In this document: positions 1 to 64,000 of the stretch, piece by piece | How the letters are laid out: each line of letters opens with the position of its first letter | Position numbering within the stretch: the stretch's first letter is position 1 | NCBI RefSeq assembly: GCF_900113225.1 | Contig: NZ_FOZE01000002.1 | Span: 1 to 64,000 of the forward strand | Source: Mitsuaria sp. PDC51 | GTDB taxonomy: Bacteria; Pseudomonadota; Gammaproteobacteria; Burkholderiales; Burkholderiaceae_C | Direction: 5' to 3' | Length of the DNA: 64,000 nt | Notes under the pieces: model-generated | The model's input: the letters and a program-made list of their open reading frames with translations, nothing else | Told to the model about the DNA's origin: nothing | The model's database searches: none | Position numbers and translations under genes: made by a program

Positions 1-52
1 AGGTCGCTCGTTCAGACGCCCACGCTTATCGGCTGTAAATTCTTAAAGAACA
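1..52 (-). promoter_or_regulatory. rRNA operon leader with boxA-like antitermination site
   Basis: Read on the minus strand this stretch carries GTTCTTTAAGAA (51-40) followed by ACAGCCGATAAGCGTGGGCG. This closely resembles, from memory, the boxA/leader that precedes 16S rRNA in Burkholderiales. The mature 16S start is not inside the window, so the operon must continue leftward beyond base 1. A promoter fitting this leader lies just upstream at 144-115. The identification rests on recognition of the leader and was not aligned; a 16S-23S spacer also contains boxA, but the adjacent strong promoter favours the leader. Confidence 0.7.
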
Positions 53-114
53 TCGAAGCCGCTTTCGCCAACTTCGTCGCGTCGCTGATTTGTCGCCAGC
101 AGCGCAGAAGCGAG

Positions 115-144
115 ATTATGAACGATTCTTTTTGAATCCGTCAA
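115..144 (-). promoter_or_regulatory. Strong sigma70-type promoter of the rRNA operon
   Basis: On the minus strand TTGACG (144-139) and CATAAT (120-115) are separated by 18 bp. The spacer contains the short inverted repeat GATTC-AAAAA-GAATC. Immediately upstream is an A/T-rich stretch (GAAAATAATTTCG, about 167-155) that could act as an UP element. Transcription would start near 108 and reach boxA about 60 nt later. The A/T richness stands out from the rest of the window. Confidence 0.7.
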
Positions 145-291
145 GCAGTCTGCGAAATTATTTTCAGCGTCGACTGCGAGAATCTCGCCGCCAAATGAAA
201 ACCGGGACAAGCCCGGCCATTCATCCGACATCCCCAGCAGTTCCTCCGGGGGATTCGCTGCGAGACAGATGTCTGTGCAGCGAAGACCGCG
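145..291. other. Non-coding stretch upstream of the rRNA promoter
   Basis: Within the gene-free interval 1-468, this part holds no convincing coding sequence on either strand. The short reading frames lack ribosome binding sites and family resemblance. Apart from the two candidate promoters, the leader and the terminator at 418-441, nothing else was recognised; activator (Fis-like) sites are possible but cannot be called by eye. Confidence 0.5.
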
Positions 292-321
292 ACTGTAGCA
301 CAGCAAAAGAACGGCTCACAA
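292..321 (-). promoter_or_regulatory. Possible second, upstream rRNA promoter
   Basis: On the minus strand TTGTGA (321-316) and TACAGT (297-292) are 18 bp apart, about 175 bp upstream of the stronger promoter at 144-115. Tandem promoters are common for rRNA operons, which is the main reason to list it. Matches to consensus are only moderate. Confidence 0.35.
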
Positions 322-417
322 GGACTACAAAGGAAAGTTGTTGACGATTGGCCGCGTCTCGCACGAATCGCCGCCAAGTCCTTGTCGCACCGTGCCGAGC
401 CCTCACCGCTCAATGAA

Positions 418-441
418 AAAGACCCGCCGAAGCGGGTCTTT
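418..441 (-). terminator. Rho-independent terminator of tctBA
   Basis: A 10-bp stem, AAAGACCCGC with its complement, encloses a 4-nt loop. On the minus strand it is followed by a T run. It lies 28 bp beyond the tctA stop codon and separates tctBA from the rRNA promoter region. Confidence 0.85.
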
Positions 442-468
442 CCAAGGAGGCAATGTCGGAAGCGGAAC

Positions 469-1977
469 TCAGTCCGCGTCCTGGAACGCTTCCTCGCGCT
501 TGTTCTTGATGGAAGGCAGCATCACGACGACCACCATCAACGCCGCCGCGATCAGCAGGCCGGCGGACAGCGGCCGGGACAGGAAGGTGCTCCAGTCGCC
601 CCGCGACAGCAGCAGCGCGCGGCGCAGGTTCTCTTCCATCATCGGGCCGAGGATGAAGCCCAGCAGCAGCGGCGCGGGTTCGCAGCTCAGCTTGTAGAAG
701 ATGTAGCCCACCACCGCGAAGGCCGCCGTCATGAACACGTCGAAGTTGTTGTTGTTCAGCGTGTAGGTGCCGATGCAGCAGAAAACGACGATGGCCGGGA
801 ACAGGAAGCGGTAGGGCACCGTCAGCAGCTTGATCCAGATGCCGATCAGCGGCAGGTTCAGGATCACCAGCATCAGGTTGCCGACCCACATCGAAGCGAT
901 CAGGCCCCAGAACAGTTCCGGGTTGCTGGTCATGACCTGCGGGCCGGGCTGGATGCCCTTGATGGTCATCGCGCCCACCATCAGCGCCATCACGGCGTTG
1001 GGCGGGATGCCCAGCGTCAGCATGGGGATGAAGGAGGTCTGCGCGCCGGCGTTGTTCGCCGACTCCGGACCCGCCACGCCCTGGATGGCGCCCTTGCCGA
1101 ACTTCTCCGGGTGCTTGGAAAGCTTCTTCTCCAGCGTGTAGGCCGCGAACGAGGACAGCAGCGCGCCGCCACCGGGCAGCACGCCCAGCACCGAGCCCAG
1201 CGTGGTGCCGCGCAGCACCGCCGGCCAGGCGTCGTGGAAGTCCTGCTTGGTGGGCCACAGGCCCTTCACGCTCTTGGTGAAGACCTCGCGATGCTCGGCC
1301 GGTTGGCCCAGGTTCGCGATGATCTCGCCGAAGCCGAAGATGCCCATGGCGATCACGACGAAGTTGATGCCGTCGGTCAGCTCGGGGATGTCGAACGAGA
1401 AGCGCGGCGTGCCGGAAATGACGTCGGTGTTGATCTGTCCGAGCAGCAGGCCCAGCAGGATCATCGCGATCGCCTTGACCAGCGAGCCCGAAGCCAGCAC
1501 GACCGCACCGATCAGGCCCAGCACCATCAGCGAGAAGTACTCGGCGGGACCGAACTTGAAGGCCAGCTCGGTCAGCGGCGGCGCGAAGGCCGCGATGACC
1601 ACCGTGCCCACGCAGCCGGCGAAAAACGACCCCAGGCCGGCGGCCGCCAGCGCGGCGCCCGCCCGGCCCTGGCGGGCCATCTGGTAGCCGTCGATCGCGG
1701 TCACCACGGACGACGATTCGCCGGGCACGTTGATCAGGATCGCGGTGGTGGAGCCGCCGTACTGCGCGCCGTAGTAGATGCCGGCAAGCATGATCAGCGC
1801 CGGCGTCGCGTCCAGCGAATAGATCGAGGGCAGCAGCATCGCGATCGTCGCGACCGGGCCGAGGCCGGGCAGCACGCCGATCAGCGTGCCCAGCACCGCG
1901 CCGCCAAAGGCATAAAGCAGGTTCTGCAGCGTGAACGCGGTGCCGAACCCCAGTATCAGGTTGTTGATCAGATCCAT
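469..1977 (-). CDS. tctA: TctA-family tripartite tricarboxylate transporter, large permease
   Basis: Large (about 12-helix) inner-membrane subunit of a TTT transporter, which imports tricarboxylates or other organic acids using a periplasmic TctC-type binding protein and the small subunit TctB. The 502-residue product has the family length, is hydrophobic throughout, and has the Gly/Pro-rich repeats typical of TctA (for example GVLPGLGPVATIAMLLPS near residue 37 and LGVLPGGGALLSSF near 265). tctB lies directly upstream on the same strand with a gap of 10 bp, and a terminator follows. The substrate cannot be told from sequence. No tctC or tctDE lies in the window. Confidence 0.93.
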   Translation of the reverse strand: MDLINNLILGFGTAFTLQNLLYAFGGAVLGTLIGVLPGLGPVATIAMLLPSIYSLDATPALIMLAGIYYGAQYGGSTTAILINVPGESSSVVTAIDGYQMARQGRAGAALAAAGLGSFFAGCVGTVVIAAFAPPLTELAFKFGPAEYFSLMVLGLIGAVVLASGSLVKAIAMILLGLLLGQINTDVISGTPRFSFDIPELTDGINFVVIAMGIFGFGEIIANLGQPAEHREVFTKSVKGLWPTKQDFHDAWPAVLRGTTLGSVLGVLPGGGALLSSFAAYTLEKKLSKHPEKFGKGAIQGVAGPESANNAGAQTSFIPMLTLGIPPNAVMALMVGAMTIKGIQPGPQVMTSNPELFWGLIASMWVGNLMLVILNLPLIGIWIKLLTVPYRFLFPAIVVFCCIGTYTLNNNNFDVFMTAAFAVVGYIFYKLSCEPAPLLLGFILGPMMEENLRRALLLSRGDWSTFLSRPLSAGLLIAAALMVVVVMLPSIKNKREEAFQDAD

Positions 1978-1987
1978 GTGGGTCTCC

Positions 1988-2455
1988 TCAGCCGCCCAGG
2001 AAGGTGGGCCAGACAGGGATCACCAGGTTCAGACCCCAAACAAAGATGCCCCAGCTGCCGATGGTCAGGACCACGCTGCTGAGCAGCGCGTCGCGCCAGT
2101 GGAATTCATCGCTGGCCAAGGAGACGCAGGTGATGAGCAGCGGCAGCGTGACGACCATGCCCAGCCGCGGCAGCGCGAAGCCGAACAGCACGATCGAGCC
2201 CACCACGATCAGCAGCGGCTTCCAGGCGAAGGCGCCGACCGGCTGGCCGCCCTCCGACTCGATCGTCAGCGCCTTGAACAGCACCACCGCGCCAAGCAGC
2301 GCGAGCAGGATGCCCAATCCGAACGGGAAGTAGGCGGGCCCGGGGCGGGCCGAGGAGCCAAAGCTGTAGTTCACTGCCGAGCCCCACGCGAACGCGACGC
2401 CAACGACCACGAACATCAGCCCTGACCAGAAGTCGCGTTGACTCTTGATCTTCAT
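1988..2455 (-). CDS. tctB: TctB-family small permease subunit of a TTT transporter
   Basis: Small membrane subunit of the tripartite tricarboxylate transporter, 155 residues with four predicted transmembrane segments. The start at 2455 (MKIKSQRDFWSG) is chosen because AGAGG lies about 10 nt upstream and the N-terminus fits the family. An in-frame ATG seven codons further out (2476) is possible but has no better ribosome site. First gene of the tctBA operon. No binding-protein gene sits upstream, so it probably works with a TctC (Bug-type) protein encoded elsewhere; that is inference. Confidence 0.85.
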   Translation of the reverse strand: MKIKSQRDFWSGLMFVVVGVAFAWGSAVNYSFGSSARPGPAYFPFGLGILLALLGAVVLFKALTIESEGGQPVGAFAWKPLLIVVGSIVLFGFALPRLGMVVTLPLLITCVSLASDEFHWRDALLSSVVLTIGSWGIFVWGLNLVIPVWPTFLGG

Positions 2456-2485
2456 CGAGGGAACCTCTAGCGGCATGAATGGCGG

Positions 2486-2500
2486 CGATTCTAGGAATCG
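2486..2500. promoter_or_regulatory. Inverted repeat upstream of tctB
   Basis: CGATTC-TAG-GAATCG is a perfect 6-bp inverted repeat about 30 bp upstream of the tctB start, where a repressor or activator could sit. No regulator gene is adjacent. The rest of the gap to 2659 holds another pair of arms, CGCCCCTCGC (2547-2556) and its complement near 2632-2641, which could fold behind the ATPase gene; nothing coding was recognised there. Confidence 0.35.
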
Positions 2501-2659
2501 AGCCCCCTCCAGGCTCTGTGGTTATCACGTAATGGACCACACCGCCCCTCGCCCCGCCCATGCGGGGAGCTTCACACCCCCGTAGGCATGGGGCCCGCGC
2601 GCTGTCTGCGGGGACTTACCCGCCCCATGAGCGAGGGGCGTCCGCGCGACGTCCGCCGC

Positions 2660-4573
2660 TCAGTTTTCCCAGGTGGGCGTGCTGCGCAGGACCTCTTCCA
2701 TCGTGGTGAGGCCTTCCGCGACCTTCATGGCGCCGGCCAGGCGCAGCGGACGCAGGCCTTCCTGGAGCGCCTGCCGGCGCAGCGCCGACATGTCGGTATT
2801 GGGGTGCAGATGCTTGCGCACGCTGTCGGACATCAGCAGCAGCTCGTACAGGCCGGCGCGGCCGCGGTAGCCGGTGTTGCGGCAATCCAGGCAGCCGACC
2901 GGCCGGTACGGCTTGACGCCGCCGTTCAGGCGCCACGGCTTGAGCATCTCGTTGAGCGACTCCCGCGTGACCTCGGGATCCGGCGCCTTGCAGCTGGGGC
3001 ACAGGGTACGCACCAGGCGCTGGGCCAGCACGCCGATCACCGTCGCGTCGATCAGGTAGTTCGGCACGCCCAGGTCCACCATCCGGGTGATGGCCGACGC
3101 GGAATCGTTGGTGTGCAGCGTCGAGAACACCAGGTGGCCGGTCAGCGAAGCCTGGATCGCCATCTCGGCCGTCTCCAGGTCGCGGATCTCGCCGACCATG
3201 ATGATGTCCGGATCCTGGCGCATCAGCGCGCGCAGGCCCTCGGCGAAATTGAAATCGATGGCGGGCTGCACCTGCGACTGGTTGAACGCCGGCTCGATCA
3301 TCTCGATCGGGTCCTCGACGGTGCAGACGTTGACCTCCTCGGTGGCCAGGCGCTTGAGCGTCGAATACAGCGTCGAGGTCTTGCCGCTGCCCGTCGGGCC
3401 GGTGACCAGGATGATCCCGTGCGGACGCGCCGTCAGGCGGGTCCAGCGCTCGGCGTCGTGGCCGGAGAACCCGAGCTGGGCCAAATCCTTGACCGCCGTG
3501 TCGGGGTCGAAGATCCGCATCACCATCTTTTCGCCGAAGGCGGTGGGCAGGGTCGACAGCCGCATTTCCACTTCCTCGCCGGCCGGATTGCGCGTCTTGA
3601 TGCGGCCGTCGAGCGGGCGGCGCTTCTCCACCACGTCCATGCGGCCGAGCAGCTTGATGCGCGCGGTCATCGCGCTCATCACCGAGGGCGGCAGCTGGTA
3701 GACGGTGTGCAGCACGCCGTCGATGCGGAAGCGGATCACGCCCATCTCGCGGCGCGGTTCCAGGTGGATGTCGCTGGCGCGCTGGTCGAAGGCGTACTGC
3801 CAGAGCCAGTCCACCACCTGCACCACGCCCTGGTCGTTGGCGTCGAGCTGGCGATTGCTGCGGCCCAGCTCGACCAACTGCTCGAAGCTGGCCGGCTGGT
3901 TGACCTCCCCGCTCTTCGTCGCCGCGCGCACCGACCGGGCCAGCGTGAAGAACTCGGTCGTGAAGCGCGCAATCTCCTGCGGATTGGCCAGCACCAGCTT
4001 TACCCGCTTGCGGGTGTGGGACTCGATCTGCGGCACCCAGCCGGCCTCCAGCGGCTCCGCGGTGGCGATGGTCACGTCGGTCAGGCCGACCAGGATGGGC
4101 AGGCAGCGCCGGGCCTCGGCGTAGCTGGCGGACATCACGTCGGCGACGCGGCCCACGTCGACCTTGAGCGGGTCGATGCGGACATACGGCAGCTTCAGGC
4201 GGCCGGCCAGCCATTCGGTGAGCGCCTCGATGTCCAGCGGCCGGCCGTTGGCCGCGCGGGTCAGGCCGGCGTTGCCCAGCCGGATCAGCGGATGCTGCGC
4301 GCTGTGGCTCGCGCCGAAGCGGGCCTCGGTGCGCTGGACCTGCTCGGCGTCGATGACGCCATCCTCCGCGAGCCAGTGCAGCAGCTGGCGCCACTCGAGG
4401 CGCTGGCCGCCGCCCTCGGCGGCCTTGGGCTTGGCGGGCCCGGGGGCGCTCGCCGGCGGGCGCGGCACGCTCGTTGGCGCGCTTGTTGTCGCAGTCATTG
4501 GCGCGGTGGATGGCGCCGGGCTGGCGGCCGGCGCGCCCTTGTCCTTGGCGCTGGTCGACGGGGTGTGCTTCAT
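2660..4573 (-). CDS. GspE/PilB-type secretion/pilus assembly ATPase
   Basis: Hexameric AAA-like ATPase that powers type II secretion or type IV pilus assembly from the cytoplasmic face of the membrane. The 637-residue protein has an Ala/Pro-rich N-terminus, a GspE/MshE N-domain, then a Walker A loop GPTGSGKTSTLYST (about residue 392), an Asp box, Walker B DPDIIMVGEIRD (about 454), a His box (TLHTND) and a zinc-binding pair CPSC...CLDC near the C-terminus. The start at 4573 is two bases after the stop of the upstream spermidine-synthase-like gene, implying translational coupling. An in-frame ATG at 4660 would lie inside that gene. No other gsp or pil gene is nearby, so it is an orphan motor whose partner apparatus is unknown. 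Confidence 0.88.
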   Translation of the reverse strand: MKHTPSTSAKDKGAPAASPAPSTAPMTATTSAPTSVPRPPASAPGPAKPKAAEGGGQRLEWRQLLHWLAEDGVIDAEQVQRTEARFGASHSAQHPLIRLGNAGLTRAANGRPLDIEALTEWLAGRLKLPYVRIDPLKVDVGRVADVMSASYAEARRCLPILVGLTDVTIATAEPLEAGWVPQIESHTRKRVKLVLANPQEIARFTTEFFTLARSVRAATKSGEVNQPASFEQLVELGRSNRQLDANDQGVVQVVDWLWQYAFDQRASDIHLEPRREMGVIRFRIDGVLHTVYQLPPSVMSAMTARIKLLGRMDVVEKRRPLDGRIKTRNPAGEEVEMRLSTLPTAFGEKMVMRIFDPDTAVKDLAQLGFSGHDAERWTRLTARPHGIILVTGPTGSGKTSTLYSTLKRLATEEVNVCTVEDPIEMIEPAFNQSQVQPAIDFNFAEGLRALMRQDPDIIMVGEIRDLETAEMAIQASLTGHLVFSTLHTNDSASAITRMVDLGVPNYLIDATVIGVLAQRLVRTLCPSCKAPDPEVTRESLNEMLKPWRLNGGVKPYRPVGCLDCRNTGYRGRAGLYELLLMSDSVRKHLHPNTDMSALRRQALQEGLRPLRLAGAMKVAEGLTTMEEVLRSTPTWEN

Positions 4574-4575
4574 GG

Positions 4576-5427
4576 TCACTCGCCGGAGTCCGCGGCGGCG
4601 GAAGCCGCGTGGAGTTGCTGGATCACGTTCATCGGCAGCGGCCGCACCAGCTTCAGCCATTTGCGCGCCGGCAGCTCGTGTCTGGCCTCGATGTGGTCGG
4701 CGCGCTGCTCGAGCACCTCGCGGGTCGGCACCTCGACGCCGCGCGCGGCCACGACGATGGTGTTGCCCTCACGGGTCGGCGTCAGGTGCCAGACCTGGTC
4801 GGTGCCGAACACCTTGGCGATCCGCGCCGCGCTGCGCGCGAAGCTGGCGCTGCGGCCGAACAGGTTCACCGTCATGAGCCCGCCGTCGGCCAGCACGCGA
4901 CGGCAGTCCGCGTAGAAGGCTTCATCGTCCAGCACCGGCGCCGCCGCCTCGTGGTCGTAGAGGTCGACGTTCAGCACCTGCGCCATGCCCCAGTTCGCCG
5001 CGTCGGCCACCCACTGGCCGGCGTCCTCGTTGAGCACCCGCAGCCGCTCGTCGTCGTCGGGCAGGTGGAACCAGTGCCGGTTGGCGCTGATGACGGTCGG
5101 GTTGATCTCGACCGCGGTGGTCTTCATCTTCAGCTGCTTGCGGCAGAAGCGCGTCAGCGCGCCGGCGCCCAGGCCCAGCTGCACCGCCTGGCCCTGGGTC
5201 ATCTCGCGGGTGTCGCGCCAGAGCATCCAGGCCATCATGCGCTGGACGTATTCCAGCTCCAGCTTCTCCGGCTTCTTGACCCGCATCGCGCCCTGGACCC
5301 AGATCGAGTCCAGATGCAGGAAGCGCACGCCGTCGAATTCGCTCAGCGTCGCCTCGACCCACTCGGTCTTTCTGCCGCCCTTGTTGTTCTTCGAGTCCCG
5401 GTGCTTGCTCACGGCTGTCGTTCCCAT
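4576..5427 (-). CDS. Spermidine synthase-like SAM-dependent protein
   Basis: A 283-residue Rossmann-fold protein resembling polyamine aminopropyltransferases. A SAM/dcSAM-binding GLGAGALTRF loop is followed by AVEINPTVI and by NVDLYDHEAAAP. Whether it makes spermidine or is one of the many spermidine synthase-like methyltransferases is not decidable here. The start at 5427 (MGTTAVSKHRDS) has GAGGA about 8 nt upstream; an ATG further out (5616) would run through the neighbouring glycosylase gene. Two bases separate it from the downstream ATPase. Confidence 0.75.
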   Translation of the reverse strand: MGTTAVSKHRDSKNNKGGRKTEWVEATLSEFDGVRFLHLDSIWVQGAMRVKKPEKLELEYVQRMMAWMLWRDTREMTQGQAVQLGLGAGALTRFCRKQLKMKTTAVEINPTVISANRHWFHLPDDDERLRVLNEDAGQWVADAANWGMAQVLNVDLYDHEAAAPVLDDEAFYADCRRVLADGGLMTVNLFGRSASFARSAARIAKVFGTDQVWHLTPTREGNTIVVAARGVEVPTREVLEQRADHIEARHELPARKWLKLVRPLPMNVIQQLHAASAAADSGE

Positions 5428-5455
5428 GCCGGGTCCTCGGGGGCCCGCGCTGTGC

Positions 5456-5983
5456 TCAGGTGTCGTTCGAAGGCCCGGCGAGTTCCCGCCAGGCGCGAAG
5501 CTTGTCATCGTAGGGCATCGTGTAGGCGGGGCTGGAGCTGGGCAGCCCCAGAACGCGGTAACGGGCTGCAAGCGGACCGAGCTGCCGGAGCCCGAAACGC
5601 AACGCGGTGCCGCCATTGAAGCCGATCGTGCGCAGCGCCGGCAGTTGCGCGATCAGTCGCCCCAGGTCGCTGGCGAAGGGATTGCGGATCGCGCTGTCGA
5701 GGCTGCCGGCGCGCTCGGTCTCGGTGATGACGTCCCAGACGGCGATGCGATGCGCGCGCAGCGCGGCCAGGCGTTCCGCGTAGCCCATGGCGACGAGGTC
5801 GACGCCGAAGACCTCGCCGACCAGGCGCCAGAACTGGTTGCGCGGATGGCCGTAGTACTGCTGCGCGCGCAGCGAGGCCACGCCGGGAAAGCTGCCCAGC
5901 AGCAGCCATTCGGCGTCGGGCGCATGCACCGGCGCCAGGCCCTGCCAGCGTGTCGCGTCGAAGGCGGCGCCCGCGTCAGCCAT
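5456..5983 (-). CDS. DNA-deoxyinosine / mismatch-specific uracil-DNA glycosylase (Mug/TDG fold)
   Basis: Base-excision repair glycosylase of the uracil-DNA glycosylase superfamily, 175 residues. The LLLGSFPGVASLRAQQYYGH segment is the family's active-site motif I region followed by the YYGHPRNQFW signature, and GLPSSSPAYT near the C-terminus is motif II. These features fit the group annotated as DNA-deoxyinosine glycosylases. The start ATG at 5983 overlaps the last 8 bases of tatD (shared ATGGCTGA), so the two are translationally coupled and make a small DNA-maintenance pair. Confidence 0.85.
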   Translation of the reverse strand: MADAGAAFDATRWQGLAPVHAPDAEWLLLGSFPGVASLRAQQYYGHPRNQFWRLVGEVFGVDLVAMGYAERLAALRAHRIAVWDVITETERAGSLDSAIRNPFASDLGRLIAQLPALRTIGFNGGTALRFGLRQLGPLAARYRVLGLPSSSPAYTMPYDDKLRAWRELAGPSNDT

Positions 5984-6803
5984 TGGATGGCAGAAGCGCG
6001 GCCAGCCGCGGCAGCGCGGCGTGCGCATTGCGCGTGGTGATCGCGGCGGCCTGCGCGGGCGTCCAGCCGCGCAAGCCGGCCAGGCACGCGCCGATGCGCG
6101 GCAGCTCGCCCGGCTCGTTGCGCGAGCTCGCACCGGCGGCGCGCTCCTCGGCGGTGCGATACAGCCAGTGCGGCGGGATGTCGGGCGCGTCGGTCTCGAC
6201 GACGAGCGCCTCTTCCGGCAGCTCGGCCGCCAGGCGGCGGATCTGCAGCGAGCGGTCGAAGGTCACCGTGCCGCCGAAGCCCAGCTTGAAGCCCAGCGCG
6301 AGGAAGGCGTCCGCCTGCTGCCGGCTGCCGTTGAAGGCATGGCCGATGCCGCCGGTCTCCAGGCCGATGCGGCGCAAGCCGGCAAGCAGCGGGTCCGCGC
6401 TGCGGCGCACATGCAGGATGACCGGCAGCCCGTGGCGCTTCGCGAGCTTCAGCTGCTCCAGGTAGAAGAACCGCTGCCTGGCCTCGTCCAGGTCCTTGAC
6501 GAAGAAGTCCAGCCCGATCTCGCCGATGCCGACCAGCCGCGGATCGTCGCGGCACTCGGCGAGCATCCGGTCGAGCCGCCCGAGGTCGTCCTCGCGCGCC
6601 TGCATCACGTAGAGCGGATGGATCCCGAGCGCGTAGCTGAACCCCTGCGCGTGCGCCAACGCCCTCACCCGCTCGAAGTTGCCGGCGACCACCGCCGGGA
6701 TCACGATCTGCGACACCCCGGCCGCGCGGGCGCGCGCCACGACGGCGTCACGATCCGCGTCGAACTCCGACGCGTCGAGGTGGCAATGGGTGTCGGTCCA
6801 CAT
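5976..6803 (-). CDS. tatD: TatD-family metal-dependent deoxyribonuclease
   Basis: TIM-barrel metallohydrolase with 3'-5' exonuclease/endonuclease activity, implicated in DNA repair and quality control. The 275-residue protein begins MWTDTHCHLDASEF, giving the HxH metal site. It continues with GEIGLDFF (metal-bridging Glu), ILHVRR and ETDAPDIPP, all hallmarks of the family. The start at 6803 places the HxH motif at residues 6-8 as in relatives; the open frame continues upstream only into non-homologous sequence. It overlaps the glycosylase gene by 8 bp. Confidence 0.93.
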   Translation of the reverse strand: MWTDTHCHLDASEFDADRDAVVARARAAGVSQIVIPAVVAGNFERVRALAHAQGFSYALGIHPLYVMQAREDDLGRLDRMLAECRDDPRLVGIGEIGLDFFVKDLDEARQRFFYLEQLKLAKRHGLPVILHVRRSADPLLAGLRRIGLETGGIGHAFNGSRQQADAFLALGFKLGFGGTVTFDRSLQIRRLAAELPEEALVVETDAPDIPPHWLYRTAEERAAGASSRNEPGELPRIGACLAGLRGWTPAQAAAITTRNAHAALPRLAALLPSNG

Positions 6804-6847
6804 GGGTCCGCGGGGCTCCACCGACGGCGGCGCGGTCCGGGGACCGC

Positions 6848-7738
6848 TCAGCGGAAGACCACCGTGCGGTGGCCGTTGAGCAGCACGCGGTGTTCGGCAT
6901 GCCACTGGATCGCTCGGGCGAGCGTCACGCATTCGGTGTCGCGGCCGATGGCCACCAGCTGGTCCGGCGTCATCGAGTGGTCGATGCGGGCCACGTCCTG
7001 CTCGATGATCGGGCCCTCGTCGAGGTCGGAGGTCACGTAGTGCGCGGTCGCGCCGATCAGCTTGACGCCGCGCTCATGGGCCTGGTGGTACGGGCGCGCG
7101 CCCTTGAAGCTGGGCAGGAAGCTGTGATGGATGTTGATCGCCCGGCCTTCCAGGAAGCGGCACATCTCCGGCGACAGGATCTGCATGTAGCGCGCCAGCA
7201 CGACCAGGTCGATCTGCTGCTCCTCGATCAGATCGCGGATCTTGCGCTCCTGGGCCTGCTTCTGCTCGTCGGTCGCGTGCAGCAGCGGCAGGTGGTGGAA
7301 GGGGATGTCGTGCGAGGCGGCCAGCTGATAGAAGTCGCGATGGTTGGAGACGATGGCCGGGATCTCGATCGCCAGGTGGCCGGTCTGCACGCGGAACAGC
7401 AGGTCGTTCAGGCAGTGTCCGAGCTTGGACACCAGCAGCAGCACGCGCGTCTTGCGCTGCGCGTCGACCAGTTCCCAGTCCATCGCCAGCCGGCCGGCCA
7501 GCGGGGCGAAGGCCTCGCGCAGGGCGGCGGCGGGACGGGGCGTGGCGCACTCGAACTCGATCCGCATGAAGAAGCGGCGGTGGTCGGCGTCGCCGTGCTG
7601 GGCCGAGGTCAGGATGTTGGCGCCCTGCTCCAGCAGGACGCCGGTGACGGCGTGGACGATGCCGGCCTGGTCGGGGCAACTGAGCTTCAGGATGAAGCGG
7701 GTGGACGGGGCGTCAGGGGAATGCGTCGAGGCGGTCAT
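6848..7738 (-). CDS. purU: Formyltetrahydrofolate deformylase
   Basis: Hydrolyses 10-formyl-THF to formate and THF, balancing one-carbon pools and feeding formate to purine synthesis. The 296-residue protein has an N-terminal ACT regulatory domain (about residues 14-90, SCPDQAGIVHAVTGVLLEQG). A formyltransferase-type catalytic domain follows, with NIHHSFLPSFKG (catalytic Asn/His) and TSDLDEGPIIEQD (catalytic Asp). The start at 7738 (MTASTHS) gives normal family length; MRGI four codons upstream is an alternative and neither has a strong ribosome site. Confidence 0.93.
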   Translation of the reverse strand: MTASTHSPDAPSTRFILKLSCPDQAGIVHAVTGVLLEQGANILTSAQHGDADHRRFFMRIEFECATPRPAAALREAFAPLAGRLAMDWELVDAQRKTRVLLLVSKLGHCLNDLLFRVQTGHLAIEIPAIVSNHRDFYQLAASHDIPFHHLPLLHATDEQKQAQERKIRDLIEEQQIDLVVLARYMQILSPEMCRFLEGRAINIHHSFLPSFKGARPYHQAHERGVKLIGATAHYVTSDLDEGPIIEQDVARIDHSMTPDQLVAIGRDTECVTLARAIQWHAEHRVLLNGHRTVVFR

Positions 7739-7844
7739 GATGCCGCGCATCGTAATCCAGCGGCCGCCGCGGCCCGGGGCGGCCCCGGGCCGCATGCCTC
7801 GCGATCGGGCAACCCAGCCTCGATGCCGGGCTGCGTCGCCCGGC

Positions 7845-8576
7845 TCAGGTTGTCGTCGGCTGCAGCGGCTGCAGCGCGCCGCCCACCAGGCGGCGCTGGT
7901 GCTCGCAGCGCATCGCCAGGTCCTGGTCGTGCGTGACCATCACGAAGGCGGTGCCCAGCTCACGGGCCATCTCCAGCATCAGGTCGAAGACCGTCGCCGC
8001 GGTGCTGCGGTCCAGGTTGCCGGTGGGCTCGTCGGCCAGCACGCAGGCCGGGCCGGTGACCAGCGCGCGGGCGATGGCCACGCGCTGGCGCTCGCCGCCG
8101 GACAGTTCGCCGGGCCGGTGCTGCACCCGCGCGCCCAGGCCGACGCGCGACAGCACCCGGGCCGCCTGCTCCCGCGCCTGCTCCTGCGGCACCCGGCGGA
8201 TGCGCAGCGGCATCGCGACGTTGTCCAGCGCGCTGAATTCCGGCAGCAGGTGGTGGAACTGGTAGATGAATCCCAGGTGCTGGTTGCGCCACTCGCCGCG
8301 CGCCTGCTCGCCGAGCGAGCCCAGGTCCCTCCCCATCAGCTCGACCCGGCCGGCGGACGGCTTGTCCAGCCCGCCGAGCAGGTGCAGCAGCGTGCTCTTG
8401 CCGGAGCCCGACGCGCCCAGCACCGCCAGCGTCTCGCCGGCCTTCACCGTGAGATCCAGGCCGTGGAAGACCTGCACGTCGAGCGGTCCCTCGACGAAGC
8501 GCTTGCCCAGGCCCAGGCCCTGCAGCACCACCTGCCCGGCGGGGATCCGCGCGGCGGCGGCCGCTGCCGGCTTCAT
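7845..8576 (-). CDS. lolD: LolD, ATPase of the lipoprotein-releasing ABC transporter
   Basis: Cytoplasmic ATPase that drives release of outer-membrane lipoproteins from the inner membrane to LolA. The 243-residue protein has Walker [10 protein letters not shown], a Q-loop region [12 protein letters not shown], signature [15 protein letters not shown], Walker [10 protein letters not shown] and an H-loop (VTHD). The start at 8576 is preferred because GGGGAAGG lies just upstream. An ATG six codons earlier overlaps the lolC stop region and has no such site. It directly follows the lolC permease gene. Confidence 0.93.
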
Positions 8577-8586
8577 GTCCTTCCCC

Positions 8587-9855
8587 TCATTCATAACGCA
8601 GCGCCTCCGCCGGTTGGACGCGGCTGGCGCGCCAGCTCGGGTACAGCGTCGCGACGAACGCCAGGATCAGCGAGGTCACGGTGATCGGCACGATGTCCGA
8701 CCACTGCGGATCGCTCGGCATGTGGCTGATCACGTAGATGCTGGCCGGCAGGAAGGTGGTGTGCAGCAGCCGCTCGATGAAGGGGACGATCACGTCCAGG
8801 TTGTGCGCGACCACCAGGCCCAGGCCCAGGCCGCCCAGCGTGCCGATCACGCCGGCCAGCGCGCCCTGGATCATGAACACGCCCATGATCGAGCGCGGAC
8901 TCGCGCCCAGCGTGCGCAGGATCGCGATGTCAGCCTGCTTGTCGGTCACCGTCATCACCAGCGTCGACACCAGGTTGAAGGCCGCGACCGCCACGATCAG
9001 GGTCAGGATGATGCCCATCATCCGCTTCTCGACCTGGACCGCGTCGTACCAGTTCGCGTTGGTGCGGGTCCAGTCGCGCACGTAGATGGCGCGGCCGTCC
9101 TGCAGCATCTGGCGCTGCAACTGGGCGCCGACCTCGCGCGCCTGCTGGACGTCGCGCAGCTTCAGCTGCACGCCGCTCGGCGTGCCGGTGCGGAAGACCT
9201 TGGCGGCGTCGGCCACATGGATCAGCGCCAGGCCGCTGTCGTACTCGTAGTGACCCGCCTCGAAGACACCCACCAGCGTGAACTGGCGCAGCGTCGGCTG
9301 CACGCCCAGCGGCGTCACCTGGCCCGAAGGAATCGCCAGCGTGATCTTGTCGCCCCGCTGCACGCCCAATTGACGCGCGAGTTCCACGCCCAGGATCACG
9401 TTCCACTGGCCAGGCACCAGGCGCGCCAGCAAACCCTCCTTCGCCAGCTCCGCCGCGATCGGCGTCACCCCCGGCTCGAAGGCCGGGTCGATGCCACGCA
9501 CGATCGTCCCGCGCATGTCGGAACCGCGCGCAATCAACGCCTGGCCCGCGACGAACGGCGCGGCGGCAACCACCTCGGGATTCTTCTTTGCAGCGTCGGC
9601 GACGGAGCGCCAGTCCGGCAAACCCTCGCCGCTGTCGTTCAGCAACTCCACGTGCGCGATCACCGACAACATCCGCGAACGCACCTCCTTCTGGAAGCCG
9701 TTCATCACCGAGAGCACGATGATCAACGCAGCAACACCCAGCGCGATGCCAAACATCGACACGCCAGAAATGAAGGAGATGAAGCGGTTGCGGCGCCCCC
9801 CTCGCCCAGCTCGCGTGTAGCGCCAGCCGATCTGCAACTCATAGGGCCAATTCAT
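8587..9855 (-). CDS. lolC: LolC/LolE-family lipoprotein-releasing permease
   Basis: Inner-membrane permease with the LolC/E layout: one N-terminal transmembrane helix (around residues 35-50, [19 protein letters not shown]), a large periplasmic domain, and three C-terminal helices (FtsX domain). It is 422 residues, normal for the family, with the [14 protein letters not shown] beginning typical of LolC/E. Only one permease gene accompanies lolD, which suggests a homodimeric LolF-type arrangement rather than LolC plus LolE; that is inference, since a second copy could lie elsewhere. Confidence 0.92.
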
Positions 9856-9918
9856 AGGGGGTGGATGCTAACCGCTCCCTTTCGGCTGAGCGCTTAGGGG
9901 AGGCTGATGAGCGACGGC

Positions 9919-10062
9919 TTGCGGAACAGGCCCGAGGCCGTCGGCGCCGCTCGCAGGGCGCCAACTCGCTCCGCTCACCTGCGGTTCGCTTTGCTCGGAC
10001 AGACGGCGCCCCAGTCAGTTCTGGAAGCTCGCAGCACCAACGGCCTCGGGCCTGTTCCGCAA
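9919..10062. repeat. Large hairpin repeat, copy A (variable 23-bp arms, conserved core)
   Basis: A perfect 23-bp inverted repeat (9919-9941 with 10040-10062) encloses a 98-nt loop. The centre of the loop, about 9956-10021, matches about 58 of 64 positions of the element at 41657-41722. Inside it GGGCGCC (9956-9962) pairs with GGCGCCC (10005-10011). It fills the gap between the end of polA and the start of lolC, both minus strand, so it would be transcribed at the polA 3' end. Role unknown; termination, mRNA stabilisation or a small mobile palindrome are possible. Confidence 0.75.
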
Positions 10063-10120
10063 CCCGCGATGCACCGAGCCGCCCCCCTGCGTCGGCAGGG
10101 CGCGTCGTCAGCGCTCCCCG

Positions 10121-12898
10121 TCAGTGCGCCTCGTCCCAGTTGGCGCCGACACCCACTTCGGCCAGCAGCGGCACCTTCAGCGCCGCGACGCCAGCCATCA
10201 ACGTCGGCACCTCGGACTTCACCCAGTCCAGTTCCTCGTCCGGCACCTCGAAGACCAGCTCGTCATGCACCTGCATCACGATGCGCGTCTTCTTCGCCTG
10301 CTCATCCAGCGCCTGCTGCACCGCGATCATCGCCAGCTTGATCAGATCCGCCGCCGTGCCCTGCATCGGCGCGTTGATCGCCTGGCGCTCGGCGCCGCTG
10401 CGCCGCGGTCCGTTGCCTGAATTGATCTCCGGCAGCCACAGCCGGCGACCGAAGACCGTCTCCACATAGCCCTTCGCCTTGGCGAATTGCTTGGTGTCGT
10501 CCATGTACTGGCGCACGCCGGCGAAACGGGTGAAGTAGCGGTCGATGTAATCCTTCGCGGCCTTCTGCTCGATGCCCAGCGATTGCGCCAGCCCGAAGGC
10601 GCCCATGCCGTAGATCAGGCCGAAATTGATCGTCTTGGCATAACGGCGCTGCTCCGGCGTGACCCCGTCCAGCCCGCCCCCGAAGACCTCCGCCGCCGTC
10701 GCCCGGTGCACGTCCTGGCCCTCCTGGAAAGCCTTGAGCAGGCCCGGGTCCTCGCTCATGTGCGCCATGATCCGCAGCTCGATCTGCGAGTAGTCCGCCG
10801 ACACGATCACATGGCCCGGCGGCGCGATGAAGGCCTCGCGCACGCGACGGCCGTCCGCCGTGCGGATCGGAATGTTCTGCAGGTTGGGCTCGTTGCTCGA
10901 CAGCCGCCCCGTCACCGCCACTGCCTGCGAGTAGGTCGTGTGCACCCGCCCCGTCTTCGCGTTGACCATCAGCGGCAGCTTGTCGGTGTAGGTGCTCTTG
11001 AGCTTGGACAGCGCGCGGTACTCGAGGATCTTGGCCGGCAGCGGGAAGTCCGCCGACAGCTTCTCCAGCACCTCCTCGTCGGTGGACGGCGCGCCAGTGG
11101 CGGTGCGCTTGACCACCGGCAGGCCCAGGCGGTTGAACAGGATCTCGCCGATCTGCTTGGGCGAGCCGATGTTGAAGGGCTGGCCGGCGATCTCGTAGGC
11201 CGCCTGCTCGGCGGCCACCATGCGCTGGCCCAGGTCGGCGCTCTGCGCCTGCAGCTTGGCCGCGTCGATCAGCACGCCGGTGCGCTCGATGCGCGCCAGC
11301 AGCGCCGACACCGGCATCTCGACCTGCTCGTAGATGAACTTCAGTCCCGCATCCGCCTCCAGCCGCGGCAGCAGCGTCTGGTGCACATGCAGGCACATCT
11401 CGGAGTCCTCGCAGGAATACTCCGAGGCCTTCGCCACCTCGACCTGCGCGAACGGGATCTGGTGCGCGCCCTTGCCGCACAGGTCCTCGTAGCTCAGCCC
11501 CTTGCGACCCAGCACGCGGTCGGCCAGCGCCTCCAGGCCGTGGCTGCGATGCGCCTCCAGCACATAGCTCTCGAGCATCGTGTCGTAGGCCGTGCCCTGC
11601 ACGGCGATGCCGTGGTTGGCCAGCACGTGGGTGTCGTACTTGACGTTCTGGGCGACCTTCTTCTTCAGCGGATCCTCGAACCACGGCTTCAGGCGGGCGA
11701 GCACCTCGTCCATCGGCAGCTGCTCGGGCGCGTCGGGGCCTTCGTGGCGCAGCGGGATGTAGGCCGCCTCGCCCGGCTTGACGCTGAAGCTGATGCCGAC
11801 GATGCGCGCCTGCATCGGGTCGAGCGAATCGGTCTCGGTGTCGAAAGCGGCCAGCTCCGCCGCGTTCAGCTGCTCGATCCAGGCGTCCAGGCGCGACAGG
11901 TCGACGATGGTCTCGTAGCGCTTGTCCACGGGGATCGCGGGATGAGCATGCTGCGCGAACGCGTCGGCCGCGGGCGCGCCGCCGAGGTCCGCCTCGGGCG
12001 CGACGCGCTTGGGCGCCTCGCCGCCGAGACGGGCTTCCAGGTCGCGCTTCCAGGTCTTGAAGCCGTTGCGCGCGTAGAACTCCAGCAGGCCCGCCTCGTC
12101 GACCGGGTTGAAGGCGAGCGCCTCCAGCGCCGGCCAGCCGGTCACGTGCAGGCACAGGTCGCAATCGACCTTGACGGTCACCAGCTTGCGGCCCATCGGC
12201 AGCCAGTCCAGCGCCTTGCGCAGGTTGTCGCCGGCCACGCCCTTGATCTTGTCGGCGTTGGCGATGACGCCGTCCAGCGAGCCATGCTCGCCGATCCACT
12301 TGGCCGCGGTCTTGGGGCCGACCTTCTCGACGCCGGGCACGTTGTCGACCGTGTCGCCCATCAGCGTCAGGTAGTCGATGATCCGGTCCGGCGGGACGCC
12401 GAACTTGGCCACGACGCCGGCCTCGTCCAGCTTCTCGTTGCTCATCGTGTTGATCAGCGAGACATCCGGCGTCACCAGCTGCGCCAGGTCCTTGTCGCCG
12501 GTCGAGATCACCACCTGGTGACCCGCCTGCGCCGCCACCCGCGACAGCGTGCCGATGCAGTCGTCCGCCTCGATGCCGGGCACGGTCAGCACCGGCCAGC
12601 CCAGCAGCTTCACCACTTCATGGATCGGGTCGATCTGCGCCCGCAGGTCGTCGGGCATCGGGGCGCGCTGGGCCTTGTACTCGGGGTACCACTCGTCGCG
12701 GAAGGTCGGGCCGGAGGCGTCGAAGACGCAGGCAGCGTGCTCGGCGCCGTAGTCGTCGCGCAGCTTCTTCAGCATCGCCACCATGCCGTGGATGGCGCCG
12801 GTGGGCTGGCCCTCGGGCCCGCGCAGGTCGGGCATGGCGTGATAGGCGCGATAGAGGTAGCTGGAACCGTCGACCAGCAGCATCAGAGGTTTGCTCAT
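10121..12898 (-). CDS. polA: DNA polymerase I
   Basis: Gap-filling and Okazaki-fragment-maturation polymerase, 925 residues, full length. Three domains are present. The 5'-3' exonuclease begins at the N-terminus (MLLVDGSSYLYRAYHA) with GIEADDCIGTL. The 3'-5' proofreading domain keeps its catalytic acidic pair (FDTETDSL, about residue 350). The family A polymerase domain has motif A SADYSQIELRIMAH (about 700), motif B around RRYAKTINFGLIYG, and motif C VHDELVFEV (about 878). The start at 12898 (MSKPLML) is the family start; the frame stays open upstream but overlaps the divergent DUF2782 gene. Confidence 0.97.
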   Translation of the reverse strand: MSKPLMLLVDGSSYLYRAYHAMPDLRGPEGQPTGAIHGMVAMLKKLRDDYGAEHAACVFDASGPTFRDEWYPEYKAQRAPMPDDLRAQIDPIHEVVKLLGWPVLTVPGIEADDCIGTLSRVAAQAGHQVVISTGDKDLAQLVTPDVSLINTMSNEKLDEAGVVAKFGVPPDRIIDYLTLMGDTVDNVPGVEKVGPKTAAKWIGEHGSLDGVIANADKIKGVAGDNLRKALDWLPMGRKLVTVKVDCDLCLHVTGWPALEALAFNPVDEAGLLEFYARNGFKTWKRDLEARLGGEAPKRVAPEADLGGAPAADAFAQHAHPAIPVDKRYETIVDLSRLDAWIEQLNAAELAAFDTETDSLDPMQARIVGISFSVKPGEAAYIPLRHEGPDAPEQLPMDEVLARLKPWFEDPLKKKVAQNVKYDTHVLANHGIAVQGTAYDTMLESYVLEAHRSHGLEALADRVLGRKGLSYEDLCGKGAHQIPFAQVEVAKASEYSCEDSEMCLHVHQTLLPRLEADAGLKFIYEQVEMPVSALLARIERTGVLIDAAKLQAQSADLGQRMVAAEQAAYEIAGQPFNIGSPKQIGEILFNRLGLPVVKRTATGAPSTDEEVLEKLSADFPLPAKILEYRALSKLKSTYTDKLPLMVNAKTGRVHTTYSQAVAVTGRLSSNEPNLQNIPIRTADGRRVREAFIAPPGHVIVSADYSQIELRIMAHMSEDPGLLKAFQEGQDVHRATAAEVFGGGLDGVTPEQRRYAKTINFGLIYGMGAFGLAQSLGIEQKAAKDYIDRYFTRFAGVRQYMDDTKQFAKAKGYVETVFGRRLWLPEINSGNGPRRSGAERQAINAPMQGTAADLIKLAMIAVQQALDEQAKKTRIVMQVHDELVFEVPDEELDWVKSEVPTLMAGVAALKVPLLAEVGVGANWDEAH

Positions 12899-13012
12899 CC
12901 CGCCATTGTTGCAGGCGCGCGCCATCCGCCGTGTCAGCAGCCTGCGCCTGACGCGGCCCCTCGCCCAGGGGAACAGGGTTTTCGAGGAGGCGGGCATAGA
13001 ATCGGCGCCACC

Positions 13013-13357
13013 ATGAAAACCACCCGCCTCGCCGCCCTGTTCGCCCTCCTGGCCGCCACCGCGCTCCAGGTCCACGCGGCCGACGCGCCGCCCCCGGCCC
13101 CGGCGCCCGCCGAAACGGTGAAGTTCCGCGACGTGCCCGAGGTGAAGGTCGAGCAGCTCGTCAACGAGGACGACAAGGTCCGCATCGAGGAGACCCGGGT
13201 GCGGGGCCTGACCCAAAAGGTCGTGGTCAAGAACAAGGACAGCAAGGCGCCCGAGTACGAGATCCTGCTCGGCGACGGCGGTCGCGACATCCCCACCCGC
13301 CAGGGCGCCGACCGCGGCAACGCGGGCTCGCGGGTCTGGCGCCTCTTCAATTTCTGA
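13013..13357 (+). CDS. DUF2782 periplasmic protein
   Basis: A 114-residue protein of unknown function with a signal peptide (MKTTRLAALFALLAATALQ, likely cut after VHA), a short Pro/Ala stretch, then the charged DUF2782 domain (about residues 37-114) ending RVWRLFNF. It is divergent from polA and just upstream of thrB, an arrangement typical of betaproteobacteria. No catalytic motif is visible. Confidence 0.85.
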   Translation: MKTTRLAALFALLAATALQVHAADAPPPAPAPAETVKFRDVPEVKVEQLVNEDDKVRIEETRVRGLTQKVVVKNKDSKAPEYEILLGDGGRDIPTRQGADRGNAGSRVWRLFNF

Positions 13358-13412
13358 CCGCCCCGGCGCGACCCGCGCGGGTCGGCCCCCGGTCCGTTCC
13401 CTTTCCCCCTTC

Positions 13413-14396
13413 ATGGCCGTATTCACCGACGTCTCGACCGAGCAGGCGCAAGCGCTGCTGGACACCCTGGCCCTGGGCGAGCTGCAGGCGCTCAAGGGCA
13501 TCACCGCCGGCATCGAGAACACCAACTACTTCGTCACCACCGTCCGCGGTGGCGAGTCGCACGAGTACGTGCTGACGATCTTCGAGCGCCTGAGCTTCGA
13601 GCAGTTGCCCTTCTACCTGGAGCTGATGCGGCACCTGGCGCGCAAGGGGGTGCCGGTGCCCGCGCCGCAGCCCGACGCGCAGGACCGCATCCTGCACACG
13701 ATCGCCGGCAAGCCGGCCGCGGTCGTGGACAAGCTGCGCGGCGGCCACCAGCTCGCGCCGGACCAGTTCCACTGCGAGCAGGTCGGCGCCGGCCTGGCCC
13801 GGATGCACCTGGCCGGCCAGGATTTCCCGCTGCACCAGGACAACCTGCGCGGCCTGCCCTGGTGGCGCGAGACCGTGCCGCTGGTGCTGCCGCACCTGGC
13901 GCCGGACCAGGCCGCGCTGCTCAAGGCCGAGCTCGCCTTCCAGGAACAGCTCGCGCCCAGCGCCGCGGCGCTGCCGCGCGGCCCCATCCATGCCGACCTG
14001 TTCCGCGACAACGTCATGTTCGACGGCCTGCCCGGCCGGGAGATGCTCAGCGGCTTCTTCGACTTCTACTTCGCCGGCGTCGACATCTTCCTGTTCGACC
14101 TGTGCGTCTGCCTGAACGACTGGTGCATCGACCTGGACAGCGGCCGCCTGGACGAGCAGCGCGCCACCGCCTTCGTCAAGGCCTACGAGTCGGTGCGCCC
14201 GCTGAGCGGCGCCGAGCACCGCCTGCTGCCGGGCCTGCTGCGCGCCGCCGCGCTGCGCTTCTGGATCTCCCGCCTGTGGGACTTCCATTTGCCCCGCGAG
14301 GCCAGCCTGCTCAAGCCCCACGATCCCACCCATTTCGAGCGCGTCCTGCGCGAGCGCATCGCCAAGCCGTGGCATGCGCTGGAGTCCCTCCCATGA
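13413..14396 (+). CDS. thrB: Homoserine kinase (APH-fold, ThrB type II)
   Basis: Phosphorylates L-homoserine in threonine biosynthesis. The 327-residue protein belongs to the aminoglycoside-phosphotransferase-like fold rather than the GHMP kinases. It begins MAVFTDVSTEQAQALL, carries the Brenner-type motif PIHADLFRDNVMFDG (about residues 191-205), and has FDFYFAG as the metal-binding Asp segment. Its last four bases (ATGA) are shared with the start of the next gene. Confidence 0.93.
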   Translation: MAVFTDVSTEQAQALLDTLALGELQALKGITAGIENTNYFVTTVRGGESHEYVLTIFERLSFEQLPFYLELMRHLARKGVPVPAPQPDAQDRILHTIAGKPAAVVDKLRGGHQLAPDQFHCEQVGAGLARMHLAGQDFPLHQDNLRGLPWWRETVPLVLPHLAPDQAALLKAELAFQEQLAPSAAALPRGPIHADLFRDNVMFDGLPGREMLSGFFDFYFAGVDIFLFDLCVCLNDWCIDLDSGRLDEQRATAFVKAYESVRPLSGAEHRLLPGLLRAAALRFWISRLWDFHLPREASLLKPHDPTHFERVLRERIAKPWHALESLP

Positions 14397-15229
14397 TCCT
14401 GCACCTCCAATCGGTCCCGCCGCGCAACGGCCTGCTGTGGGTGCGCCATGGACTGAAGGTGCTGCAGCGCAAGCCGATCGCGCTGATCGGCCTGTTCGGC
14501 CTGTTCGCGCTGTTCAACATCGCCATCAACTTCGTGCCGCTGATCGGGCAGGTGCTGTCGGCGGGCTCGCTGCCGCTGATGTCGCTGGGCTTCATGCTGG
14601 CCGCCCACCAGGTGCTGCAGGCGCAGACGCCCACTGCCTCGGTGTTCCTGCAGCCGCTGCGGCTCACGCCCGAGCGGCGGCGCGCCCAGCTGCTGCTGGG
14701 CCTGGCCTGCGCGCTGTCCCTGATGGCCGCCGGCGCGCTGTCGCTGCTGGTGGACGGCGGCGCGCTGCTGACGCTGCTCGAGATGCGCCAGAGCGGCCAG
14801 AGCGACGCCGCGATCGAGGCCGCCATGGCCGCCAATCCGATGCTCTTCTTCGGCGGGCTGCTGCGCATGGTCCTGCTGATGGCGGTGCTGGTGCCCTTCA
14901 CCCTGGCCCCGGCGCTGATCCACTGGGGCGGCCAGGGCGTCATGCAGTCGCTGTTCTCGTCGGTGCTGGGCCTGTGGCGCAACAAGGGCGCCTATGCGCT
15001 GTTCGGCGTGGCCTGGATCGGGCTGAGCTTCGCCGGCCTGATCGTGCTGACCCTGTTCGCCGTGCTGCTGGGACAGCCCGGCCTGGCGCAGGTGCTGGCG
15101 GTGCCGCTGGTGATGGCGCTGGCCACGGCCCAGTTCTGCTCCATGTATTTCGTGTTCATCGACTGCTTCATGTTCGGCGCGCCCCGCGACCTGCCGGAGT
15201 CTCCCGGTACCCCGGGCACGCCCGGCTGA
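14393..15229 (+). CDS. BPSS1780-family integral membrane protein
   Basis: A 278-residue protein with about six transmembrane segments, of a Burkholderiales-typical uncharacterised family. It shows long hydrophobic stretches (ALIGLFGLFALFNIAINFV, GLIVLTLFAVLLG and others) and a short Pro/Gly-rich cytoplasmic tail. It starts within the thrB stop codon (ATGA overlap), so it is translated together with thrB, but no functional link is known. Confidence 0.75.
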   Translation: MILHLQSVPPRNGLLWVRHGLKVLQRKPIALIGLFGLFALFNIAINFVPLIGQVLSAGSLPLMSLGFMLAAHQVLQAQTPTASVFLQPLRLTPERRRAQLLLGLACALSLMAAGALSLLVDGGALLTLLEMRQSGQSDAAIEAAMAANPMLFFGGLLRMVLLMAVLVPFTLAPALIHWGGQGVMQSLFSSVLGLWRNKGAYALFGVAWIGLSFAGLIVLTLFAVLLGQPGLAQVLAVPLVMALATAQFCSMYFVFIDCFMFGAPRDLPESPGTPGTPG

Positions 15230-15274
15230 CCCCCCGCCGGGCGCCCTGCGCCCGCGCGTTCCCCCGGACAGCGT

Positions 15275-15318
15275 CCTCACGACGATTTCACAGCATCGTC
15301 ACTTGCTCTTCGCAGAAT
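15275..15318 (+). promoter_or_regulatory. Candidate Pho box and -10 element of phoX
   Basis: Three direct repeats, CCTCAC (15275), TTTCAC (15286) and CGTCAC (15297), each start 11 bp after the previous one. This is the spacing of PhoB half-sites. A -10-like CAGAAT (15313-15318) begins exactly 10 bp after the last repeat, the geometry known for Pho promoters, and there is no good -35. Transcription would start about 30 nt before the phoX ATG. Confidence 0.6.
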
Positions 15319-15354
15319 CCGCCCGCCTTTTCATTTGCAGCGGAGCCTTCAAGA

Positions 15355-17574
15355 ATGAGCAAGCAGCACGACCTCGTGGCCAGCCAGTCCGACGTCAACG
15401 AGTACGACGAGGATGCCGTCCTCAACCCGTCCGCCAATCCCCATTTCGAGGACATCCTCGCCGCGCGCCTGTCGCGCCGCGTCGCCCTGAAGGGTGGCAT
15501 CAGCACCACCGCGGCGGCGCTGCTCGGCGGCTCGCTCCTGAGCGCCTGCGGCAGCGACGATGACAGCACCCCGGCTCCTGCGCCCGCCCCGGCACCCGCT
15601 CCGGCCGCGCTGAAGATCGGCTTCACCGCGGTCGCCAAGAACAAGAACGACCTGGTGACGGTGCCCGAGGGCTACAACGTCAGCATCCTGCACGCGCTGG
15701 GCGATCCGATGCACTTCGGCGACGAGTCCTGGAAGGACGACGGCTCCGAGGCCGCCGACTCCTACAACCGCCGCATCGGTGACGGCCACGACGGCATGTA
15801 CTGGTTCGGCATGAGCGACGCCGGCGCCTTCGACGCCAAACGCTCGGACCGCGGCCTGCTGGCGGTGAACCACGAGTACGTCGTCGCGCCCTACGGCCTG
15901 CACCCCGCCGGCCGCGCCGCGGGCGCCACGCGCAACGCCACCGAGGTCGAGAAGGAGATCTACGCGCACGGCGTCAGCGTCGTCGAGGTCAAGCGCGACG
16001 GCGCCAACACGACGATGGTGCGCGGCTCGCGCTACAACCGCCGCGTGACCTCGGCCACGACGATGGACATCACCGGCCCGGCCAAGGGCCACCTGCTGCT
16101 GCAGACGCTGTTCAGCCCGACCGGCGTGCAGACCCGCGGCACCAACAACAACTGCGCCAATGGCTACACGCCGTGGGGGACCTACCTGACCTGCGAGGAG
16201 AACTACCTCAACGTGATCAGCCGGGCCGCCGGCGATGACGCGCTGCGGGCGGGCGGCGCCAAGGAGGTGTCCAGCCTCAACCGCTACGGCCTGCCGCAAA
16301 ACCGCAAGAGCCCCTACCTGTGGGACACCGCGGGCACGGCCGACCTGTTTGCGCGCTGGAACTCGTCGGTGACCGGCGCCTCCGCCGCGGCCGACTACCG
16401 CAACACGATCAACACCTTCGGCTGGGTGGTGGAGATCGACCCGTTCGCGCCGGACTCGACGCCGGCCAAGCGCACCGCGCTGGGCCGCTTCAACCATGAA
16501 GGCGCCTGGCCGGCGGAAGCCGTCGCCGGCAAGCCGATCGTGATCTACATGGGCGACGACTCGCGCAACGAGTACATCTACAAGTTCGTCTCCAAGGCCA
16601 ACTGGGACGCGGCCGACATCGGCAAGGGCATGGCCGCCGGCGCCAAGTACCTGGACGAAGGCACGCTGTACGTCGCCAAGTTCAATGCCGACGGCACCGG
16701 CAGCTGGGTGGAACTGAGCTTCGGCAAGAACGGCCTGGACGGGACCAACGCGACCTACGCCTTCGCCGACCAGGGCGACGTGCTGATCAACGCGCGCCTG
16801 GCGGGCGACGTCGTCGGCGCCACGAAGATGGACCGGCCGGAATGGGGCGCGGTGCATCCGACCAACGGCGAGGTCTACATGACCCTGACCAACAACAGCA
16901 ACCGCGTGGCCAACACCGCGACGCCGACTGGCAGCCAGCTCAAGCCGGACGCCGCGAACCCGCGCTACTACGAGGACCTGAAGGGCGCCAGCTCGCAGAA
17001 GGGCAACCCGAACGGCCACATCATCCGCTGGAAGGAAGACGCGGCCGACGTGACCAAGATGACCTGGGACGTCTACCTGTTCGGCGCGCAGGCCGATGCG
17101 GCGGCGGACATCAACCTGTCCTCGCTCACCGATGTCAACGACTTCTCCAGCCCCGACGGCCTGTACTTCGACAAGCGCGGCATGCTGTGGATCCAGACCG
17201 ACGACGGCGCCTACACCGACGTGACCAACTGCATGATGCTGGCGGCGCTGCCGGGCAAGGTCGGCGACGGCGGCGTGGCCACGGCCGCGGGCGGCACGCA
17301 GACCCGCGCCGGCGCCAAGGCCTCGGCCGACACGCTGCGCCGCTTCCTGGTCGGCCCGAAGGAGTGCGAGATCACCGGCATCGCGATGACGCCGGACCAC
17401 AAGACGCTGTTCTTCAACGTGCAGCATCCGGGCGAGGAAACGACGCCGGACTGGGCGGCCAAGACCTTCGGCAGCTACTGGCCGGCCAACCAGGCCGACG
17501 CCACGGTGAAGAAGCGCCCCCGCTCCGCGACGGTCGTGATCACCCGCAAGGACGGCGGCGAGATCGGCATCTGA
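15355..17574 (+). CDS. phoX: PhoX-family alkaline phosphatase (Tat-exported)
   Basis: Calcium/iron-dependent phosphatase that releases phosphate from organic esters outside the cytoplasm under phosphate limitation. The 739-residue protein has a twin-arginine signal (SRRVALKGG at 40-48, then a hydrophobic stretch), followed by LLSAC (61-65), which also reads as a lipobox. A (PA)n linker precedes the DUF839/PhoX beta-propeller. Family motifs include NHEYV, TCEENYLNV and FNHEGAWP. The start has GGAG about 9 nt upstream. A candidate Pho box lies at 15275-15302. The gene ends one base from the convergent hipA. Confidence 0.92.
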   Translation: MSKQHDLVASQSDVNEYDEDAVLNPSANPHFEDILAARLSRRVALKGGISTTAAALLGGSLLSACGSDDDSTPAPAPAPAPAPAALKIGFTAVAKNKNDLVTVPEGYNVSILHALGDPMHFGDESWKDDGSEAADSYNRRIGDGHDGMYWFGMSDAGAFDAKRSDRGLLAVNHEYVVAPYGLHPAGRAAGATRNATEVEKEIYAHGVSVVEVKRDGANTTMVRGSRYNRRVTSATTMDITGPAKGHLLLQTLFSPTGVQTRGTNNNCANGYTPWGTYLTCEENYLNVISRAAGDDALRAGGAKEVSSLNRYGLPQNRKSPYLWDTAGTADLFARWNSSVTGASAAADYRNTINTFGWVVEIDPFAPDSTPAKRTALGRFNHEGAWPAEAVAGKPIVIYMGDDSRNEYIYKFVSKANWDAADIGKGMAAGAKYLDEGTLYVAKFNADGTGSWVELSFGKNGLDGTNATYAFADQGDVLINARLAGDVVGATKMDRPEWGAVHPTNGEVYMTLTNNSNRVANTATPTGSQLKPDAANPRYYEDLKGASSQKGNPNGHIIRWKEDAADVTKMTWDVYLFGAQADAAADINLSSLTDVNDFSSPDGLYFDKRGMLWIQTDDGAYTDVTNCMMLAALPGKVGDGGVATAAGGTQTRAGAKASADTLRRFLVGPKECEITGIAMTPDHKTLFFNVQHPGEETTPDWAAKTFGSYWPANQADATVKKRPRSATVVITRKDGGEIGI

Positions 17575-17575
17575 G

Positions 17576-18880
17576 CTAGCGCGCGATGTCCGGCGCGAGG
17601 GCGGCCTGGCGGTCGCCCTGCGCTTGCACCACGGCCAGGACGCTGTCGATCGCCGATCGCGACAGATCCCCGGCCGGTTCCCCGGCGAACTCCCGCGTCA
17701 TCTCTTCCGCGAGGCCCTGCGCATGCACGCGCAGGGCCTCGCTCATTCGCTTGAGCTCCAGCGCGAGCGCGCGGGGGGCGATGTCGGCGTCGCGGGCGAG
17801 CGCGGCCCACTCGTCGGCGCCGAAGGCCTGGGCGTCCGGCGCCCCGCCGGTGAGCCCGTGCGCCGGCGCCAGGCGCAGCCCGCCGTGGTCGACGAGGAAG
17901 CACACGTTGTCCAGCGAGGCCGGGCCGCTGCCGATGAGCTGACGGAACACGACCCAGCGCAGCAGCGAGCGGCTGTCGACCAGCGGCGTCGGGCTGTGCC
18001 GCAGCAGCGAGAACAGCGCCGGCAAGGACACCGCCGGCTGGTCCAGCGCCTGCCGGGCGTCGATCGCGTGCAGCCGCCGCACCCGGCCGTCGTCCAGCCG
18101 CTGGCGGTCGAAGCGCTCGACCAGCAGGAGCGGCTCCGGCACGCGGTGCAGCTGCACGGCGGCAACGTCCAGGCCCGCGCGCGCGGCCAGGCGCATGCAG
18201 AAATATTCGTTGAACGGCCGATCGGGCTCGTCAGGCGGCGCCGGCTTGAGCACATGCGTCGACGCCATCTGCGGCCCATCGACGAGGTACCAGCCGCCAT
18301 CCGGCTCGACGTACACCCCGAGCTTGTCGCGGCACCCCGGCAGCGCGCCGCGCACCTGCCCGTCCCACGCGGCCAGCGGCGACGCGTCCGGGTGGCGCAG
18401 GCGTTCGGACAGCTCCTCGCGCGCGATGAGCCGCTGCGATGGACCGGCGCTGCGCTCGCGCTGCGTGTCGACCAATCGGACCGCGCCCGCCAGGTCGTGC
18501 CCGAGCCGCCGCAGCGCGCCGACCCGGTCGTCCGCCGCCAGGCCGAGCGCCGTGAAGGTGGCGCGCCGGAGCGCCCCGTCCGGCAGCAGGCGGTCGAAGC
18601 AGCGCAGCACGGCGTCGTCCTGCGACTCGCTGCCCGGCCCGCCGCGCGCCGGCAAGGGCAGCGACGGCGCCAGCGGATACGCCAGGACCTCGGCGGTCCA
18701 GCGCGCCAGGTAGGCGAAGGACAAGCCCTGCGGCGAGCCCGGCTCGTCCGTTCCGACCGGGCGCAGCCACCCGATCTCATGCTCGTCGAGCCAGACCTCC
18801 AGCCCAGCCCGCCGCATGCCGACTCCCTCTCCCGCTTGCGGGAGAGGGAAGGGGTGAGGGCCAGCAGCCGTCGCGGTCAT
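17576..18880 (-). CDS. hipA: HipA-like kinase with degenerated catalytic residues
   Basis: HipA kinases phosphorylate glutamyl-tRNA synthetase and act as toxins neutralised by HipB. This 434-residue homologue keeps the fold markers: FDRLLPDG (N-terminal domain), GCRDKLGV, ATP-site Lys in STHVLKP (Lys212), NEYFCMRLA and LLVERFDR. The catalytic loop, normally GNTDxHxKN, reads GSGPASLDN (317-325), and the metal-binding PxYD reads APAHG (338-342). Both catalytic Asp residues are therefore absent, so kinase activity is unlikely. The ATG at 18880 overlaps the hipB stop (ATGA). Its first 21 codons come from a REP-like palindrome; MRRAGLEVWL at 18817 is the alternative start. Confidence 0.82.
   Translation of the reverse strand: MTATAAGPHPFPLPQAGEGVGMRRAGLEVWLDEHEIGWLRPVGTDEPGSPQGLSFAYLARWTAEVLAYPLAPSLPLPARGGPGSESQDDAVLRCFDRLLPDGALRRATFTALGLAADDRVGALRRLGHDLAGAVRLVDTQRERSAGPSQRLIAREELSERLRHPDASPLAAWDGQVRGALPGCRDKLGVYVEPDGGWYLVDGPQMASTHVLKPAPPDEPDRPFNEYFCMRLAARAGLDVAAVQLHRVPEPLLLVERFDRQRLDDGRVRRLHAIDARQALDQPAVSLPALFSLLRHSPTPLVDSRSLLRWVVFRQLIGSGPASLDNVCFLVDHGGLRLAPAHGLTGGAPDAQAFGADEWAALARDADIAPRALALELKRMSEALRVHAQGLAEEMTREFAGEPAGDLSRSAIDSVLAVVQAQGDRQAALAPDIAR
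18825..18848. repeat. REP-like palindrome at the 5' end of hipA
   Basis: CCCTCTCCCGC and its exact complement are separated by TT and followed by an AGGGGTGAGGG tail. This is the general form of a widespread proteobacterial REP sequence. It lies in frame within the first codons of hipA, encoding PFPLPQAGEG, between the hipB stop and the first conserved HipA residues. It could lower translation of hipA by forming a hairpin over the start region. Confidence 0.7.
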
Positions 18881-19197
18881 GCTCCCTCGTCAAGGTCGGA
18901 GAACTTCGAGTCGCGCGCGGTGCGGATCGCGCGCCGCACGACTTCCCGCTGCTGCGAGGGCACGGCGAAGAGGCTCACGCCCAGCGCTCTGGCGGCCTTG
19001 AGCACGGTGGACAGACTCACGCCGCCCTGGCCGGTCTCGATGTTGATCAGCGTCTGGCGCGACATGCCCAGCGCCTCGGCGGCCTCGACCAGCGGCAGGC
19101 GTGCCGTGGTCCGCGCGGCGCGCACGGCATTGCCGAGCGCGACCGCGTCTTCAATCATCGGATCGTCCGGGGGATCGATCGGTACGACAGTACGCAT
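18877..19197 (-). CDS. hipB: HipB-like XRE-family antitoxin/repressor
   Basis: A 106-residue protein with a central helix-turn-helix (about residues 22-75; EAAEALGMSRQTLINIETGQ is helix-turn-helix plus flank) followed by a basic tail. It is the predicted DNA-binding partner and autorepressor of hipBA. The start at 19197 is chosen for GGA 9 nt upstream and family length. Two GATTC-based inverted repeats upstream (19201-19212 and 19250-19269) are likely its operators. It overlaps hipA by 4 bp. Confidence 0.87.
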   Translation of the reverse strand: MRTVVPIDPPDDPMIEDAVALGNAVRAARTTARLPLVEAAEALGMSRQTLINIETGQGGVSLSTVLKAARALGVSLFAVPSQQREVVRRAIRTARDSKFSDLDEGA

Positions 19198-19200
19198 GGA

Positions 19201-19269
19201 GATTCCAGAATCAAAAACACAGTCATCGGATCTCCCTCCCGGCAATCGTGATTCCTGTTTGCTGGAATC
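19201..19269 (-). promoter_or_regulatory. hipBA operator region
   Basis: GATTCC-N8-GGAATC (19250-19269) is a perfect inverted repeat with the arm length and 8-bp spacing known for the E. coli HipB operator (TATCC-N8-GGATA), though the arm sequence differs. A second, compact repeat GATTC-CA-GAATC (19201-19212) abuts the hipB ribosome site. A clear -35/-10 pair was not identified between them. Confidence 0.6.
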
Positions 19270-19347
19270 TTTGATGCCCCGCGCATTCTGCGCTCATCCG
19301 GACAGCACGGCATCCCGCAGGGCATGCCGGCCGCCGGACGCCCCCGT

Positions 19348-21780
<2,433 letters not shown>

Positions 21781-21860
21781 CCAGCCATTGTAAGTTCCGG
21801 GCCGCACCGGCCGGTGACAGGAGACCGGTCCGGCCCGGAGGCTGGCATGATGCCGCCCCC

Positions 21861-22343
21861 ATGAAGCCCGAAAAGACCAAGACCGCGGCCACCAGCGCGG
21901 CCACCAGCGCGGCCAACAGCGCGGCGATCAAGGCGGCCAGCGGCGGGATCGCCGCTACCCCGTGCCCCTGCGGCAGCGGCCGCGGCTACGACGCCTGCTG
22001 CGGCGCGCTGCACCGCACCTTCGCCGAGACCGGCGCGCTCACCGCGCCGGATGCGCAGGCGCTGATGCGCTCGCGTTACACCGCCTACACGCTCGACCTG
22101 ATCGAGTACCTGCTGGCGACCTGGCACCCGGACACGCGGCCCGAGACCCTGGAGCGCGGCGAGCGCGACCTGAAGTGGCTGGGCCTGGAAGTGCGGCGGC
22201 ACAGCCGCCAGGACGCGGACCACGAGACGGTGGAGTTCGTCGCGCGCAGCAAGGTCGGCGGCCGCGCGCACCGGATGCACGAGATCAGCCGTTTCGTGCG
22301 GGTGCACGGCGCCTGGCTCTACCTGGACGGGCAGATCGACTGA
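21861..22343 (+). CDS. YchJ/UPF0225 family SEC-C motif protein
   Basis: Small protein of unknown function, 160 residues. An Ala/Ser/Thr-rich N-terminus (about 30 residues) is built from a 12-bp tandem repeat. It is followed by a zinc-binding CPCGSGRGYDACCG (SEC-C type) and the YchJ domain with RSRYTAY and FVARSK. It lies alone after the uvrD promoter region, divergent from it. Confidence 0.85.
   Translation: MKPEKTKTAATSAATSAANSAAIKAASGGIAATPCPCGSGRGYDACCGALHRTFAETGALTAPDAQALMRSRYTAYTLDLIEYLLATWHPDTRPETLERGERDLKWLGLEVRRHSRQDADHETVEFVARSKVGGRAHRMHEISRFVRVHGAWLYLDGQID
21885..21920 (+). repeat. Three tandem 12-bp repeats in the YchJ-family gene
   Basis: GCGGCCACCAGC, GCGGCCACCAGC and GCGGCCAACAGC run head to tail, encoding AATS-AATS-AANS in the disordered N-terminus. 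A multiple of three, so length changes by slippage would keep the frame. Confidence 0.85.
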
Positions 22344-22440
22344 CGACCCGGACCGCCGGCGCGCGACGCACCACGCCGCCCAGCGCCAGCAGCAACCGGT
22401 CCAGGAGGGAACGGTGACCGACGTGAAACTCCTGGGGCAT
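22285..22440 (-). CDS. Possible small protein (51 aa), unrecognised
   Basis: A short frame beginning MPQEFHVGHRSLLDRLLLAL with a good GGAG ribosome site 6-7 nt upstream, ending in an Arg-rich tail. It could be a small amphipathic or membrane-associated peptide. It overlaps the 3' end of the convergent YchJ-family gene by 59 bp, and the Arg-rich tail is what GC-rich antisense sequence also yields. The gap 22344-22634 otherwise shows no gene. Support is weak. Confidence 0.3.
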   Translation of the reverse strand: MPQEFHVGHRSLLDRLLLALGGVVRRAPAVRVVSRSARPGRARRRAPARNG

Positions 22441-22634
22441 GGTGGACTCCTGCTGGCTGCTGCTGACCGGATGGAAGCGCGCCGACGGGGCCGGCGACGC
22501 GAAATGCCTGCTGCGATGATGGGCAGGCGGCGTGACAGGATTTTGGCCAAGCCGCCTGTTGCCAGCCGCTCCCCCGAAACGGGGAACAGCGGGCAAAAAC
22601 GGCTCCATGCGTGCGCGTGCCGTCCCCTTCAGCC

Positions 22635-23363
22635 ATGACATCCCCTGATTCCCCCCTCCCCTCGCCGCCCACCGCGCCGCTGCGGCTCCTCCATCTGGAC
22701 GACCACCTCGCGGTGATCGACAAACCCGCCGGGCTGCTGGTGCATCGCACCGCGATCGACGCGCACGAGGAGGACGCCGCGCTGCAGCGCCTGCGCGACC
22801 AGCTCGGCCGACCGGTGTGGCCGGCGCACCGGCTCGATCGAGGCACCTCGGGCGTGCTCGTCTTCGCGCTCAGCGCCGCGGTGGCCAGCGCGCTGGGCCA
22901 GGCGCTCACGGAACGCCTCACGAGCAAGCGCTACCTCGCGCTGGTGCGCGGCTGGCCGACCGGCGACGCCGGCGTCGTCGACCACCCGCTCGCGCGCGAT
23001 CCGGAATTGCCGTCCGCAGGCCAGCCGCACCTGGAAGCGCAGACCGCCTGGTCCTGCGAGCGCCGCCTCGAGCTGCCGGTCGCCACCGACGCCCGCTTCC
23101 CCACCACGCGCCTGGCGCTGATGGCCTGCGAGCCGGTCCAGGGCCGGCGCCACCAGATCCGGCGCCACCTGAAGCACCTCGCGCATCCGATCGTCGGCGA
23201 TGCCAACCACGGCAAGGGGCCGCTGAATCGCGCGCTGGCGGCCCACTTCGGCCTGCAGCGGCTGTGGCTGCATGCGCAGCGCCTGGCGCTGACGCACCCG
23301 GTCAGCGGCGAGACGCTTCAACTGGAAGCCGAGCCCGGCCCGGAGTGGGCACCGTTCCTCTGA
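22635..23363 (+). CDS. RluA-family (TruC-like) tRNA/rRNA pseudouridine synthase
   Basis: Converts uridine to pseudouridine in RNA. The 242-residue protein has the family's catalytic motif HRLDRGTSG (about residues 60-68, catalytic Asp), plus VIDKPAGLLVHR near the N-terminus and QGRRHQIRRHLKHLAHPI in the middle. It lacks an S4 domain, and the length and pattern fit TruC (tRNA position 65). The start at 22635 was chosen because homology begins soon after. Confidence 0.88.
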   Translation: MTSPDSPLPSPPTAPLRLLHLDDHLAVIDKPAGLLVHRTAIDAHEEDAALQRLRDQLGRPVWPAHRLDRGTSGVLVFALSAAVASALGQALTERLTSKRYLALVRGWPTGDAGVVDHPLARDPELPSAGQPHLEAQTAWSCERRLELPVATDARFPTTRLALMACEPVQGRRHQIRRHLKHLAHPIVGDANHGKGPLNRALAAHFGLQRLWLHAQRLALTHPVSGETLQLEAEPGPEWAPFL

Positions 23364-23396
23364 GGGGCGCCCAGGCGTGGGGCGCCGACTCCCCGC

Positions 23397-24479
23397 TCAG
23401 CCGAAGCGCACCGCGTAGATCGGCGGCAGGTGCGCCGACACCAGCTGCCAGCGGTCGCCGGCGTCCTCGGTCGCCCAGAGGTTGCCGGTCGTGCTGCCCA
23501 TCAGCAGCCGCTGGCCGTCGTCATGCGCGGCCAGCCCGTGGCGGTAGATCAGGTCGTAGCAATGCGATTGCGGCAAGCCTTGCCGCAGCGTCTCGAAAGT
23601 CTTTCCGCCATCGCGCGTGCGATTGACCACCAGCGCGCCGTCCACCGGCAACCGCTTCTCATCCTTCACGCCGGGCACGAACCACGCAGTGTCGGCATCG
23701 CCCGCGTGGGCGGCGACCGCGAAGCCGAAGCCGGACAGCGGCGGCTTGATCTCCCCCCAATGCGCGCCCCCGTCCACCGAGCGCCACACCCCGTTGTGGT
23801 GCTGGCACCAGAGCACGTCCGGGTCCGCCGCGCTGGCGACGATGCGATGCGGATCCTGCGTGTTCTCCTCGCCCTGCTGCTCCGGCGGCATGAAGTCGGC
23901 GCGCATGCCCTTGGCGCTGATGCGCCAGGTCGCGCCGCCGTCCTCGCTGCGCCAGGCGCCGCCGCAGGAGATGCCCAGCAGCAGCCGCCTGGGATCGCGC
24001 GGATCGACGTTGATCGAATGGATGCCCGGTGCGTCGTAGCCGCCGCCGAACCAGCCCAGCCGCTCGGGCATGTGCCAGAGCGCGTCGATCAGTCGCCAGG
24101 TTTCGCCCTGGTCGTCGCTGACGAACAGCGCGCCCGGGATCGTGCCGGCCCAAAGCCGGCCGTCGCCGCCGCGCTCCAGCGCCCAGATCTGCTGCAGCTT
24201 CCAGGCCGGCCCCTCGGCGCCCTCGGGCTGCTCGGGAAAGGCCGGCGCGGCCAGTTCCCGCCAGGTGGCGCCGCCGTCGTCCGACGCCTGCAGCTTGCAG
24301 CCGAAATGGCCGAGGTTCAGCGCCGCGAACATGCGTCCTCCCCCGACCGGCGGGGGCAACACCATGCTGACGGGATCCCCCACGAAGCTGTGGCGCCCGA
24401 TCGACCAACCGCCCAAGGCGGGGTCGTGCCGAAGTTCGAACAGGCCCTTACGCGTGGCGGCCCAGGCGGTGGTGATCAT
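23397..24479 (-). CDS. BNR/sortilin-like beta-propeller protein (exo-alpha-sialidase-like annotation)
   Basis: A 360-residue protein made of repeated Asp-box blades (SDDGGATWREL, SDDQGETWRLI, SEDGGATWRIS, SVDGGAHWGEI, TRDGGKTFETL, TEDAGDRWQLV). It therefore folds as a beta-propeller of the BNR/YCF48 class. No signal peptide is seen, so it is cytoplasmic. A glycosidase function is not supported by any catalytic motif. The start at 24479 has GGAG 7 nt upstream. The next gene upstream (87 bp away, same strand) encodes a MoaD/ThiS-like protein; the pair looks like one operon. Confidence 0.8.
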   Translation of the reverse strand: MITTAWAATRKGLFELRHDPALGGWSIGRHSFVGDPVSMVLPPPVGGGRMFAALNLGHFGCKLQASDDGGATWRELAAPAFPEQPEGAEGPAWKLQQIWALERGGDGRLWAGTIPGALFVSDDQGETWRLIDALWHMPERLGWFGGGYDAPGIHSINVDPRDPRRLLLGISCGGAWRSEDGGATWRISAKGMRADFMPPEQQGEENTQDPHRIVASAADPDVLWCQHHNGVWRSVDGGAHWGEIKPPLSGFGFAVAAHAGDADTAWFVPGVKDEKRLPVDGALVVNRTRDGGKTFETLRQGLPQSHCYDLIYRHGLAAHDDGQRLLMGSTTGNLWATEDAGDRWQLVSAHLPPIYAVRFG

Positions 24480-24566
24480 CGGTGTCTCCTTGCAATGGCT
24501 GGCGTCACCCGTGACGACGTTCGAGCGGCGCGGTTCTCGACAGCGCCGCATCCGCGGCCCCTGGGG

Positions 24567-24836
24567 CTATCCCCCGGACAGGGCCTGCAGCACATAGACC
24601 TTGGACTGCGCGGTCAGCGCGTCCGTCAGCCCGAGGCGGTCCTGGGCGCGGTGGCCATCGATGAAGACGGCCACATGGGTGCGCAGATGGCCCTGGTCGT
24701 CCAGGATGTAGCCGCGCAGGCGGGGATTCCGGTCGAAGGCCCGGGCCAGCGCCTCGCCCAGTGTGCGGGCGTCGCAGTCCAGCTTCGGCGTATCGACGTA
24801 GCGGTGCAGTTGGGCGGTGAATTCGACGTGGGCCAT
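24567..24836 (-). CDS. MoaD/ThiS-family ubiquitin-fold sulfur-carrier-like protein
   Basis: An 89-residue beta-grasp protein ending in an exposed Gly-Gly (VYVLQALSGG), the feature by which MoaD, ThiS and their relatives are adenylated and thiocarboxylated. RTHVAVFIDG is the conserved family centre. No E1-like (MoeB/ThiF), MoaE or ThiG gene is nearby. It is first in a two-gene unit with the beta-propeller protein, so a dedicated role with that protein rather than molybdopterin or thiamine synthesis seems likely, but this is inference. Confidence 0.85.
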   Translation of the reverse strand: MAHVEFTAQLHRYVDTPKLDCDARTLGEALARAFDRNPRLRGYILDDQGHLRTHVAVFIDGHRAQDRLGLTDALTAQSKVYVLQALSGG

Positions 24837-24969
24837 GGTCGGCGATCCTGCGACGAAGCGGGTCGCAAGAAAAGAGGGGCGACCAGGGACGACGAACGGG
24901 CGCTCGTCCCTTCGACAACGCGGGCCGGTCGGCTTGGGCAGAATCGCGGGCCCTCCCGGCCAGCCCGCC

Positions 24970-25875
24970 ATGACCAACGACACCTCGACCGCCACCGACC
25001 GCGCCCATGCCCGCACCGGCATGCTCTACGCCGCGCTCGCCTACATCGCCTGGGGCCTGTTCCCGCTGTACTTCAAGCGCCTGAGCGAGGTGAACGCGCT
25101 CGAGGTCATCGCGCATCGGACGGTCTGGTCGCTGGTGTTCGTGGCGCTGGTGCTGGCCGGCCTGCGGCGCTGGGCATGGCTGCGACCGGTGCTGCGATCG
25201 CCGCGGCTGCTCGCGACCTGCGCGCTGTCGGCGCTGCTGCTGTCGAGCAACTGGCTGGTGTACGTGTGGGCGGTGCAGCACGGCCATGTGGTCGAGGCCA
25301 GCCTGGGCTACTTCATCAACCCGCTGGTCAACGTGATGTTGGGATTCGTGTTCCTGCGCGAGCGGCTGCGGCCGGTGCAATGGCTGGCGATCGGCCTGGC
25401 CGCGGCCGGCGTGGTCTGGCTGACGGTGACCGCAGGGCGGCTGCCGTGGATTGCGCTGGTGCTCGCGCTGAGCTTCGGTTTCTACGGGCTGATGCGCAAG
25501 ACGGCGCAGCTGGGCGCGCTGGAGGGGCTGACGCTGGAGACGCTGATCCTGTCGCCCTTCGCCGCCGGGGCGCTGATCTACTGGACGGTGCAGGGCAGCA
25601 GCGCCTTTGCCAGCGGCGATGCCGGCCAGGCGGCCTGGCTGCTGCTGGCCGGACCGCTCACCGCCATCCCGCTGCTGCTGTTCGCCGCCGGCGCGCGGCG
25701 CATCACGCTGACGACCCTCGGACTGGTGCAATACCTGTCGCCGACGATCCAGTTCCTGCTGGGCGTGTGGCTCTATCACGAGCCGCTCGCGGGCGCGCGG
25801 CTGGCGGGCTTCGCGTTGATCTGGTCGGCGCTCGCGGTCTACAGCGCGGAGAGTCTGTGGCGGAGTCGGCGCTAG
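24970..25875 (+). CDS. rarD: RarD-type EamA permease
   Basis: Ten-helix drug/metabolite transporter of the RarD family, 301 residues. Typical family features are YIAWGLFPLYFK near residue 30, HRTVWSL and GYFINPLVNVMLG. RarD was named for chloramphenicol resistance in Pseudomonas, but the natural substrate is unknown. The start at 24970 is the only ATG shortly before the first helix. Divergent from the MoaD-like gene. Confidence 0.9.
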   Translation: MTNDTSTATDRAHARTGMLYAALAYIAWGLFPLYFKRLSEVNALEVIAHRTVWSLVFVALVLAGLRRWAWLRPVLRSPRLLATCALSALLLSSNWLVYVWAVQHGHVVEASLGYFINPLVNVMLGFVFLRERLRPVQWLAIGLAAAGVVWLTVTAGRLPWIALVLALSFGFYGLMRKTAQLGALEGLTLETLILSPFAAGALIYWTVQGSSAFASGDAGQAAWLLLAGPLTAIPLLLFAAGARRITLTTLGLVQYLSPTIQFLLGVWLYHEPLAGARLAGFALIWSALAVYSAESLWRSRR

Positions 25876-25909
25876 GCCACGGTTACTGGCTGGCTCACCC
25901 CCAAACGAC

Positions 25910-25952
25910 TGACGCCCCGTCAGGGGCGTCAGCAGAGAGACAGCGGCTCTCT
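25910..25952. terminator. Two hairpins between convergent rarD and ahpF
   Basis: TGACGCCCC-GTCA-GGGGCGTCA (25910-25931) is a 9-bp stem. It is followed by AGAGAG paired with CTCTCT (25935-25952). They fill the space between the rarD stop and the ahpF stop and could terminate both units. No strong T run follows the first hairpin. Confidence 0.6.
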
Positions 25953-25954
25953 CG

Positions 25955-27508
25955 TCAGTTGCGGATCAGATGGTCGAACGCGCTGAGCGCGGCCTTCGCG
26001 CCGTCGCCGGCGGCGATGATGATCTGCTTGTACGGCACCGTCGTCGCATCACCCGCCGCGAACACGCCCGGCACCGAGGTCTGGCCCTTGGCGTCGACGA
26101 TGATCTCGCCGTGCTTGGACAGCTCCACCGTGCCGCGCAGCCATTCGGTGTTGGGCACCAGGCCGATCTGCACGAACACGCCTTCCAGTTCGATGCGCCG
26201 GGCTTCGCCGGTGGCGCGATCGGTGTAGTTCAGGCCGTCGAGCTTGCCGGCCGTGCCGGTGAACTCGGTCGTCTGCGCCTGCGTCAGGATCACCACGTTG
26301 GGCAGGCTTTCCAGCTTCTTGACCAGCACCGCATCGGCGCGCAGCGCGTCGCCGAATTCCAGCAGCGTCACGTGGGACACGATGCCGGCCAGGTCGATCG
26401 CCGCCTCGACGCCGGAGTTGCCGCCGCCGATCACCGCCACCCGCTTGCCCTTGAACAGCGGACCGTCACAGTGCGGGCAGTAGGCCACGCCCTTGTTCTT
26501 GTATTCCTGCTCGCCGGGCACGTTGACATTGCGCCAGCGGGCGCCCGTGGAAATGATGACCGTCCTGCTCTTGAGCGACCCGCCATTGGCCAGCTGCACC
26601 TCGACCAGGCCGCCCGGCGTCGTCGCCGGCACCAGCTTGTCGGCGCGCTGCAGGTTCATCACGTCGACGCCGTAATCCTTGACGTGCGACTCCAGCGCCA
26701 TCGAGAACTTCGGGCCGTCGGTCGACAGCACGGAGATGTAGTTTTCGATCGCCAGCGTGTCGTTGACCTGGCCGCCGAAGCGCTCGGCCGCGATACCGGT
26801 ACGGATGCCCTTGCGGGCGGCATACACCGCCGCCGCGGCGCCAGCGGGGCCGCCGCCGACGATCAGCACGTCGTACGGGTCCTTGGCCGACAGCTTGGCG
26901 GCGTCCTTGGCCGCCGCACCGGTGTCCAGCTTCGCGGCGATCTCCTCGACCGTCATGCGGCCCGAGCCGAACTCCTGGCCGTTCAGGTAGACCGTCGGGA
27001 CAGCCATGATCTCGCGGGCATTGACCTCGTCCTGGAACAGCGCGCCGTCGACGATCACCGTCTTGATGCGCGGATTCAGCACCGACATCAGCGACAGCGC
27101 CTGCACGACGTCCGGGCAGTTGTGGCAGGTCAGGGACATGTAGACCTCGAAGGCGTAGTCGCCGTCCAGGCCCTGGATCTGGTCGATCACGGACTGCTCG
27201 ACCTTGGGCGGATGGCCGCCGGTCCACAGCAGCGCCAGCACCAGCGAGGTGAACTCATGGCCCAGCGGGATGCCGGCGAAACGCAGGCTCTGCTCGGTGC
27301 CCGTGCGCTTGAGGCTGAACGAGGGCTTGCGCGCATCGTTGCCGTCCAGGCGCAGCGTGATCTTGTCGGACATCGCGGCGATGTCCTGAAGCAGTTGCTT
27401 CAGCTCGGCGGAGCTCGCGAAGTCGCTCAAGGAGGCTTCGATCTCGAACGGCAGCGTCACCCGCTCCAGGTAGGCCTTGAGCTGCGCCTTCAGGTTGTCG
27501 TCCAACAT
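25955..27508 (-). CDS. ahpF: Alkyl hydroperoxide reductase flavoprotein subunit
   Basis: FAD/NADH disulfide reductase that recycles AhpC. The 517-residue protein has an N-terminal double-thioredoxin domain with the CHNC redox pair, then a FAD site ([16 protein letters not shown]), the active-site CPHCDG and an NAD(P)H site ([12 protein letters not shown]). Full length. It lies downstream of ahpC on the same strand, but a 206-bp gap separates them and it may have its own promoter. Confidence 0.96.
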
Positions 27509-27714
27509 CGTTGCTTCCTTTCAAATTGCTTCAAGCGACTTCGAGAACTGGCCCCCCTTGCAGGTTGAAGGGGCGGCCGAACGCCGTCCCGCGGACCGAC
27601 GGGGTCCACGAGCGACGCTTCTGCAGTGAGGGGGAGAGGAAAGTCCTCATCCGGGTCACCGGTCGGGGGAAGGTCCTTCCTTGGAAGGACGCTTCACCCC
27701 TGTGGGCGAGATCC

Positions 27715-28278
27715 TCAGATCTTGCCGACCAGGTCCAGCGACGGGGCGATGGTCTTGTCGCCTTCGTTCCACTTGGCCGGGCAGACCTGGCCCGGGTTCT
27801 TGGCGACGTACTGGGCAGCCTTGAGCTTGCGCAGGGTCTCCTTGACGTCGCGGGCGATGGCGTTGTCATGCACTTCCAGGGTCTTGATCACGCCTTCCGG
27901 GTTGATCACGAAGGTGCCGCGCAGCGCCAGGCCTTCTTCCGGGATGTGCACGCCGAAGGCGTTGGTCAGCGCGTGGGTCGGGTCGCCGACCAGCGGGAAC
28001 TTGGCCTTGCCGACGGCCGGCGAGGTCTCGTGCCACACCTTGTGCGAGAAGTGCGTGTCGGTGGTGACGATGTAGACCTCGGCGCCCAGCTTCTGGAACT
28101 CGCCATAGTTGTCGGCGGCGTCTTCGACTTCGGTCGGGCAGTTGAAGGTGAAGGCGGCCGGCATGAAGATCAGCACGGACCACTTGCCCTTGAGCGACTC
28201 TTCCGTGACCTCGATGAACTTGCCGTTGTGGAACGCTTGGGCCTTGAAGGGTTGGACTTGGGTGTTGATCAGGGACAT
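27715..28278 (-). CDS. ahpC: Alkyl hydroperoxide reductase peroxiredoxin subunit
   Basis: Typical 2-Cys peroxiredoxin reducing hydrogen and organic peroxides, 187 residues. The peroxidatic Cys is in FTFNCPTE (about residue 47) and the resolving Cys in GQVCPAKW (about 166). The start at 28278 (MSLINTQVQPF) is the universal AhpC start; the frame's upstream extension has no homology. The upstream region holds spaced CTAT/ATAG elements that may belong to a peroxide-responsive regulator. Confidence 0.97.
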   Translation of the reverse strand: MSLINTQVQPFKAQAFHNGKFIEVTEESLKGKWSVLIFMPAAFTFNCPTEVEDAADNYGEFQKLGAEVYIVTTDTHFSHKVWHETSPAVGKAKFPLVGDPTHALTNAFGVHIPEEGLALRGTFVINPEGVIKTLEVHDNAIARDVKETLRKLKAAQYVAKNPGQVCPAKWNEGDKTIAPSLDLVGKI

Positions 28279-28319
28279 TGCTTGGTCTCTCGAGTCAGGG
28301 TTGATGGGATGGACGGAAT

Positions 28320-28416
28320 GATAGGGGGCTGCTGCTATCGACGGGGTTGAATTCCCCAATGCAGCCTATTGCCAATCCCTATTGAGCCAAACTATCAAAA
28401 CAGCTTTATGCGATAG
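28320..28416 (-). promoter_or_regulatory. ahpC upstream region with repeated CTAT/ATAG elements
   Basis: CTAT occurs at 28366, 28379 and 28392, exactly 13 bp apart. GATAG-N10-CTATC is at 28320-28339, and a further GATAG is at 28412-28416. OxyR sites use ATAG/CTAT blocks but with an 11-bp period, so this is at best a variant. No convincing -10 was found. The gap 28279-28480 contains no gene. Confidence 0.35.
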
Positions 28417-28480
28417 CAAAAGCGTCACACGGCAGTCACGCGGCAGTGGCCGCGTCTGCCGATCCTGTCGACCGATTGGC

Positions 28481-29743
28481 TTACAGCGCCTCGAGCGCCA
28501 GCAGTTCCTCCACCGTCTGGCGGCGGCGGATCAGGCGGTCGGAGTCGCCGTCCACCAGCACCTCGGCGATCAGCGGCCGGCTGTTGTAGTTGCTGGACAT
28601 CGACGCGCCGTACGCGCCGGTGTCGTGGATGACCAGCAGGTCGCCGACCTGCGCTTGCGGCAATTCCCGCGCCAGCACCACCCCGCCCTCGGCCTGGGTG
28701 AAGACGTCACCCGACTCGCACAGCGGTCCGGCGACGACCGTCGGTCGCACCGGCCGCTCCTGGCCATCCGCGGCAAGCAGGCTCATCGCGTGGTAGCTGC
28801 CGTACATCGCCGGGCGCATCAGTTCATTGAAGCCGGCATCCACCAGCAGGAAGTGCTGGCGGCCCTGGGCCTTCACGGCGCGCACTTCGGCGAGCAGCAC
28901 CCCCGATTCGGCGACCAGGTAGCGGCCCGGTTCCAGTTCGAGCGCCAGGCGATGGCCGATGACGCTTTCGGCTTCCTTGCGGGCGGCATCCCAGAGGCTG
29001 AAGTAATGGGCGGTATCGATCGGCTCGCCACCCGCCTGATAGGGGATGGAAAGCCCGCCTCCGGCGGAGATCGCCTGCAGGTCCTGGCCGGCGCCCTGGA
29101 CGACCCGCACCAGCTCGACCATGGCGCCGCACACGCGGCCCAGATGCGCGTAGTCCACACCGGAGCCGATGTGCATGTGCAGCCCGATCAGCGTGAGCCC
29201 GCGCCGCGCGATGACGGCCAGTGCGTCGCCTAGCTGCTCATGCCAGATGCCGTGCTTGCTGTGCTCGCCGCCGGTGTTGGTCTTGTTGCTGTGGCCATGG
29301 CCGAAGCCCGGATTCAGGCGAAGCCACACCGGGTGACCGGGCGAGGCTTCGCCAAGCTGCTCCAGCATGTCGATCGAACCGGCATTGACCGGGACGCGAT
29401 GCGCCACGACGGTCGCGAGCGTCTCGCGGTCGAGCAGGTCGGCGGTGAACACGATGTCGGAGTGGACCGCGTCCGCGCCGGTGCCCACGGTGTAGCCGGC
29501 GGCCAGCGCGCGCAGCACCTCGCCGCGCGACACCGAATCCACCTTCACGCCCTGCTCCCGCATCAACCGCAGGATGTGGGTGTTGGAACAGGCCTTCTGC
29601 GCGAAGCGGACGGTGTCGAAGCCCTTCAGCGCGGCGATGCGCTCACGGATGACCGCCGCGTCGTACACCCAAAGCGGCGTGCCATGGCGGGCGGCGAGCG
29701 CGCGCAGCTGTTGTTCGCGGGCGGGGGTGAGGACTTGCGGCAT
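28481..29743 (-). CDS. lysA: Diaminopimelate decarboxylase
   Basis: PLP enzyme making L-lysine from meso-diaminopimelate, the last step of lysine synthesis. The 420-residue protein is of fold type III. The PLP Lys is in VRFAQKACSN, and further motifs are HMHIGSGVD, SAGGGLSIPY, ELEPGRYLVA, CESGDVF and DTGAYGASM. The start at 29743 (MPQVLTPARE) has GGAA 8 nt upstream. It is divergent from a LysR-type regulator, the arrangement known for lysA/lysR in E. coli. The sequence is closer to the E. coli-type LysA than to the lppL-lysA version usual elsewhere in betaproteobacteria. Confidence 0.93.
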   Translation of the reverse strand: MPQVLTPAREQQLRALAARHGTPLWVYDAAVIRERIAALKGFDTVRFAQKACSNTHILRLMREQGVKVDSVSRGEVLRALAAGYTVGTGADAVHSDIVFTADLLDRETLATVVAHRVPVNAGSIDMLEQLGEASPGHPVWLRLNPGFGHGHSNKTNTGGEHSKHGIWHEQLGDALAVIARRGLTLIGLHMHIGSGVDYAHLGRVCGAMVELVRVVQGAGQDLQAISAGGGLSIPYQAGGEPIDTAHYFSLWDAARKEAESVIGHRLALELEPGRYLVAESGVLLAEVRAVKAQGRQHFLLVDAGFNELMRPAMYGSYHAMSLLAADGQERPVRPTVVAGPLCESGDVFTQAEGGVVLARELPQAQVGDLLVIHDTGAYGASMSSNYNSRPLIAEVLVDGDSDRLIRRRQTVEELLALEAL

Positions 29744-29839
29744 CTCGACGTTCCTTTGGGGGATGTATTCAGGTTGCCGCAAGCATCGTCGCCTCGGATC
29801 ATTCAATCAAATGCTTTGTTTTCCTTGGTGGATTCATTG

Positions 29840-29857
29840 CTGATATGGACTGATATG
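29840..29857 (+). promoter_or_regulatory. Direct repeat in the lysA-lysR intergenic region
   Basis: CTGATATG occurs twice, 10 bp apart (29840-29847 and 29850-29857), just upstream of the lysR start. The 122-bp divergent region is A/T-richer than its surroundings. LysR-type regulators bind such regions to control the divergent gene and themselves. That this repeat is the binding site is inference. Confidence 0.35.
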
Positions 29858-29865
29858 CTGGGCCG

Positions 29866-30804
29866 ATGCCGCTCCCGATCACGCATCGCCATATCGAAGT
29901 CTTCCGCGCCGTCATGACCGCCGGCAGCGTCACGGGCGCGGCGCAACTGCTCTTCACCTCCCAACCCACGGTGAGCCGCGACCTGGCGCGCATGGAGTCG
30001 CTGCTGGGTTACGTCCTCTTCCACCGCGCGCCCGGCCGACTGCGGCCCACCGCGCGAGCGATGGCGCTGTTCGACGAAGTCCAGCGCGCCTATCAGGGCC
30101 TGGACCAGGTGGTGGCGCGCGCGCAGGCGCTGGGACGGGCCGAGGACGAACGGCTGCAGGTGCTGACGCTCCCGGCGCTGGCGCATGCGCTGCTGCCCGC
30201 CGCGAGCGCCGACTGGGCGGGTCGCCATCCGCAGGCCGGCTTGACGCTGACGCCGCAGGAGTCCCCGCTGCTCGAGGAATGGATGGCGGCGCAGCGCTTC
30301 GACATCGGCCTGAGCGAGGTCTCAGCGACCGTGCCCGGCACGCGCAGCGAGACGCTGGCGGAACTCGACGAGGTCTGCGTGCTGCCGGCGGGCCATCGCC
30401 TGCTCGAACGCGCCGTGCTGACGCCGCGGGACTTCGACGGCGAGCGCTTCGTCAGCCTGTCGTCGGAGGATCCCTATCGCCGCCAGTTCGACGCGATCTT
30501 CGCGGCCGCCGGCGTCCAGCGCCGGCTGCAACTGGAGACGCACAGCGCGATCGCCGTCTGCGCGCTGGTCCAGGAGAACCTGGGGATCGCGCTCGTGAAT
30601 CCGTTGACGGCGCGCGCCTGCGCCGGACCGGGACTGCATATCCGACCGCTGTCGGTGTCGGTGCCCTTCCGCATCCAGGCCCTGTGGGCGCTGCACCGTC
30701 CCGGCCACGCGCTGGCGCAGGATTTCATCGACGCGGTGAAGCGCGCCCTCGCGCCCGCCATCGCCGCGCAGGCCGCGGACGGCGCCAAACGACAACGGCG
30801 CTGA
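29866..30804 (+). CDS. lysR: LysR-type regulator, probable activator of lysA
   Basis: A 312-residue LTTR. The N-terminal winged helix-turn-helix (residues about 6-65) reads HIEVFRAVMTAGSVTGAAQL then SQPTVSRDLARME. An effector-binding domain (about 90-300) follows. Divergent placement to lysA strongly suggests it is the LysR that activates lysA in response to diaminopimelate, as in E. coli. The gene ends within a perfect hairpin. Confidence 0.88.
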   Translation: MPLPITHRHIEVFRAVMTAGSVTGAAQLLFTSQPTVSRDLARMESLLGYVLFHRAPGRLRPTARAMALFDEVQRAYQGLDQVVARAQALGRAEDERLQVLTLPALAHALLPAASADWAGRHPQAGLTLTPQESPLLEEWMAAQRFDIGLSEVSATVPGTRSETLAELDEVCVLPAGHRLLERAVLTPRDFDGERFVSLSSEDPYRRQFDAIFAAAGVQRRLQLETHSAIAVCALVQENLGIALVNPLTARACAGPGLHIRPLSVSVPFRIQALWALHRPGHALAQDFIDAVKRALAPAIAAQAADGAKRQRR

Positions 30805-30823
30805 CCGCGAGGCCAGCGCCGTT
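30794..30823. terminator. Bidirectional terminator between lysR and dxs
   Basis: A perfect 10-bp stem, AACGGCGCTG with its complement, and a 10-nt loop overlap the lysR stop codon and lie 65 bp beyond the dxs stop. The T runs are short, so termination may be only partial. Confidence 0.6.
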
Positions 30824-30887
30824 CAGGGGGATGGGTTCGACATGGTCAGCCGGTCCACTCGAAGGACCGGGCGGCCTCAGCGGCGGA

Positions 30888-32846
30888 TCACTGATTGGCG
30901 ACGGACCGCAGCACCGGCGCGGCGGCCGGCACCGACAGGAAACGCGCGCGGATCGCCTGCTCGATGCCCGCCGCGTCGAGGCCGCACTGGGCCATCAGCT
31001 TGCCGGGCTCGCCGTGCTCCACGTACTCGTCGGGCAGGCCCAGCTGCAGCACCGGCACCGCCAGGCCTTCCGCCTGCAGCGCTTCCAGCACCGCGCTGCC
31101 GGCACCGCCCATGACGCAACCGTCCTCGACGGTCACCAGGGCATCGTGCGTGCGGGCCAGTTCCTTGACGAGCTGGACGTCCAGCGGCTTCACGAAGCGC
31201 ATGTTGGCGACGCTCGCGTCCAGCGCCTCGGCCGCCTTCAGCGCCGGGTGCAGCAGCGTGCCGAAAGCCAGGATCGCCACGCGCGGCGCGGCGCGGCCGG
31301 CGGTCTGCGGCAGCGACGACTGACGACGCATCTCGCCCTTGCCCCAGGGCAAGGCGACCATGTCCTTCTTGATCTCGGCGCCGATGCCGGCACCGCGCGG
31401 GTAGCGGACCGTCACCGGGCCGTCGTGCAGGTGACCGGTGTACAAGGCCTGGCGGCACTCGTTCTCATCCGACGGCGTGATCACGCTCATGTTCGGAATG
31501 CAGCGCGTGAAGGCGATGTCGTAGTTGCCGGCATGCGTCGCGCCGTCGGCGCCGACCAGGCCAGCGCGGTCGAGCGCGAACAGCACCGGCAGGTTCTGCA
31601 GCGCCACGTCGTGGACCAGTTGGTCGTAGCCGCGCTGCAGGAAGGTCGAGTAGATCGCCACCACCGGCCGCAGGCCCTCACAGGCCAGGCCACCGGCGAA
31701 GGTGATCGCGTGCTGCTCGGCGATGCCGACGTCGTAGTAGCGCGTCGGGAAGCGCTTGTGGAACTCGACCATGCCCGAGCCCTCGCGCATCGCCGGCGTG
31801 ATGCCGACCAGCGTCGGATCGGCCTCGGCCATGTCGCAGAGCCAGTCGCCGAAGACCTGGGTGAAGGTCTTCTTCGCCGGCGTGGTGGACGGCTTGATGC
31901 CTTCGGCCGGGTTGAAGGGCGTGGGGCCGTGGTACTTGACCGGGTCGGCCTCGGCCAGCTTGTAGCCCTGGCCCTTGCGCGTGACCAGGTGCAGGAATTG
32001 CGGGCCCTTCTTGTCGCGCAGGTTCTCCAGCGTGGGGATCAGCGCGTCCAGGTCGTGGCCGTCGATCGGGCCGACGTAGTTGAAGCCGAATTCCTCGAAG
32101 ATCGTGCCGGGCACGAACATGCCCTTGGTGTGCTCCTCGAAGCGGCGCGCGAATTCATACAGCGGCGTGTGCTTGAGCACCGACTTCGCGCCTTCGCGCG
32201 CGGCGGCGTAGAACTTGCCGCTCATCAGCCGGGTGAAGTACTTGTTGAGCGCGCCCACCGGAGGGCTGATCGACATGTCGTTGTCGTTCAGGATCACCAG
32301 CACGTCGCCCAGCAGGCCGCCATGGGCGACGCCGGCGTTGTTCAGCGCCTCGAAGGCCATGCCGGCGGTCATCGCGCCGTCGCCGATGATCGCGACCACG
32401 CGGCGCGATTCACCCTTGAGCTTGGCGCCCATCGCCATGCCGTGCGCGGCCGAGATCGAGGTGCTCGAGTGCGCCGTGCCGAAGGTGTCGTACTCGCTCT
32501 CGTCGCGGCGCGGGAAACCGGAAATGCCGCCTTGCTGGCGCAGCGTGGCCATCGCGTCACGGCGGCCGGTGAGGATCTTGTGCGGATAGGTCTGGTGACC
32601 CACGTCCCACACCAGCCGGTCGCGCGGCGTGTCGTAGACGTAATGCAGCGCGATCGTCATCTCGACGGTGCCGAGGTTCGACGACAGGTGGCCGCCGGTC
32701 TTGGACACGCTGTTCAGGATGTGCGCGCGGACCTCGTCCGCCAGTTGCGGCAACTGGCTGCGCGACAGGCGCCGCAGGTCCGCGGGGCTGTCGATCGCGC
32801 CGAGCAGCGTCTGCGAAGCCGTCGCGGTGGTGGTGTTCTCGCTCAT
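30888..32846 (-). CDS. dxs: 1-deoxy-D-xylulose-5-phosphate synthase
   Basis: Thiamine-diphosphate enzyme catalysing the first step of the MEP isoprenoid pathway (pyruvate + glyceraldehyde 3-phosphate). The 652-residue protein is somewhat longer than the usual 620-640. Motifs are [13 protein letters not shown], the ThDP/Mg site [18 protein letters not shown], the catalytic Glu segment [13 protein letters not shown] and [11 protein letters not shown]. Last gene of the xseB-ispA-dxs unit, 23 bp after ispA. Confidence 0.97.
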
Positions 32847-32869
32847 GGCCTGGCCTCTCTCTCGCCGGT

Positions 32870-33757
32870 TCAGTTGTCGCGCTCGACCACCTTGTCAGCC
32901 AGCAGGCTGAGCCAGGCGGTGTCGGCCAGGCCGCTGGCGGCGAGGGCCTGATGGGCCTCGTCGCGCAGGCGCAGCGCGTAGGCGCGGGCGGGCTCCAGGC
33001 CCAGCACGCTGACGTAGGTCGGCTTGTTGTTGTCCTGATCCTTGCCGGCGGTCTTGCCGAGCACGTCGCTGTCCTGGGTGACGTCCAGGATGTCGTCGAC
33101 CACCTGGAAGGCCAGGCCGATCGCGGCGCCGTAGCGGCTCAGCGCCTCCCAGGCGGCGGGGGGCAGGTCGCCGCTCGCCGCGCCCATCAGGACGCTGGCC
33201 TGCAGCAGGACGCCGGTCTTGCGCCGGTGCATGTCGCGCAGCGCGGCCTCGTCCAGCGGCTTGCCGATGCTGGCCAGGTCGATCGCCTGGCCGCCGGCCA
33301 TGCCGTCATAGCCGCTGGCGCGCGCCAGCAGGCGGCAGAGCTTGGCCTGCAGCGCGGGCGGGAGGCCCTCGTCCGGCGTCAGCACGTCGAAGGCCAGCGC
33401 CTGCATCGCGTCGCCGGCCAGCATGGCCTGCGCCTCGCCGTACTGCACGTGCAGCGTCGGCTTGCCGCGGCGCAGCACGTCGTTGTCCATGCAGGGCATG
33501 TCGTCGTGCGCCAGCGAATAGGCATGGATCAGTTCCACCGCGCAGGCCGCGCGCAACGCCGCCTCGCGCTGCCCGCCGACGGCTTCCGCCGCGGCCAGCA
33601 CCAGCAGCGGACGCAGGCGCTTGCCGGCGCCCAGCACCGCGTAGCGCATGGCCTCACCGAGGCCGGCCGGGGCGCCCGCGGGCACCCAGGCCTCCAGCGC
33701 CTGCTCGACTTCCTCAAGCGACTGCTTCACCCAACGTTCGAAGACACCGGCATCCAA
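32870..33757 (-). CDS. ispA: Farnesyl diphosphate synthase (short-chain polyprenyl synthetase)
   Basis: Condenses IPP with DMAPP/GPP to make farnesyl diphosphate. The 295-residue protein has the first Asp-rich motif DDMPCMDND (about residues 85-93) and the second, DDILD (about 225). The start must be a TTG at 33757. It follows the xseB TAA directly, in the same frame, with GGGGAGAAGAG as a strong ribosome site; no ATG is available in frame before conserved sequence. The set xseB-ispA-dxs is a common operon in proteobacteria. Confidence 0.95.
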
Positions 33758-34018
33758 TTACTCTTCTCCCCAAGCCTGCGCGCCGCCACCTTCGATGACC
33801 TGTACTTGTTGTTCGACGGCCTGGAGCCGCGCGCGGCAGTAGTTGAGCAATGCGGCCCCCCGCTGGTAACTGGCCAGTAACTGGTCCAGCGGCAGTTGAC
33901 CGGCCTCCATGGCCTGCACCAGACGTTCCAACTCCTCGACCGCCAATTCATAACTGGCGGGCTCCTGCTCCTGGGACGTGGGCGGCGCCGACTTGGCGCT
34001 GGCGGAAGGCTTGCTCAT
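33758..34018 (-). CDS. xseB: Exodeoxyribonuclease VII small subunit
   Basis: Small helical subunit of ExoVII, which degrades single-stranded DNA with the XseA subunit encoded elsewhere. The 86-residue protein has the core SYELAVEELERLVQAMEAG followed by LDQLLASYQRGAALLNYCR, the XseB pattern. First gene of the operon with ispA and dxs. Its stop codon TAA directly touches the ispA TTG start. Confidence 0.93.
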   Translation of the reverse strand: MSKPSASAKSAPPTSQEQEPASYELAVEELERLVQAMEAGQLPLDQLLASYQRGAALLNYCRARLQAVEQQVQVIEGGGAQAWGEE

Positions 34019-34038
34019 TTCAAAACGCGAAAAGGCCG

Positions 34039-34044
34039 ATTGTA
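34039..34044 (-). promoter_or_regulatory. -10 element of the xseB-ispA-dxs operon
   Basis: TACAAT on the minus strand, preceded by TGCT, lies 20 bp before the xseB ATG. The -35 position has no good match. Transcription would start about 13 nt before the ATG. Confidence 0.5.
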
Positions 34045-34408
34045 AGCACCGGCACTCCCCCGCCTGGGGTCCGACTGTCGGGGGATGTGAATCGAGCGCC
34101 ACAGGCGTCAGCGGGTGTTTCCGGGTGACGGACCGCTTCGTCGGCCTCCTGCCTCCCCCTGAAGGGGCGGTCCGGGTACAATCACCGGTTCCTTTGCCTG
34201 CTCCGTTGTCCCCCAAAGGGCCCGGCAGTCATCGGGGCGACTTCCCGGCCGGGGCCCCAACCGCGTTCGCTCGCGGCGCCGCGCGGCCATCGCCCCCGAG
34301 CTCCGGCAGCGTCCGGCGTTGTTTCACTCAGTCCCACATGCCGGCCCGTCCAATCTGGGGGGCGGCCGGTCACGGTTGACATTGGTGTCTTGGAGACCCT
34401 CTTGGATC
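34045..34408. other. Gene-free divergent region between xseB and the Rieske oxygenase
   Basis: No coding sequence was recognised. On the plus strand a GGTACAATC -10-like element (34177-34182) lies 227 bp before the oxygenase start. If used, it gives a leader of about 220 nt containing CCTTTG...CAAAGG and GC-rich stems. No known riboswitch class was recognised in that leader. Confidence 0.4.
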
Positions 34409-35527
34409 ATGTCCGACCTGAGCATCCCTCTCAGCCCGCTTGAACGCAGCACGGCCCCCAGCCACCTCCAGCTGCCTGTCACCTCCTACTTCGACGAGGA
34501 CCTGTTCCGCCGCGAACAGGAACTGATCTTCCAGCACGGTCCCCGCTACCTCGGCCATGCGCTGGCCGTGCCCGAGGTCGGCGACTACTACGCCCTGCCG
34601 CAGGAAGGCGAAGGTCGGGCGATCGTGCGCGGCCCGCAGGGCCTGGAGCTGATCTCCAACGTCTGCCGCCACCGCCAGGCGGTGATGCTGCGGGGCCGCG
34701 GCAACACGCGCAGCCACATCGTCTGCCCGCTGCACCGCTGGACCTACGACCTCAAGGGCGAGCTCGTCGGCGCGCCCCACTTCAAGCAGGACCCCTGCCT
34801 GCACCTGAACCGCTACAAGATCCGCGAGTGGAACGGCCTGCTGTTCGAGGACAACGGCCGCGACATCGCCGCCGACCTGGCCCGGCTGGGCCCGCGCGGC
34901 GCGCTGGACTTCAGCGGCTACCAGCTCGACAAGGTCCATGTCCACGAGTGCGACTACAACTGGAAGACCTTCATCGAGGTCTACCTGGAGGACTACCACG
35001 TCGGCCCGTTCCACCCGGGGCTGGGCCAGTTCGTCGCCTGCGACGACCTGGCGTGGGAGTTCGGTCGCGACTATTCGGTGCAGACGGTCGGCGTCAACAA
35101 GGCGCTGGAAAAGCCGGGCTCCGCGGTCTACGCCAAGTGGCATGAGCAGGTGCTGGGCTTCTCGGGCGGGCAGTCGCCCGACCAGGGCGCGATCTGGCTG
35201 ACCTACTACCCCAACATCATGGTGGAGTGGTACCCCAACGTGCTGGTGGTCTCGACGCTGTTCCCCAAGGGCGCGCAGAAGACCACCAACATCGTGGAGT
35301 TCTATTACCCCGAGGAAATCGTCGCCTTCGAGCGTGACTTCGTCGAAGCCCAGCAGGCGGCCTACATGGAAACCTGTGTCGAGGACGACGAGATCGCGCT
35401 GCGCATGGACGCCGGCCGCAAGGCGCTGATGGAGCGGGGCGACAACGAGGTCGGCCCGTACCAGACGCCGATGGAGGACGGCATGAAGCACTTCCACGAG
35501 TGGTACCGGGCGCTGATGAAGCGCTGA
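34409..35527 (+). CDS. Rieske non-heme iron oxygenase, alpha-subunit type
   Basis: A 372-residue oxygenase-like protein. The N-terminal Rieske domain binds a 2Fe-2S cluster through CRHR and, 18 residues later, CPLHRW (about residues 83-105). The C-terminal domain carries the mononuclear iron segment EDYHVGPFHPGL. Substrate unknown; relatives act on aromatic acids or quaternary amines. No ferredoxin or reductase gene is adjacent. Placement beside xseB-ispA-dxs recurs in Burkholderiales, hinting at a housekeeping rather than catabolic role (inference). The start at 34409 fits homology. Confidence 0.85.
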   Translation: MSDLSIPLSPLERSTAPSHLQLPVTSYFDEDLFRREQELIFQHGPRYLGHALAVPEVGDYYALPQEGEGRAIVRGPQGLELISNVCRHRQAVMLRGRGNTRSHIVCPLHRWTYDLKGELVGAPHFKQDPCLHLNRYKIREWNGLLFEDNGRDIAADLARLGPRGALDFSGYQLDKVHVHECDYNWKTFIEVYLEDYHVGPFHPGLGQFVACDDLAWEFGRDYSVQTVGVNKALEKPGSAVYAKWHEQVLGFSGGQSPDQGAIWLTYYPNIMVEWYPNVLVVSTLFPKGAQKTTNIVEFYYPEEIVAFERDFVEAQQAAYMETCVEDDEIALRMDAGRKALMERGDNEVGPYQTPMEDGMKHFHEWYRALMKR

Positions 35528-35573
35528 TCCGGTCCCCGCCCCGTCCCCACCCGCATCGCCCTCCGGTGCGCAC

Positions 35574-35604
35574 AACGCCCCGCTCTTGCGGGGCGTTCGC
35601 TTTT
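35574..35604 (+). terminator. Rho-independent terminator after the Rieske gene
   Basis: A 9-bp stem, AACGCCCCG with its complement, a 6-nt loop and a following CGCTTTT. It lies 47 bp beyond the oxygenase stop, before the EamA gene on the same strand. Confidence 0.85.
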
Positions 35605-35654
35605 GCGGGTCCCCACAACAGGGCGGGCCGGCCTTCGGCGCGAGAATCCCCCGC

Positions 35655-36551
35655 ATGTCTGCACCCCTTCTGATGGTGTTGGCGACCTTGCTGTTCGCCA
35701 CCATGGGCGTCTGCGTCAAGCTGGCCTCGGCCTACTACGGCGCCGGCGAGATCGTCATGTACCGCGGCCTGGTCGGCACGCTGTTCCTGTTCGCGATGAC
35801 GCGGGTGAAGGGGCTGTCGCTGAAGACCACCGTGCCGGCGATGCACTTCTGGCGCAGCCTGTCGGGGGTGATCGCGCTGTCGCTGTGGTTCTTCGCAATC
35901 AGCAAGCTGCCGCTGGCCACCGCGATGACGCTCAACTACATGTCGTCGGTGTGGATGGCGCTGTTCCTGATCGGCGGGGCGGTGCTGATGGGCGCGGCCA
36001 AGGTCGATCCCCGGCTGATCATCACGGTGCTGCTGGGCTTCCTCGGCGTCGGCCTGGTGCTGCAGCCGGCGATGGAAGACCAGCAGGTCTGGCACGGCCT
36101 GGCGGGCCTGGCGTCCGGCATGCTGTCGGCGATGGCCTACCTGCAGGTGACGTCGCTGGGCCGCGCCGGCGAGCCCGAGTACCGCATCGTCTTCTACTTC
36201 TCGATGGGCGGCGTGGTCGCCGGCGCGCTGACGACCATCGCCTCGCACGGCGGCTGGCATGGCCACACCTGGACCGGCGCGGCACTGCTGCTGGCCGTCG
36301 GCGTGCTGGCCACGGCGGCCCAACTGCTGATGACGCGCGCCTACGGCACCGGCAAGCCGCTGGTGAACGCGTCGCTCCAATACCTGGGCATCGTGTTCTC
36401 GGCGTTGTATGGTGTGCTCCTTTTCGGCGACCGGCTGGGCCTGGCCTCCTGGATCGGCATCCTGCTGATCGTGGGCGCGGGCCTGGGGGCGACGCTGTTG
36501 CGCGCCCGGAACACCCCCAAGGACGCCCAGCACTCGGTCCAGGAATCCTGA
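35655..36551 (+). CDS. EamA-family (DMT) permease
   Basis: A ten-helix membrane protein of 298 residues with two EamA repeats (about residues 1-130 and 145-285). MVLATLLFATMGVCVKLAS forms the first helix, and QYLGIVFSALYGVLLFGDRL is the typical ninth/tenth helix region. An exporter of metabolites, substrate unknown. The sulfurtransferase gene follows after 6 bp, so they are probably co-transcribed. Confidence 0.88.
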   Translation: MSAPLLMVLATLLFATMGVCVKLASAYYGAGEIVMYRGLVGTLFLFAMTRVKGLSLKTTVPAMHFWRSLSGVIALSLWFFAISKLPLATAMTLNYMSSVWMALFLIGGAVLMGAAKVDPRLIITVLLGFLGVGLVLQPAMEDQQVWHGLAGLASGMLSAMAYLQVTSLGRAGEPEYRIVFYFSMGGVVAGALTTIASHGGWHGHTWTGAALLLAVGVLATAAQLLMTRAYGTGKPLVNASLQYLGIVFSALYGVLLFGDRLGLASWIGILLIVGAGLGATLLRARNTPKDAQHSVQES

Positions 36552-36557
36552 AGCGCC

Positions 36558-37466
36558 ATGACGACCTCCGCGACGACCCCGACCAGCTCCACAGTCTCCG
36601 CCCCCACTCCCCCCCGCCTTGATGGCCTGATCTCCGTCGGGCAGTTGCAGGCGCTGCTGGCGTCCGACGCACCGCCGCTGGTCGTCGATGTCCGCTTCGA
36701 CCTGACCGACACCTCGGCCGGCGAGCGCGCCTACGCCGCCGGCCACATTCCTGGCGCCTTCTACCTCCACCTGGACCGCGACCTCAGCGGCGCGAAGCAG
36801 GACGCCTTCGGCGTTTTCCGCGGCCGCCATCCGCTGCCGGACCGGGCCGCCTTCGCCGCCCTGCTGGGGGAACTGGGCCTGCGTTCGGGCCGAACCCTGG
36901 TGGCCTACGACGCGGCCGACGGCATGTACGGCGCGCGGGTCTGGTGGATGCTGCGCTGGCTGGGCCATGCGGACGTCGCGGTGCTGGACGGGGGCTTCGC
37001 GGCCTGGCAACAGGCGGGGGGCGCGGTGAGCACCGACCTGCCCACCGCCACGGCCGGCGCCTTCACGCCGGGCGCTCCGCTCGAGGAACCGCTCAGCGCG
37101 CAGGAGCTGCTCGGCCAGCTCGGCAAGGTCCGGCTGATCGATGCCCGTGCCGGTGAGCGCTTTCGCGGCGAAGTCGAGCCGCTCGATGCCCAGGCCGGCC
37201 ACATCCCGGGCGCGACGAACCGCTTCTTCAAGTCCAACCTGAGCGCCGACGGCCGGTTCAAGGCGCCGGCGCTGCTGCGCGAGGAGTTCGCGGCGCTGCT
37301 CGGCCCCCAAGGGGCGGACGCGACCGTGCACCAGTGCGGGTCGGGCGTGACGGCCTGCCACAACCTGCTGGCGATGCACCATGCCGGACTGTCCGGCAGC
37401 CGGCTCTATCCCGGCTCCTGGAGCGAATGGAGCGCCAACCCGCGTTTCCCGCTGGCGAAAGGCTGA
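36558..37466 (+). CDS. sseA: Sulfurtransferase (3-mercaptopyruvate/thiosulfate type)
   Basis: Two rhodanese domains in 302 residues: an inactive N-terminal one (about 20-145) and a catalytic C-terminal one (about 175-295). The active loop CGSGVTA is the form typical of 3-mercaptopyruvate sulfurtransferases (SseA), with the persulfide Cys at about residue 260. It moves sulfur from mercaptopyruvate or thiosulfate to acceptors such as thiols or cyanide. Six bp downstream of the EamA gene. Confidence 0.92.
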   Translation: MTTSATTPTSSTVSAPTPPRLDGLISVGQLQALLASDAPPLVVDVRFDLTDTSAGERAYAAGHIPGAFYLHLDRDLSGAKQDAFGVFRGRHPLPDRAAFAALLGELGLRSGRTLVAYDAADGMYGARVWWMLRWLGHADVAVLDGGFAAWQQAGGAVSTDLPTATAGAFTPGAPLEEPLSAQELLGQLGKVRLIDARAGERFRGEVEPLDAQAGHIPGATNRFFKSNLSADGRFKAPALLREEFAALLGPQGADATVHQCGSGVTACHNLLAMHHAGLSGSRLYPGSWSEWSANPRFPLAKG

Positions 37467-37479
37467 CGGACGGCCCTTA

Positions 37480-37508
37480 TTGACAACGCGCATGGTGCGA
37501 GCACCATG
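37480..37508 (+). promoter_or_regulatory. Promoter/operator candidate upstream of uspA
   Basis: A perfect -35 TTGACA (37480-37485) is followed by CATGGTGC-GA-GCACCATG (37491-37508), a perfect 8-bp inverted repeat lying where the spacer and -10 would be. This looks like a repressor site over a promoter. A second palindrome, CCCCAC-CTCG-GTGGGG (37539-37554), is in the predicted leader. Confidence 0.5.
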
Positions 37509-37597
37509 GGAAGCTCAGACTGCGACGGCAAGCCCTGACCCCACCTCGGTGGGGGCCGGCCCACCCAGCCCACCCGCTCGTTTGAAGGAGGCTCGCC

Positions 37598-38056
37598 ATG
37601 TTCCAGCGCATCCTGATCCCCACCGACGGCTCCGACATCACCGCCAAGGCGATCGATACCGCCGTCAAGCTCGCGAAGTTCCACGGCGCCAAGCTGTTCG
37701 CCATCAGCGTCAAGGAACCCTTCCCCTACAGCGCCGTGTCGGAGATGCAGCCGACGCCGCCCCAGGAGTTCTTCGACGCCCAGGAGCGCATCGCGCAGGA
37801 ACGCCTCGGACAGGTGCTGGCGCTGGCGCGCGGCCAGGGCCTGGAGATCGAAGCCCACAGCGTGGAGGCGCTGCATCCCTGGGAAGCCATCATCGAGCAC
37901 GCCAAGCGCGTCGATGCCGACCTGCTGGTGATGGCCACGCACGGGCGGCGCGGGCTGCAGGCGCTGCTGCTCGGCAGCGAAACGCAGAAGGTGCTGACCC
38001 ACTGCGCCTTCCCGGTACTGGTGGTGCACGGCGAGGGAGCGTCGCCGTCCCAATAA
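37598..38056 (+). CDS. Universal stress protein (UspA family)
   Basis: A single-domain Usp of 152 residues. It begins MFQRILIPTDGSDITAKAI, and the ATP-binding motif of this subfamily, GxxGx9G(S/T), appears only partly (MATHGRRGLQALLLGSET). It has GGAGG 8 nt upstream. Probably produced under stress; a palindrome lies across its promoter region. Confidence 0.93.
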   Translation: MFQRILIPTDGSDITAKAIDTAVKLAKFHGAKLFAISVKEPFPYSAVSEMQPTPPQEFFDAQERIAQERLGQVLALARGQGLEIEAHSVEALHPWEAIIEHAKRVDADLLVMATHGRRGLQALLLGSETQKVLTHCAFPVLVVHGEGASPSQ

Positions 38057-38113
38057 GGCACTCCCCGGCACGCCACATGACCGCAGCGCCCTCCCGGGCG
38101 CTGCCGGCCGGCT

Positions 38114-38890
38114 TCAGTGGGAGTGCTTCCCGCCCACGACGATCAGCACGAAGACGATGCCCACGCCCAGCCACAGCAGCTGCAGCGCGGTGTCCTTCCA
38201 GGGCAGCCGGCGCTGAAGCTGCGGGATCAGATCGGCGACCGAGACATAAACGAAGCTGCTGGACGCCGCCACCAGCAGGTAGGGGAACAGCTGCTGCCAC
38301 GGCCCCACGATGTAGTAGCCGACCAGCCCGCCGACCACCGCCGCCATGCCGGACACCGCATTGAAGAACAGCGCCTTCTTGCGCGAGAACCCCGCGTTCA
38401 GCAGCACGATGTAGTCGCCGACCTCCTGCGGGATCTCATGCGCCACGATCGCCATCGCGGTGACCCAGCCCAGATGATGATCCGCGAGGAACGCGGCCGC
38501 GATGATGATCCCGTCGCAGAAGTTGTGGATCGAATCCCCCACCAGCACCGACAACCCACCCCGCCCGGCCTGTTCCCGGTCGAAATGGTGATGGTGGTGG
38601 TGCCCGTCCCCCTCGTGGTGGTGGGTGTGGCGGTAGAGCTCGGCCTTCTCCAGCAGGAAGAAGAACATCAGCCCGCCCAGCAACGCCAGGAAGAGGTTGT
38701 GCGGATCGGCGCCGCTCTCGAAGGCCTCCGGCAGCACATGCAGCAGCGCGGTCGACAGGAGCACGCCGGTGGACAGGCTCACCAGGTGCTTCACGATGCG
38801 GCTCAGCAGGCCGACCGTCAGCATCGCCGCGATCGTCACGGAGGCCAGACCGCCAGCGAAGGTCACCAGCAGGATGTAGGTCAGGGTCAT
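38114..38890 (-). CDS. ZIP-family metal transporter
   Basis: An eight-helix divalent-metal (probably zinc) importer, 258 residues. The metal path is marked by HNFCDG (helix 4) and HEIPQE (helix 5). A His-rich cytoplasmic loop (residues about 87-104, with HHH and a run of six His) sits between helices 3 and 4. The start at 38890 is the only ATG before helix 1. A terminator serving the upstream dienelactone hydrolase lies just ahead of it. Confidence 0.92.
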   Translation of the reverse strand: MTLTYILLVTFAGGLASVTIAAMLTVGLLSRIVKHLVSLSTGVLLSTALLHVLPEAFESGADPHNLFLALLGGLMFFFLLEKAELYRHTHHHEGDGHHHHHHFDREQAGRGGLSVLVGDSIHNFCDGIIIAAAFLADHHLGWVTAMAIVAHEIPQEVGDYIVLLNAGFSRKKALFFNAVSGMAAVVGGLVGYYIVGPWQQLFPYLLVAASSSFVYVSVADLIPQLQRRLPWKDTALQLLWLGVGIVFVLIVVGGKHSH

Positions 38891-38894
38891 GGAT

Positions 38895-38922
38895 AAAAAA
38901 GGCGCACCACGTGGGGTGCGCC
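38895..38922 (-). terminator. Rho-independent terminator after the dienelactone hydrolase gene
   Basis: An 8-bp stem, GGCGCACC with its complement, and a 6-nt loop are followed on the minus strand by six T. It lies 58 bp beyond the hydrolase stop and immediately upstream of the ZIP transporter gene. Confidence 0.88.
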
Positions 38923-38979
38923 GGATGGGGTTCCGAAAATTGTCTCAGAGTCGTCAAGCCCCCCTTGCGCCGGGGACGT

Positions 38980-39906
38980 TCACATCCCGTGCTGCTTGAA
39001 CCAGGCCTGGCAGCGCGCCCATCCGTCCTTGGCGGGATCGGGCCGGTAGCTGGGGCGGTAATCGGCATGGAAGGCGTGGCCGGCGTCAGGGTAGACGACA
39101 AACTCGCTGGCCTTGGCCGCCGCGCTGCCTTGTTTGAGCGCCTCCTGCATCGCGGCGACGGTCGAGACCGGGATGCCGTTGTCCTGCGCACCGTACAAGC
39201 CCAGCACCGGGGCGTTCAGCTGGGCCGCGACGTCGATCGGGTGCTTCGGCGTCATCGCATTGGTCTGGCCCTGCAGGCGGCCGTACCACGCCACGCCGAC
39301 CTTCAGCTCGCGGCTGTGGGCGGCGTACAGCCAGACGATCCGGCCGCCCCAGCAAAAGCCGGTGATCCCCAGCTTGGAGGTGTTGCCGCCCATTCCCTTC
39401 GCCCAGGCCACCGCCGCGTCCAGGTCGTTCAGGACCTGCGCGTCAGGTGTGCGTTGGATGATCTCGGTCTGCAGCTTGGCGATGTCCGAATAGACCTTCG
39501 CATCGCCTTGACGCGCGAACAGGTCGGGCGCGACTGCCAGGTAGCCCAGCTTGGCGAAGCGGCGCGCGACATCGGCGATGTGCTCGTGCACGCCGAAGAT
39601 CTCGCTGACCACCAGCACCACCGGCGCCTGCTTCTTGCCCGCCGGCTGCGCGACATAGGCCGGCATCTTGAAGTCGCCGACCGGGATGCTGACCGGACCG
39701 GCATCCAGGCCCTGCGCGTCGGTGGTGACCGTCTGCGCCGTCACCGGCAGCACCGCCGCGGCGAAGCCGCTGCCCACCGCGGTACCGACGAAGGCGCGGC
39801 GACTGAAGCCCCGGCCCGGCGCCAGCGTGTCGATGTCGTCGCGGATCGCGTCGGCCAGTTCAGGGGACAGGCCGGCGGCATCGGCGCGGGAATCGGAATT
39901 CGTCAT
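38980..39906 (-). CDS. Dienelactone hydrolase family protein with Tat signal
   Basis: An alpha/beta hydrolase of 308 residues. A twin-arginine signal (FSRRAFVGTAVGSGFAAAVLP, starting near residue 34) predicts export to the periplasm. The catalytic triad is visible as the nucleophile Cys in GFCWGG, an Asp in YGAQDNGIP and the His in DAGHAFHAD. A strong GAGGAG ribosome site precedes the ATG at 39906. The periplasmic dienelactone hydrolase-like group has unknown substrates. Confidence 0.88.
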   Translation of the reverse strand: MTNSDSRADAAGLSPELADAIRDDIDTLAPGRGFSRRAFVGTAVGSGFAAAVLPVTAQTVTTDAQGLDAGPVSIPVGDFKMPAYVAQPAGKKQAPVVLVVSEIFGVHEHIADVARRFAKLGYLAVAPDLFARQGDAKVYSDIAKLQTEIIQRTPDAQVLNDLDAAVAWAKGMGGNTSKLGITGFCWGGRIVWLYAAHSRELKVGVAWYGRLQGQTNAMTPKHPIDVAAQLNAPVLGLYGAQDNGIPVSTVAAMQEALKQGSAAAKASEFVVYPDAGHAFHADYRPSYRPDPAKDGWARCQAWFKQHGM

Positions 39907-40074
39907 CTGCAGCTCCTCGTGGGGAATGCGGGGTGGAATGGATCCGAAGGTTCCGGACGGAACGCCGGATGCTATCCCGGTCGGCCGCCGGGCACCGGAC
40001 CACGGCGTCGCGACAGCACGATGAAAGCACTTGGTTCCCGGCGGGCGGGCCAAAGACCGCGACAATCGCGCCCC

Positions 40075-41589
40075 ATGACGCAAGCGCAAGTTCCTCCGAT
40101 CCTGGCCGCCATCGACATGGGCTCCAACAGCTTCCGGCTCGAGCTGGCCCAGCTGCAGCACGGGCACTACCGCCGGCTGGACTACCTGAAGGAAACGGTG
40201 CGGCTGGGCGCGGGCCTGGATGCGATGAGCATGCTGACCGAAGAGGCAGCCCAGCGCGGCCTGGACTGCCTGCGGCGCTTCGCCGAGCGGCTCGCCGACC
40301 TGCCCGGCCGCCAGGTGCGCGCGGTGGCGACGCAGACGCTGCGTGAGGCGCGCAACCGCAACGCCTTCCTGGCGCGGGCGCAGGAGGTGCTGGGCCATCC
40401 GATCGAAGTCATCTCGGGCCGAGAGGAAGCGCGCCTGATCTACGCGGGCGTGGCGCGGCTGCAGACCGCGGAAGACCCCCGCCTGGTCATCGACATCGGC
40501 GGCCGATCCACCGAGATGATCCTGGGCCGCGGGCCGCAGCCGCTGGCCGCCGAGTCCTTCCAGATCGGCAGCGTCAGCCTCTCGATGCGCTTCTTCCCCG
40601 ACGGCCGCTTCACCGCCGAGGCCTTCCGCGCCGCGCAGGTCGCCGCAGGCGCCGAGCTCGAGGAAGCCATCACCCAGTTCTCCCGCCAAGCCGCGCAGCC
40701 GCGCTGGAAGCAGGCCCTGGGCTCGTCGGGCACCGTCGGCGCGGTGGCCCAGATCCTCGCGGCGAACAACGTCAGCCCCGACGGCTCCATCACCCTCGAC
40801 GGCCTGCGCTGGTGCATCGAGCAGTGCCTGCTCGCCGGGCGCATCGACGCGCTCAAGCTGCCCGGCCTCAAGGACGACCGGCGCGCCGTCGTCGGCGGCG
40901 GACTCTGCATCCTCTACACGCTGCTCACCCACTTCGACATCGAGCGCCTCCACCCCGCCAAGGGCGCGCTGCGCCAAGGCGTCATCTTCGACCTCGCCGA
41001 GCGCCTCGACCCCCGCCTGCTCGCCGCCGGGCGCGACATGCGCGAACAGTCCGTCGCCGAACTCCAGCGCCGCTTCGCCGTCGACCGCGATCAGGCCGGC
41101 CGCGTCCAGCAGATCGCCCAGCGGCTTCATGCGCAGCTCGCGCCGAAAGCCGAGGAAGAACATCGCCGCGAACTCGGCTGGGCCGCCGCGCTGCATGAGA
41201 TCGGCATGATGGTCTCCCACCATGACCACCATCGCCACAGCGCCTACCTGCTCTCCCACGTCGACGCGCCAGGCTTCTCCCAAAATCAGCTCCGGCGCCT
41301 CGGAGACCTCGCGCTCGGTCAGCGGGGAGGACTCCGCAAGCTCGAAGAACAGCTCCAGGAAGAACCCATGATCTGGCAGCTGCTGGCGTTGCGACTCGCC
41401 GCCATCAAATGCCACGCGCGCAGCGAGGTCGACGCGACAGCCATCAAGCTGCGGCGCGAAGGGATGAACGTCATCATCGAAATGCGCAAGGGCTGGGCCG
41501 AAGCACATCCGCGGGCGCATTACCTGCTGCGCGAAGAATTGGACGCGTGGGGCAAGGTCGGGCGTGTGCAGTTGGCGTTGGAGGCTTGA
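40075..41589 (+). CDS. ppx: Exopolyphosphatase / Ppx-GppA family
   Basis: Degrades polyphosphate from its ends (and possibly pppGpp). The 504-residue protein has an ASKHA N-terminal fold with DMGSNSFRLELAQ (residues about 14-26) and the phosphate-binding DIGGRSTEMILG. Its C-terminal HD-like domain has HEIGMMVSHHDHHRHSAYL. The start at 40075 (MTQAQVPP) is preferred to an in-frame ATG 54 bp upstream for fit to relatives. It is convergent with ppk; the hairpin repeat copy B lies between them. Confidence 0.94.
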   Translation: MTQAQVPPILAAIDMGSNSFRLELAQLQHGHYRRLDYLKETVRLGAGLDAMSMLTEEAAQRGLDCLRRFAERLADLPGRQVRAVATQTLREARNRNAFLARAQEVLGHPIEVISGREEARLIYAGVARLQTAEDPRLVIDIGGRSTEMILGRGPQPLAAESFQIGSVSLSMRFFPDGRFTAEAFRAAQVAAGAELEEAITQFSRQAAQPRWKQALGSSGTVGAVAQILAANNVSPDGSITLDGLRWCIEQCLLAGRIDALKLPGLKDDRRAVVGGGLCILYTLLTHFDIERLHPAKGALRQGVIFDLAERLDPRLLAAGRDMREQSVAELQRRFAVDRDQAGRVQQIAQRLHAQLAPKAEEEHRRELGWAAALHEIGMMVSHHDHHRHSAYLLSHVDAPGFSQNQLRRLGDLALGQRGGLRKLEEQLQEEPMIWQLLALRLAAIKCHARSEVDATAIKLRREGMNVIIEMRKGWAEAHPRAHYLLREELDAWGKVGRVQLALEA

Positions 41590-41625
41590 AGGCAATGCGC
41601 TGACTGCAGGCGGGTGAGCGCGACA

Positions 41626-41759
41626 GGCATGGCCTGGGCCGGCGACTCGCGTCGGGCGGACGCCAACTCGCTCTGCTCACCTGCGGTTCGCGACGCTCAG
41701 ACAGACGGCGTCCAAGTCAGTCATCCAGCCCGACACGAGTCGCCGGCCCAGGCCATGCC
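41626..41759. repeat. Large hairpin repeat, copy B (variable 24-bp arms, conserved core)
   Basis: A perfect 24-bp inverted repeat (41626-41649 with 41736-41759), extended inward by 7 more pairs after one mismatch, encloses the same core as copy A at 9956-10021. The core runs about 41657-41722 with about 58 of 64 identical. The inner stem GGACGCC/GGCGTCC differs from copy A's GGGCGCC/GGCGCCC by a compensatory pair. It lies between the convergent ppx and ppk, where it could terminate both. Confidence 0.78.
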
Positions 41760-41815
41760 CGTCCAGGAACAGAGGTGGACGGCGTGGGGGTGGCGTGAAC
41801 CTCGCGGGGACTTGG

Positions 41816-43876
41816 TCAGGGGTCCTCGTGGTACAGGCGCATCAGGGCTTGTTGCGCGCTGACGTGCAGCGGGGAATCCTCGGTGCCAATGCGCTGCGAG
41901 GTGCCGTCCGGGCCCAGTTGCCACGCGTCCAGACTGTCGTGCAGGTAGGGGGTCAGGCCCTCGTCGATGACGCGCTGGCGCAGCTTCGGATCAGTGATCG
42001 GCCAGGCCACCTCGATGCGACGCAACATGTTGCGCGCCATCCAGTCCGCGCTCGACAGGTACAAGGCCTCCTGCTCCTCCTTGCCCCAGCGGAAATAAAA
42101 GATCCGCGAGTGCTCGAGGAAGCGGCCCACCACCGAGCGCACCAGGATGTTGTCCGTCTCGCCCGGCAGGCCCGGCGGCAACATGCACGCGCCGCGCACG
42201 ATCAGGTCCACCTTCGCGCCCGCGCGGCCCGCCCGCACGATCCCGTTGATGAGCTCCGCATCAGTCAGCGCATTGATCTTCAGCACCACCCGCGCCGGCT
42301 CGCCACGCCGCGCGGCCTCCTCCACCTGCGACAGCAGCTCGACCATCGTCCGGTGCAGGTTGAACGGCGCGAGCAGCAGCTTCTTCGGCGCCTTGAACTT
42401 CGACAGGGACGCCAACTGGCGGAACACCAGATCCATGTCCGCCGTCATCTCGGCATCGGCCGTCAGGTAGCCGAGGTCCGTGTAGAAACGCGCCGTCTTC
42501 GGGTTGTAGTTGCCGGTCGACAGGTGGCCGTAACGCCGCAGCTTGCCGCCCTCCCGGCGGGTGATCAGCATCAGCTTGGCATGCGTCTTCAGGCCGACGA
42601 TGCCGTACACCACCTGTGCACCGACCGCCTCCAGCCGCTCCGCCCAGTTGATGTTGGCCTCCTCGTCGAAGCGCGCTTTCAGCTCGACGACCGCGAGGAC
42701 CTCCTTGCCGCGGCGCGCCGCCTCGATCAGCAGGTCCGCCAGCACCGACTGGCTGCCGGTGCGGTAGATCGTCTGCTTGATGGCCAGGACGTCCGGATCC
42801 TCGACCGCCTCGCGCAGCAGCTGCACCACCGGCTCGAAGCTCTCGAACGGGTGATGCAGCATCACGTCGCCCTTGGTCCGCAGCTTGTCCAGGATCGACT
42901 TGCCCCGTGGCAGCCGCCCGGTCGGCCAACTCGGTTCATAGGGCCGGAAACGCAGGTCCTCGGCATCAGTCTGGTCGATCAGCTCGTTCAGGCGCACCAG
43001 GTTGACCGGCCCGTTGACCCGGTACAGCGCCGCCTCCGGCAGGTCGAATTGCTCCAGCAGGAAGCGCGAGAGTTCCTCGGGGCAGGTGTTGACCACCTCG
43101 AGCCGCACCGCGCGCCCGAAGTGACGCGTCGTGAGGCCCGAGCGCAGCGCATGCCGCAGGTTGGCGATCTCTTCCTCGTCGACCTCCAGGTCCGAATCCC
43201 GCGTGACGCGGAACTGCGAGAACGCCTCGACATGCCGGCCGGGGAACAGCTCCTCGAGGTGGGCGCGGATGACGCTGGTGAGCAGGACGAAGCTCTGCTT
43301 GCCGCCGCTGATCGCCGCCGGCACCTTGATCACGCGCGGCAGCACGCGCGGGACCTTGACGATGGCAATGCGGTTGTCGCGTCCGAGCGCGTCCTTGCCC
43401 GACAGCCGCGCGATGAAGTGCAGCGACTTGTTGGCCACCTGCGGGAACGGATGCGCCGGGTCCAGGCCCACCGGCACCAGCAGCGGCCGCACTTCCCGCT
43501 CGAAGAACCTGCTGACCCACGCGCGGATCTCGTCGGTGCGGTCGGCGTGGTTGAGGATCTGGATGTTGTGCTCGCGCAGGGCGGGCATGACCTGGTCGTT
43601 GAAGATCGCGTACTGCTGGTCGATCAGGTCATGGGCCGCGCGCCCGACGCGCTCCACGTCGCGCGGCGTCACCAGACCGCTGCCGTCCCGCTGCGCATCG
43701 AGCATGTCGGCGAAGCGCACCTCGAAGAACTCGTCGAGGTTGCTGGACACGATGCAGATGTAGCGCAGCCGCTCCAGCAGCGGCACGTCGACGCGCTGGG
43801 CCTGCGCCAGGACACGCCGGTTGAACTCGAGGATCGCGTTTTCGCGGTTGAGCAGCGGGACATCGGGCAAAGTCAT
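41816..43876 (-). CDS. ppk: Polyphosphate kinase 1
   Basis: Makes polyphosphate from ATP reversibly at the membrane. The 686-residue protein has the full PPK1 set of domains: an N domain (LEFNRRVLAQAQ, SSNLDEFFEVR), a head domain, and C1/C2 domains with the phosphorylated-His region THAKLMLITRR and GHLSTGNYN. The ATG at 43876 fits the family start but has no ribosome site. A -10 (TAGAAT) ends 6 nt before it, so the mRNA is predicted to be leaderless, preceded by a candidate Pho box. Confidence 0.96.
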   Translation of the reverse strand: MTLPDVPLLNRENAILEFNRRVLAQAQRVDVPLLERLRYICIVSSNLDEFFEVRFADMLDAQRDGSGLVTPRDVERVGRAAHDLIDQQYAIFNDQVMPALREHNIQILNHADRTDEIRAWVSRFFEREVRPLLVPVGLDPAHPFPQVANKSLHFIARLSGKDALGRDNRIAIVKVPRVLPRVIKVPAAISGGKQSFVLLTSVIRAHLEELFPGRHVEAFSQFRVTRDSDLEVDEEEIANLRHALRSGLTTRHFGRAVRLEVVNTCPEELSRFLLEQFDLPEAALYRVNGPVNLVRLNELIDQTDAEDLRFRPYEPSWPTGRLPRGKSILDKLRTKGDVMLHHPFESFEPVVQLLREAVEDPDVLAIKQTIYRTGSQSVLADLLIEAARRGKEVLAVVELKARFDEEANINWAERLEAVGAQVVYGIVGLKTHAKLMLITRREGGKLRRYGHLSTGNYNPKTARFYTDLGYLTADAEMTADMDLVFRQLASLSKFKAPKKLLLAPFNLHRTMVELLSQVEEAARRGEPARVVLKINALTDAELINGIVRAGRAGAKVDLIVRGACMLPPGLPGETDNILVRSVVGRFLEHSRIFYFRWGKEEQEALYLSSADWMARNMLRRIEVAWPITDPKLRQRVIDEGLTPYLHDSLDAWQLGPDGTSQRIGTEDSPLHVSAQQALMRLYHEDP

Positions 43877-43882
43877 GAACTC

Positions 43883-43915
43883 ATTCTATGAAGCTGGTAT
43901 GACAAGCCAGTGACC
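43883..43915 (-). promoter_or_regulatory. Candidate Pho box and -10 of ppk
   Basis: On the minus strand GGTCAC (43915-43910) and TGTCAT (43904-43899) start 11 bp apart. After exactly 10 bp comes TAGAAT (43888-43883), a good -10. There is no good -35, as expected for PhoB-dependent promoters. The arrangement matches that upstream of phoX in this window. The predicted start of transcription falls at the A of the ppk ATG. Confidence 0.62.
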
Positions 43916-44030
43916 CTCTTTGGAGCCAGTCCGCAGGCGATGCGCGGCCCCGATGACCGACGCCGCGAGTCGTCTGGCGCCGCCCGGAGTTGGCGATGCG
44001 GGGGGGCGGGTCGCCCGAAGAGGGGACCCC

Positions 44031-44900
44031 TCAGGCGGGTTGGCGCATGGCGGCGGCGAGCGCCTGCGCCGCGTCCTGCTCGGCGCCGGAGCGCTGCCGC
44101 TCCGCCCAGTCCAGGATTTCCAGGTGCCCGTCCGCATGCTCGACCAGCGCCGTGAGGCTCTCGACCCAGTCGCCGTCGTTGGCGTAGGTGATGCCGTCGA
44201 TGTCGCGCAACTCGGCGTGGTGGATATGGCCGCAGATCACGCCGTTGACGCCGCGCTTGCGGGCTTCGCGCGCCAGCGCTTCCTCGAACTCGCTGATGAA
44301 GGAGACGGCGCGCTTGACCTTGAGCTTCAGGTACTTGCTCAGGCTCCAGTACGGCAGCCCCAGGCGCGCGCGCATCGAGTTGAGGTGGCGGTTCAGCTTG
44401 AGCGTGAATTCATAGAGGCTGTCGCCGACGTAGGCCAGCCACTTGGCGTGCTGGATGACGCCGTCGAAGAGATCGCCGTGGGTGATCCAGAACTTGCGAC
44501 CGTCGGCGGTCTCGTGGATCCACTCGTGCGCCACCTCGATGCCGCCGAAGCTGTGCTGCAGGTACTTGCGCGCGAATTCGTCATGGTTGCCCGGCACGTA
44601 GATCACCCGAGTGCCCTTGCGGGCCTTGCGCAGCAGCTTCTGCACCACGTCGTTGTGGGCCTGCGGCCAGTACCAGCTGCGGCGCAGCTGCCAGCCATCG
44701 ACGATGTCGCCAACCAGGAAGAGCTGCTCGCACTCGACCTCGCGCAGGAAGTCCAGCAGGGCCCGCGCCTGGCAGCCGGGCGTGCCCAGGTGCAGGTCGG
44801 AGATCCACACCGTGCGCACCCGGATCGAGCCGCCCTCTTCCGCCTCGGCCCCAGGCGGTTCTTGCGAGACAGCGGCGGCCATGAGCGTGTCGGTCAGCAT
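44031..44900 (-). CDS. LpxH-like UDP-2,3-diacylglucosamine diphosphatase family metallophosphoesterase
   Basis: A calcineurin-fold phosphoesterase of 289 residues with all metal motifs: SDLHLGT, VGDIVDGW, PGNHDE, THGDLFD and GHIHHAE. It resembles the LpxH/LpxH2 group that hydrolyses UDP-2,3-diacylglucosamine in lipid A synthesis, though several paralogues of unknown substrate exist. The start is uncertain: 44900 (MLTDTLM) is used, but MAAAVSQE at 44882 or the ATG at 44987 are possible and none has a strong ribosome site. Confidence 0.8.
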   Translation of the reverse strand: MLTDTLMAAAVSQEPPGAEAEEGGSIRVRTVWISDLHLGTPGCQARALLDFLREVECEQLFLVGDIVDGWQLRRSWYWPQAHNDVVQKLLRKARKGTRVIYVPGNHDEFARKYLQHSFGGIEVAHEWIHETADGRKFWITHGDLFDGVIQHAKWLAYVGDSLYEFTLKLNRHLNSMRARLGLPYWSLSKYLKLKVKRAVSFISEFEEALAREARKRGVNGVICGHIHHAELRDIDGITYANDGDWVESLTALVEHADGHLEILDWAERQRSGAEQDAAQALAAAMRQPA

Positions 44901-44985
44901 GGCCCCACAGGTTGCCGGGGCCGGATGAAAGCTTGATGACCGCCCGACGGGGGGCCTTCCGGGGGAACGCCGATAATCCGCCGCC

Positions 44986-45918
44986 ATGCACCTGATGATC
45001 CCCTTCGCCAGTGCGCTGGATCCTCATTTCGAGGGTGCCCTGCGCGAGCTGGAGCTGCCGAACCTGAGCCACCTGCTCGGGCTGCTGGCGCCGGCCGGCG
45101 AGGTCGGCGACGCCGACGAGACCACCCCGATCCCTCCCCACGAACGTTTCCTGGCGCAAGCCCGCGGCATCACCGACGACCACCCGCCGCTGGCCGCCTG
45201 GCGCCTGCGCGCGGCCGGCCACGAGCCCGGCGACGCCGCCTGGGCGCTGCTGACGCCCGCCCACTTCGCCGTCGGCACCGAAGGGGTGACCGCGCTGGGC
45301 CCCGCCACGCTGGACCTGTCCGAGGACGAATCCCGCGCCTTCCTCGAGGCGCTCGCCACCGCGCTGTTCCCCGCCGACCAGGGCTGGCGCAGCGCCTGGT
45401 TGTCGCCGGGCGAATGGGCGGTCGCGCATGACGACCTGGACGGTCTCGAGGCCGCCAGCGTCGACCGCGTCCTGAATCGCGGCGTCGAGACCTGGTACCC
45501 GCGGGCGCGCCGCCTGCGCACGCTGCTCAACGAGGTCCAGATGCTGCTGCATGAGCACCCGCTCAACCAGGCCCGCGAGGAGCGCCGGCAACGCCCGCTG
45601 AACGCGGTGTGGATCAGCGGCTGCGGCCGCGATCGCGGCACCGCGCCGCCGGCGGACCTGGTGGTCGACGACCGCCTGCGCGGCCCGATGACCAGCGGCG
45701 ACCTCTACGCCTGGAGCGAGGCCTGGAAGGCCCTCGACGCCGGCCCCATCGCGCAGGCGCTGGCCGCCGTGCGCGATGGCCGCCGCGTCTCGCTGACACT
45801 GGGCGGCGAGCGCCTGGCCCGCACCTGGACGCGCAAGGACGCGGGCAGCTGGCAGCGGCTCAAGGAGCGCTTCGCCCCGCCCCGGCTCAGCGTCGCCACC
45901 GCGCTGGAGAACCTGTGA
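44986..45918 (+). CDS. Phosphoglycerate mutase-like protein of unknown function (recJ partner)
   Basis: A 310-residue cytoplasmic protein often annotated as phosphoglycerate mutase in Burkholderiales because of weak similarity to the cofactor-independent enzyme. No metal-binding or catalytic motif of that enzyme is visible to me. Recognisable stretches are DLDGLEAASVDRVLNRG and NAVWISGCGR. Its stop codon overlaps the GTG start of recJ, so the two are translationally coupled. Confidence 0.65.
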   Translation: MHLMIPFASALDPHFEGALRELELPNLSHLLGLLAPAGEVGDADETTPIPPHERFLAQARGITDDHPPLAAWRLRAAGHEPGDAAWALLTPAHFAVGTEGVTALGPATLDLSEDESRAFLEALATALFPADQGWRSAWLSPGEWAVAHDDLDGLEAASVDRVLNRGVETWYPRARRLRTLLNEVQMLLHEHPLNQAREERRQRPLNAVWISGCGRDRGTAPPADLVVDDRLRGPMTSGDLYAWSEAWKALDAGPIAQALAAVRDGRRVSLTLGGERLARTWTRKDAGSWQRLKERFAPPRLSVATALENL

Positions 45919-47663
45919 GCAGCCCCCGCCTCCTGATCCGCGACGTCCCGCCGGACTCCGCCCATGCGCTGCAGCAGGCCGGCTTCTCGCCGCTGCTGTC
46001 GCGACTCTTCGCCGCGCGCGGCGTGTTGTCGCACGACGAGCTCGACCCGGACCTGAAACACCTGCTGCCGCCCGAAGGCCCTCAAGGCCTGCTGGGCATC
46101 GACAAGGCCGCCACGCTGCTGGCCGACGCGATCACGGCGGGCGAGCGCGTGTGCATCGTGGCCGATTACGACTGCGACGGCGCCACGGCCTGCGCGGTGA
46201 TGCTGCGCGGGTTGGCGCTGCTGGGCGCGCGGCCGGGCACCCTCGGCTACGTGGTGCCCGATCGCGCGGTGCACGGCTACGGCCTGACGCCGACCATCGT
46301 GGAGCTCGCGCTCAAGCAGGAACCCCAGCTGCTGGTGACCGTCGACAACGGCATCGCGAGCCACGCCGGCGTCGCCTTCGCGCGCGCGCTCGGCCTGAAG
46401 GTGCTGGTCACCGACCATCACCTGCCCGCGGTCGGCCCCGACGGCGCGCCCACCATCCCCGACGCCGACGCGCTCGTGAACCCCAACCAGCCGGGCTGCC
46501 CCTTCCCGAGCAAGAGCCTCGCGGGCGTGGGCGTCGCGTTCTACGTGCTGACCGTGCTGCGCGGCGAATTGCGCCGGCGCGGCGCCTTCGGCGACGGCCC
46601 GCCGCCGCGGCTGGACGGCCTGCTGGACCTCGTCGCGCTCGGGACCGTGGCCGACGTGGTGCGGCTCGACGCCAACAACCGGCGGCTGGTCGCGCAGGGT
46701 CTGCGCCGCATGCGCGCGGGCCGCATGCAACCCGGCGTGCAGGCGCTGTTCACCGCGGCCGGACGCGACGCCACGCGCGCCAACAGCTTCGACCTGGGTT
46801 TCGCGCTCGGGCCCCGCATCAATGCGGCGGGCCGGCTCGAGGACATGACGCTGGGCATCACCTGCCTGACGACCGACGACACTGGCCAGGCGCTGGAGCT
46901 CGGCCGCGAGCTGGACCGCATCAACCGCGAGCGCCGCGAGATCGAGGCCGGCATGCAGGAGCAGGCGCTCGCGCTGCTGGAACGGTTGATGACCGACCCG
47001 CGCCTGAACGGCGCGCCGCCGCCGGCGCTCGCGCTCTTCGACGCGGACTTCCATGAAGGCGTCGTCGGCATCGTCGCCTCGCGGATCAAGGACCGGCTGC
47101 ACCGGCCGGTGTTCGTCTTCGCCGAGGGCGCCGACGGACAGCTCAAGGGCTCGGGACGATCGATCCCCGGCTTCCACCTGCGCGACGCGCTGGACCTGGT
47201 GTCCAAGCGCCATCCGGAGCTGCTGCGCAAGTTCGGCGGCCACGCGATGGCGGCCGGCTGCACGCTCGCGCCGGGCGGTGTCGAGGCTTTCGCCGCCGCC
47301 TTCGAGGCGGTCGCGCGCGAGTGGCTGGACGAGTCCGCGTTGACCCGCACGCTGCGCACCGACGGCCCCTTGCCGCCGGAGGCGTTCTGCGCCGAGACGG
47401 TGCAGGAACTCGAGGCGCAGGTCTGGGGCCAGGCCTTCGAGGCACCGCTGTTCTGCGACCGCGTGCAAGTGGTGCACCAACGCCTGGTCGGCGAGCGCCA
47501 CTTGAAGCTGCGGCTGCGCCAGGGCGCGATGCTGCGCGACGCGATCTGGTTCGGCCGGACCGAGCAGCTACCGGAGCAGGTCACCCTCGCCTACCGGCTC
47601 AGCCTCGACGAGTACCAGGGGCAGCAGCGCGTGCAGATGGTGGTGGAGGCGATGGCGGACTGA
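45915..47663 (+). CDS. recJ: Single-stranded-DNA-specific exonuclease RecJ
   Basis: 5'-3' exonuclease acting in recombination and mismatch/base repair, 582 residues. The DHH-domain motifs are ADYDCDGATA (about residue 80), VTVDNGI and TDHHLPA. The DHHA1 motif is FGGHAMAAGCTL (about 440), and an OB-like C-terminal domain follows. The GTG start at 45915 overlaps the previous gene's TGA (GTGA). Full length. Confidence 0.95.
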   Translation: MSSPRLLIRDVPPDSAHALQQAGFSPLLSRLFAARGVLSHDELDPDLKHLLPPEGPQGLLGIDKAATLLADAITAGERVCIVADYDCDGATACAVMLRGLALLGARPGTLGYVVPDRAVHGYGLTPTIVELALKQEPQLLVTVDNGIASHAGVAFARALGLKVLVTDHHLPAVGPDGAPTIPDADALVNPNQPGCPFPSKSLAGVGVAFYVLTVLRGELRRRGAFGDGPPPRLDGLLDLVALGTVADVVRLDANNRRLVAQGLRRMRAGRMQPGVQALFTAAGRDATRANSFDLGFALGPRINAAGRLEDMTLGITCLTTDDTGQALELGRELDRINRERREIEAGMQEQALALLERLMTDPRLNGAPPPALALFDADFHEGVVGIVASRIKDRLHRPVFVFAEGADGQLKGSGRSIPGFHLRDALDLVSKRHPELLRKFGGHAMAAGCTLAPGGVEAFAAAFEAVAREWLDESALTRTLRTDGPLPPEAFCAETVQELEAQVWGQAFEAPLFCDRVQVVHQRLVGERHLKLRLRQGAMLRDAIWFGRTEQLPEQVTLAYRLSLDEYQGQQRVQMVVEAMAD

Positions 47664-47691
47664 GCGGAGAAGGGCGACCGAGAAAGAAGGG

Positions 47692-48150
47692 CTAGGCCCC
47701 GAGCTCCCGCCGCACCCAGTCGACGATCGCCGCGGCCGGCATGGCGCCGGCCTGCCGCGCGATCTCCTGTCCATCGAGGAACAGCAGCAGCGTCGGAATG
47801 CTGCGGATGCCGTAGCGCGCGCTCTGCTGCGGCGCGGCCTCGGTGTCGAGCTTGACGAAGCGCAGTTCCGGCAGCATCGCCGCGGCCTGCTCGAACTGCG
47901 GCGCCATCATCTTGCAGGGCCCGCACCAGTCGGCCCAGCAGTCCACGACGACCGGCAACTCGGTGCCCGCGATGAACCGGTCGAAGACCTCCGGCTTGAG
48001 GTCCGCCGGCCTGGGCAGCATCAGCGGCGTGCCGCAGCGGCCGCAGTCGGGCGACTCGGCCAGCCGCTCGCGCGGCACGCGATTCTTCGCCGCGCACGAC
48101 GGGCAGACGATGTGCAGGTGGGTCGCGGCGGCAGGCGTGTCGGTGTCCAT
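47692..48150 (-). CDS. trxC: Thioredoxin 2 (zinc-binding)
   Basis: A 152-residue disulfide reductase. The N-terminal zinc ribbon (CPSC...CGRC, about residues 16-43) precedes a thioredoxin fold with the active site WADWCGPCK (about 72-80) and the cis-Pro in RSIPTLLLF. TrxC is commonly peroxide-induced. Convergent to recJ with a 28-bp gap and no obvious terminator. Confidence 0.95.
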   Translation of the reverse strand: MDTDTPAAATHLHIVCPSCAAKNRVPRERLAESPDCGRCGTPLMLPRPADLKPEVFDRFIAGTELPVVVDCWADWCGPCKMMAPQFEQAAAMLPELRFVKLDTEAAPQQSARYGIRSIPTLLLFLDGQEIARQAGAMPAAAIVDWVRRELGA

Positions 48151-48327
48151 GGCGGTCTCGGGTGAAGCGCCGGCGGGGCGCGGTAAGGCGGTGAAGAGGC
48201 CCCAGCGCCTCTTCCAGGGGGCAAATCATGTGCCCTCGCGCGCGGGCGCGCCTCCGCCGGACGGGGCGGTCCAAGGTACGGCATTTGCCGCCACTCGCTC
48301 AACGGGAACTCTGTTGAAGGAATCGAG

Positions 48328-48789
48328 ATGGCTGCATACAAGGACGACGGCAAGCTGTGGGTGCTGGTGGCGGACGAGGGCGTGGCCCGCCTGCTCAAGC
48401 TGCCGGAGGAAGGCGGCGACCTGGAAGACGTCACCACGCTCACCGATGCCGCGGCGCACGCGGACAAGGCCGACCTGCGCCGCGACGCCGAAGGCCGGCG
48501 CGGCAACAACGTGACCTCCTCGGCCGGCGTGGACGAGCTGCACCAGGAGGCCATCGGCTTCGCCACCCGCGTGGCGCGGACGCTGGACGACGGCTTCAAC
48601 AACGGCGAGGTGACGCAGCTGCGCATCGTCGCCGCGCCGCGCTTCCTCGGGTTGCTGCGCAAGGCGCTCAGCCCGCAGGTCGCCAAGCTGGTGATCGACG
48701 AGACCAACGTCGACGTCGTCCACGAGAGCCTGGGCGAGCTGACCACCCGGCTCTTCCCCGAGCGCGACTTCAGCAAGCAACGGCCTTGA
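48328..48789 (+). CDS. Host-attachment-family (baeRF-like) protein
   Basis: A 153-residue protein of the family named host attachment protein after an Agrobacterium gene, with a fold related to release-factor (eRF1) domain 2. It begins KLWVLVADEGVARLLKL, contains RRGNNVTSSAGVDELHQEA, and ends with VDVVHESLGELTTRLFPER. Cellular role unproven. It has a GAGATGG start context and no operon partner. Confidence 0.82.
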   Translation: MAAYKDDGKLWVLVADEGVARLLKLPEEGGDLEDVTTLTDAAAHADKADLRRDAEGRRGNNVTSSAGVDELHQEAIGFATRVARTLDDGFNNGEVTQLRIVAAPRFLGLLRKALSPQVAKLVIDETNVDVVHESLGELTTRLFPERDFSKQRP

Positions 48790-48861
48790 GCGATCAGGAA
48801 TCGGGCGCCGGACAGGCCGCAATCGCGGCGGATTTCACGCGCAGGTCATGCTGTAACTGTT

Positions 48862-48877
48862 TGTCAAAGCGATGACA
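48862..48877 (+). promoter_or_regulatory. Inverted repeat upstream of the EAL-GGDEF gene
   Basis: TGTCA-AAGCGA-TGACA lies 16 bp before the start codon of the downstream gene, within an A/T-richer stretch (CTGTAACTGTTTGTC). It could be an operator. No reliable -35/-10 pair was assigned. Confidence 0.35.
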
Positions 48878-48892
48878 TAGAGGCCGCCCAGA

Positions 48893-50773
48893 ATGGGGAC
48901 ACCGCGCGACGCCCCGCTCGCCGCGGTCCTCCCCATGCCCACCACCCACCTGCAGCCGCCCGACCCGTTGAGCATCGCCCTGTCCGCCTTGATCCGCGAC
49001 GGCGCGCTGGACATCCATTTCCAGCCGCTCGTCGAAGTGGAGCGGGCCCAGATCCTCGGCTACGAGGCCCTGACGCGCGGGCCGGCGGACACGCCGCTGC
49101 ATTCGCCGCTGGTGCTGTTCGAGGCCGCGGCCCGGCTCGGCCGGCTGGTGGAGCTGGAACGGCTGGTGGTGCGCCGCGCGCTGCGCCGCTTCAAGGAACT
49201 CAAGCTGCCCGGCCAGCTCTTCCTCAACCTGACCGCCGACACGCTGCTGGCCACCAGCGACCGCGGCGCGCTGATCGCCCGCGAGTTCGCGCAGCTCGAC
49301 CTGCCGGCGTCGCGCGTGGTCATCGAGCTGACCGAGACCCGCCCCATCCTCGAGCCCGAACGGCTGCAGGACAGCATGCGCAGCCTGCGCGAGCTGGGAT
49401 TCGTCGTCGCGCTGGACGACCTGGGCGAGGGCTTCGCCAGCCTGAAGCGCTGGATGGACATCCGTCCCGACTTCGTCAAGATCGACCGCCACTTCATCGA
49501 TGGCATCGCGCAGGAGCCGCTCAAGCAGCAGTTCGTGCGCTCGATCCTGGAGATGGCGGCCAGCTCCGGCTGCACCGTCGTGGCCGAAGGCCTGGAGCAG
49601 CTCAGCGACCTGACCGTGCTGCGTCGCCTGGGCGTGCCGGTCTGCCAGGGCTACCTGCTCGCACGCCCGAGCGCCGCACCGCGGGCCGCGCTGCGCGCCG
49701 AGGTCGACGCGCTGTTGGCCCCCGAGCACCGGCGCCGCAACGCCGACTGGATGCGGCTGCCGCCCGACGCCATCACCACCGCCGCGCAACTGGCCCGGCG
49801 CAGCCACACCGTCACGCCCAAGCTCAACTGCCAGGCCGTCGCCGACATGTTCCAGCGCGACGAGCAGCTGTTCTCGATGCCGGTGCTGGACGAGGCCAAC
49901 CGGCCCATCGGCATCCTGCGCTCGCTGCAGGTGCTCAAGCGCAGCGCCGAGCGCTACTTCATGGACATCCACGAGAAGCGCTCCTGCACCGCGCTGATGG
50001 ATGCGCAGCCGCTGATCTTCGACGCCGGCACCTCGCTGCGCGAGATGAGCGACGCGATCTCCAGCCTGGACGACCGCCTGATGGTGGACGGCTTCATCGT
50101 CACCCGCGGCGGCGAGTATTTCGGCACCGGCCGCAGCACCGACCTGCTCAAGGCCGTCTCCGACCTGCAGGTCCACAGCGCCCGCTACGCCAACCCGCTG
50201 ACGCTGCTGCCCGGCAACGTGCCCACCGACCAGCACCTGGACGCGCTGCTGCACGAGGGCCGGGAGTTCGTCGTCGTCGCCTGGGACATCGACCACTTCA
50301 AGCCCTTCAACGACGTCTACGGCTACGCGGCCGGCGACGACATCATCAAGCTCTGCGCCCAGATCCTGCAGACCGCCGCCGATCCGGTGCTGGACTTCGT
50401 CGGCCACATCGGCGGGGACGACTTCGTGATGGTGCTGGGCTCGCCCGACTGGACCGCGCGCATCACCCGCGTCTGCCGCGAGTTCGACCGCCAGATCCGT
50501 CCCTTCTTCTCCGCCGAGCACCAGGCGCTGGGCGGCTACGTCACGCTGAACCGGCAGAACCAGGAGTCCTTCAACCCGCTGCCCACGCTCAGCGCCGGCG
50601 TGATCCAGGTGCAGCCCGGCGCCTTCGACAGCGTCCGCGCGCTGTCCGCCGCGCTGACCGAACCCAAGCACGTCGCCAAGTGCGGCACCGGCCCGAGCCG
50701 CTACTTCGTCGACCGCCGCCGTTCCAGTGCTGCCATCCCGGACATGGCGCCGCTCCTAGAATCGACCGGGTGA
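48893..50773 (+). CDS. EAL-CBS-GGDEF cyclic-di-GMP signalling protein
   Basis: A 626-residue soluble protein with domains in the order EAL (about 25-275), paired CBS (about 290-425), GGDEF (about 440-600). The EAL motif set is largely complete (YEALTRG, NLTADTL, ELTETR, DDLGEGFASL, PDFVKID, VAEGLEQ, CQGYLLARP), so phosphodiesterase activity is plausible. The GGDEF site reads GGDDF (about 507), a conservative change that may reduce or abolish cyclase activity. No transmembrane helix. The start at 48893 has GAGG 9 nt upstream; ATG at 48935 is an alternative. It overlaps the PHP gene by 4 bp. Confidence 0.9.
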   Translation: MGTPRDAPLAAVLPMPTTHLQPPDPLSIALSALIRDGALDIHFQPLVEVERAQILGYEALTRGPADTPLHSPLVLFEAAARLGRLVELERLVVRRALRRFKELKLPGQLFLNLTADTLLATSDRGALIAREFAQLDLPASRVVIELTETRPILEPERLQDSMRSLRELGFVVALDDLGEGFASLKRWMDIRPDFVKIDRHFIDGIAQEPLKQQFVRSILEMAASSGCTVVAEGLEQLSDLTVLRRLGVPVCQGYLLARPSAAPRAALRAEVDALLAPEHRRRNADWMRLPPDAITTAAQLARRSHTVTPKLNCQAVADMFQRDEQLFSMPVLDEANRPIGILRSLQVLKRSAERYFMDIHEKRSCTALMDAQPLIFDAGTSLREMSDAISSLDDRLMVDGFIVTRGGEYFGTGRSTDLLKAVSDLQVHSARYANPLTLLPGNVPTDQHLDALLHEGREFVVVAWDIDHFKPFNDVYGYAAGDDIIKLCAQILQTAADPVLDFVGHIGGDDFVMVLGSPDWTARITRVCREFDRQIRPFFSAEHQALGGYVTLNRQNQESFNPLPTLSAGVIQVQPGAFDSVRALSAALTEPKHVAKCGTGPSRYFVDRRRSSAAIPDMAPLLESTG

Positions 50774-51729
50774 ACACCCCGCCCCTCGCGACCACCGCCC
50801 TTCCCGCCGATCCGACGCCCGCGCCAGGTTTCGCGCCCGCGCACGTGCCGGCCCGGATCGCGCTGCACCCGCAGACCAACGCGGACCTGCACTGCCACTC
50901 GACCGTCTCCGACGGCACCCTGTCGCCGCAGGCGCTGGCCGCGCGCGCCAAGGCCAACGGGGTCGAGCTCTGGGCGCTGACCGACCATGACGAGGTCGGC
51001 GGCCAGCAGCAGGCGCTGGAGGCCGCGCGCGCGCTGGGGCTGGCCTACCTGACCGGCGTGGAGATCTCGGTGACCTTCGCCGGCAAGGTGGTGCACATCG
51101 TCGGCCTGGGCTTCGACCACCACGATCCCCGCATCGTCGAGGGCCTGCGCGCCACGCGCGGCGGTCGCGGCGCGCGGGCGCGGGAGATGTCGGAGGGGCT
51201 GGCGAAGGTCGGCATCCATGGCGCCTACGAGGGCGCGCTCAGGCACGCCGGCAATCCGGAGCTGATCTCGCGCACGCACTTCGCGCGCTTCCTGGTCGAG
51301 ACCGGCCAGTGCGGCGACGTGCCGGAGGTCTTCCGCCGCTTCCTGACCGAGGGCAAGCCCGGCTACGTGCCGCACCGCTGGGCGGCGCTGCGCGACGCGG
51401 TGGGCTGGATCGTCGACGCCGGCGGCATCGCGGTCATCGCGCATCCGGGGCGCTACGGCTTCACGCCGACCGAGGAATATGCGCTGATCACCGAGTTCAT
51501 GGCCCATGGCGGCCGCGGCATCGAGGTCGTCACCGGCAGCCACACGGCGGCGGAGATGGTCCAGTACGCCGACACCGCGCTCGAATTCGACCTGCTCGCT
51601 TCGCGCGGCTCCGACTTCCACAGTCCGGAGGAAAGCCGCGTCGACCTGGGCCGGCTCGAGCAGCACCTCTCGGGCAAACTCAAGCCGGTGTGGAATGCGC
51701 TCGAGTACCGCATCCACTGGCCGGCCTGA
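50770..51729 (+). CDS. PHP-domain phosphoesterase (RNase AM / 3',5'-nucleoside bisphosphate phosphatase type)
   Basis: A 319-residue metal-dependent phosphatase. PHP motifs are DLHCHSTVSDGT (motif I), LTDHDEVGG (motif II), VIAHPGRYG (motif III) and SRGSDFHSP (motif IV). Relatives (YciV/RNase AM) remove 5'-phosphates from RNA and 3',5'-bisphosphate nucleotides. The GTG start overlaps the preceding gene's TGA, and the YciO-type gene follows 41 bp later; YciV-YciO adjacency is also seen in E. coli. Confidence 0.9.
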   Translation: MNTPPLATTALPADPTPAPGFAPAHVPARIALHPQTNADLHCHSTVSDGTLSPQALAARAKANGVELWALTDHDEVGGQQQALEAARALGLAYLTGVEISVTFAGKVVHIVGLGFDHHDPRIVEGLRATRGGRGARAREMSEGLAKVGIHGAYEGALRHAGNPELISRTHFARFLVETGQCGDVPEVFRRFLTEGKPGYVPHRWAALRDAVGWIVDAGGIAVIAHPGRYGFTPTEEYALITEFMAHGGRGIEVVTGSHTAAEMVQYADTALEFDLLASRGSDFHSPEESRVDLGRLEQHLSGKLKPVWNALEYRIHWPA

Positions 51730-51770
51730 TACCGGCCCGGCCCGCACACCGATTGCCCCAGGCGAGGACC

Positions 51771-52421
51771 ATGGCCCAGATCTTTGAAGTCCATCCCGAC
51801 AACCCGCAGGCCCGCTTCCTGCGCCAGGCGGCGCAGATCCTGAGCCAGGGCGGCATCGGCGCGATCCCGACGGACTCGAGCTACGCCCTGGTGTGCCAGC
51901 TCGACGACAAGGCCGCCGCCGAGGCACTGCGCCGCATCCGCGGCGTCGACGACAAGCACCACATGACGCTGCTGTGCCGCGACCTCAGCGAGCTGGGCAG
52001 CTACGCGCGCGTCGACAACAAGCAGTACCGGATGATCAAGACGGCCACGCCGGGCCCCTTCACCTTCATCCTGGAGGCGACGAAGGAAGTGCCGCGGCGG
52101 CTGTCGCATCCCTCGCGCCGCACCATCGGCCTGCGCGTCCCGGACCACCGCGTCACGCAGGAGCTGCTCGCGCTGGTGGGCGGGCCGCTGCTGGCGACCA
52201 CGCTGATCCCGCCTGGGGAGCACGAGCCGCTCAACGATCCGGAGCAGATCACCGCGCGCTACGACAAGCAGATCCAGCTGATCATCGACGCGGGCGCCTG
52301 CCCGATGAAGCCGACCACCGTCGTCGACCTCACCGCGGAACCGCCGGTGCTGGTGCGCCGCGGCTGCGGCGATCCGGCATGCCTGGGCCTGGAACTCGAG
52401 GAGGCGGAGGCCGAGGACTGA
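51771..52421 (+). CDS. YciO/Sua5/YrdC-family protein
   Basis: A 216-residue YrdC-fold protein. Family motifs are GGIGAIPTDSSYAL, RRIRGVDDKHHMTLLC and TPGPFTFIL. The family includes threonylcarbamoyl-AMP synthases for tRNA t6A, but the YciO branch is not equivalent to TsaC/YrdC, and its exact role is uncertain. The KxR/SxN signature of true TsaC is incomplete here. Confidence 0.88.
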   Translation: MAQIFEVHPDNPQARFLRQAAQILSQGGIGAIPTDSSYALVCQLDDKAAAEALRRIRGVDDKHHMTLLCRDLSELGSYARVDNKQYRMIKTATPGPFTFILEATKEVPRRLSHPSRRTIGLRVPDHRVTQELLALVGGPLLATTLIPPGEHEPLNDPEQITARYDKQIQLIIDAGACPMKPTTVVDLTAEPPVLVRRGCGDPACLGLELEEAEAED

Positions 52422-52443
52422 CGGCGCTTCAAACGCGCCAAGC

Positions 52444-52471
52444 AAAACGCCGGCGCGAAGCCGGCGTTTTT
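52444..52471. terminator. Bidirectional terminator between the yciO-type gene and ridA
   Basis: An 11-bp stem, AAAACGCCGGC with its complement, and a 5-nt GCGAA loop are flanked by T runs on both strands. It lies 22 bp after the plus-strand gene and 31 bp after the minus-strand ridA. Confidence 0.92.
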
Positions 52472-52502
52472 CATGGGGCGGTGCGTCTCGCACCGTCGAG
52501 GG

Positions 52503-52853
52503 TCAGACCGCGGCGGTGATCACGATTTCGATCTTCCACTCGGGCTTGGCCAGCTTGGCCTCGACCGTGGCGCGCGGCGGCGTGTGGCCGGCCGGCACCC
52601 AGGCGTCCCAGGCGGCGTTCATGCCGGCCAGGTCCTTGACGTCGGCGATGTACAGCTGCGCGCGCAGGATCTTGGTCTTGTCGCTGCCGGCACGGGCCAG
52701 CAGCTGGTCGATCATCGCCAGGACCTGCTCGGTCTGGCCCTGGATGTCGGCGCTGGCGTCCGACGGCACCTGGCCGGCCAGATAGACCACGCCGTTGTGG
52801 ATGGCCATCTCGGAGAGACGCGGGCCGACGTCGAAGCGTTCGATGCTGCTCAT
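52503..52853 (-). CDS. RidA-family protein
   Basis: A 116-residue Rid/YER057c/UK114 protein that, in the archetype, hydrolyses reactive enamine/imine intermediates from PLP enzymes. It contains VVYLAGQVPSD, AQLYIADVKD and PPRATVEAKLAKPEWKIEI. The Arg and Glu/Lys segment is like that of subfamilies other than the archetypal RidA, so imine deaminase activity is not assured. Its ATG overlaps the plsY stop (ATGA). Confidence 0.88.
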   Translation of the reverse strand: MSSIERFDVGPRLSEMAIHNGVVYLAGQVPSDASADIQGQTEQVLAMIDQLLARAGSDKTKILRAQLYIADVKDLAGMNAAWDAWVPAGHTPPRATVEAKLAKPEWKIEIVITAAV

Positions 52854-53566
52854 TTGCTGTGCTGCTTGGGTTTGTGGGAAGACTTGTGATCGCGCTTCTC
52901 GCGCGACTGCTCGTGGCGATGGGACTTCACGGCCGGCGCGGCGGCCGCGGGCGCGGCCTTCTGGCCGAGCTTGCTTTCGGTGCCCGCCATCAGCTTCTTG
53001 ATGTTGGCCGCATGGCGCCAGACCAGCAGCAGGCTCATCAGCGCGATGGCCGGCAGCTCGGGACCGACGTCCCAGACCAGCATCTGCAGCAGCGGCGCTG
53101 CCACGGCGGCGCTCAGCGATGCCAGCGACGAATAGCGGAACACCACCGCCATCGCGATCCACACGCCCAGCACCGCCAGGCCCAGCCAGGGGTTGATCGC
53201 GAGCAGCACGCCGGCCGCGGTGGCGACGCCCTTGCCGCCCACGAACTTGAAGAAGACCGGCCACAGGTGGCCGATGAAGGCCGCCAGGCCGACCAGCGCG
53301 GCGGTGCCCTCCTCCAGCCCGTACGGCGCGCCGAACTTCAGCACCAGCAGCACCGGCACGTAGCCCTTGAGCGCGTCGAAGACCAGCGTGAGGATGGCCG
53401 CGGCCTTGTTGCCCGAGCGCAGCACGTTGGTCGCGCCCGGATTGCCGCTGCCGTAGCTGCGCGGATCGGACAGGCCCATCAGCCGGCTGACGATCACCGC
53501 GAAGGACAGCGAACCGATCAGGTACCCAGCCACGACGGCCAACAAGGGGAACAGGACACTTTGCAT
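52850..53566 (-). CDS. plsY: Glycerol-3-phosphate acyltransferase PlsY
   Basis: Membrane enzyme that transfers acyl groups from acyl-phosphate to glycerol-3-phosphate, the first step of phospholipid synthesis with PlsX. The 238-residue protein has five to seven helices and the motifs SYGSGNPGATNVLR, FIGHLWPVFFKFVGGKGVAT and RHAANIKKLMAG. A 40-residue basic Lys/His/Ser-rich tail after the last conserved segment is longer than usual (about 200 residues is typical). Coupled to the RidA gene by ATGA. Confidence 0.95.
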   Translation of the reverse strand: MQSVLFPLLAVVAGYLIGSLSFAVIVSRLMGLSDPRSYGSGNPGATNVLRSGNKAAAILTLVFDALKGYVPVLLVLKFGAPYGLEEGTAALVGLAAFIGHLWPVFFKFVGGKGVATAAGVLLAINPWLGLAVLGVWIAMAVVFRYSSLASLSAAVAAPLLQMLVWDVGPELPAIALMSLLLVWRHAANIKKLMAGTESKLGQKAAPAAAAPAVKSHRHEQSREKRDHKSSHKPKQHSK

Positions 53567-53572
53567 GGGGCG

Positions 53573-54076
53573 CTATTCTGCCCCGGACTTCAGCGCGCAC
53601 TCGACCGGGCGGGCCGCCAGCAGCTCCGTCAAAACCCGGGGTTCGATGCTGACCAGATAACCGCGCCGCCCGCCGTTGATCAGGATGCGCGGCAACGCGA
53701 GCACGCTGGCCTCGACGAACACCGGCATCGCCTTGCGGGTGCCGAACGGCGAGGTGCCGCCGACCAGGTAACCGCTGTGGCGCTGGGCGACGTCCGGCTT
53801 GCAGGGCTCGACCTTCTTGCAGGGGATCTGCCGCGCGAGTTCCTTGAGGCTGACGGTGCAGTCGCCATGCATCAGCACGATCAGCGGCTGCGCCTTCTCG
53901 TCCTGCATCACCAGCGTCTTGACCACCTCGTGCTCAGGCACGCCGAGCTGCTTGGAGGACTCGCCGGTGCCGCCGTGATCGACGTAGTCGTAGACATGCT
54001 CGCCAAACGCGACCCCGTGCTGCCGCAGCATCTGTGTCGCGAGCGTCTCGCTGACGTGGACGGATTTCTTGCTCAT
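53573..54076 (-). CDS. ybaK: YbaK-type Cys-tRNA(Pro)/aminoacyl-tRNA deacylase
   Basis: Editing enzyme that clears misacylated Cys-tRNA(Pro), 167 residues. It has YDYVDHGGTGESS, KTLVMQDE, CKKVEPCKPDVAQRHSGYLVGGTSPFGTRK and GGRRGYLVSIEP segments typical of YbaK (the key Lys is in KTLVM). The start at 54076 (MSKKSVHVSE) fits the family. It lies 6 bp upstream of plsY on the same strand. Confidence 0.92.
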   Translation of the reverse strand: MSKKSVHVSETLATQMLRQHGVAFGEHVYDYVDHGGTGESSKQLGVPEHEVVKTLVMQDEKAQPLIVLMHGDCTVSLKELARQIPCKKVEPCKPDVAQRHSGYLVGGTSPFGTRKAMPVFVEASVLALPRILINGGRRGYLVSIEPRVLTELLAARPVECALKSGAE

Positions 54077-54276
54077 GGGCGCGGATTGTCGGGGCTGGCG
54101 GCGAAGGCCCGCTTGTACGAGCTTGCTGCGCCGGCATCGGCATCGGCGTCGGCGTCGCCTTCCCCCCGATGCTTTGCTGCTGACAGCGCGTGGCAATGCG
54201 CGCGCGTAACGTGCGCCCGCAATGAACAGCGCCCGCTGCCGCGCGGGCATCACCGACTGCCACGATCCGGACCGCC

Positions 54277-55389
54277 ATGACCGCTTCCACGGATGCCACC
54301 GCGAGCTACAACCTCAAGGACCTGATCTCCCCGGCGACGTTGCACGCGCTGGCCGAGGTCTTCACCGACACCGCGCCCGGCTTCCAGCACAAGCGCTTCC
54401 TGGCGGTGGCCACGGACGGCCTGGACGCGCTGTCCATCATGCAGCGCGTGCACCGCGTGGCCCAGGCGCTGGACGCCGCGCTGCCCGGCAGCTTCGGCGC
54501 CAAGCTCGACGCGGTCGTGGCCGCCGCGCCGCGCGCCGGCGGCTCCTTCATGAACATGGGCCTGTGCGATTTCGTCGCGAGCTTCGGCCTGCACGATCCG
54601 GCCGCATCGCTCGCGGCGCTCCAGCGCCTGACGCCGCACGGCACCGCCGAATTCGCGATCCGCCCCTTCCTGCGCCAGGACCTCGCCGGCACGCTACGGA
54701 CGATGGCGCGCTGGACTGCCGATGGCGACGAGCATGTGCGCCGGCTGGCCAGCGAGGGCTGCCGGCCGCGGCTGCCGTGGTCCTTCCGCCTGGACGCGCT
54801 GGTGGCCGATCCCACGCCCGCGGCGGAGATCCTGCGGGCACTGCGCGCCGACGACGCACTCTACGTGCGGCGCTCCGTCGCCAACCACCTCAACGACATC
54901 ACGAAGGACCATGCGGACTGGGTCTTCGCCCATGTCGCCGACTGGGACCTGGACGACGCGCGCAGCGCCTGGATCGTCAAGCACGCACTGCGCTCACGCA
55001 TCAAGCAAGGCGACGCGCGGGCGCTGAAGCTGATCGGCGCCAGCGACGGCGCGCGGGCGGCCGTCGAGCAACTGGCGATCGCACCGGCGCGCCTGGCGAT
55101 CGGCGGCGCGATCGAGATCGCCTTCGAGCTGCGCTCCAGCGCCGACGTCACCCAGCGGCTGGTCGTGGACTACGCGATCCACTACGTCAAAAAGAACGGG
55201 CGCGCCTCGCCGAAGGTCTTCAAGCTCAAGACGGTGGAGCTGGCGGCCGGCGCCTCGACGCCGATCCGCATCCAGCGCGCGCTGCGCGACTTCACGACCC
55301 GCACGCATTACCCGGGCACGCATCGCGTCGAGATTCTGGTCAACGGCCAGCGACTGGCCGAGGGCACCTTCGAGCTGCTGGCGCCTTGA
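54277..55389 (+). CDS. DNA alkylation repair protein (AlkC/AlkD-like HEAT repeats)
   Basis: A 370-residue protein. The first roughly 260 residues are helical repeats of the AlkC/AlkD glycosylase superfamily (LPWSFRLDALVADPTPAAEIL, YVRRSVANHLNDITKDH, WIVKHALRSRIKQGD), which remove N3-alkylated purines. An immunoglobulin-like C-terminal domain (about 280-370) is the arrangement of AlkC. The start at 54277 is chosen for fit. Confidence 0.85.
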   Translation: MTASTDATASYNLKDLISPATLHALAEVFTDTAPGFQHKRFLAVATDGLDALSIMQRVHRVAQALDAALPGSFGAKLDAVVAAAPRAGGSFMNMGLCDFVASFGLHDPAASLAALQRLTPHGTAEFAIRPFLRQDLAGTLRTMARWTADGDEHVRRLASEGCRPRLPWSFRLDALVADPTPAAEILRALRADDALYVRRSVANHLNDITKDHADWVFAHVADWDLDDARSAWIVKHALRSRIKQGDARALKLIGASDGARAAVEQLAIAPARLAIGGAIEIAFELRSSADVTQRLVVDYAIHYVKKNGRASPKVFKLKTVELAAGASTPIRIQRALRDFTTRTHYPGTHRVEILVNGQRLAEGTFELLAP

Positions 55390-55390
55390 G

Positions 55391-55418
55391 CGCGCGGCGT
55401 CCGGTCGACCGCCGCGCG
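55391..55418. terminator. Terminator between convergent alkylation-repair and aldo/keto reductase genes
   Basis: A 9-bp stem, CGCGCGGCG with its complement, and a 10-nt loop fill the 30-bp gap between the two stop codons. No strong T run. Confidence 0.5.
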
Positions 55419-55419
55419 T

Positions 55420-56478
55420 TCACTGCGCCGGGTCGCGGATCTCCCAGCGGATGCGGTCGATGCGCGCGTGGACCTCGGCATCGAGCGGGCGGCCGAGCGC
55501 CGCGAGGTTCTCATCGAGCTGCGCCGCGTTCGTGATGCCGATCAGCGCGCTGCCGGTCTGCCAGCGCGAAGTGACCCAGGCCATCGCCAGCGTCGCCGGC
55601 GTCATGCCCAGTTCCGCCGCGAGCGCGTTGTAGCGGCGCGCGGCTTCGAGCGTCTCGGGCCGCGCCCAGCGCTGCTTCTTCATGCTGTCGAAGATCGCCA
55701 GCCGGCCCGGCCTGGCGGGATCGCCCAGCCCATGCGCGTCGTACTTGCCGGTGAGCGTGCCGAAGCCCAGCGGCGAATACGCCAGCAGGCCGACCTGGTG
55801 GCGGTAGAGCGCCTCGTCCAGGCCGTTCTCGACGACGCGGTTCACCAGGCTGTAGGGGTTCTGCACGCTGACGATGCGCGGCAGGCCATGGACCTGCGCC
55901 AGATGCACGAATTCACCGACGCCGTAGGCGGTCTCGTTGGACAGGCCGACGTGGCGGATCTTGCCCGCGCGTCGCAGCTGGTCCAGCGCCTGCAACTGCT
56001 CCAGCATCGACGCCACCGGCTTGTCCTTGGACGGCTCGAAGTAGACGCCTCCGAACATCGGCACGTGCCGCGCGGGCCAGTGGATCTGGAACAGGTCGAT
56101 GGTGTCGATGCGCAGCCGCCGCAGACTGTCCTCGCAGGCCTGAATGATCTGCGCGCCGGTCAGGTCCTGGCTGCCGTCGCGGATCCAGTCATAACCGCGC
56201 GAGGGGCCGGCGACCTTGGTCGCGATGACCAGACGCTCGCGCAGTCCCGGCCGCGCCTGCAGCCAGCGGCCGACGATCTCCTCCGTCCTGCCGAAGGTCT
56301 CGGCGCGCGCCGGCACCGGGTACATCTCGGCCAGGTCCAGCAGGTTGATGCCCGCGGCCACCGCGCGGTCCAGCAGCGCGTGGCTGCCGGCCTCGTCGAC
56401 CTGTTCGCCGAAGGTCATCGTGCCCAGGCCGATGCGGGTGACCGACAGGTCCGACTGTCCGAGGGTGATGCGCTCCAT
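55420..56478 (-). CDS. Aldo/keto reductase (Tas-like)
   Basis: An NADP(H)-dependent TIM-barrel oxidoreductase of 352 residues. The catalytic tetrad is recognisable: Asp and Tyr in DLAEMYP, Lys in VIATKVAG, His in FQIHWPAR. GLSNETAYGV and SPLGFGTLTGKY also match the Tas/YghZ-like group. The start at 56478 (MERITLGQSD) is the family start; substrates unknown. Confidence 0.92.
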   Translation of the reverse strand: MERITLGQSDLSVTRIGLGTMTFGEQVDEAGSHALLDRAVAAGINLLDLAEMYPVPARAETFGRTEEIVGRWLQARPGLRERLVIATKVAGPSRGYDWIRDGSQDLTGAQIIQACEDSLRRLRIDTIDLFQIHWPARHVPMFGGVYFEPSKDKPVASMLEQLQALDQLRRAGKIRHVGLSNETAYGVGEFVHLAQVHGLPRIVSVQNPYSLVNRVVENGLDEALYRHQVGLLAYSPLGFGTLTGKYDAHGLGDPARPGRLAIFDSMKKQRWARPETLEAARRYNALAAELGMTPATLAMAWVTSRWQTGSALIGITNAAQLDENLAALGRPLDAEVHARIDRIRWEIRDPAQ

Positions 56479-56634
56479 CTTGTCCGTGCTCCGTGAGGTG
56501 CCGCGTGGCTCCGTCGCCGCGGCAGGCGGCCAGTGTGCCCGACGCGGGCGGAGCGCCGGTTCCCTGCTCGCCCGCATGTGCACCGCCTCCGTCTCCCCGT
56601 GCGCCACATGGCCGCAATGGGCTCTCCCTCACGG

Positions 56635-56669
56635 TTGCCGACTGGAAATTATTGTTTTACAGTAATTTC
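56635..56669 (+). promoter_or_regulatory. Promoter with embedded palindromic operator for the DUF2975-HTH operon
   Basis: TTGCCG (56635-56640) and TACAGT (56658-56663) are separated by 17 bp. A 25-bp interrupted palindrome (56645-56669) with arms GAAATTA/TAATTTC and inner TGT/ACA covers the spacer and -10. The A/T-rich repeat stands out sharply. The HTH protein encoded second in the operon is the obvious candidate to bind it (inference). Confidence 0.7.
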
Positions 56670-56701
56670 TTGCCACACCACGGTAATGCCACCGCCTCGC
56701 C

Positions 56702-57253
56702 ATGCGCCCTTCCCCAATCCCCGCCGGCCTGCAGCGCATTCGCTGGATCGCCCACTGCGTGCGCGCGATGGCGCTGATCGCGATGGCGACGGTGGTCGGC
56801 TTCCATGCGGTGTTCTGGACCCACCCGGCCATGATCGAGCGCACCGCGCGCAAGGAGTGGGACCTGTCGCACGCGCTGCAGTTCGACGTGATCTCGCGCG
56901 GCGCGGCGCTGGCGGTGAACCTGCCGCTGGCCCTGCTGACGCTGTATGCCCTGTGGTGCCTGTGGCGCCTGTTCGGCGGCTACCTGCGCGGCGAGGTCTT
57001 CACCGACGCCGCGACGCGGCTGCTGCGCCGCATGGGGCAGTCGGTGGTGGCGATCGCGGTGGCGATGCCGCTCACCGACACGGCCACGGTGCTCGCGCTG
57101 ACGCTGGGCAACCCGCCGGGCCAGCGCTACCTGTCGTTCCAGCTGGGCAGCTCGCATTTCGTCGTGCTGCTGTGCGGGCTGGTCTTCGTCGCGATGGGCC
57201 AGGTGATGCGCGAGGCGCAGCGCATGGCGCAAGAGAACGCCGAGTTCATCTGA
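56702..57253 (+). CDS. DUF2975 membrane protein
   Basis: A 183-residue protein with four predicted transmembrane helices (around 20-40, 62-90, 115-135, 150-172) and the DUF2975 pattern (GEVFTDAATRLLRRMGQS, QVMREAQRMAQENAEFI). Function unknown. In many bacteria DUF2975 genes are followed by a small YozG-like HTH gene, as here (8-bp gap), suggesting a membrane sensor with its DNA-binding partner. Confidence 0.88.
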   Translation: MRPSPIPAGLQRIRWIAHCVRAMALIAMATVVGFHAVFWTHPAMIERTARKEWDLSHALQFDVISRGAALAVNLPLALLTLYALWCLWRLFGGYLRGEVFTDAATRLLRRMGQSVVAIAVAMPLTDTATVLALTLGNPPGQRYLSFQLGSSHFVVLLCGLVFVAMGQVMREAQRMAQENAEFI

Positions 57254-57260
57254 GCGCCCC

Positions 57261-57500
57261 ATGCCCATCGTCGTCCGACTCGACGTCATGCTCGCGCAGC
57301 GCAAGATGCGCTCGAAGGAGCTGGCCGAGGCCATCGGCATCACCGAGGCCAACCTCTCGCTGCTGAAGTCCGGCAAGGTGCGCGGCGTGCGCTTCGACAC
57401 CTTGTCGCGGATCTGCGCGGTGCTGCAATGCCAGCCGGGCGACCTGCTCGCCTGGGAACCCGGCGAGGAGCCGGATGGAGACGGTGATGGCAGTGCTTAG
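57261..57500 (+). CDS. YozG-like XRE-family transcriptional regulator
   Basis: A 79-residue protein that is almost entirely a Cro/C1-type helix-turn-helix (RLDVMLAQRKMRSKELAEAI, ITEANLSLLKSGKVRG, TLSRICAVLQCQPGDLL). It is the expected partner of the DUF2975 protein and likely regulator of the palindromic promoter at 56635-56669. The next gene starts inside it (26-bp overlap). Confidence 0.9.
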   Translation: MPIVVRLDVMLAQRKMRSKELAEAIGITEANLSLLKSGKVRGVRFDTLSRICAVLQCQPGDLLAWEPGEEPDGDGDGSA

Positions 57501-58215
57501 GCCCGAGGCCGCACATGGCGCGACCGATGCCACGGCGCTTGGGGCGATGCGCGCCGCGACACCGAACACCTCCCGCCGGTTCCGCGCGATCGCGCTGGCG
57601 GCGGTCCTCCTGCTTCACGTCGCGCTGGTCGCCTGGCTGCAGCACGACTGGCACCGTGGCGAGGCACACAGCACGCAGCGGCGGTCGTCGATCCGGATGG
57701 TGACGATCCAGTTGCCGCCGCTGGTCCCGCGGCCGCCGGCGAAGGCGACGACGCAGCGCGCCGAAGGCAACCCCGCGGTCCGTCGCGCCGCAGCGGCTCA
57801 CGCACCGACCGGCGACACGGCGAAGGCGCCGCAGTCGCACGCGGCGAGCCCGCGCGCGGCATCGCCCGCGCCTGAACTCGATCGCGTCGACGAAGCGCCG
57901 CGCGCCACCGTGGTCATCGCCGCGCCGACGCCCGCATCGGGCGCCTCCGGCCCCAGCGGCCGCGAGCTCATGGACGGCACGGCGACGCGCCGCGCGATCC
58001 GCCAGTCCGCGCAGGGCCAGCCGCTGCTCGCCGAGCGGGTCGACGAGGCCAGCCGCGCGCCCGACCGGATCGATGCCTCGACCAAGCTGGGCAACGAAAT
58101 GATGAAGGGCGCCAGCGGCGATTGCCTCAAGGGCGAATACGCCGGCGGCGGCATGGGGCTGCTCAGCGCGCCCTTCTGGCTGCTCGCCGAGGCGCGCGGC
58201 AAGTGCCGGCGTTGA
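57475..58215 (+). CDS. TonB-like single-pass envelope protein, unrecognised
   Basis: A 246-residue protein of unknown function. A short cytoplasmic N-terminus is followed by one transmembrane helix (about 37-56, FRAIALAAVLLLHVALVAWL), a long Pro/Ala-rich periplasmic stretch and a small C-terminal region with two Cys (GDCLKGEYAGGGMG ... GKCRR) that may form a disulfide. The layout recalls TonB/TolA, but no TonB C-terminal domain is seen. Start 57475 or 57487 (GGAG 6 nt before the latter). Overlaps the HTH gene. Confidence 0.7.
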   Translation: METVMAVLRPEAAHGATDATALGAMRAATPNTSRRFRAIALAAVLLLHVALVAWLQHDWHRGEAHSTQRRSSIRMVTIQLPPLVPRPPAKATTQRAEGNPAVRRAAAAHAPTGDTAKAPQSHAASPRAASPAPELDRVDEAPRATVVIAAPTPASGASGPSGRELMDGTATRRAIRQSAQGQPLLAERVDEASRAPDRIDASTKLGNEMMKGASGDCLKGEYAGGGMGLLSAPFWLLAEARGKCRR

Positions 58216-58334
58216 GCCCCGCTTCGTCCGGACGCCGCGCGGCTGCCACCCCGATGAGGGACAACCGTCGTCAACGCAACTTGACCGCGCGCCGTTCAGC
58301 GCGGACCGCTCACAGCGACCAGGGAGAGAGAACC

Positions 58335-59207
58335 GTGAAACCCCAGCAGTTCCAGCGCGCGCGACTCGCGGCAGCGCTCCTCGTGACCGGCGTGTTCGCC
58401 GCGGGCTGCGGCCCGGCGGCCATGGCCGCGCCCGCCGGGGCCGTCGCGCCCACCGCGCCCACCGCCCCCGCCAGCGCGGACGGCCCGCGGCCGGCGGCCA
58501 CCTCGGCCTCGGCGGCGGTCGCGCTGCCGACCGTGCAGAGCGACGTCAAGCGCGGCGCCTCCTTCCCCTACAAGCGCCTGAACGAACTGCTGTCGAAGCT
58601 GCGCACCGAAGGCGAAGGGCTCTTCGTCAGCCGCTTCGTGCTGACGGACGCGAAGGACGCCAGCAAGCCGCCGCCCGCCGGCACCAAGCTCGCGCTGATG
58701 AGCGACGACGACTACATCCCCATCCCCATCGACGACAAGGGCCGCTTCGACCTGCCGACCTTCAGCGAGCGCCAGGCCAAGGACATGGACTTCGGCACCA
58801 ACGTGCCCAAGGGCGAGCTCGGCGTGCGCCTGAGCATCGACCTGGCCACGCCGCCGGAGATGCTGGACATGGCCACGGTGCGGCGCATCGTCACCGTCGG
58901 CCAGCGGCTGCGCACCGAGCTGCTGCCCTGGTACGTGCGCTGGATGTTCCCGCAGATCGACGGCGTGATCGCCTGCAGCGACGCGCCGCAGTGGCAGCTG
59001 GACTGGTCCGAGGGCGCGCAGCGCTGGCGCCTGCCCTTGCCGGCGGACGCTCAGCAGCGCGAACCGGAGACGCCCAAGGGCAAGCCCTCGCGCGCCTGCA
59101 CCGTGCTGACCGGGCAGGAGCAATGGCCCGACGCCGCGCTGCTGCAGACGCCGCCGGGCACCAACACCAAGCTGTACGTCAAGCTGCGCAATCCGCGCGC
59201 GAGTTGA
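58335..59207 (+). CDS. Predicted lipoprotein of unknown function
   Basis: A 290-residue protein with a GTG start preceded by AGGGAGAGAG. The signal peptide ends in a lipobox (GVFAAGC, Cys at about residue 25), followed by a Pro/Ala linker and a domain of about 220 residues (SFPYKRLNELLSKLRTEGEG, MSDDDYIPIPIDDKGRFDLP, then a Cys pair around VIACSDAP and SRACTVL). It is weakly reminiscent of DUF2987 proteins; this is a guess. It follows the TonB-like gene by 119 bp on the same strand. Confidence 0.72.
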   Translation: MKPQQFQRARLAAALLVTGVFAAGCGPAAMAAPAGAVAPTAPTAPASADGPRPAATSASAAVALPTVQSDVKRGASFPYKRLNELLSKLRTEGEGLFVSRFVLTDAKDASKPPPAGTKLALMSDDDYIPIPIDDKGRFDLPTFSERQAKDMDFGTNVPKGELGVRLSIDLATPPEMLDMATVRRIVTVGQRLRTELLPWYVRWMFPQIDGVIACSDAPQWQLDWSEGAQRWRLPLPADAQQREPETPKGKPSRACTVLTGQEQWPDAALLQTPPGTNTKLYVKLRNPRAS

Positions 59208-59243
59208 GCGAAGGCGCGCCGCGCGTCCCACCTGCAACGGCGA

Positions 59244-59280
59244 AGCGGCGGCGACTGAGCCCTCGACGAGGGGCGCCGCT
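59244..59280. terminator. Nested hairpin between convergent lipoprotein and acyl-CoA synthetase genes
   Basis: AGCGGCG (59244-59250) pairs with CGCCGCT (59274-59280), and within it CCCTC-GAC-GAGGG (59260-59272) forms a second stem. It abuts the synthetase stop codon. Likely bidirectional termination, without T runs. Confidence 0.5.
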
Positions 59281-60986
59281 CAGGCCGCCCGACCGGCGGC
59301 GCGGTCGGCGGCCCGATCCGCCTCGAGCTGCCGCAGCACGCGGCGCTGCACCTTGCCGGTGGTGGTCATCGGCAGGCTGTCGAGGAACTCGATCTCCTTG
59401 GGGTATTCGTAGGGCGCGAGCCGCTGACGGACGAAGTCCTGCAACTCGCCGGTCAACGCGGCCGACGGCTGCCGCCCCGGCGCCAGCACGACGAAGGCTT
59501 TCACCAGCGCGCCGCGCTCGGCATCGGGCTTGGGCACGACCGCGGCATTGGCCACCGCCTCGTGACGCACCAGGCAGTTCTCGATCTCGCCGGGGCCGAT
59601 GCGATAGCCCGCGACCTTGAACTGGTCGTCGGCGCGGCCCTGGTACCAGAGGTAGCCGTCCTCGTCAGTGCGCGCGAGGTCGCCGGTGCGGCACCAGCTG
59701 TCCAGCGGATCGCCGGTGAACTTCGCCGCCGTCGCGGCCTCGTTGCGCCAGTAGCCGAGGAAGAAGATCGGATCGAGGTCGCCATGCCCGTCCCGGCGAT
59801 GCACCGCCACTTCGCCGATCTGCCCGGGTGGGCAGACCTGGCCGTCGTCGTCGATGACCGCGACGCGGTGACCGGGATACGCGCGGCCCATGCTGCCGGG
59901 CTTGGCCGGCCACAGCCGCGCGCAGTTGCCCACGACGTAGTTGATCTCGGTCTGGCCGAACATCTCGTTGACCGTCACGCCCAGTTCGCGCCGGACCCAG
60001 TCGAAGACCGCGTCGCCGACGGCCTCGCCGGCGCTCATCACGGCCTCCAGGCGCAGCGCGTAGTGCTCGGCGGGATGGGGCACCGCCTTCATCATGGCCT
60101 TCAGCGCCGTCGGGAACAGGAAGGTGTGGCTGACGCGGTAGTGCTGCATCAGCTCGAAGGCCTTCTCCGGCGAGAAGCGGCCCTGGTAACCGAGGATGGG
60201 CCGGCCGAAGCACAGCGACGGCAGCAGCGCGTCCATCAGCCCACCGGTCCAGGCCCAGTCGGCGGGGCTCCAGAACACGGCCTCGCTGCGGACCCGCGGG
60301 TCATGGGGATCGAAGCCGAACCAGTTCTGGCTCGCGATGAAGCCGGTCAGGTTGCCCAGCAGCGCGCGCTGCGGCAGCAAGGCGCCCTTGGGCGCGCCGG
60401 TCGTGCCGCTGGTGTAGATCAGGATCGCGGGATCCTCGGCCGCGTTGTCCCGCGCGGCGAAGCGCGCGTCCTCGGCCTGCAGCGCGGCCATCCAGCCGGC
60501 TTCACCGTCCTGCGGCTCGGACTCGCCGACCAGCAGGACGTGGCGCAGCGCCGGGCATTGCGCACGCACCGCGCGCACCGCGGCGAGCGCCCCGCTTTCG
60601 ACGATCGCGACGCTGGCCTCGCTGTCCTGCAGCCGGTAGGCCAGCGCATCGGGGCCGAAGAGCATGGACAGCGGCATCGCCACCGCGCCGAGCTGGTTGA
60701 TCGCGATGTGCGCGACCGCCGTCTCGAAACGCTGCGGCAGCACCAGCGCCACGCGGTCGCCGGCCTGCACGCCGAGGCGCCGCAGCGCGTTGGACAGCCG
60801 ATTCGCCGCGCGTTGCAGTTGGCCGAAGGAGTACTGCGCGCGACAACCGCTGTCGCTGTCGAAGAGGATGGCCGGCGCGTCGGGCGTCTCGCGGGCCCAG
60901 CGGCCGCAGCAGAGTTCGGCGATGGACAGGCGCTCAGGCACCTGCCAGCGGAACGCGCCGTGGATCAGCGCGTAGGCGTCGGACAT
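59280..60986 (-). CDS. AMP-forming acyl-CoA synthetase
   Basis: An ANL-superfamily adenylating enzyme of 568 residues. The phosphate-binding loop is YTSGTTGAPKGALL (about residue 190), with NEMFGQTEINYVV, YRTGDLAR-like CRTGDLARTDEDGYL, GYRIGPGEIE and the catalytic Lys in MTTTGKVQRR near the C-terminus. It is closest in pattern to acetyl/medium-chain (MACS-type) acyl-CoA synthetases; acid specificity is unknown. The start at 60986 has GGAGAG 7 nt upstream. Confidence 0.92.
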   Translation of the reverse strand: MSDAYALIHGAFRWQVPERLSIAELCCGRWARETPDAPAILFDSDSGCRAQYSFGQLQRAANRLSNALRRLGVQAGDRVALVLPQRFETAVAHIAINQLGAVAMPLSMLFGPDALAYRLQDSEASVAIVESGALAAVRAVRAQCPALRHVLLVGESEPQDGEAGWMAALQAEDARFAARDNAAEDPAILIYTSGTTGAPKGALLPQRALLGNLTGFIASQNWFGFDPHDPRVRSEAVFWSPADWAWTGGLMDALLPSLCFGRPILGYQGRFSPEKAFELMQHYRVSHTFLFPTALKAMMKAVPHPAEHYALRLEAVMSAGEAVGDAVFDWVRRELGVTVNEMFGQTEINYVVGNCARLWPAKPGSMGRAYPGHRVAVIDDDGQVCPPGQIGEVAVHRRDGHGDLDPIFFLGYWRNEAATAAKFTGDPLDSWCRTGDLARTDEDGYLWYQGRADDQFKVAGYRIGPGEIENCLVRHEAVANAAVVPKPDAERGALVKAFVVLAPGRQPSAALTGELQDFVRQRLAPYEYPKEIEFLDSLPMTTTGKVQRRVLRQLEADRAADRAAGRAA

Positions 60987-61207
60987 CGCGACTCTCCGGG
61001 ACTGGAACAAGAGCGTGGATGCTAGCGAGCGAGCCGGCACGGGACGTCATGGAAAGCCCGTAGCGCCAGGACGGTGCCGGCCCGGGCGGGCGCGCCCTCG
61101 CACGGTGCACGGGGAAAGCGCGGATCGATCCTCGATGCGCGCATGAAGGCGAAGGCGCGGTCGCATGAAGGCGTGATCGCGTGAAGGCGCCGCCTACACT
61201 CCGCCGG

Positions 61208-61558
61208 ATGACCGTGAAGATCCTGCACAACCCTCGCTGCTCGAAGTCGCGCGAGGCGCTGGCCCGGCTCGAATCACGCGGCCTTCGCCCCGAGATCGTC
61301 GACTACCTGGCCACGCCCTTGTCGCTGGGCGAGTTGCGGACGCTGCAGCGCCAACTGGGCGTGCCGGCGCGCGCGATGCTGCGCGAGGGCGAGGACGCGT
61401 ACCGCGAGCTCGGCCTGTCCGAGCCCGCGCTCAGCGACGACCAGTTGCTGCAGGCGGTGGCGGACCACCCGCGGCTGCTGCAGCGTCCCATCGTCGTGGA
61501 CGGCGATCGCGCGCTGATCGCCCGGCCGCCGGAGCAGCTCGACGGCTGGTGGCCGTGA
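61208..61558 (+). CDS. ArsC-family (glutaredoxin-fold) reductase
   Basis: A 116-residue protein of the ArsC/Spx/YffB family. The active Cys is in HNPRCSKSREAL (residue 11). Family positions ATPLSLGELRTL and RPIVVDGDRALIARPPE are also present; the Arg residues that bind arsenite in plasmid ArsC appear partly kept. No other ars gene is nearby, so true arsenate reductase function is not assured. Confidence 0.87.
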   Translation: MTVKILHNPRCSKSREALARLESRGLRPEIVDYLATPLSLGELRTLQRQLGVPARAMLREGEDAYRELGLSEPALSDDQLLQAVADHPRLLQRPIVVDGDRALIARPPEQLDGWWP

Positions 61559-61570
61559 GCGGGCGAAGCC

Positions 61571-62065
61571 TCAGCCCTTGAAGCGCGCGAGCGCGTCACC
61601 GGTGAGGCGGCACAGGCGCCAGTCCGGCATGATCGTCGCGCCCATCTTCTCGTAGAAGCGGATGGCGTTCTCGTTCCAATCGAGCACGCACCATTCGAAG
61701 CGGCCGTAGCCGCGCTCGATCGCGACCTGCGCCAGGCGGGTCAGCATGCGCGTGCCGAGTCGCGCGCCGCGATGGGCGGGCTGGACGTAGAGGTCCTCGA
61801 GGTAGAGCCCGGGCTTGGCCAGGAAGGTCGAGAAGTTCACGAAGGTCAGCGCGAAGGCGACGATGGCACCGCTCTCGTGCTCGGCGACCAGGGCCTCGGC
61901 GACGGGCCGCTCGCCGAAGAGATGCGGATGCAGCTTCTCCGGCGTGACCTCCATCAGATGGGACAGGCTCTCGAAATCGGCGAGCTCGCCGATCAGGCCG
62001 ACGATGGCGGGGACGTCGGCGGGCCGGGCGGGACGCAGGGTGTAGGGATCGGGCGTGGCGGTCAT
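61571..62065 (-). CDS. GNAT-family N-acetyltransferase (SSAT-like)
   Basis: A 164-residue acetyl-CoA-dependent acyltransferase. The GNAT core is YLEDLYVQPAHRGARLGTRML (acetyl-CoA pyrophosphate loop) and ENAIRFYEKMGA. The pattern LIGELADFESL and FVNFSTFLAKPGLYLEDL matches the diamine N-acetyltransferase-like (SSAT2) group, which acts on polyamines or thialysine. The start at 62065 (MTATPDPYTL) is chosen for fit. Confidence 0.88.
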   Translation of the reverse strand: MTATPDPYTLRPARPADVPAIVGLIGELADFESLSHLMEVTPEKLHPHLFGERPVAEALVAEHESGAIVAFALTFVNFSTFLAKPGLYLEDLYVQPAHRGARLGTRMLTRLAQVAIERGYGRFEWCVLDWNENAIRFYEKMGATIMPDWRLCRLTGDALARFKG

Positions 62066-62143
62066 GGTGGCTCGTGGATGAAGTCGGCGCATTGTCTCCA
62101 TGGCGAAAGCCTGCGGCCGTTCCTCACACTACAGTCGCCGTCC

Positions 62144-63106
62144 ATGAGCACCGACATGAGTCCCGCCGCGGGCGTCGCGGAGAGCGCCGCGCACAACGCC
62201 GCGCACAACACCGCGTACATCGTCCGCCGCCCGCATCGCAGCGCCTTCCTGACGCTGCGCGGCCTGCGCCACCACGTGCTGCGCTGGGGCCCCGAGCATG
62301 ACGGCACGCGCCCGCTGCTCGTGATGGTCCACGGCTGGATGGACGTCGGCGCGTCGTTCCAGTTCATGGTCGACGCCTTCCGCGAGGACCGCAGCGTCGT
62401 GGCCATCGACTGGCGCGGCTTCGGCCTCACCGACGGCACTCCGGGCGACGCCTACTGGTTCCCCGACTACCTCGGCGACCTGGACGCCTTGCTCGATGCC
62501 CTCAGCCCCGGGGCGCCGGTCGACCTGCTCGGCCACAGCATGGGCGGCAACATCGCGATGAGCTACGCCGGCGTGCGGCCCGGGCGGCTGCGCAAGCTGG
62601 TGAACCTGGAGGGCTTCGGCCTGCCGGACACCACGCCCGAGATGGCGCCGGCGCGGCTCGCGAGCTGGCTCGACGAGCTGAAGGAGACCCCGAGCCTCAA
62701 GAGCTACGACAGCGTCGAGGGCGTGGCGCAGCGGCTGATGAAGACCAACCCGCGGCTGAGCGCCGACAAGGCGGCGTGGCTGGCGCCGCATTGGTCGCGG
62801 CGCGGCGACGACGGCCGCTGGCACATCCTCGGCGACCCGGCGCACAAGCGGACCAATCCGGTGCTGTACCGCAAGGCCGAGGCGCTGGCCTGCTGGTCCG
62901 CGATCACGGCGCCGACGCTGTGGGGCGAGGGCAGCGAGACCCAGCTCTCGCAGTGGTGGGGCGACCGCTATCCGCGCGAGGACTTCGAGGCGCGCCTGGC
63001 GGTCGTCAAGGAGCTGCGGCGCGTCACGCTGCAGCAGGCGGCGCACATGATGCACCACGACCAGCCAGAGGCGTTGGCGCGCGCCGTCGAAGAATTCCTG
63101 GGGTAG
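62144..63106 (+). CDS. Alpha/beta-fold hydrolase
   Basis: A 320-residue hydrolase. The oxyanion region is VMVHGWMDVGASFQFM, the nucleophile elbow is LLGHSMGGNIAM (Ser at about 139), and the catalytic His is in QAAHMMHHDQPE near the C-terminus. An acidic residue on the expected strand lies near GEGSETQ. Substrate unknown. Divergent from the acetyltransferase gene. Confidence 0.9.
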   Translation: MSTDMSPAAGVAESAAHNAAHNTAYIVRRPHRSAFLTLRGLRHHVLRWGPEHDGTRPLLVMVHGWMDVGASFQFMVDAFREDRSVVAIDWRGFGLTDGTPGDAYWFPDYLGDLDALLDALSPGAPVDLLGHSMGGNIAMSYAGVRPGRLRKLVNLEGFGLPDTTPEMAPARLASWLDELKETPSLKSYDSVEGVAQRLMKTNPRLSADKAAWLAPHWSRRGDDGRWHILGDPAHKRTNPVLYRKAEALACWSAITAPTLWGEGSETQLSQWWGDRYPREDFEARLAVVKELRRVTLQQAAHMMHHDQPEALARAVEEFLG

Positions 63107-63124
63107 CGCCCCCCCCGCAGTCCT

Positions 63125-63664
63125 TCACGCCAGCTGTTCCCCACCGGAGGGAGATGGCCGCGAGTCAGCCGGGGCCCCAACCACCGCCGCTTGATACGCC
63201 GCGACGAATTCCGGCGGCATGCGCCGGGGCCGACCGGCGGAGATGTCGATGCACACCAGCTCCCAGCGGCCGCGCATCAGCGTCTGCCCATCGCTCACGC
63301 GACGCAGTTGGAATCGACGCTCCATCGCCAGCCTGCCGTCGCCGCCGGTGAGCCAGGTGCCCAGCACCAGCGCCTCGCCCTCGAAGGACGGCAGCAGGTA
63401 GTCGTAGCCGCCGTGGCGGATCGCCATCGCCCGGTCCAGCCGCCGGTAGTCCTCGATGTCCAGCCCCAGCGCCACCGAATGCGACCACCCCACCTGCTCG
63501 CACCACCGCACATACACCGCGTTGTTGGTGTGGTTCAGGCCGTCGATGTCCTCGGGCCGCGGGCTCACCGACAGGCAGTGCGGGGACGGGTAGTCCCATC
63601 CGGTAGCGAGCGCATCGGGGCTCGGACTCACGCTGGCGAGGAGGCTTGAAGAGGTCGCGGTCAT
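63125..63664 (-). CDS. Acyl-CoA thioesterase (4HBT/YbgC hotdog fold)
   Basis: A 179-residue hotdog-fold thioesterase. The signature PEDIDGLNHTNNAVYVRWCEQ contains the expected Asp and the HxNN segment, followed by GYDYLLPSFEGEALVLGTWL. It probably hydrolyses short-chain or hydroxybenzoyl CoA esters. The start at 63664 (MTATSSSLL) has GGAAG about 11 nt upstream; MISGKFPA eight codons earlier is possible. Convergent with the hydrolase gene. Confidence 0.88.
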   Translation of the reverse strand: MTATSSSLLASVSPSPDALATGWDYPSPHCLSVSPRPEDIDGLNHTNNAVYVRWCEQVGWSHSVALGLDIEDYRRLDRAMAIRHGGYDYLLPSFEGEALVLGTWLTGGDGRLAMERRFQLRRVSDGQTLMRGRWELVCIDISAGRPRRMPPEFVAAYQAAVVGAPADSRPSPSGGEQLA

Positions 63665-63873
63665 CGCGGGGAACTTCCCGGAAATCATCGAAATCCGACA
63701 CGCGTGGTCGGGGTGCGTCAGCTTAGCCGCGCGGATTGGGCAGAATGCCGCCCTTTTCCGGCGACGTCCGTCGCCTGCGCGACCTGCGCCCGTGCGGCCC
63801 ACCGAACGGGCCGCCCGCCTGTCGCGCCCCTTCGCCCTGTCCTGCTCCGCTCCCCGCTGCTGCCGTCGTCCCA

Positions 63874-64000
63874 TGGAAAACATCATCGTCACCGAAGAAC
63901 TCAAGGCCTACATCGATCCCCTCACCGAGGACGAGTACGCCGCGCTCGAGCGCAGCATCCTGGCCGAGGGCTGCCGCGATGCGCTGGTGCTGTGGGGCGA
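63874..64000 (+). CDS. ParB N-terminal domain protein (5' part only)
   Basis: The first 42 codons of a gene cut by the window edge, beginning MENIIVTEELKAYIDPLTED and continuing EYAALERSILAEGCRDALVLW. This is the start of a ParB/Srx-like nucleotide-binding domain of the sort found in small phage-, plasmid- and genomic-island-associated proteins rather than the chromosomal ParB. Domains further on cannot be seen. The region 63665-63873 upstream holds no other gene. Confidence 0.7.

Follow-up and report, generated by a model that had tools for sequence, protein, structure and literature searches.

Palindromic repeats are generally regarded as a property of double-stranded DNA. ERIC, NEMIS/Correia and comparable intergenic palindromes are dispersed, do not code, and are often transcribed with the neighbouring genes. 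REP sequences and REPINs, which go with RAYT (Y1) transposases, form inverted pairs of hairpins and are dispersed non-autonomously. The attC sites of integrons are imperfect palindromes, which function as one folded strand of a given polarity. Compared by description, the hairpin family reported here resembles ERIC and NEMIS/Correia as a set of dispersed non-coding palindromes, but its arms vary while the core and the pairing are kept, on one strand. With REP/REPIN it shares the inverted hairpin pairs and the non-autonomous dispersal, and with attC the imperfect palindrome and the one-strand polarity. In attC, however, the ends are kept and the middle varies, whereas the hairpin family keeps the middle.

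The only plausible relative found in the open-licence literature searched is the Beta-proteobacterial repeat element (BRE), a repeat of about 90 bp, with a copy at B. pertussis 3605317–3605401 (Hot et al., 2011, PMC3110155). In the parts of that paper drawn on here, the BRE hosts are Bordetella and Comamonadaceae, and the richer of the tabulated genomes have 8 to 29 copies. The BRE is mostly intergenic, is suspected to be mobile, and sometimes stands in tandem with no or few bases between the copies. None of the 13 Bordetella loci in Table 3 of the paper lies between divergent genes, one BRE locus is an expressed small RNA, and a locus beside lexA is given in Bordetella. The paper also names repeats of the ERIC and NEMIS/Correia type. 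The hairpin family is like the BRE, as far as those parts describe it, in its Burkholderiales hosts, copy number, intergenic position, absence from divergent gaps and suspected mobility. It is likewise intergenic and dispersed over several betaproteobacterial genera (64 of 141 genera; 0 of 75 units inside a gene). Unlike the hairpin family, the BRE is described there without arms, fold, strand or composite architecture. By a comparison of descriptions only, the BRE may be the same family.

No account of a one-strand fold, arm covariation and composite architecture was found in the open-licence literature searched. PMC5217627, in the part drawn on, describes other motifs, and the main text of PMC12306157 contains none of the six taxon names sought. 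The Rfam search of the window (the whole stretch of 64,000 nucleotides from Mitsuaria sp. PDC51) gave 0 matches at the curated gathering score. A lax Rfam search of four loci gave five matches, all below gathering, including a plant microRNA model that overlaps copy B at 33.1 bits, against the 90 needed. The preliminary description had placed the hairpin in no named family; this stands for Rfam at the gathering score in the window, and is uncertain with regard to the BRE.

The features are collected in Table 1. Strand F, used throughout, is opposite to the strand on which the core was first described. The inverted repeats of the window were listed with arms of at least 18 nt and a spacing of at most 300 nt; seven were found, and only copies A and B have non-overlapping arms of at least 30 nt. 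The 23-bp inverted repeat reported for copy A is exact (9919–9941 is the reverse complement of 10040–10062), and it sits inside arms of 36 nt, 80 nt apart. The arms of both copies had been taken as perfectly self-complementary. This is correct for the 23 bp of copy A, but the full 36-nt arms are 89% complementary in copy A and 94% in copy B (41622–41657 and 41728–41763). The near identity of the core to that at 41657–41722 is borne out, at 88% across 64 nt. The minus strand of copy A folds at −112.4 kcal/mol (z −9.67), and none of 200 shuffles was as good; the plus strand folds at −93.5 kcal/mol (z −8.33). For the minus strand of copy B the values are −115.9 kcal/mol and z −13.33. In copy A the minus-strand helix is lengthened by G.U pairs, whereas the plus-strand arms are imperfect past 23 bp.

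Table 1. Hairpin units and neighbouring genes in the window
Feature	Position	Strand	Basis or remark
Copy A, whole hairpin unit	9915..10066	−	F strand is the minus strand, sense of polA; inverted repeat, folds, strand counts
Copy A, 5' arm on F	10031..10066	−	Inverted-repeat listing
Copy A, 3' arm on F	9915..9950	−	Inverted-repeat listing
Copy A, inner stem P2 around core	9957..10010 (9957–9962 with 10005–10010)	−	Model match 9953–10023, alignment columns
Copy A, conserved 37-nt core with covarying 2-bp GC steps	9963..9999	−	Core alignment
Flanking motif ACCGAGC beside copy A	10073..10079	+	Fixed distances in 20 of 37 compact units
Copy B, whole hairpin unit	41622..41763	−	F strand is the minus strand, sense of ppk
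Copy B, conserved 37-nt core	41665..41701	−	Pattern and covariance-model matches
polA (DNA polymerase I)	10121..12883	−	Stop codon 54 nt before copy A on minus strand
MacB_PCD/FtsX permease gene, after copy A	8587..9855	−	Longest frame; gene caller starts it at 9726; presumably LolC/E-like
ppx (Ppx/GppA phosphatase)	40075..41589	+	Convergent with ppk towards copy B
ppk (polyphosphate kinase)	41816..43876	−	Stop codon 52 nt before copy B on minus strand

The core pattern matches the Roseateles-type genome of Mitsuaria sp. PDC51 at six copies, all in long hairpins. A covariance model of the core finds nine copies with E values no higher than 1.4e-14, and the match after these has E 0.06; seven strong copies thus exist beyond A and B. 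Further copies of the core are therefore present, and all six pattern copies carry long arms, in line with the preliminary description. Exact-pattern matches were found in Roseateles, Mitsuaria, Ideonella, a Rubrivivax MAG and beta-proteobacterial MAGs, and 13 of 16 genomes of the genus have a match, the window genome included. The sites at polA and at ppk are each occupied by a unit in 6 of the 16 genomes, in a single orientation at each site. In the other genomes the unit is missing from the site; in genome G008 the polA gap is short, with no hairpin remnant visible. A plasmid search with copy A gave only one match, at 247,122–247,250 of a 262,673-base record from Mitsuaria sp. 7.

The arms of copies A and B had been described as sharing no sequence. 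Most pairs of copies indeed look unrelated, A and B among them, with a median arm identity of 0.375 across 36 compact units, the compact and larger classes being split by a short motif that misfiles L032 (compact, counted as larger) and L079 (of another genus, counted as compact). The arms are nevertheless homologous and have diverged. Orthologous copies at the polA and ppk sites align through their arms, and two copies of the window genome at different loci (L002 and L003) have most of their arms in common. Judged from these sequences, the dissimilarity of the arms is the end state of divergence and not independence. Comparison shows that arms and core are a single unit, which is inherited and spreads as a whole. 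The shared arms at different loci and the sites lacking a unit indicate that A and B are old copies with arms that have drifted under pairing; they are not a core set into unrelated hairpins.

With a cut-off of E 0.01, the core model matches 85 of the 200 genomes sampled from the family, and these matches cover 64 of 141 genera. In a draw across the class, 3 of 369 genomes match at E up to 1e-4, and these are the window genome, a further member of the family and a genome from another family. In the genome of the other family (G435, locus L213), weaker, shortened cores stand in inverted pairs. By eye, inverted pairs are many among the matches listed. The composite of genome G111 has a total length of about 520 bp and consists of an X-armed unit, 47 bp and a Y-armed unit. 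Eighteen G111 loci were read; eight have all four arm ends at the standard spacing, three of these eight in the inverse order, and three more loci have the four arm ends with one unit shortened or lengthened. The composites occur in both orientations at many loci, and their ends are defined; by eye, the printed flanks contain no clear target duplication. The inverted two-unit composites of the relatives are apparently mobile. A plasmid search with the G111 composite and a phage search with the paired unit of G020 gave no match.

In G020, G091 and G133, ORFs are present between paired units; by eye, no transposase was found among the ORFs of L120, L122, L123, L124, L125 and L173. In L120 (G020) a membrane-protein-like ORF (1556–2741) lies between two near-identical inverted units with common outer arms, and it is possibly gene cargo. 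In G134 the cores stand in direct tandem (L133, L132) beside inverted copies, and in L133 they abut (1559–1625 and 1626–1693); abutting tandem cores were not seen in the window genome. With the BRE locus beside lexA in mind, the lexA neighbourhood was searched (44 matches in 37 genomes, 30 loci examined), and units were found in G111 only. There a composite lies near lexA (L238 and L142).

The gap that holds copy A separates the end of polA from the start of an FtsX-type permease gene on the same, minus strand; copy B lies between the convergent genes ppx and ppk. With gene calls in the relatives made by a caller trained on the window, 75 non-redundant units were placed as 31 convergent, 37 codirectional, 0 divergent and 7 unplaced, and none lies inside a called gene; in the window itself, 10 of 25 gaps longer than 100 bp are divergent. 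The comparison of loci shows that the units sit by the predicted 3' ends of genes, with none seen between divergent genes. The orientation count covers 74 of 101 units, those whose loci are 2,500 bases or longer. Of 37 compact units, 35 (16 of 18 loci) are preceded on F by a gene that runs in the F sense. At codirectional loci only, compact units are F-sense in 7 and antisense in 2, which is suggestive only, and larger units have no orientation bias (8 sense, 9 antisense). In 20 of the 37 compact units, the motif ACCGAGC is present at −52 to −64 or at +105 to +114 relative to the core, against a chance expectation of about 0.03 per 150 nt. Its reverse complement never occurs at fixed distances around the 37 compact units. 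In the window ACCGAGC occurs 13 times, and the one intergenic occurrence is that beside copy A.

By its location the unit could be an ordinary intrinsic terminator, bidirectional and with a large loop. The units begin 54 and 52 nt past the polA and ppk stop codons, and their contexts are only convergent or codirectional, both in favour of a terminator. An intrinsic terminator is a G+C-rich hairpin with a short loop followed by a T-run, however, and 0 terminator-like sites were found at copies A and B, which upholds the earlier statement that the hairpin is no standard terminator. A terminator also does not need a conserved 37-nt core, and by eye the T-rich terminator-like sequence stands outside the G111 composites. 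Hence a terminator is very unlikely.

The core was aligned from 56 cores, 55 of them distinct. The 2-bp GC steps pair across the loop, helix 2 being paired in 99.1% and helix 3 in 98.2%; two-sided changes are present in both helices, and one-sided changes are not. Over the whole core structure, 46 cells are changed on both sides and the covariation score is 0.204; shuffles give 16.3 and 0.091, and none of 500 was as high on either measure. Further pair types are not in excess over shuffles (12 against 12.7; 399 of 500 shuffles were as high). Stem P2, in this alignment, reaches only 72.1% pairing. On F the stretches separating the GC steps take on an order: GA stands opposite GA at two sites and the loop is closed by CC/GG, each in 56 of 56 cores, an invariance partly built in because the copies were fetched by pattern; the 3' columns 43–47 lie outside that pattern. 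The ends of the 3×3 loop have G.A in 43 and A.G in 48 of the 56 cores. We take the G.A pairs to be sheared. The GA/GA motif is not universal, one of its two sites having other letters in the G111 composites.

The arms also covary. Among the six orthologous copies at the polA site, from six species, 36 arm column pairs comprise 18 two-sided Watson–Crick changes, 10 invariant pairs and 8 others, with GU in 10 cells and AC in 1. At the ppk site, 26 column pairs comprise 4 two-sided Watson–Crick changes, 17 invariant pairs and 5 others, with GU in 8 and AC in 2. Two-sided changes are thus found in the core, where they were tested against shuffles, and in the polA arms, and the covariation supports the earlier claim that the ability to fold, together with the core, is what is kept.

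Two points missed by the preliminary description are that the fold is strand-specific and that the unit is one form of a broader family, which is apparently mobile. In 36 ungapped compact units of the 37 (one gapped unit was left out), the wobble mismatches on F are G.U in 37 distinct contexts and A.C in 3, the latter count being 3 or 0 according to the alignment settings. On the strand on which the core was first described, these are A.C in 37 contexts (43 cells) and G.T in 3. Were the contexts independent, the two-sided probability of a 37 to 3 split would be about 2e-8; they are only partly so, as the units are related by descent. In the larger units, one without the tail motif being left out, G.U against A.C on F is 54 to 12 contexts (59 to 21 cells) in the outer arms and 6 to 1 contexts in the inner stems; a cruder count, with one alignment per unit, gives 61 to 52 cells and hardly any bias. 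Of the 37 compact units 32 fold more stably on F, and of the 64 larger units 55. The comparison shows that pairing is kept on one strand only, which at copy A is the minus strand, the sense of polA.

The bias was also counted by the direction of the neighbouring genes. For compact units, G.U against A.C on F is 18 to 0 where both genes are sense, 21 to 0 where they are convergent and 2 to 0 where both are antisense (2 units). For larger units the counts are 15 to 6, 19 to 4 and 14 to 4. The folding constraint is thus independent of the direction of the neighbouring genes. As the bias is still present when both neighbours run antisense to F, a role as a 3'-UTR alone is insufficient, and a single DNA strand would also suit. 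The one-strand pairing suggests that the unit may work as a folded RNA or as a single strand of DNA.

The palindromes could instead be selfish repeats, useless to the host, with the arms made identical by template switching and the 3' location being the one of least harm. Their presence is indeed patchy, both among the genomes of the genus and at the polA and ppk sites, and they are never between divergent genes. Template switching, however, predicts no one-strand bias of G.U over A.C, and it leaves the compensatory GC steps inside the conserved core unexplained. We therefore regard the selfish repeat as improbable.

The main rival is that the F strand acts as folded single-stranded DNA, and that the units are ends of mobile elements or recombination sites whose hairpin is read by a recombinase. 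Integron attC sites and IS200/IS605 ends are recognised in such a manner, as hairpins on one strand. The strand bias that does not depend on gene direction, the inverted pairs and the composites in both orientations would all agree with this. Two core positions speak rather for RNA. Columns 25/33 and 13/45 pair on F in 56 of 56 cores, as GU 28, AU 26 and GC 2 at the former and UG 44 and CG 12 at the latter, and the other strand has A.C in 28 and 44 of the 56. RNA is favoured by these wobble-tolerant positions and by the 3', mostly F-sense location of the compact units; because the bias is still there in antisense context, single-stranded DNA stays in place as the main rival. By analogy with those hairpins, single-stranded DNA is a possible but rather unlikely reading.

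Y1 transposases bear on the same question. Y1_Tnp gave no match in six unit-bearing genomes. At 19 Y1 loci no unit was found at E up to 0.01, and one weak hit had E 0.07. A mover of the RAYT type (Y1) is thus not supported, which sets the family apart from REP/REPIN and weakens the single-stranded DNA reading.

With about even confidence, we prefer the reading that copy A is a compact, single-unit member of a dispersed, non-coding palindromic family of Burkholderiales, and that this family would be a non-autonomous mobile element, the F strand of which folds, probably as RNA, and which in Roseateles is retained at the 3' ends of genes. The working form would be a folded RNA. In Roseateles the unit would form the 3' end of the mRNA of the gene before it, polA for copy A and ppk for copy B. 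The long G+C-rich helix with its purine-motif core could then be a 3' barrier, for example against exonucleases, or a protein-binding site. Larger relatives, such as the G111 composite of about 520 bp, would be the form that moves, with an enzyme acting in trans, and the compact Roseateles units would mostly stay put.

More tentatively, and at less than even confidence, we propose that the family may represent an unrecognised class of mobile structured RNA, non-coding, the spread or retention of which would depend on a one-strand fold. This fold would be made of the covarying GC steps, the GA/GA and GNA/GNA motifs and the wobble-constrained pairs. The class would comprise single units at 3' ends and inverted two-unit composites, some with genes between the units, and the mover would read the fold. 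What matters here is that, as the comparison shows, one strand alone is under a folding constraint, even where the neighbouring genes run opposite. The action of such repeats, and perhaps their movement, as folded RNA or single-stranded DNA is thereby directly testable, and the presence of the family in 85 of 200 genomes of one bacterial family provides plentiful material for such tests.

Other hairpins were observed at the same gene ends. Downstream of polA, L182 (G014) and L193 (G001) have a different long hairpin that lacks the core and is likewise preceded by GACCGAGC; in L182 this hairpin is repeated in tandem. At the 3' end of ppk, L202 (G004) has another large palindrome without the core, and in L206 (G010) a hairpin-containing unit is repeated in tandem after ppk.
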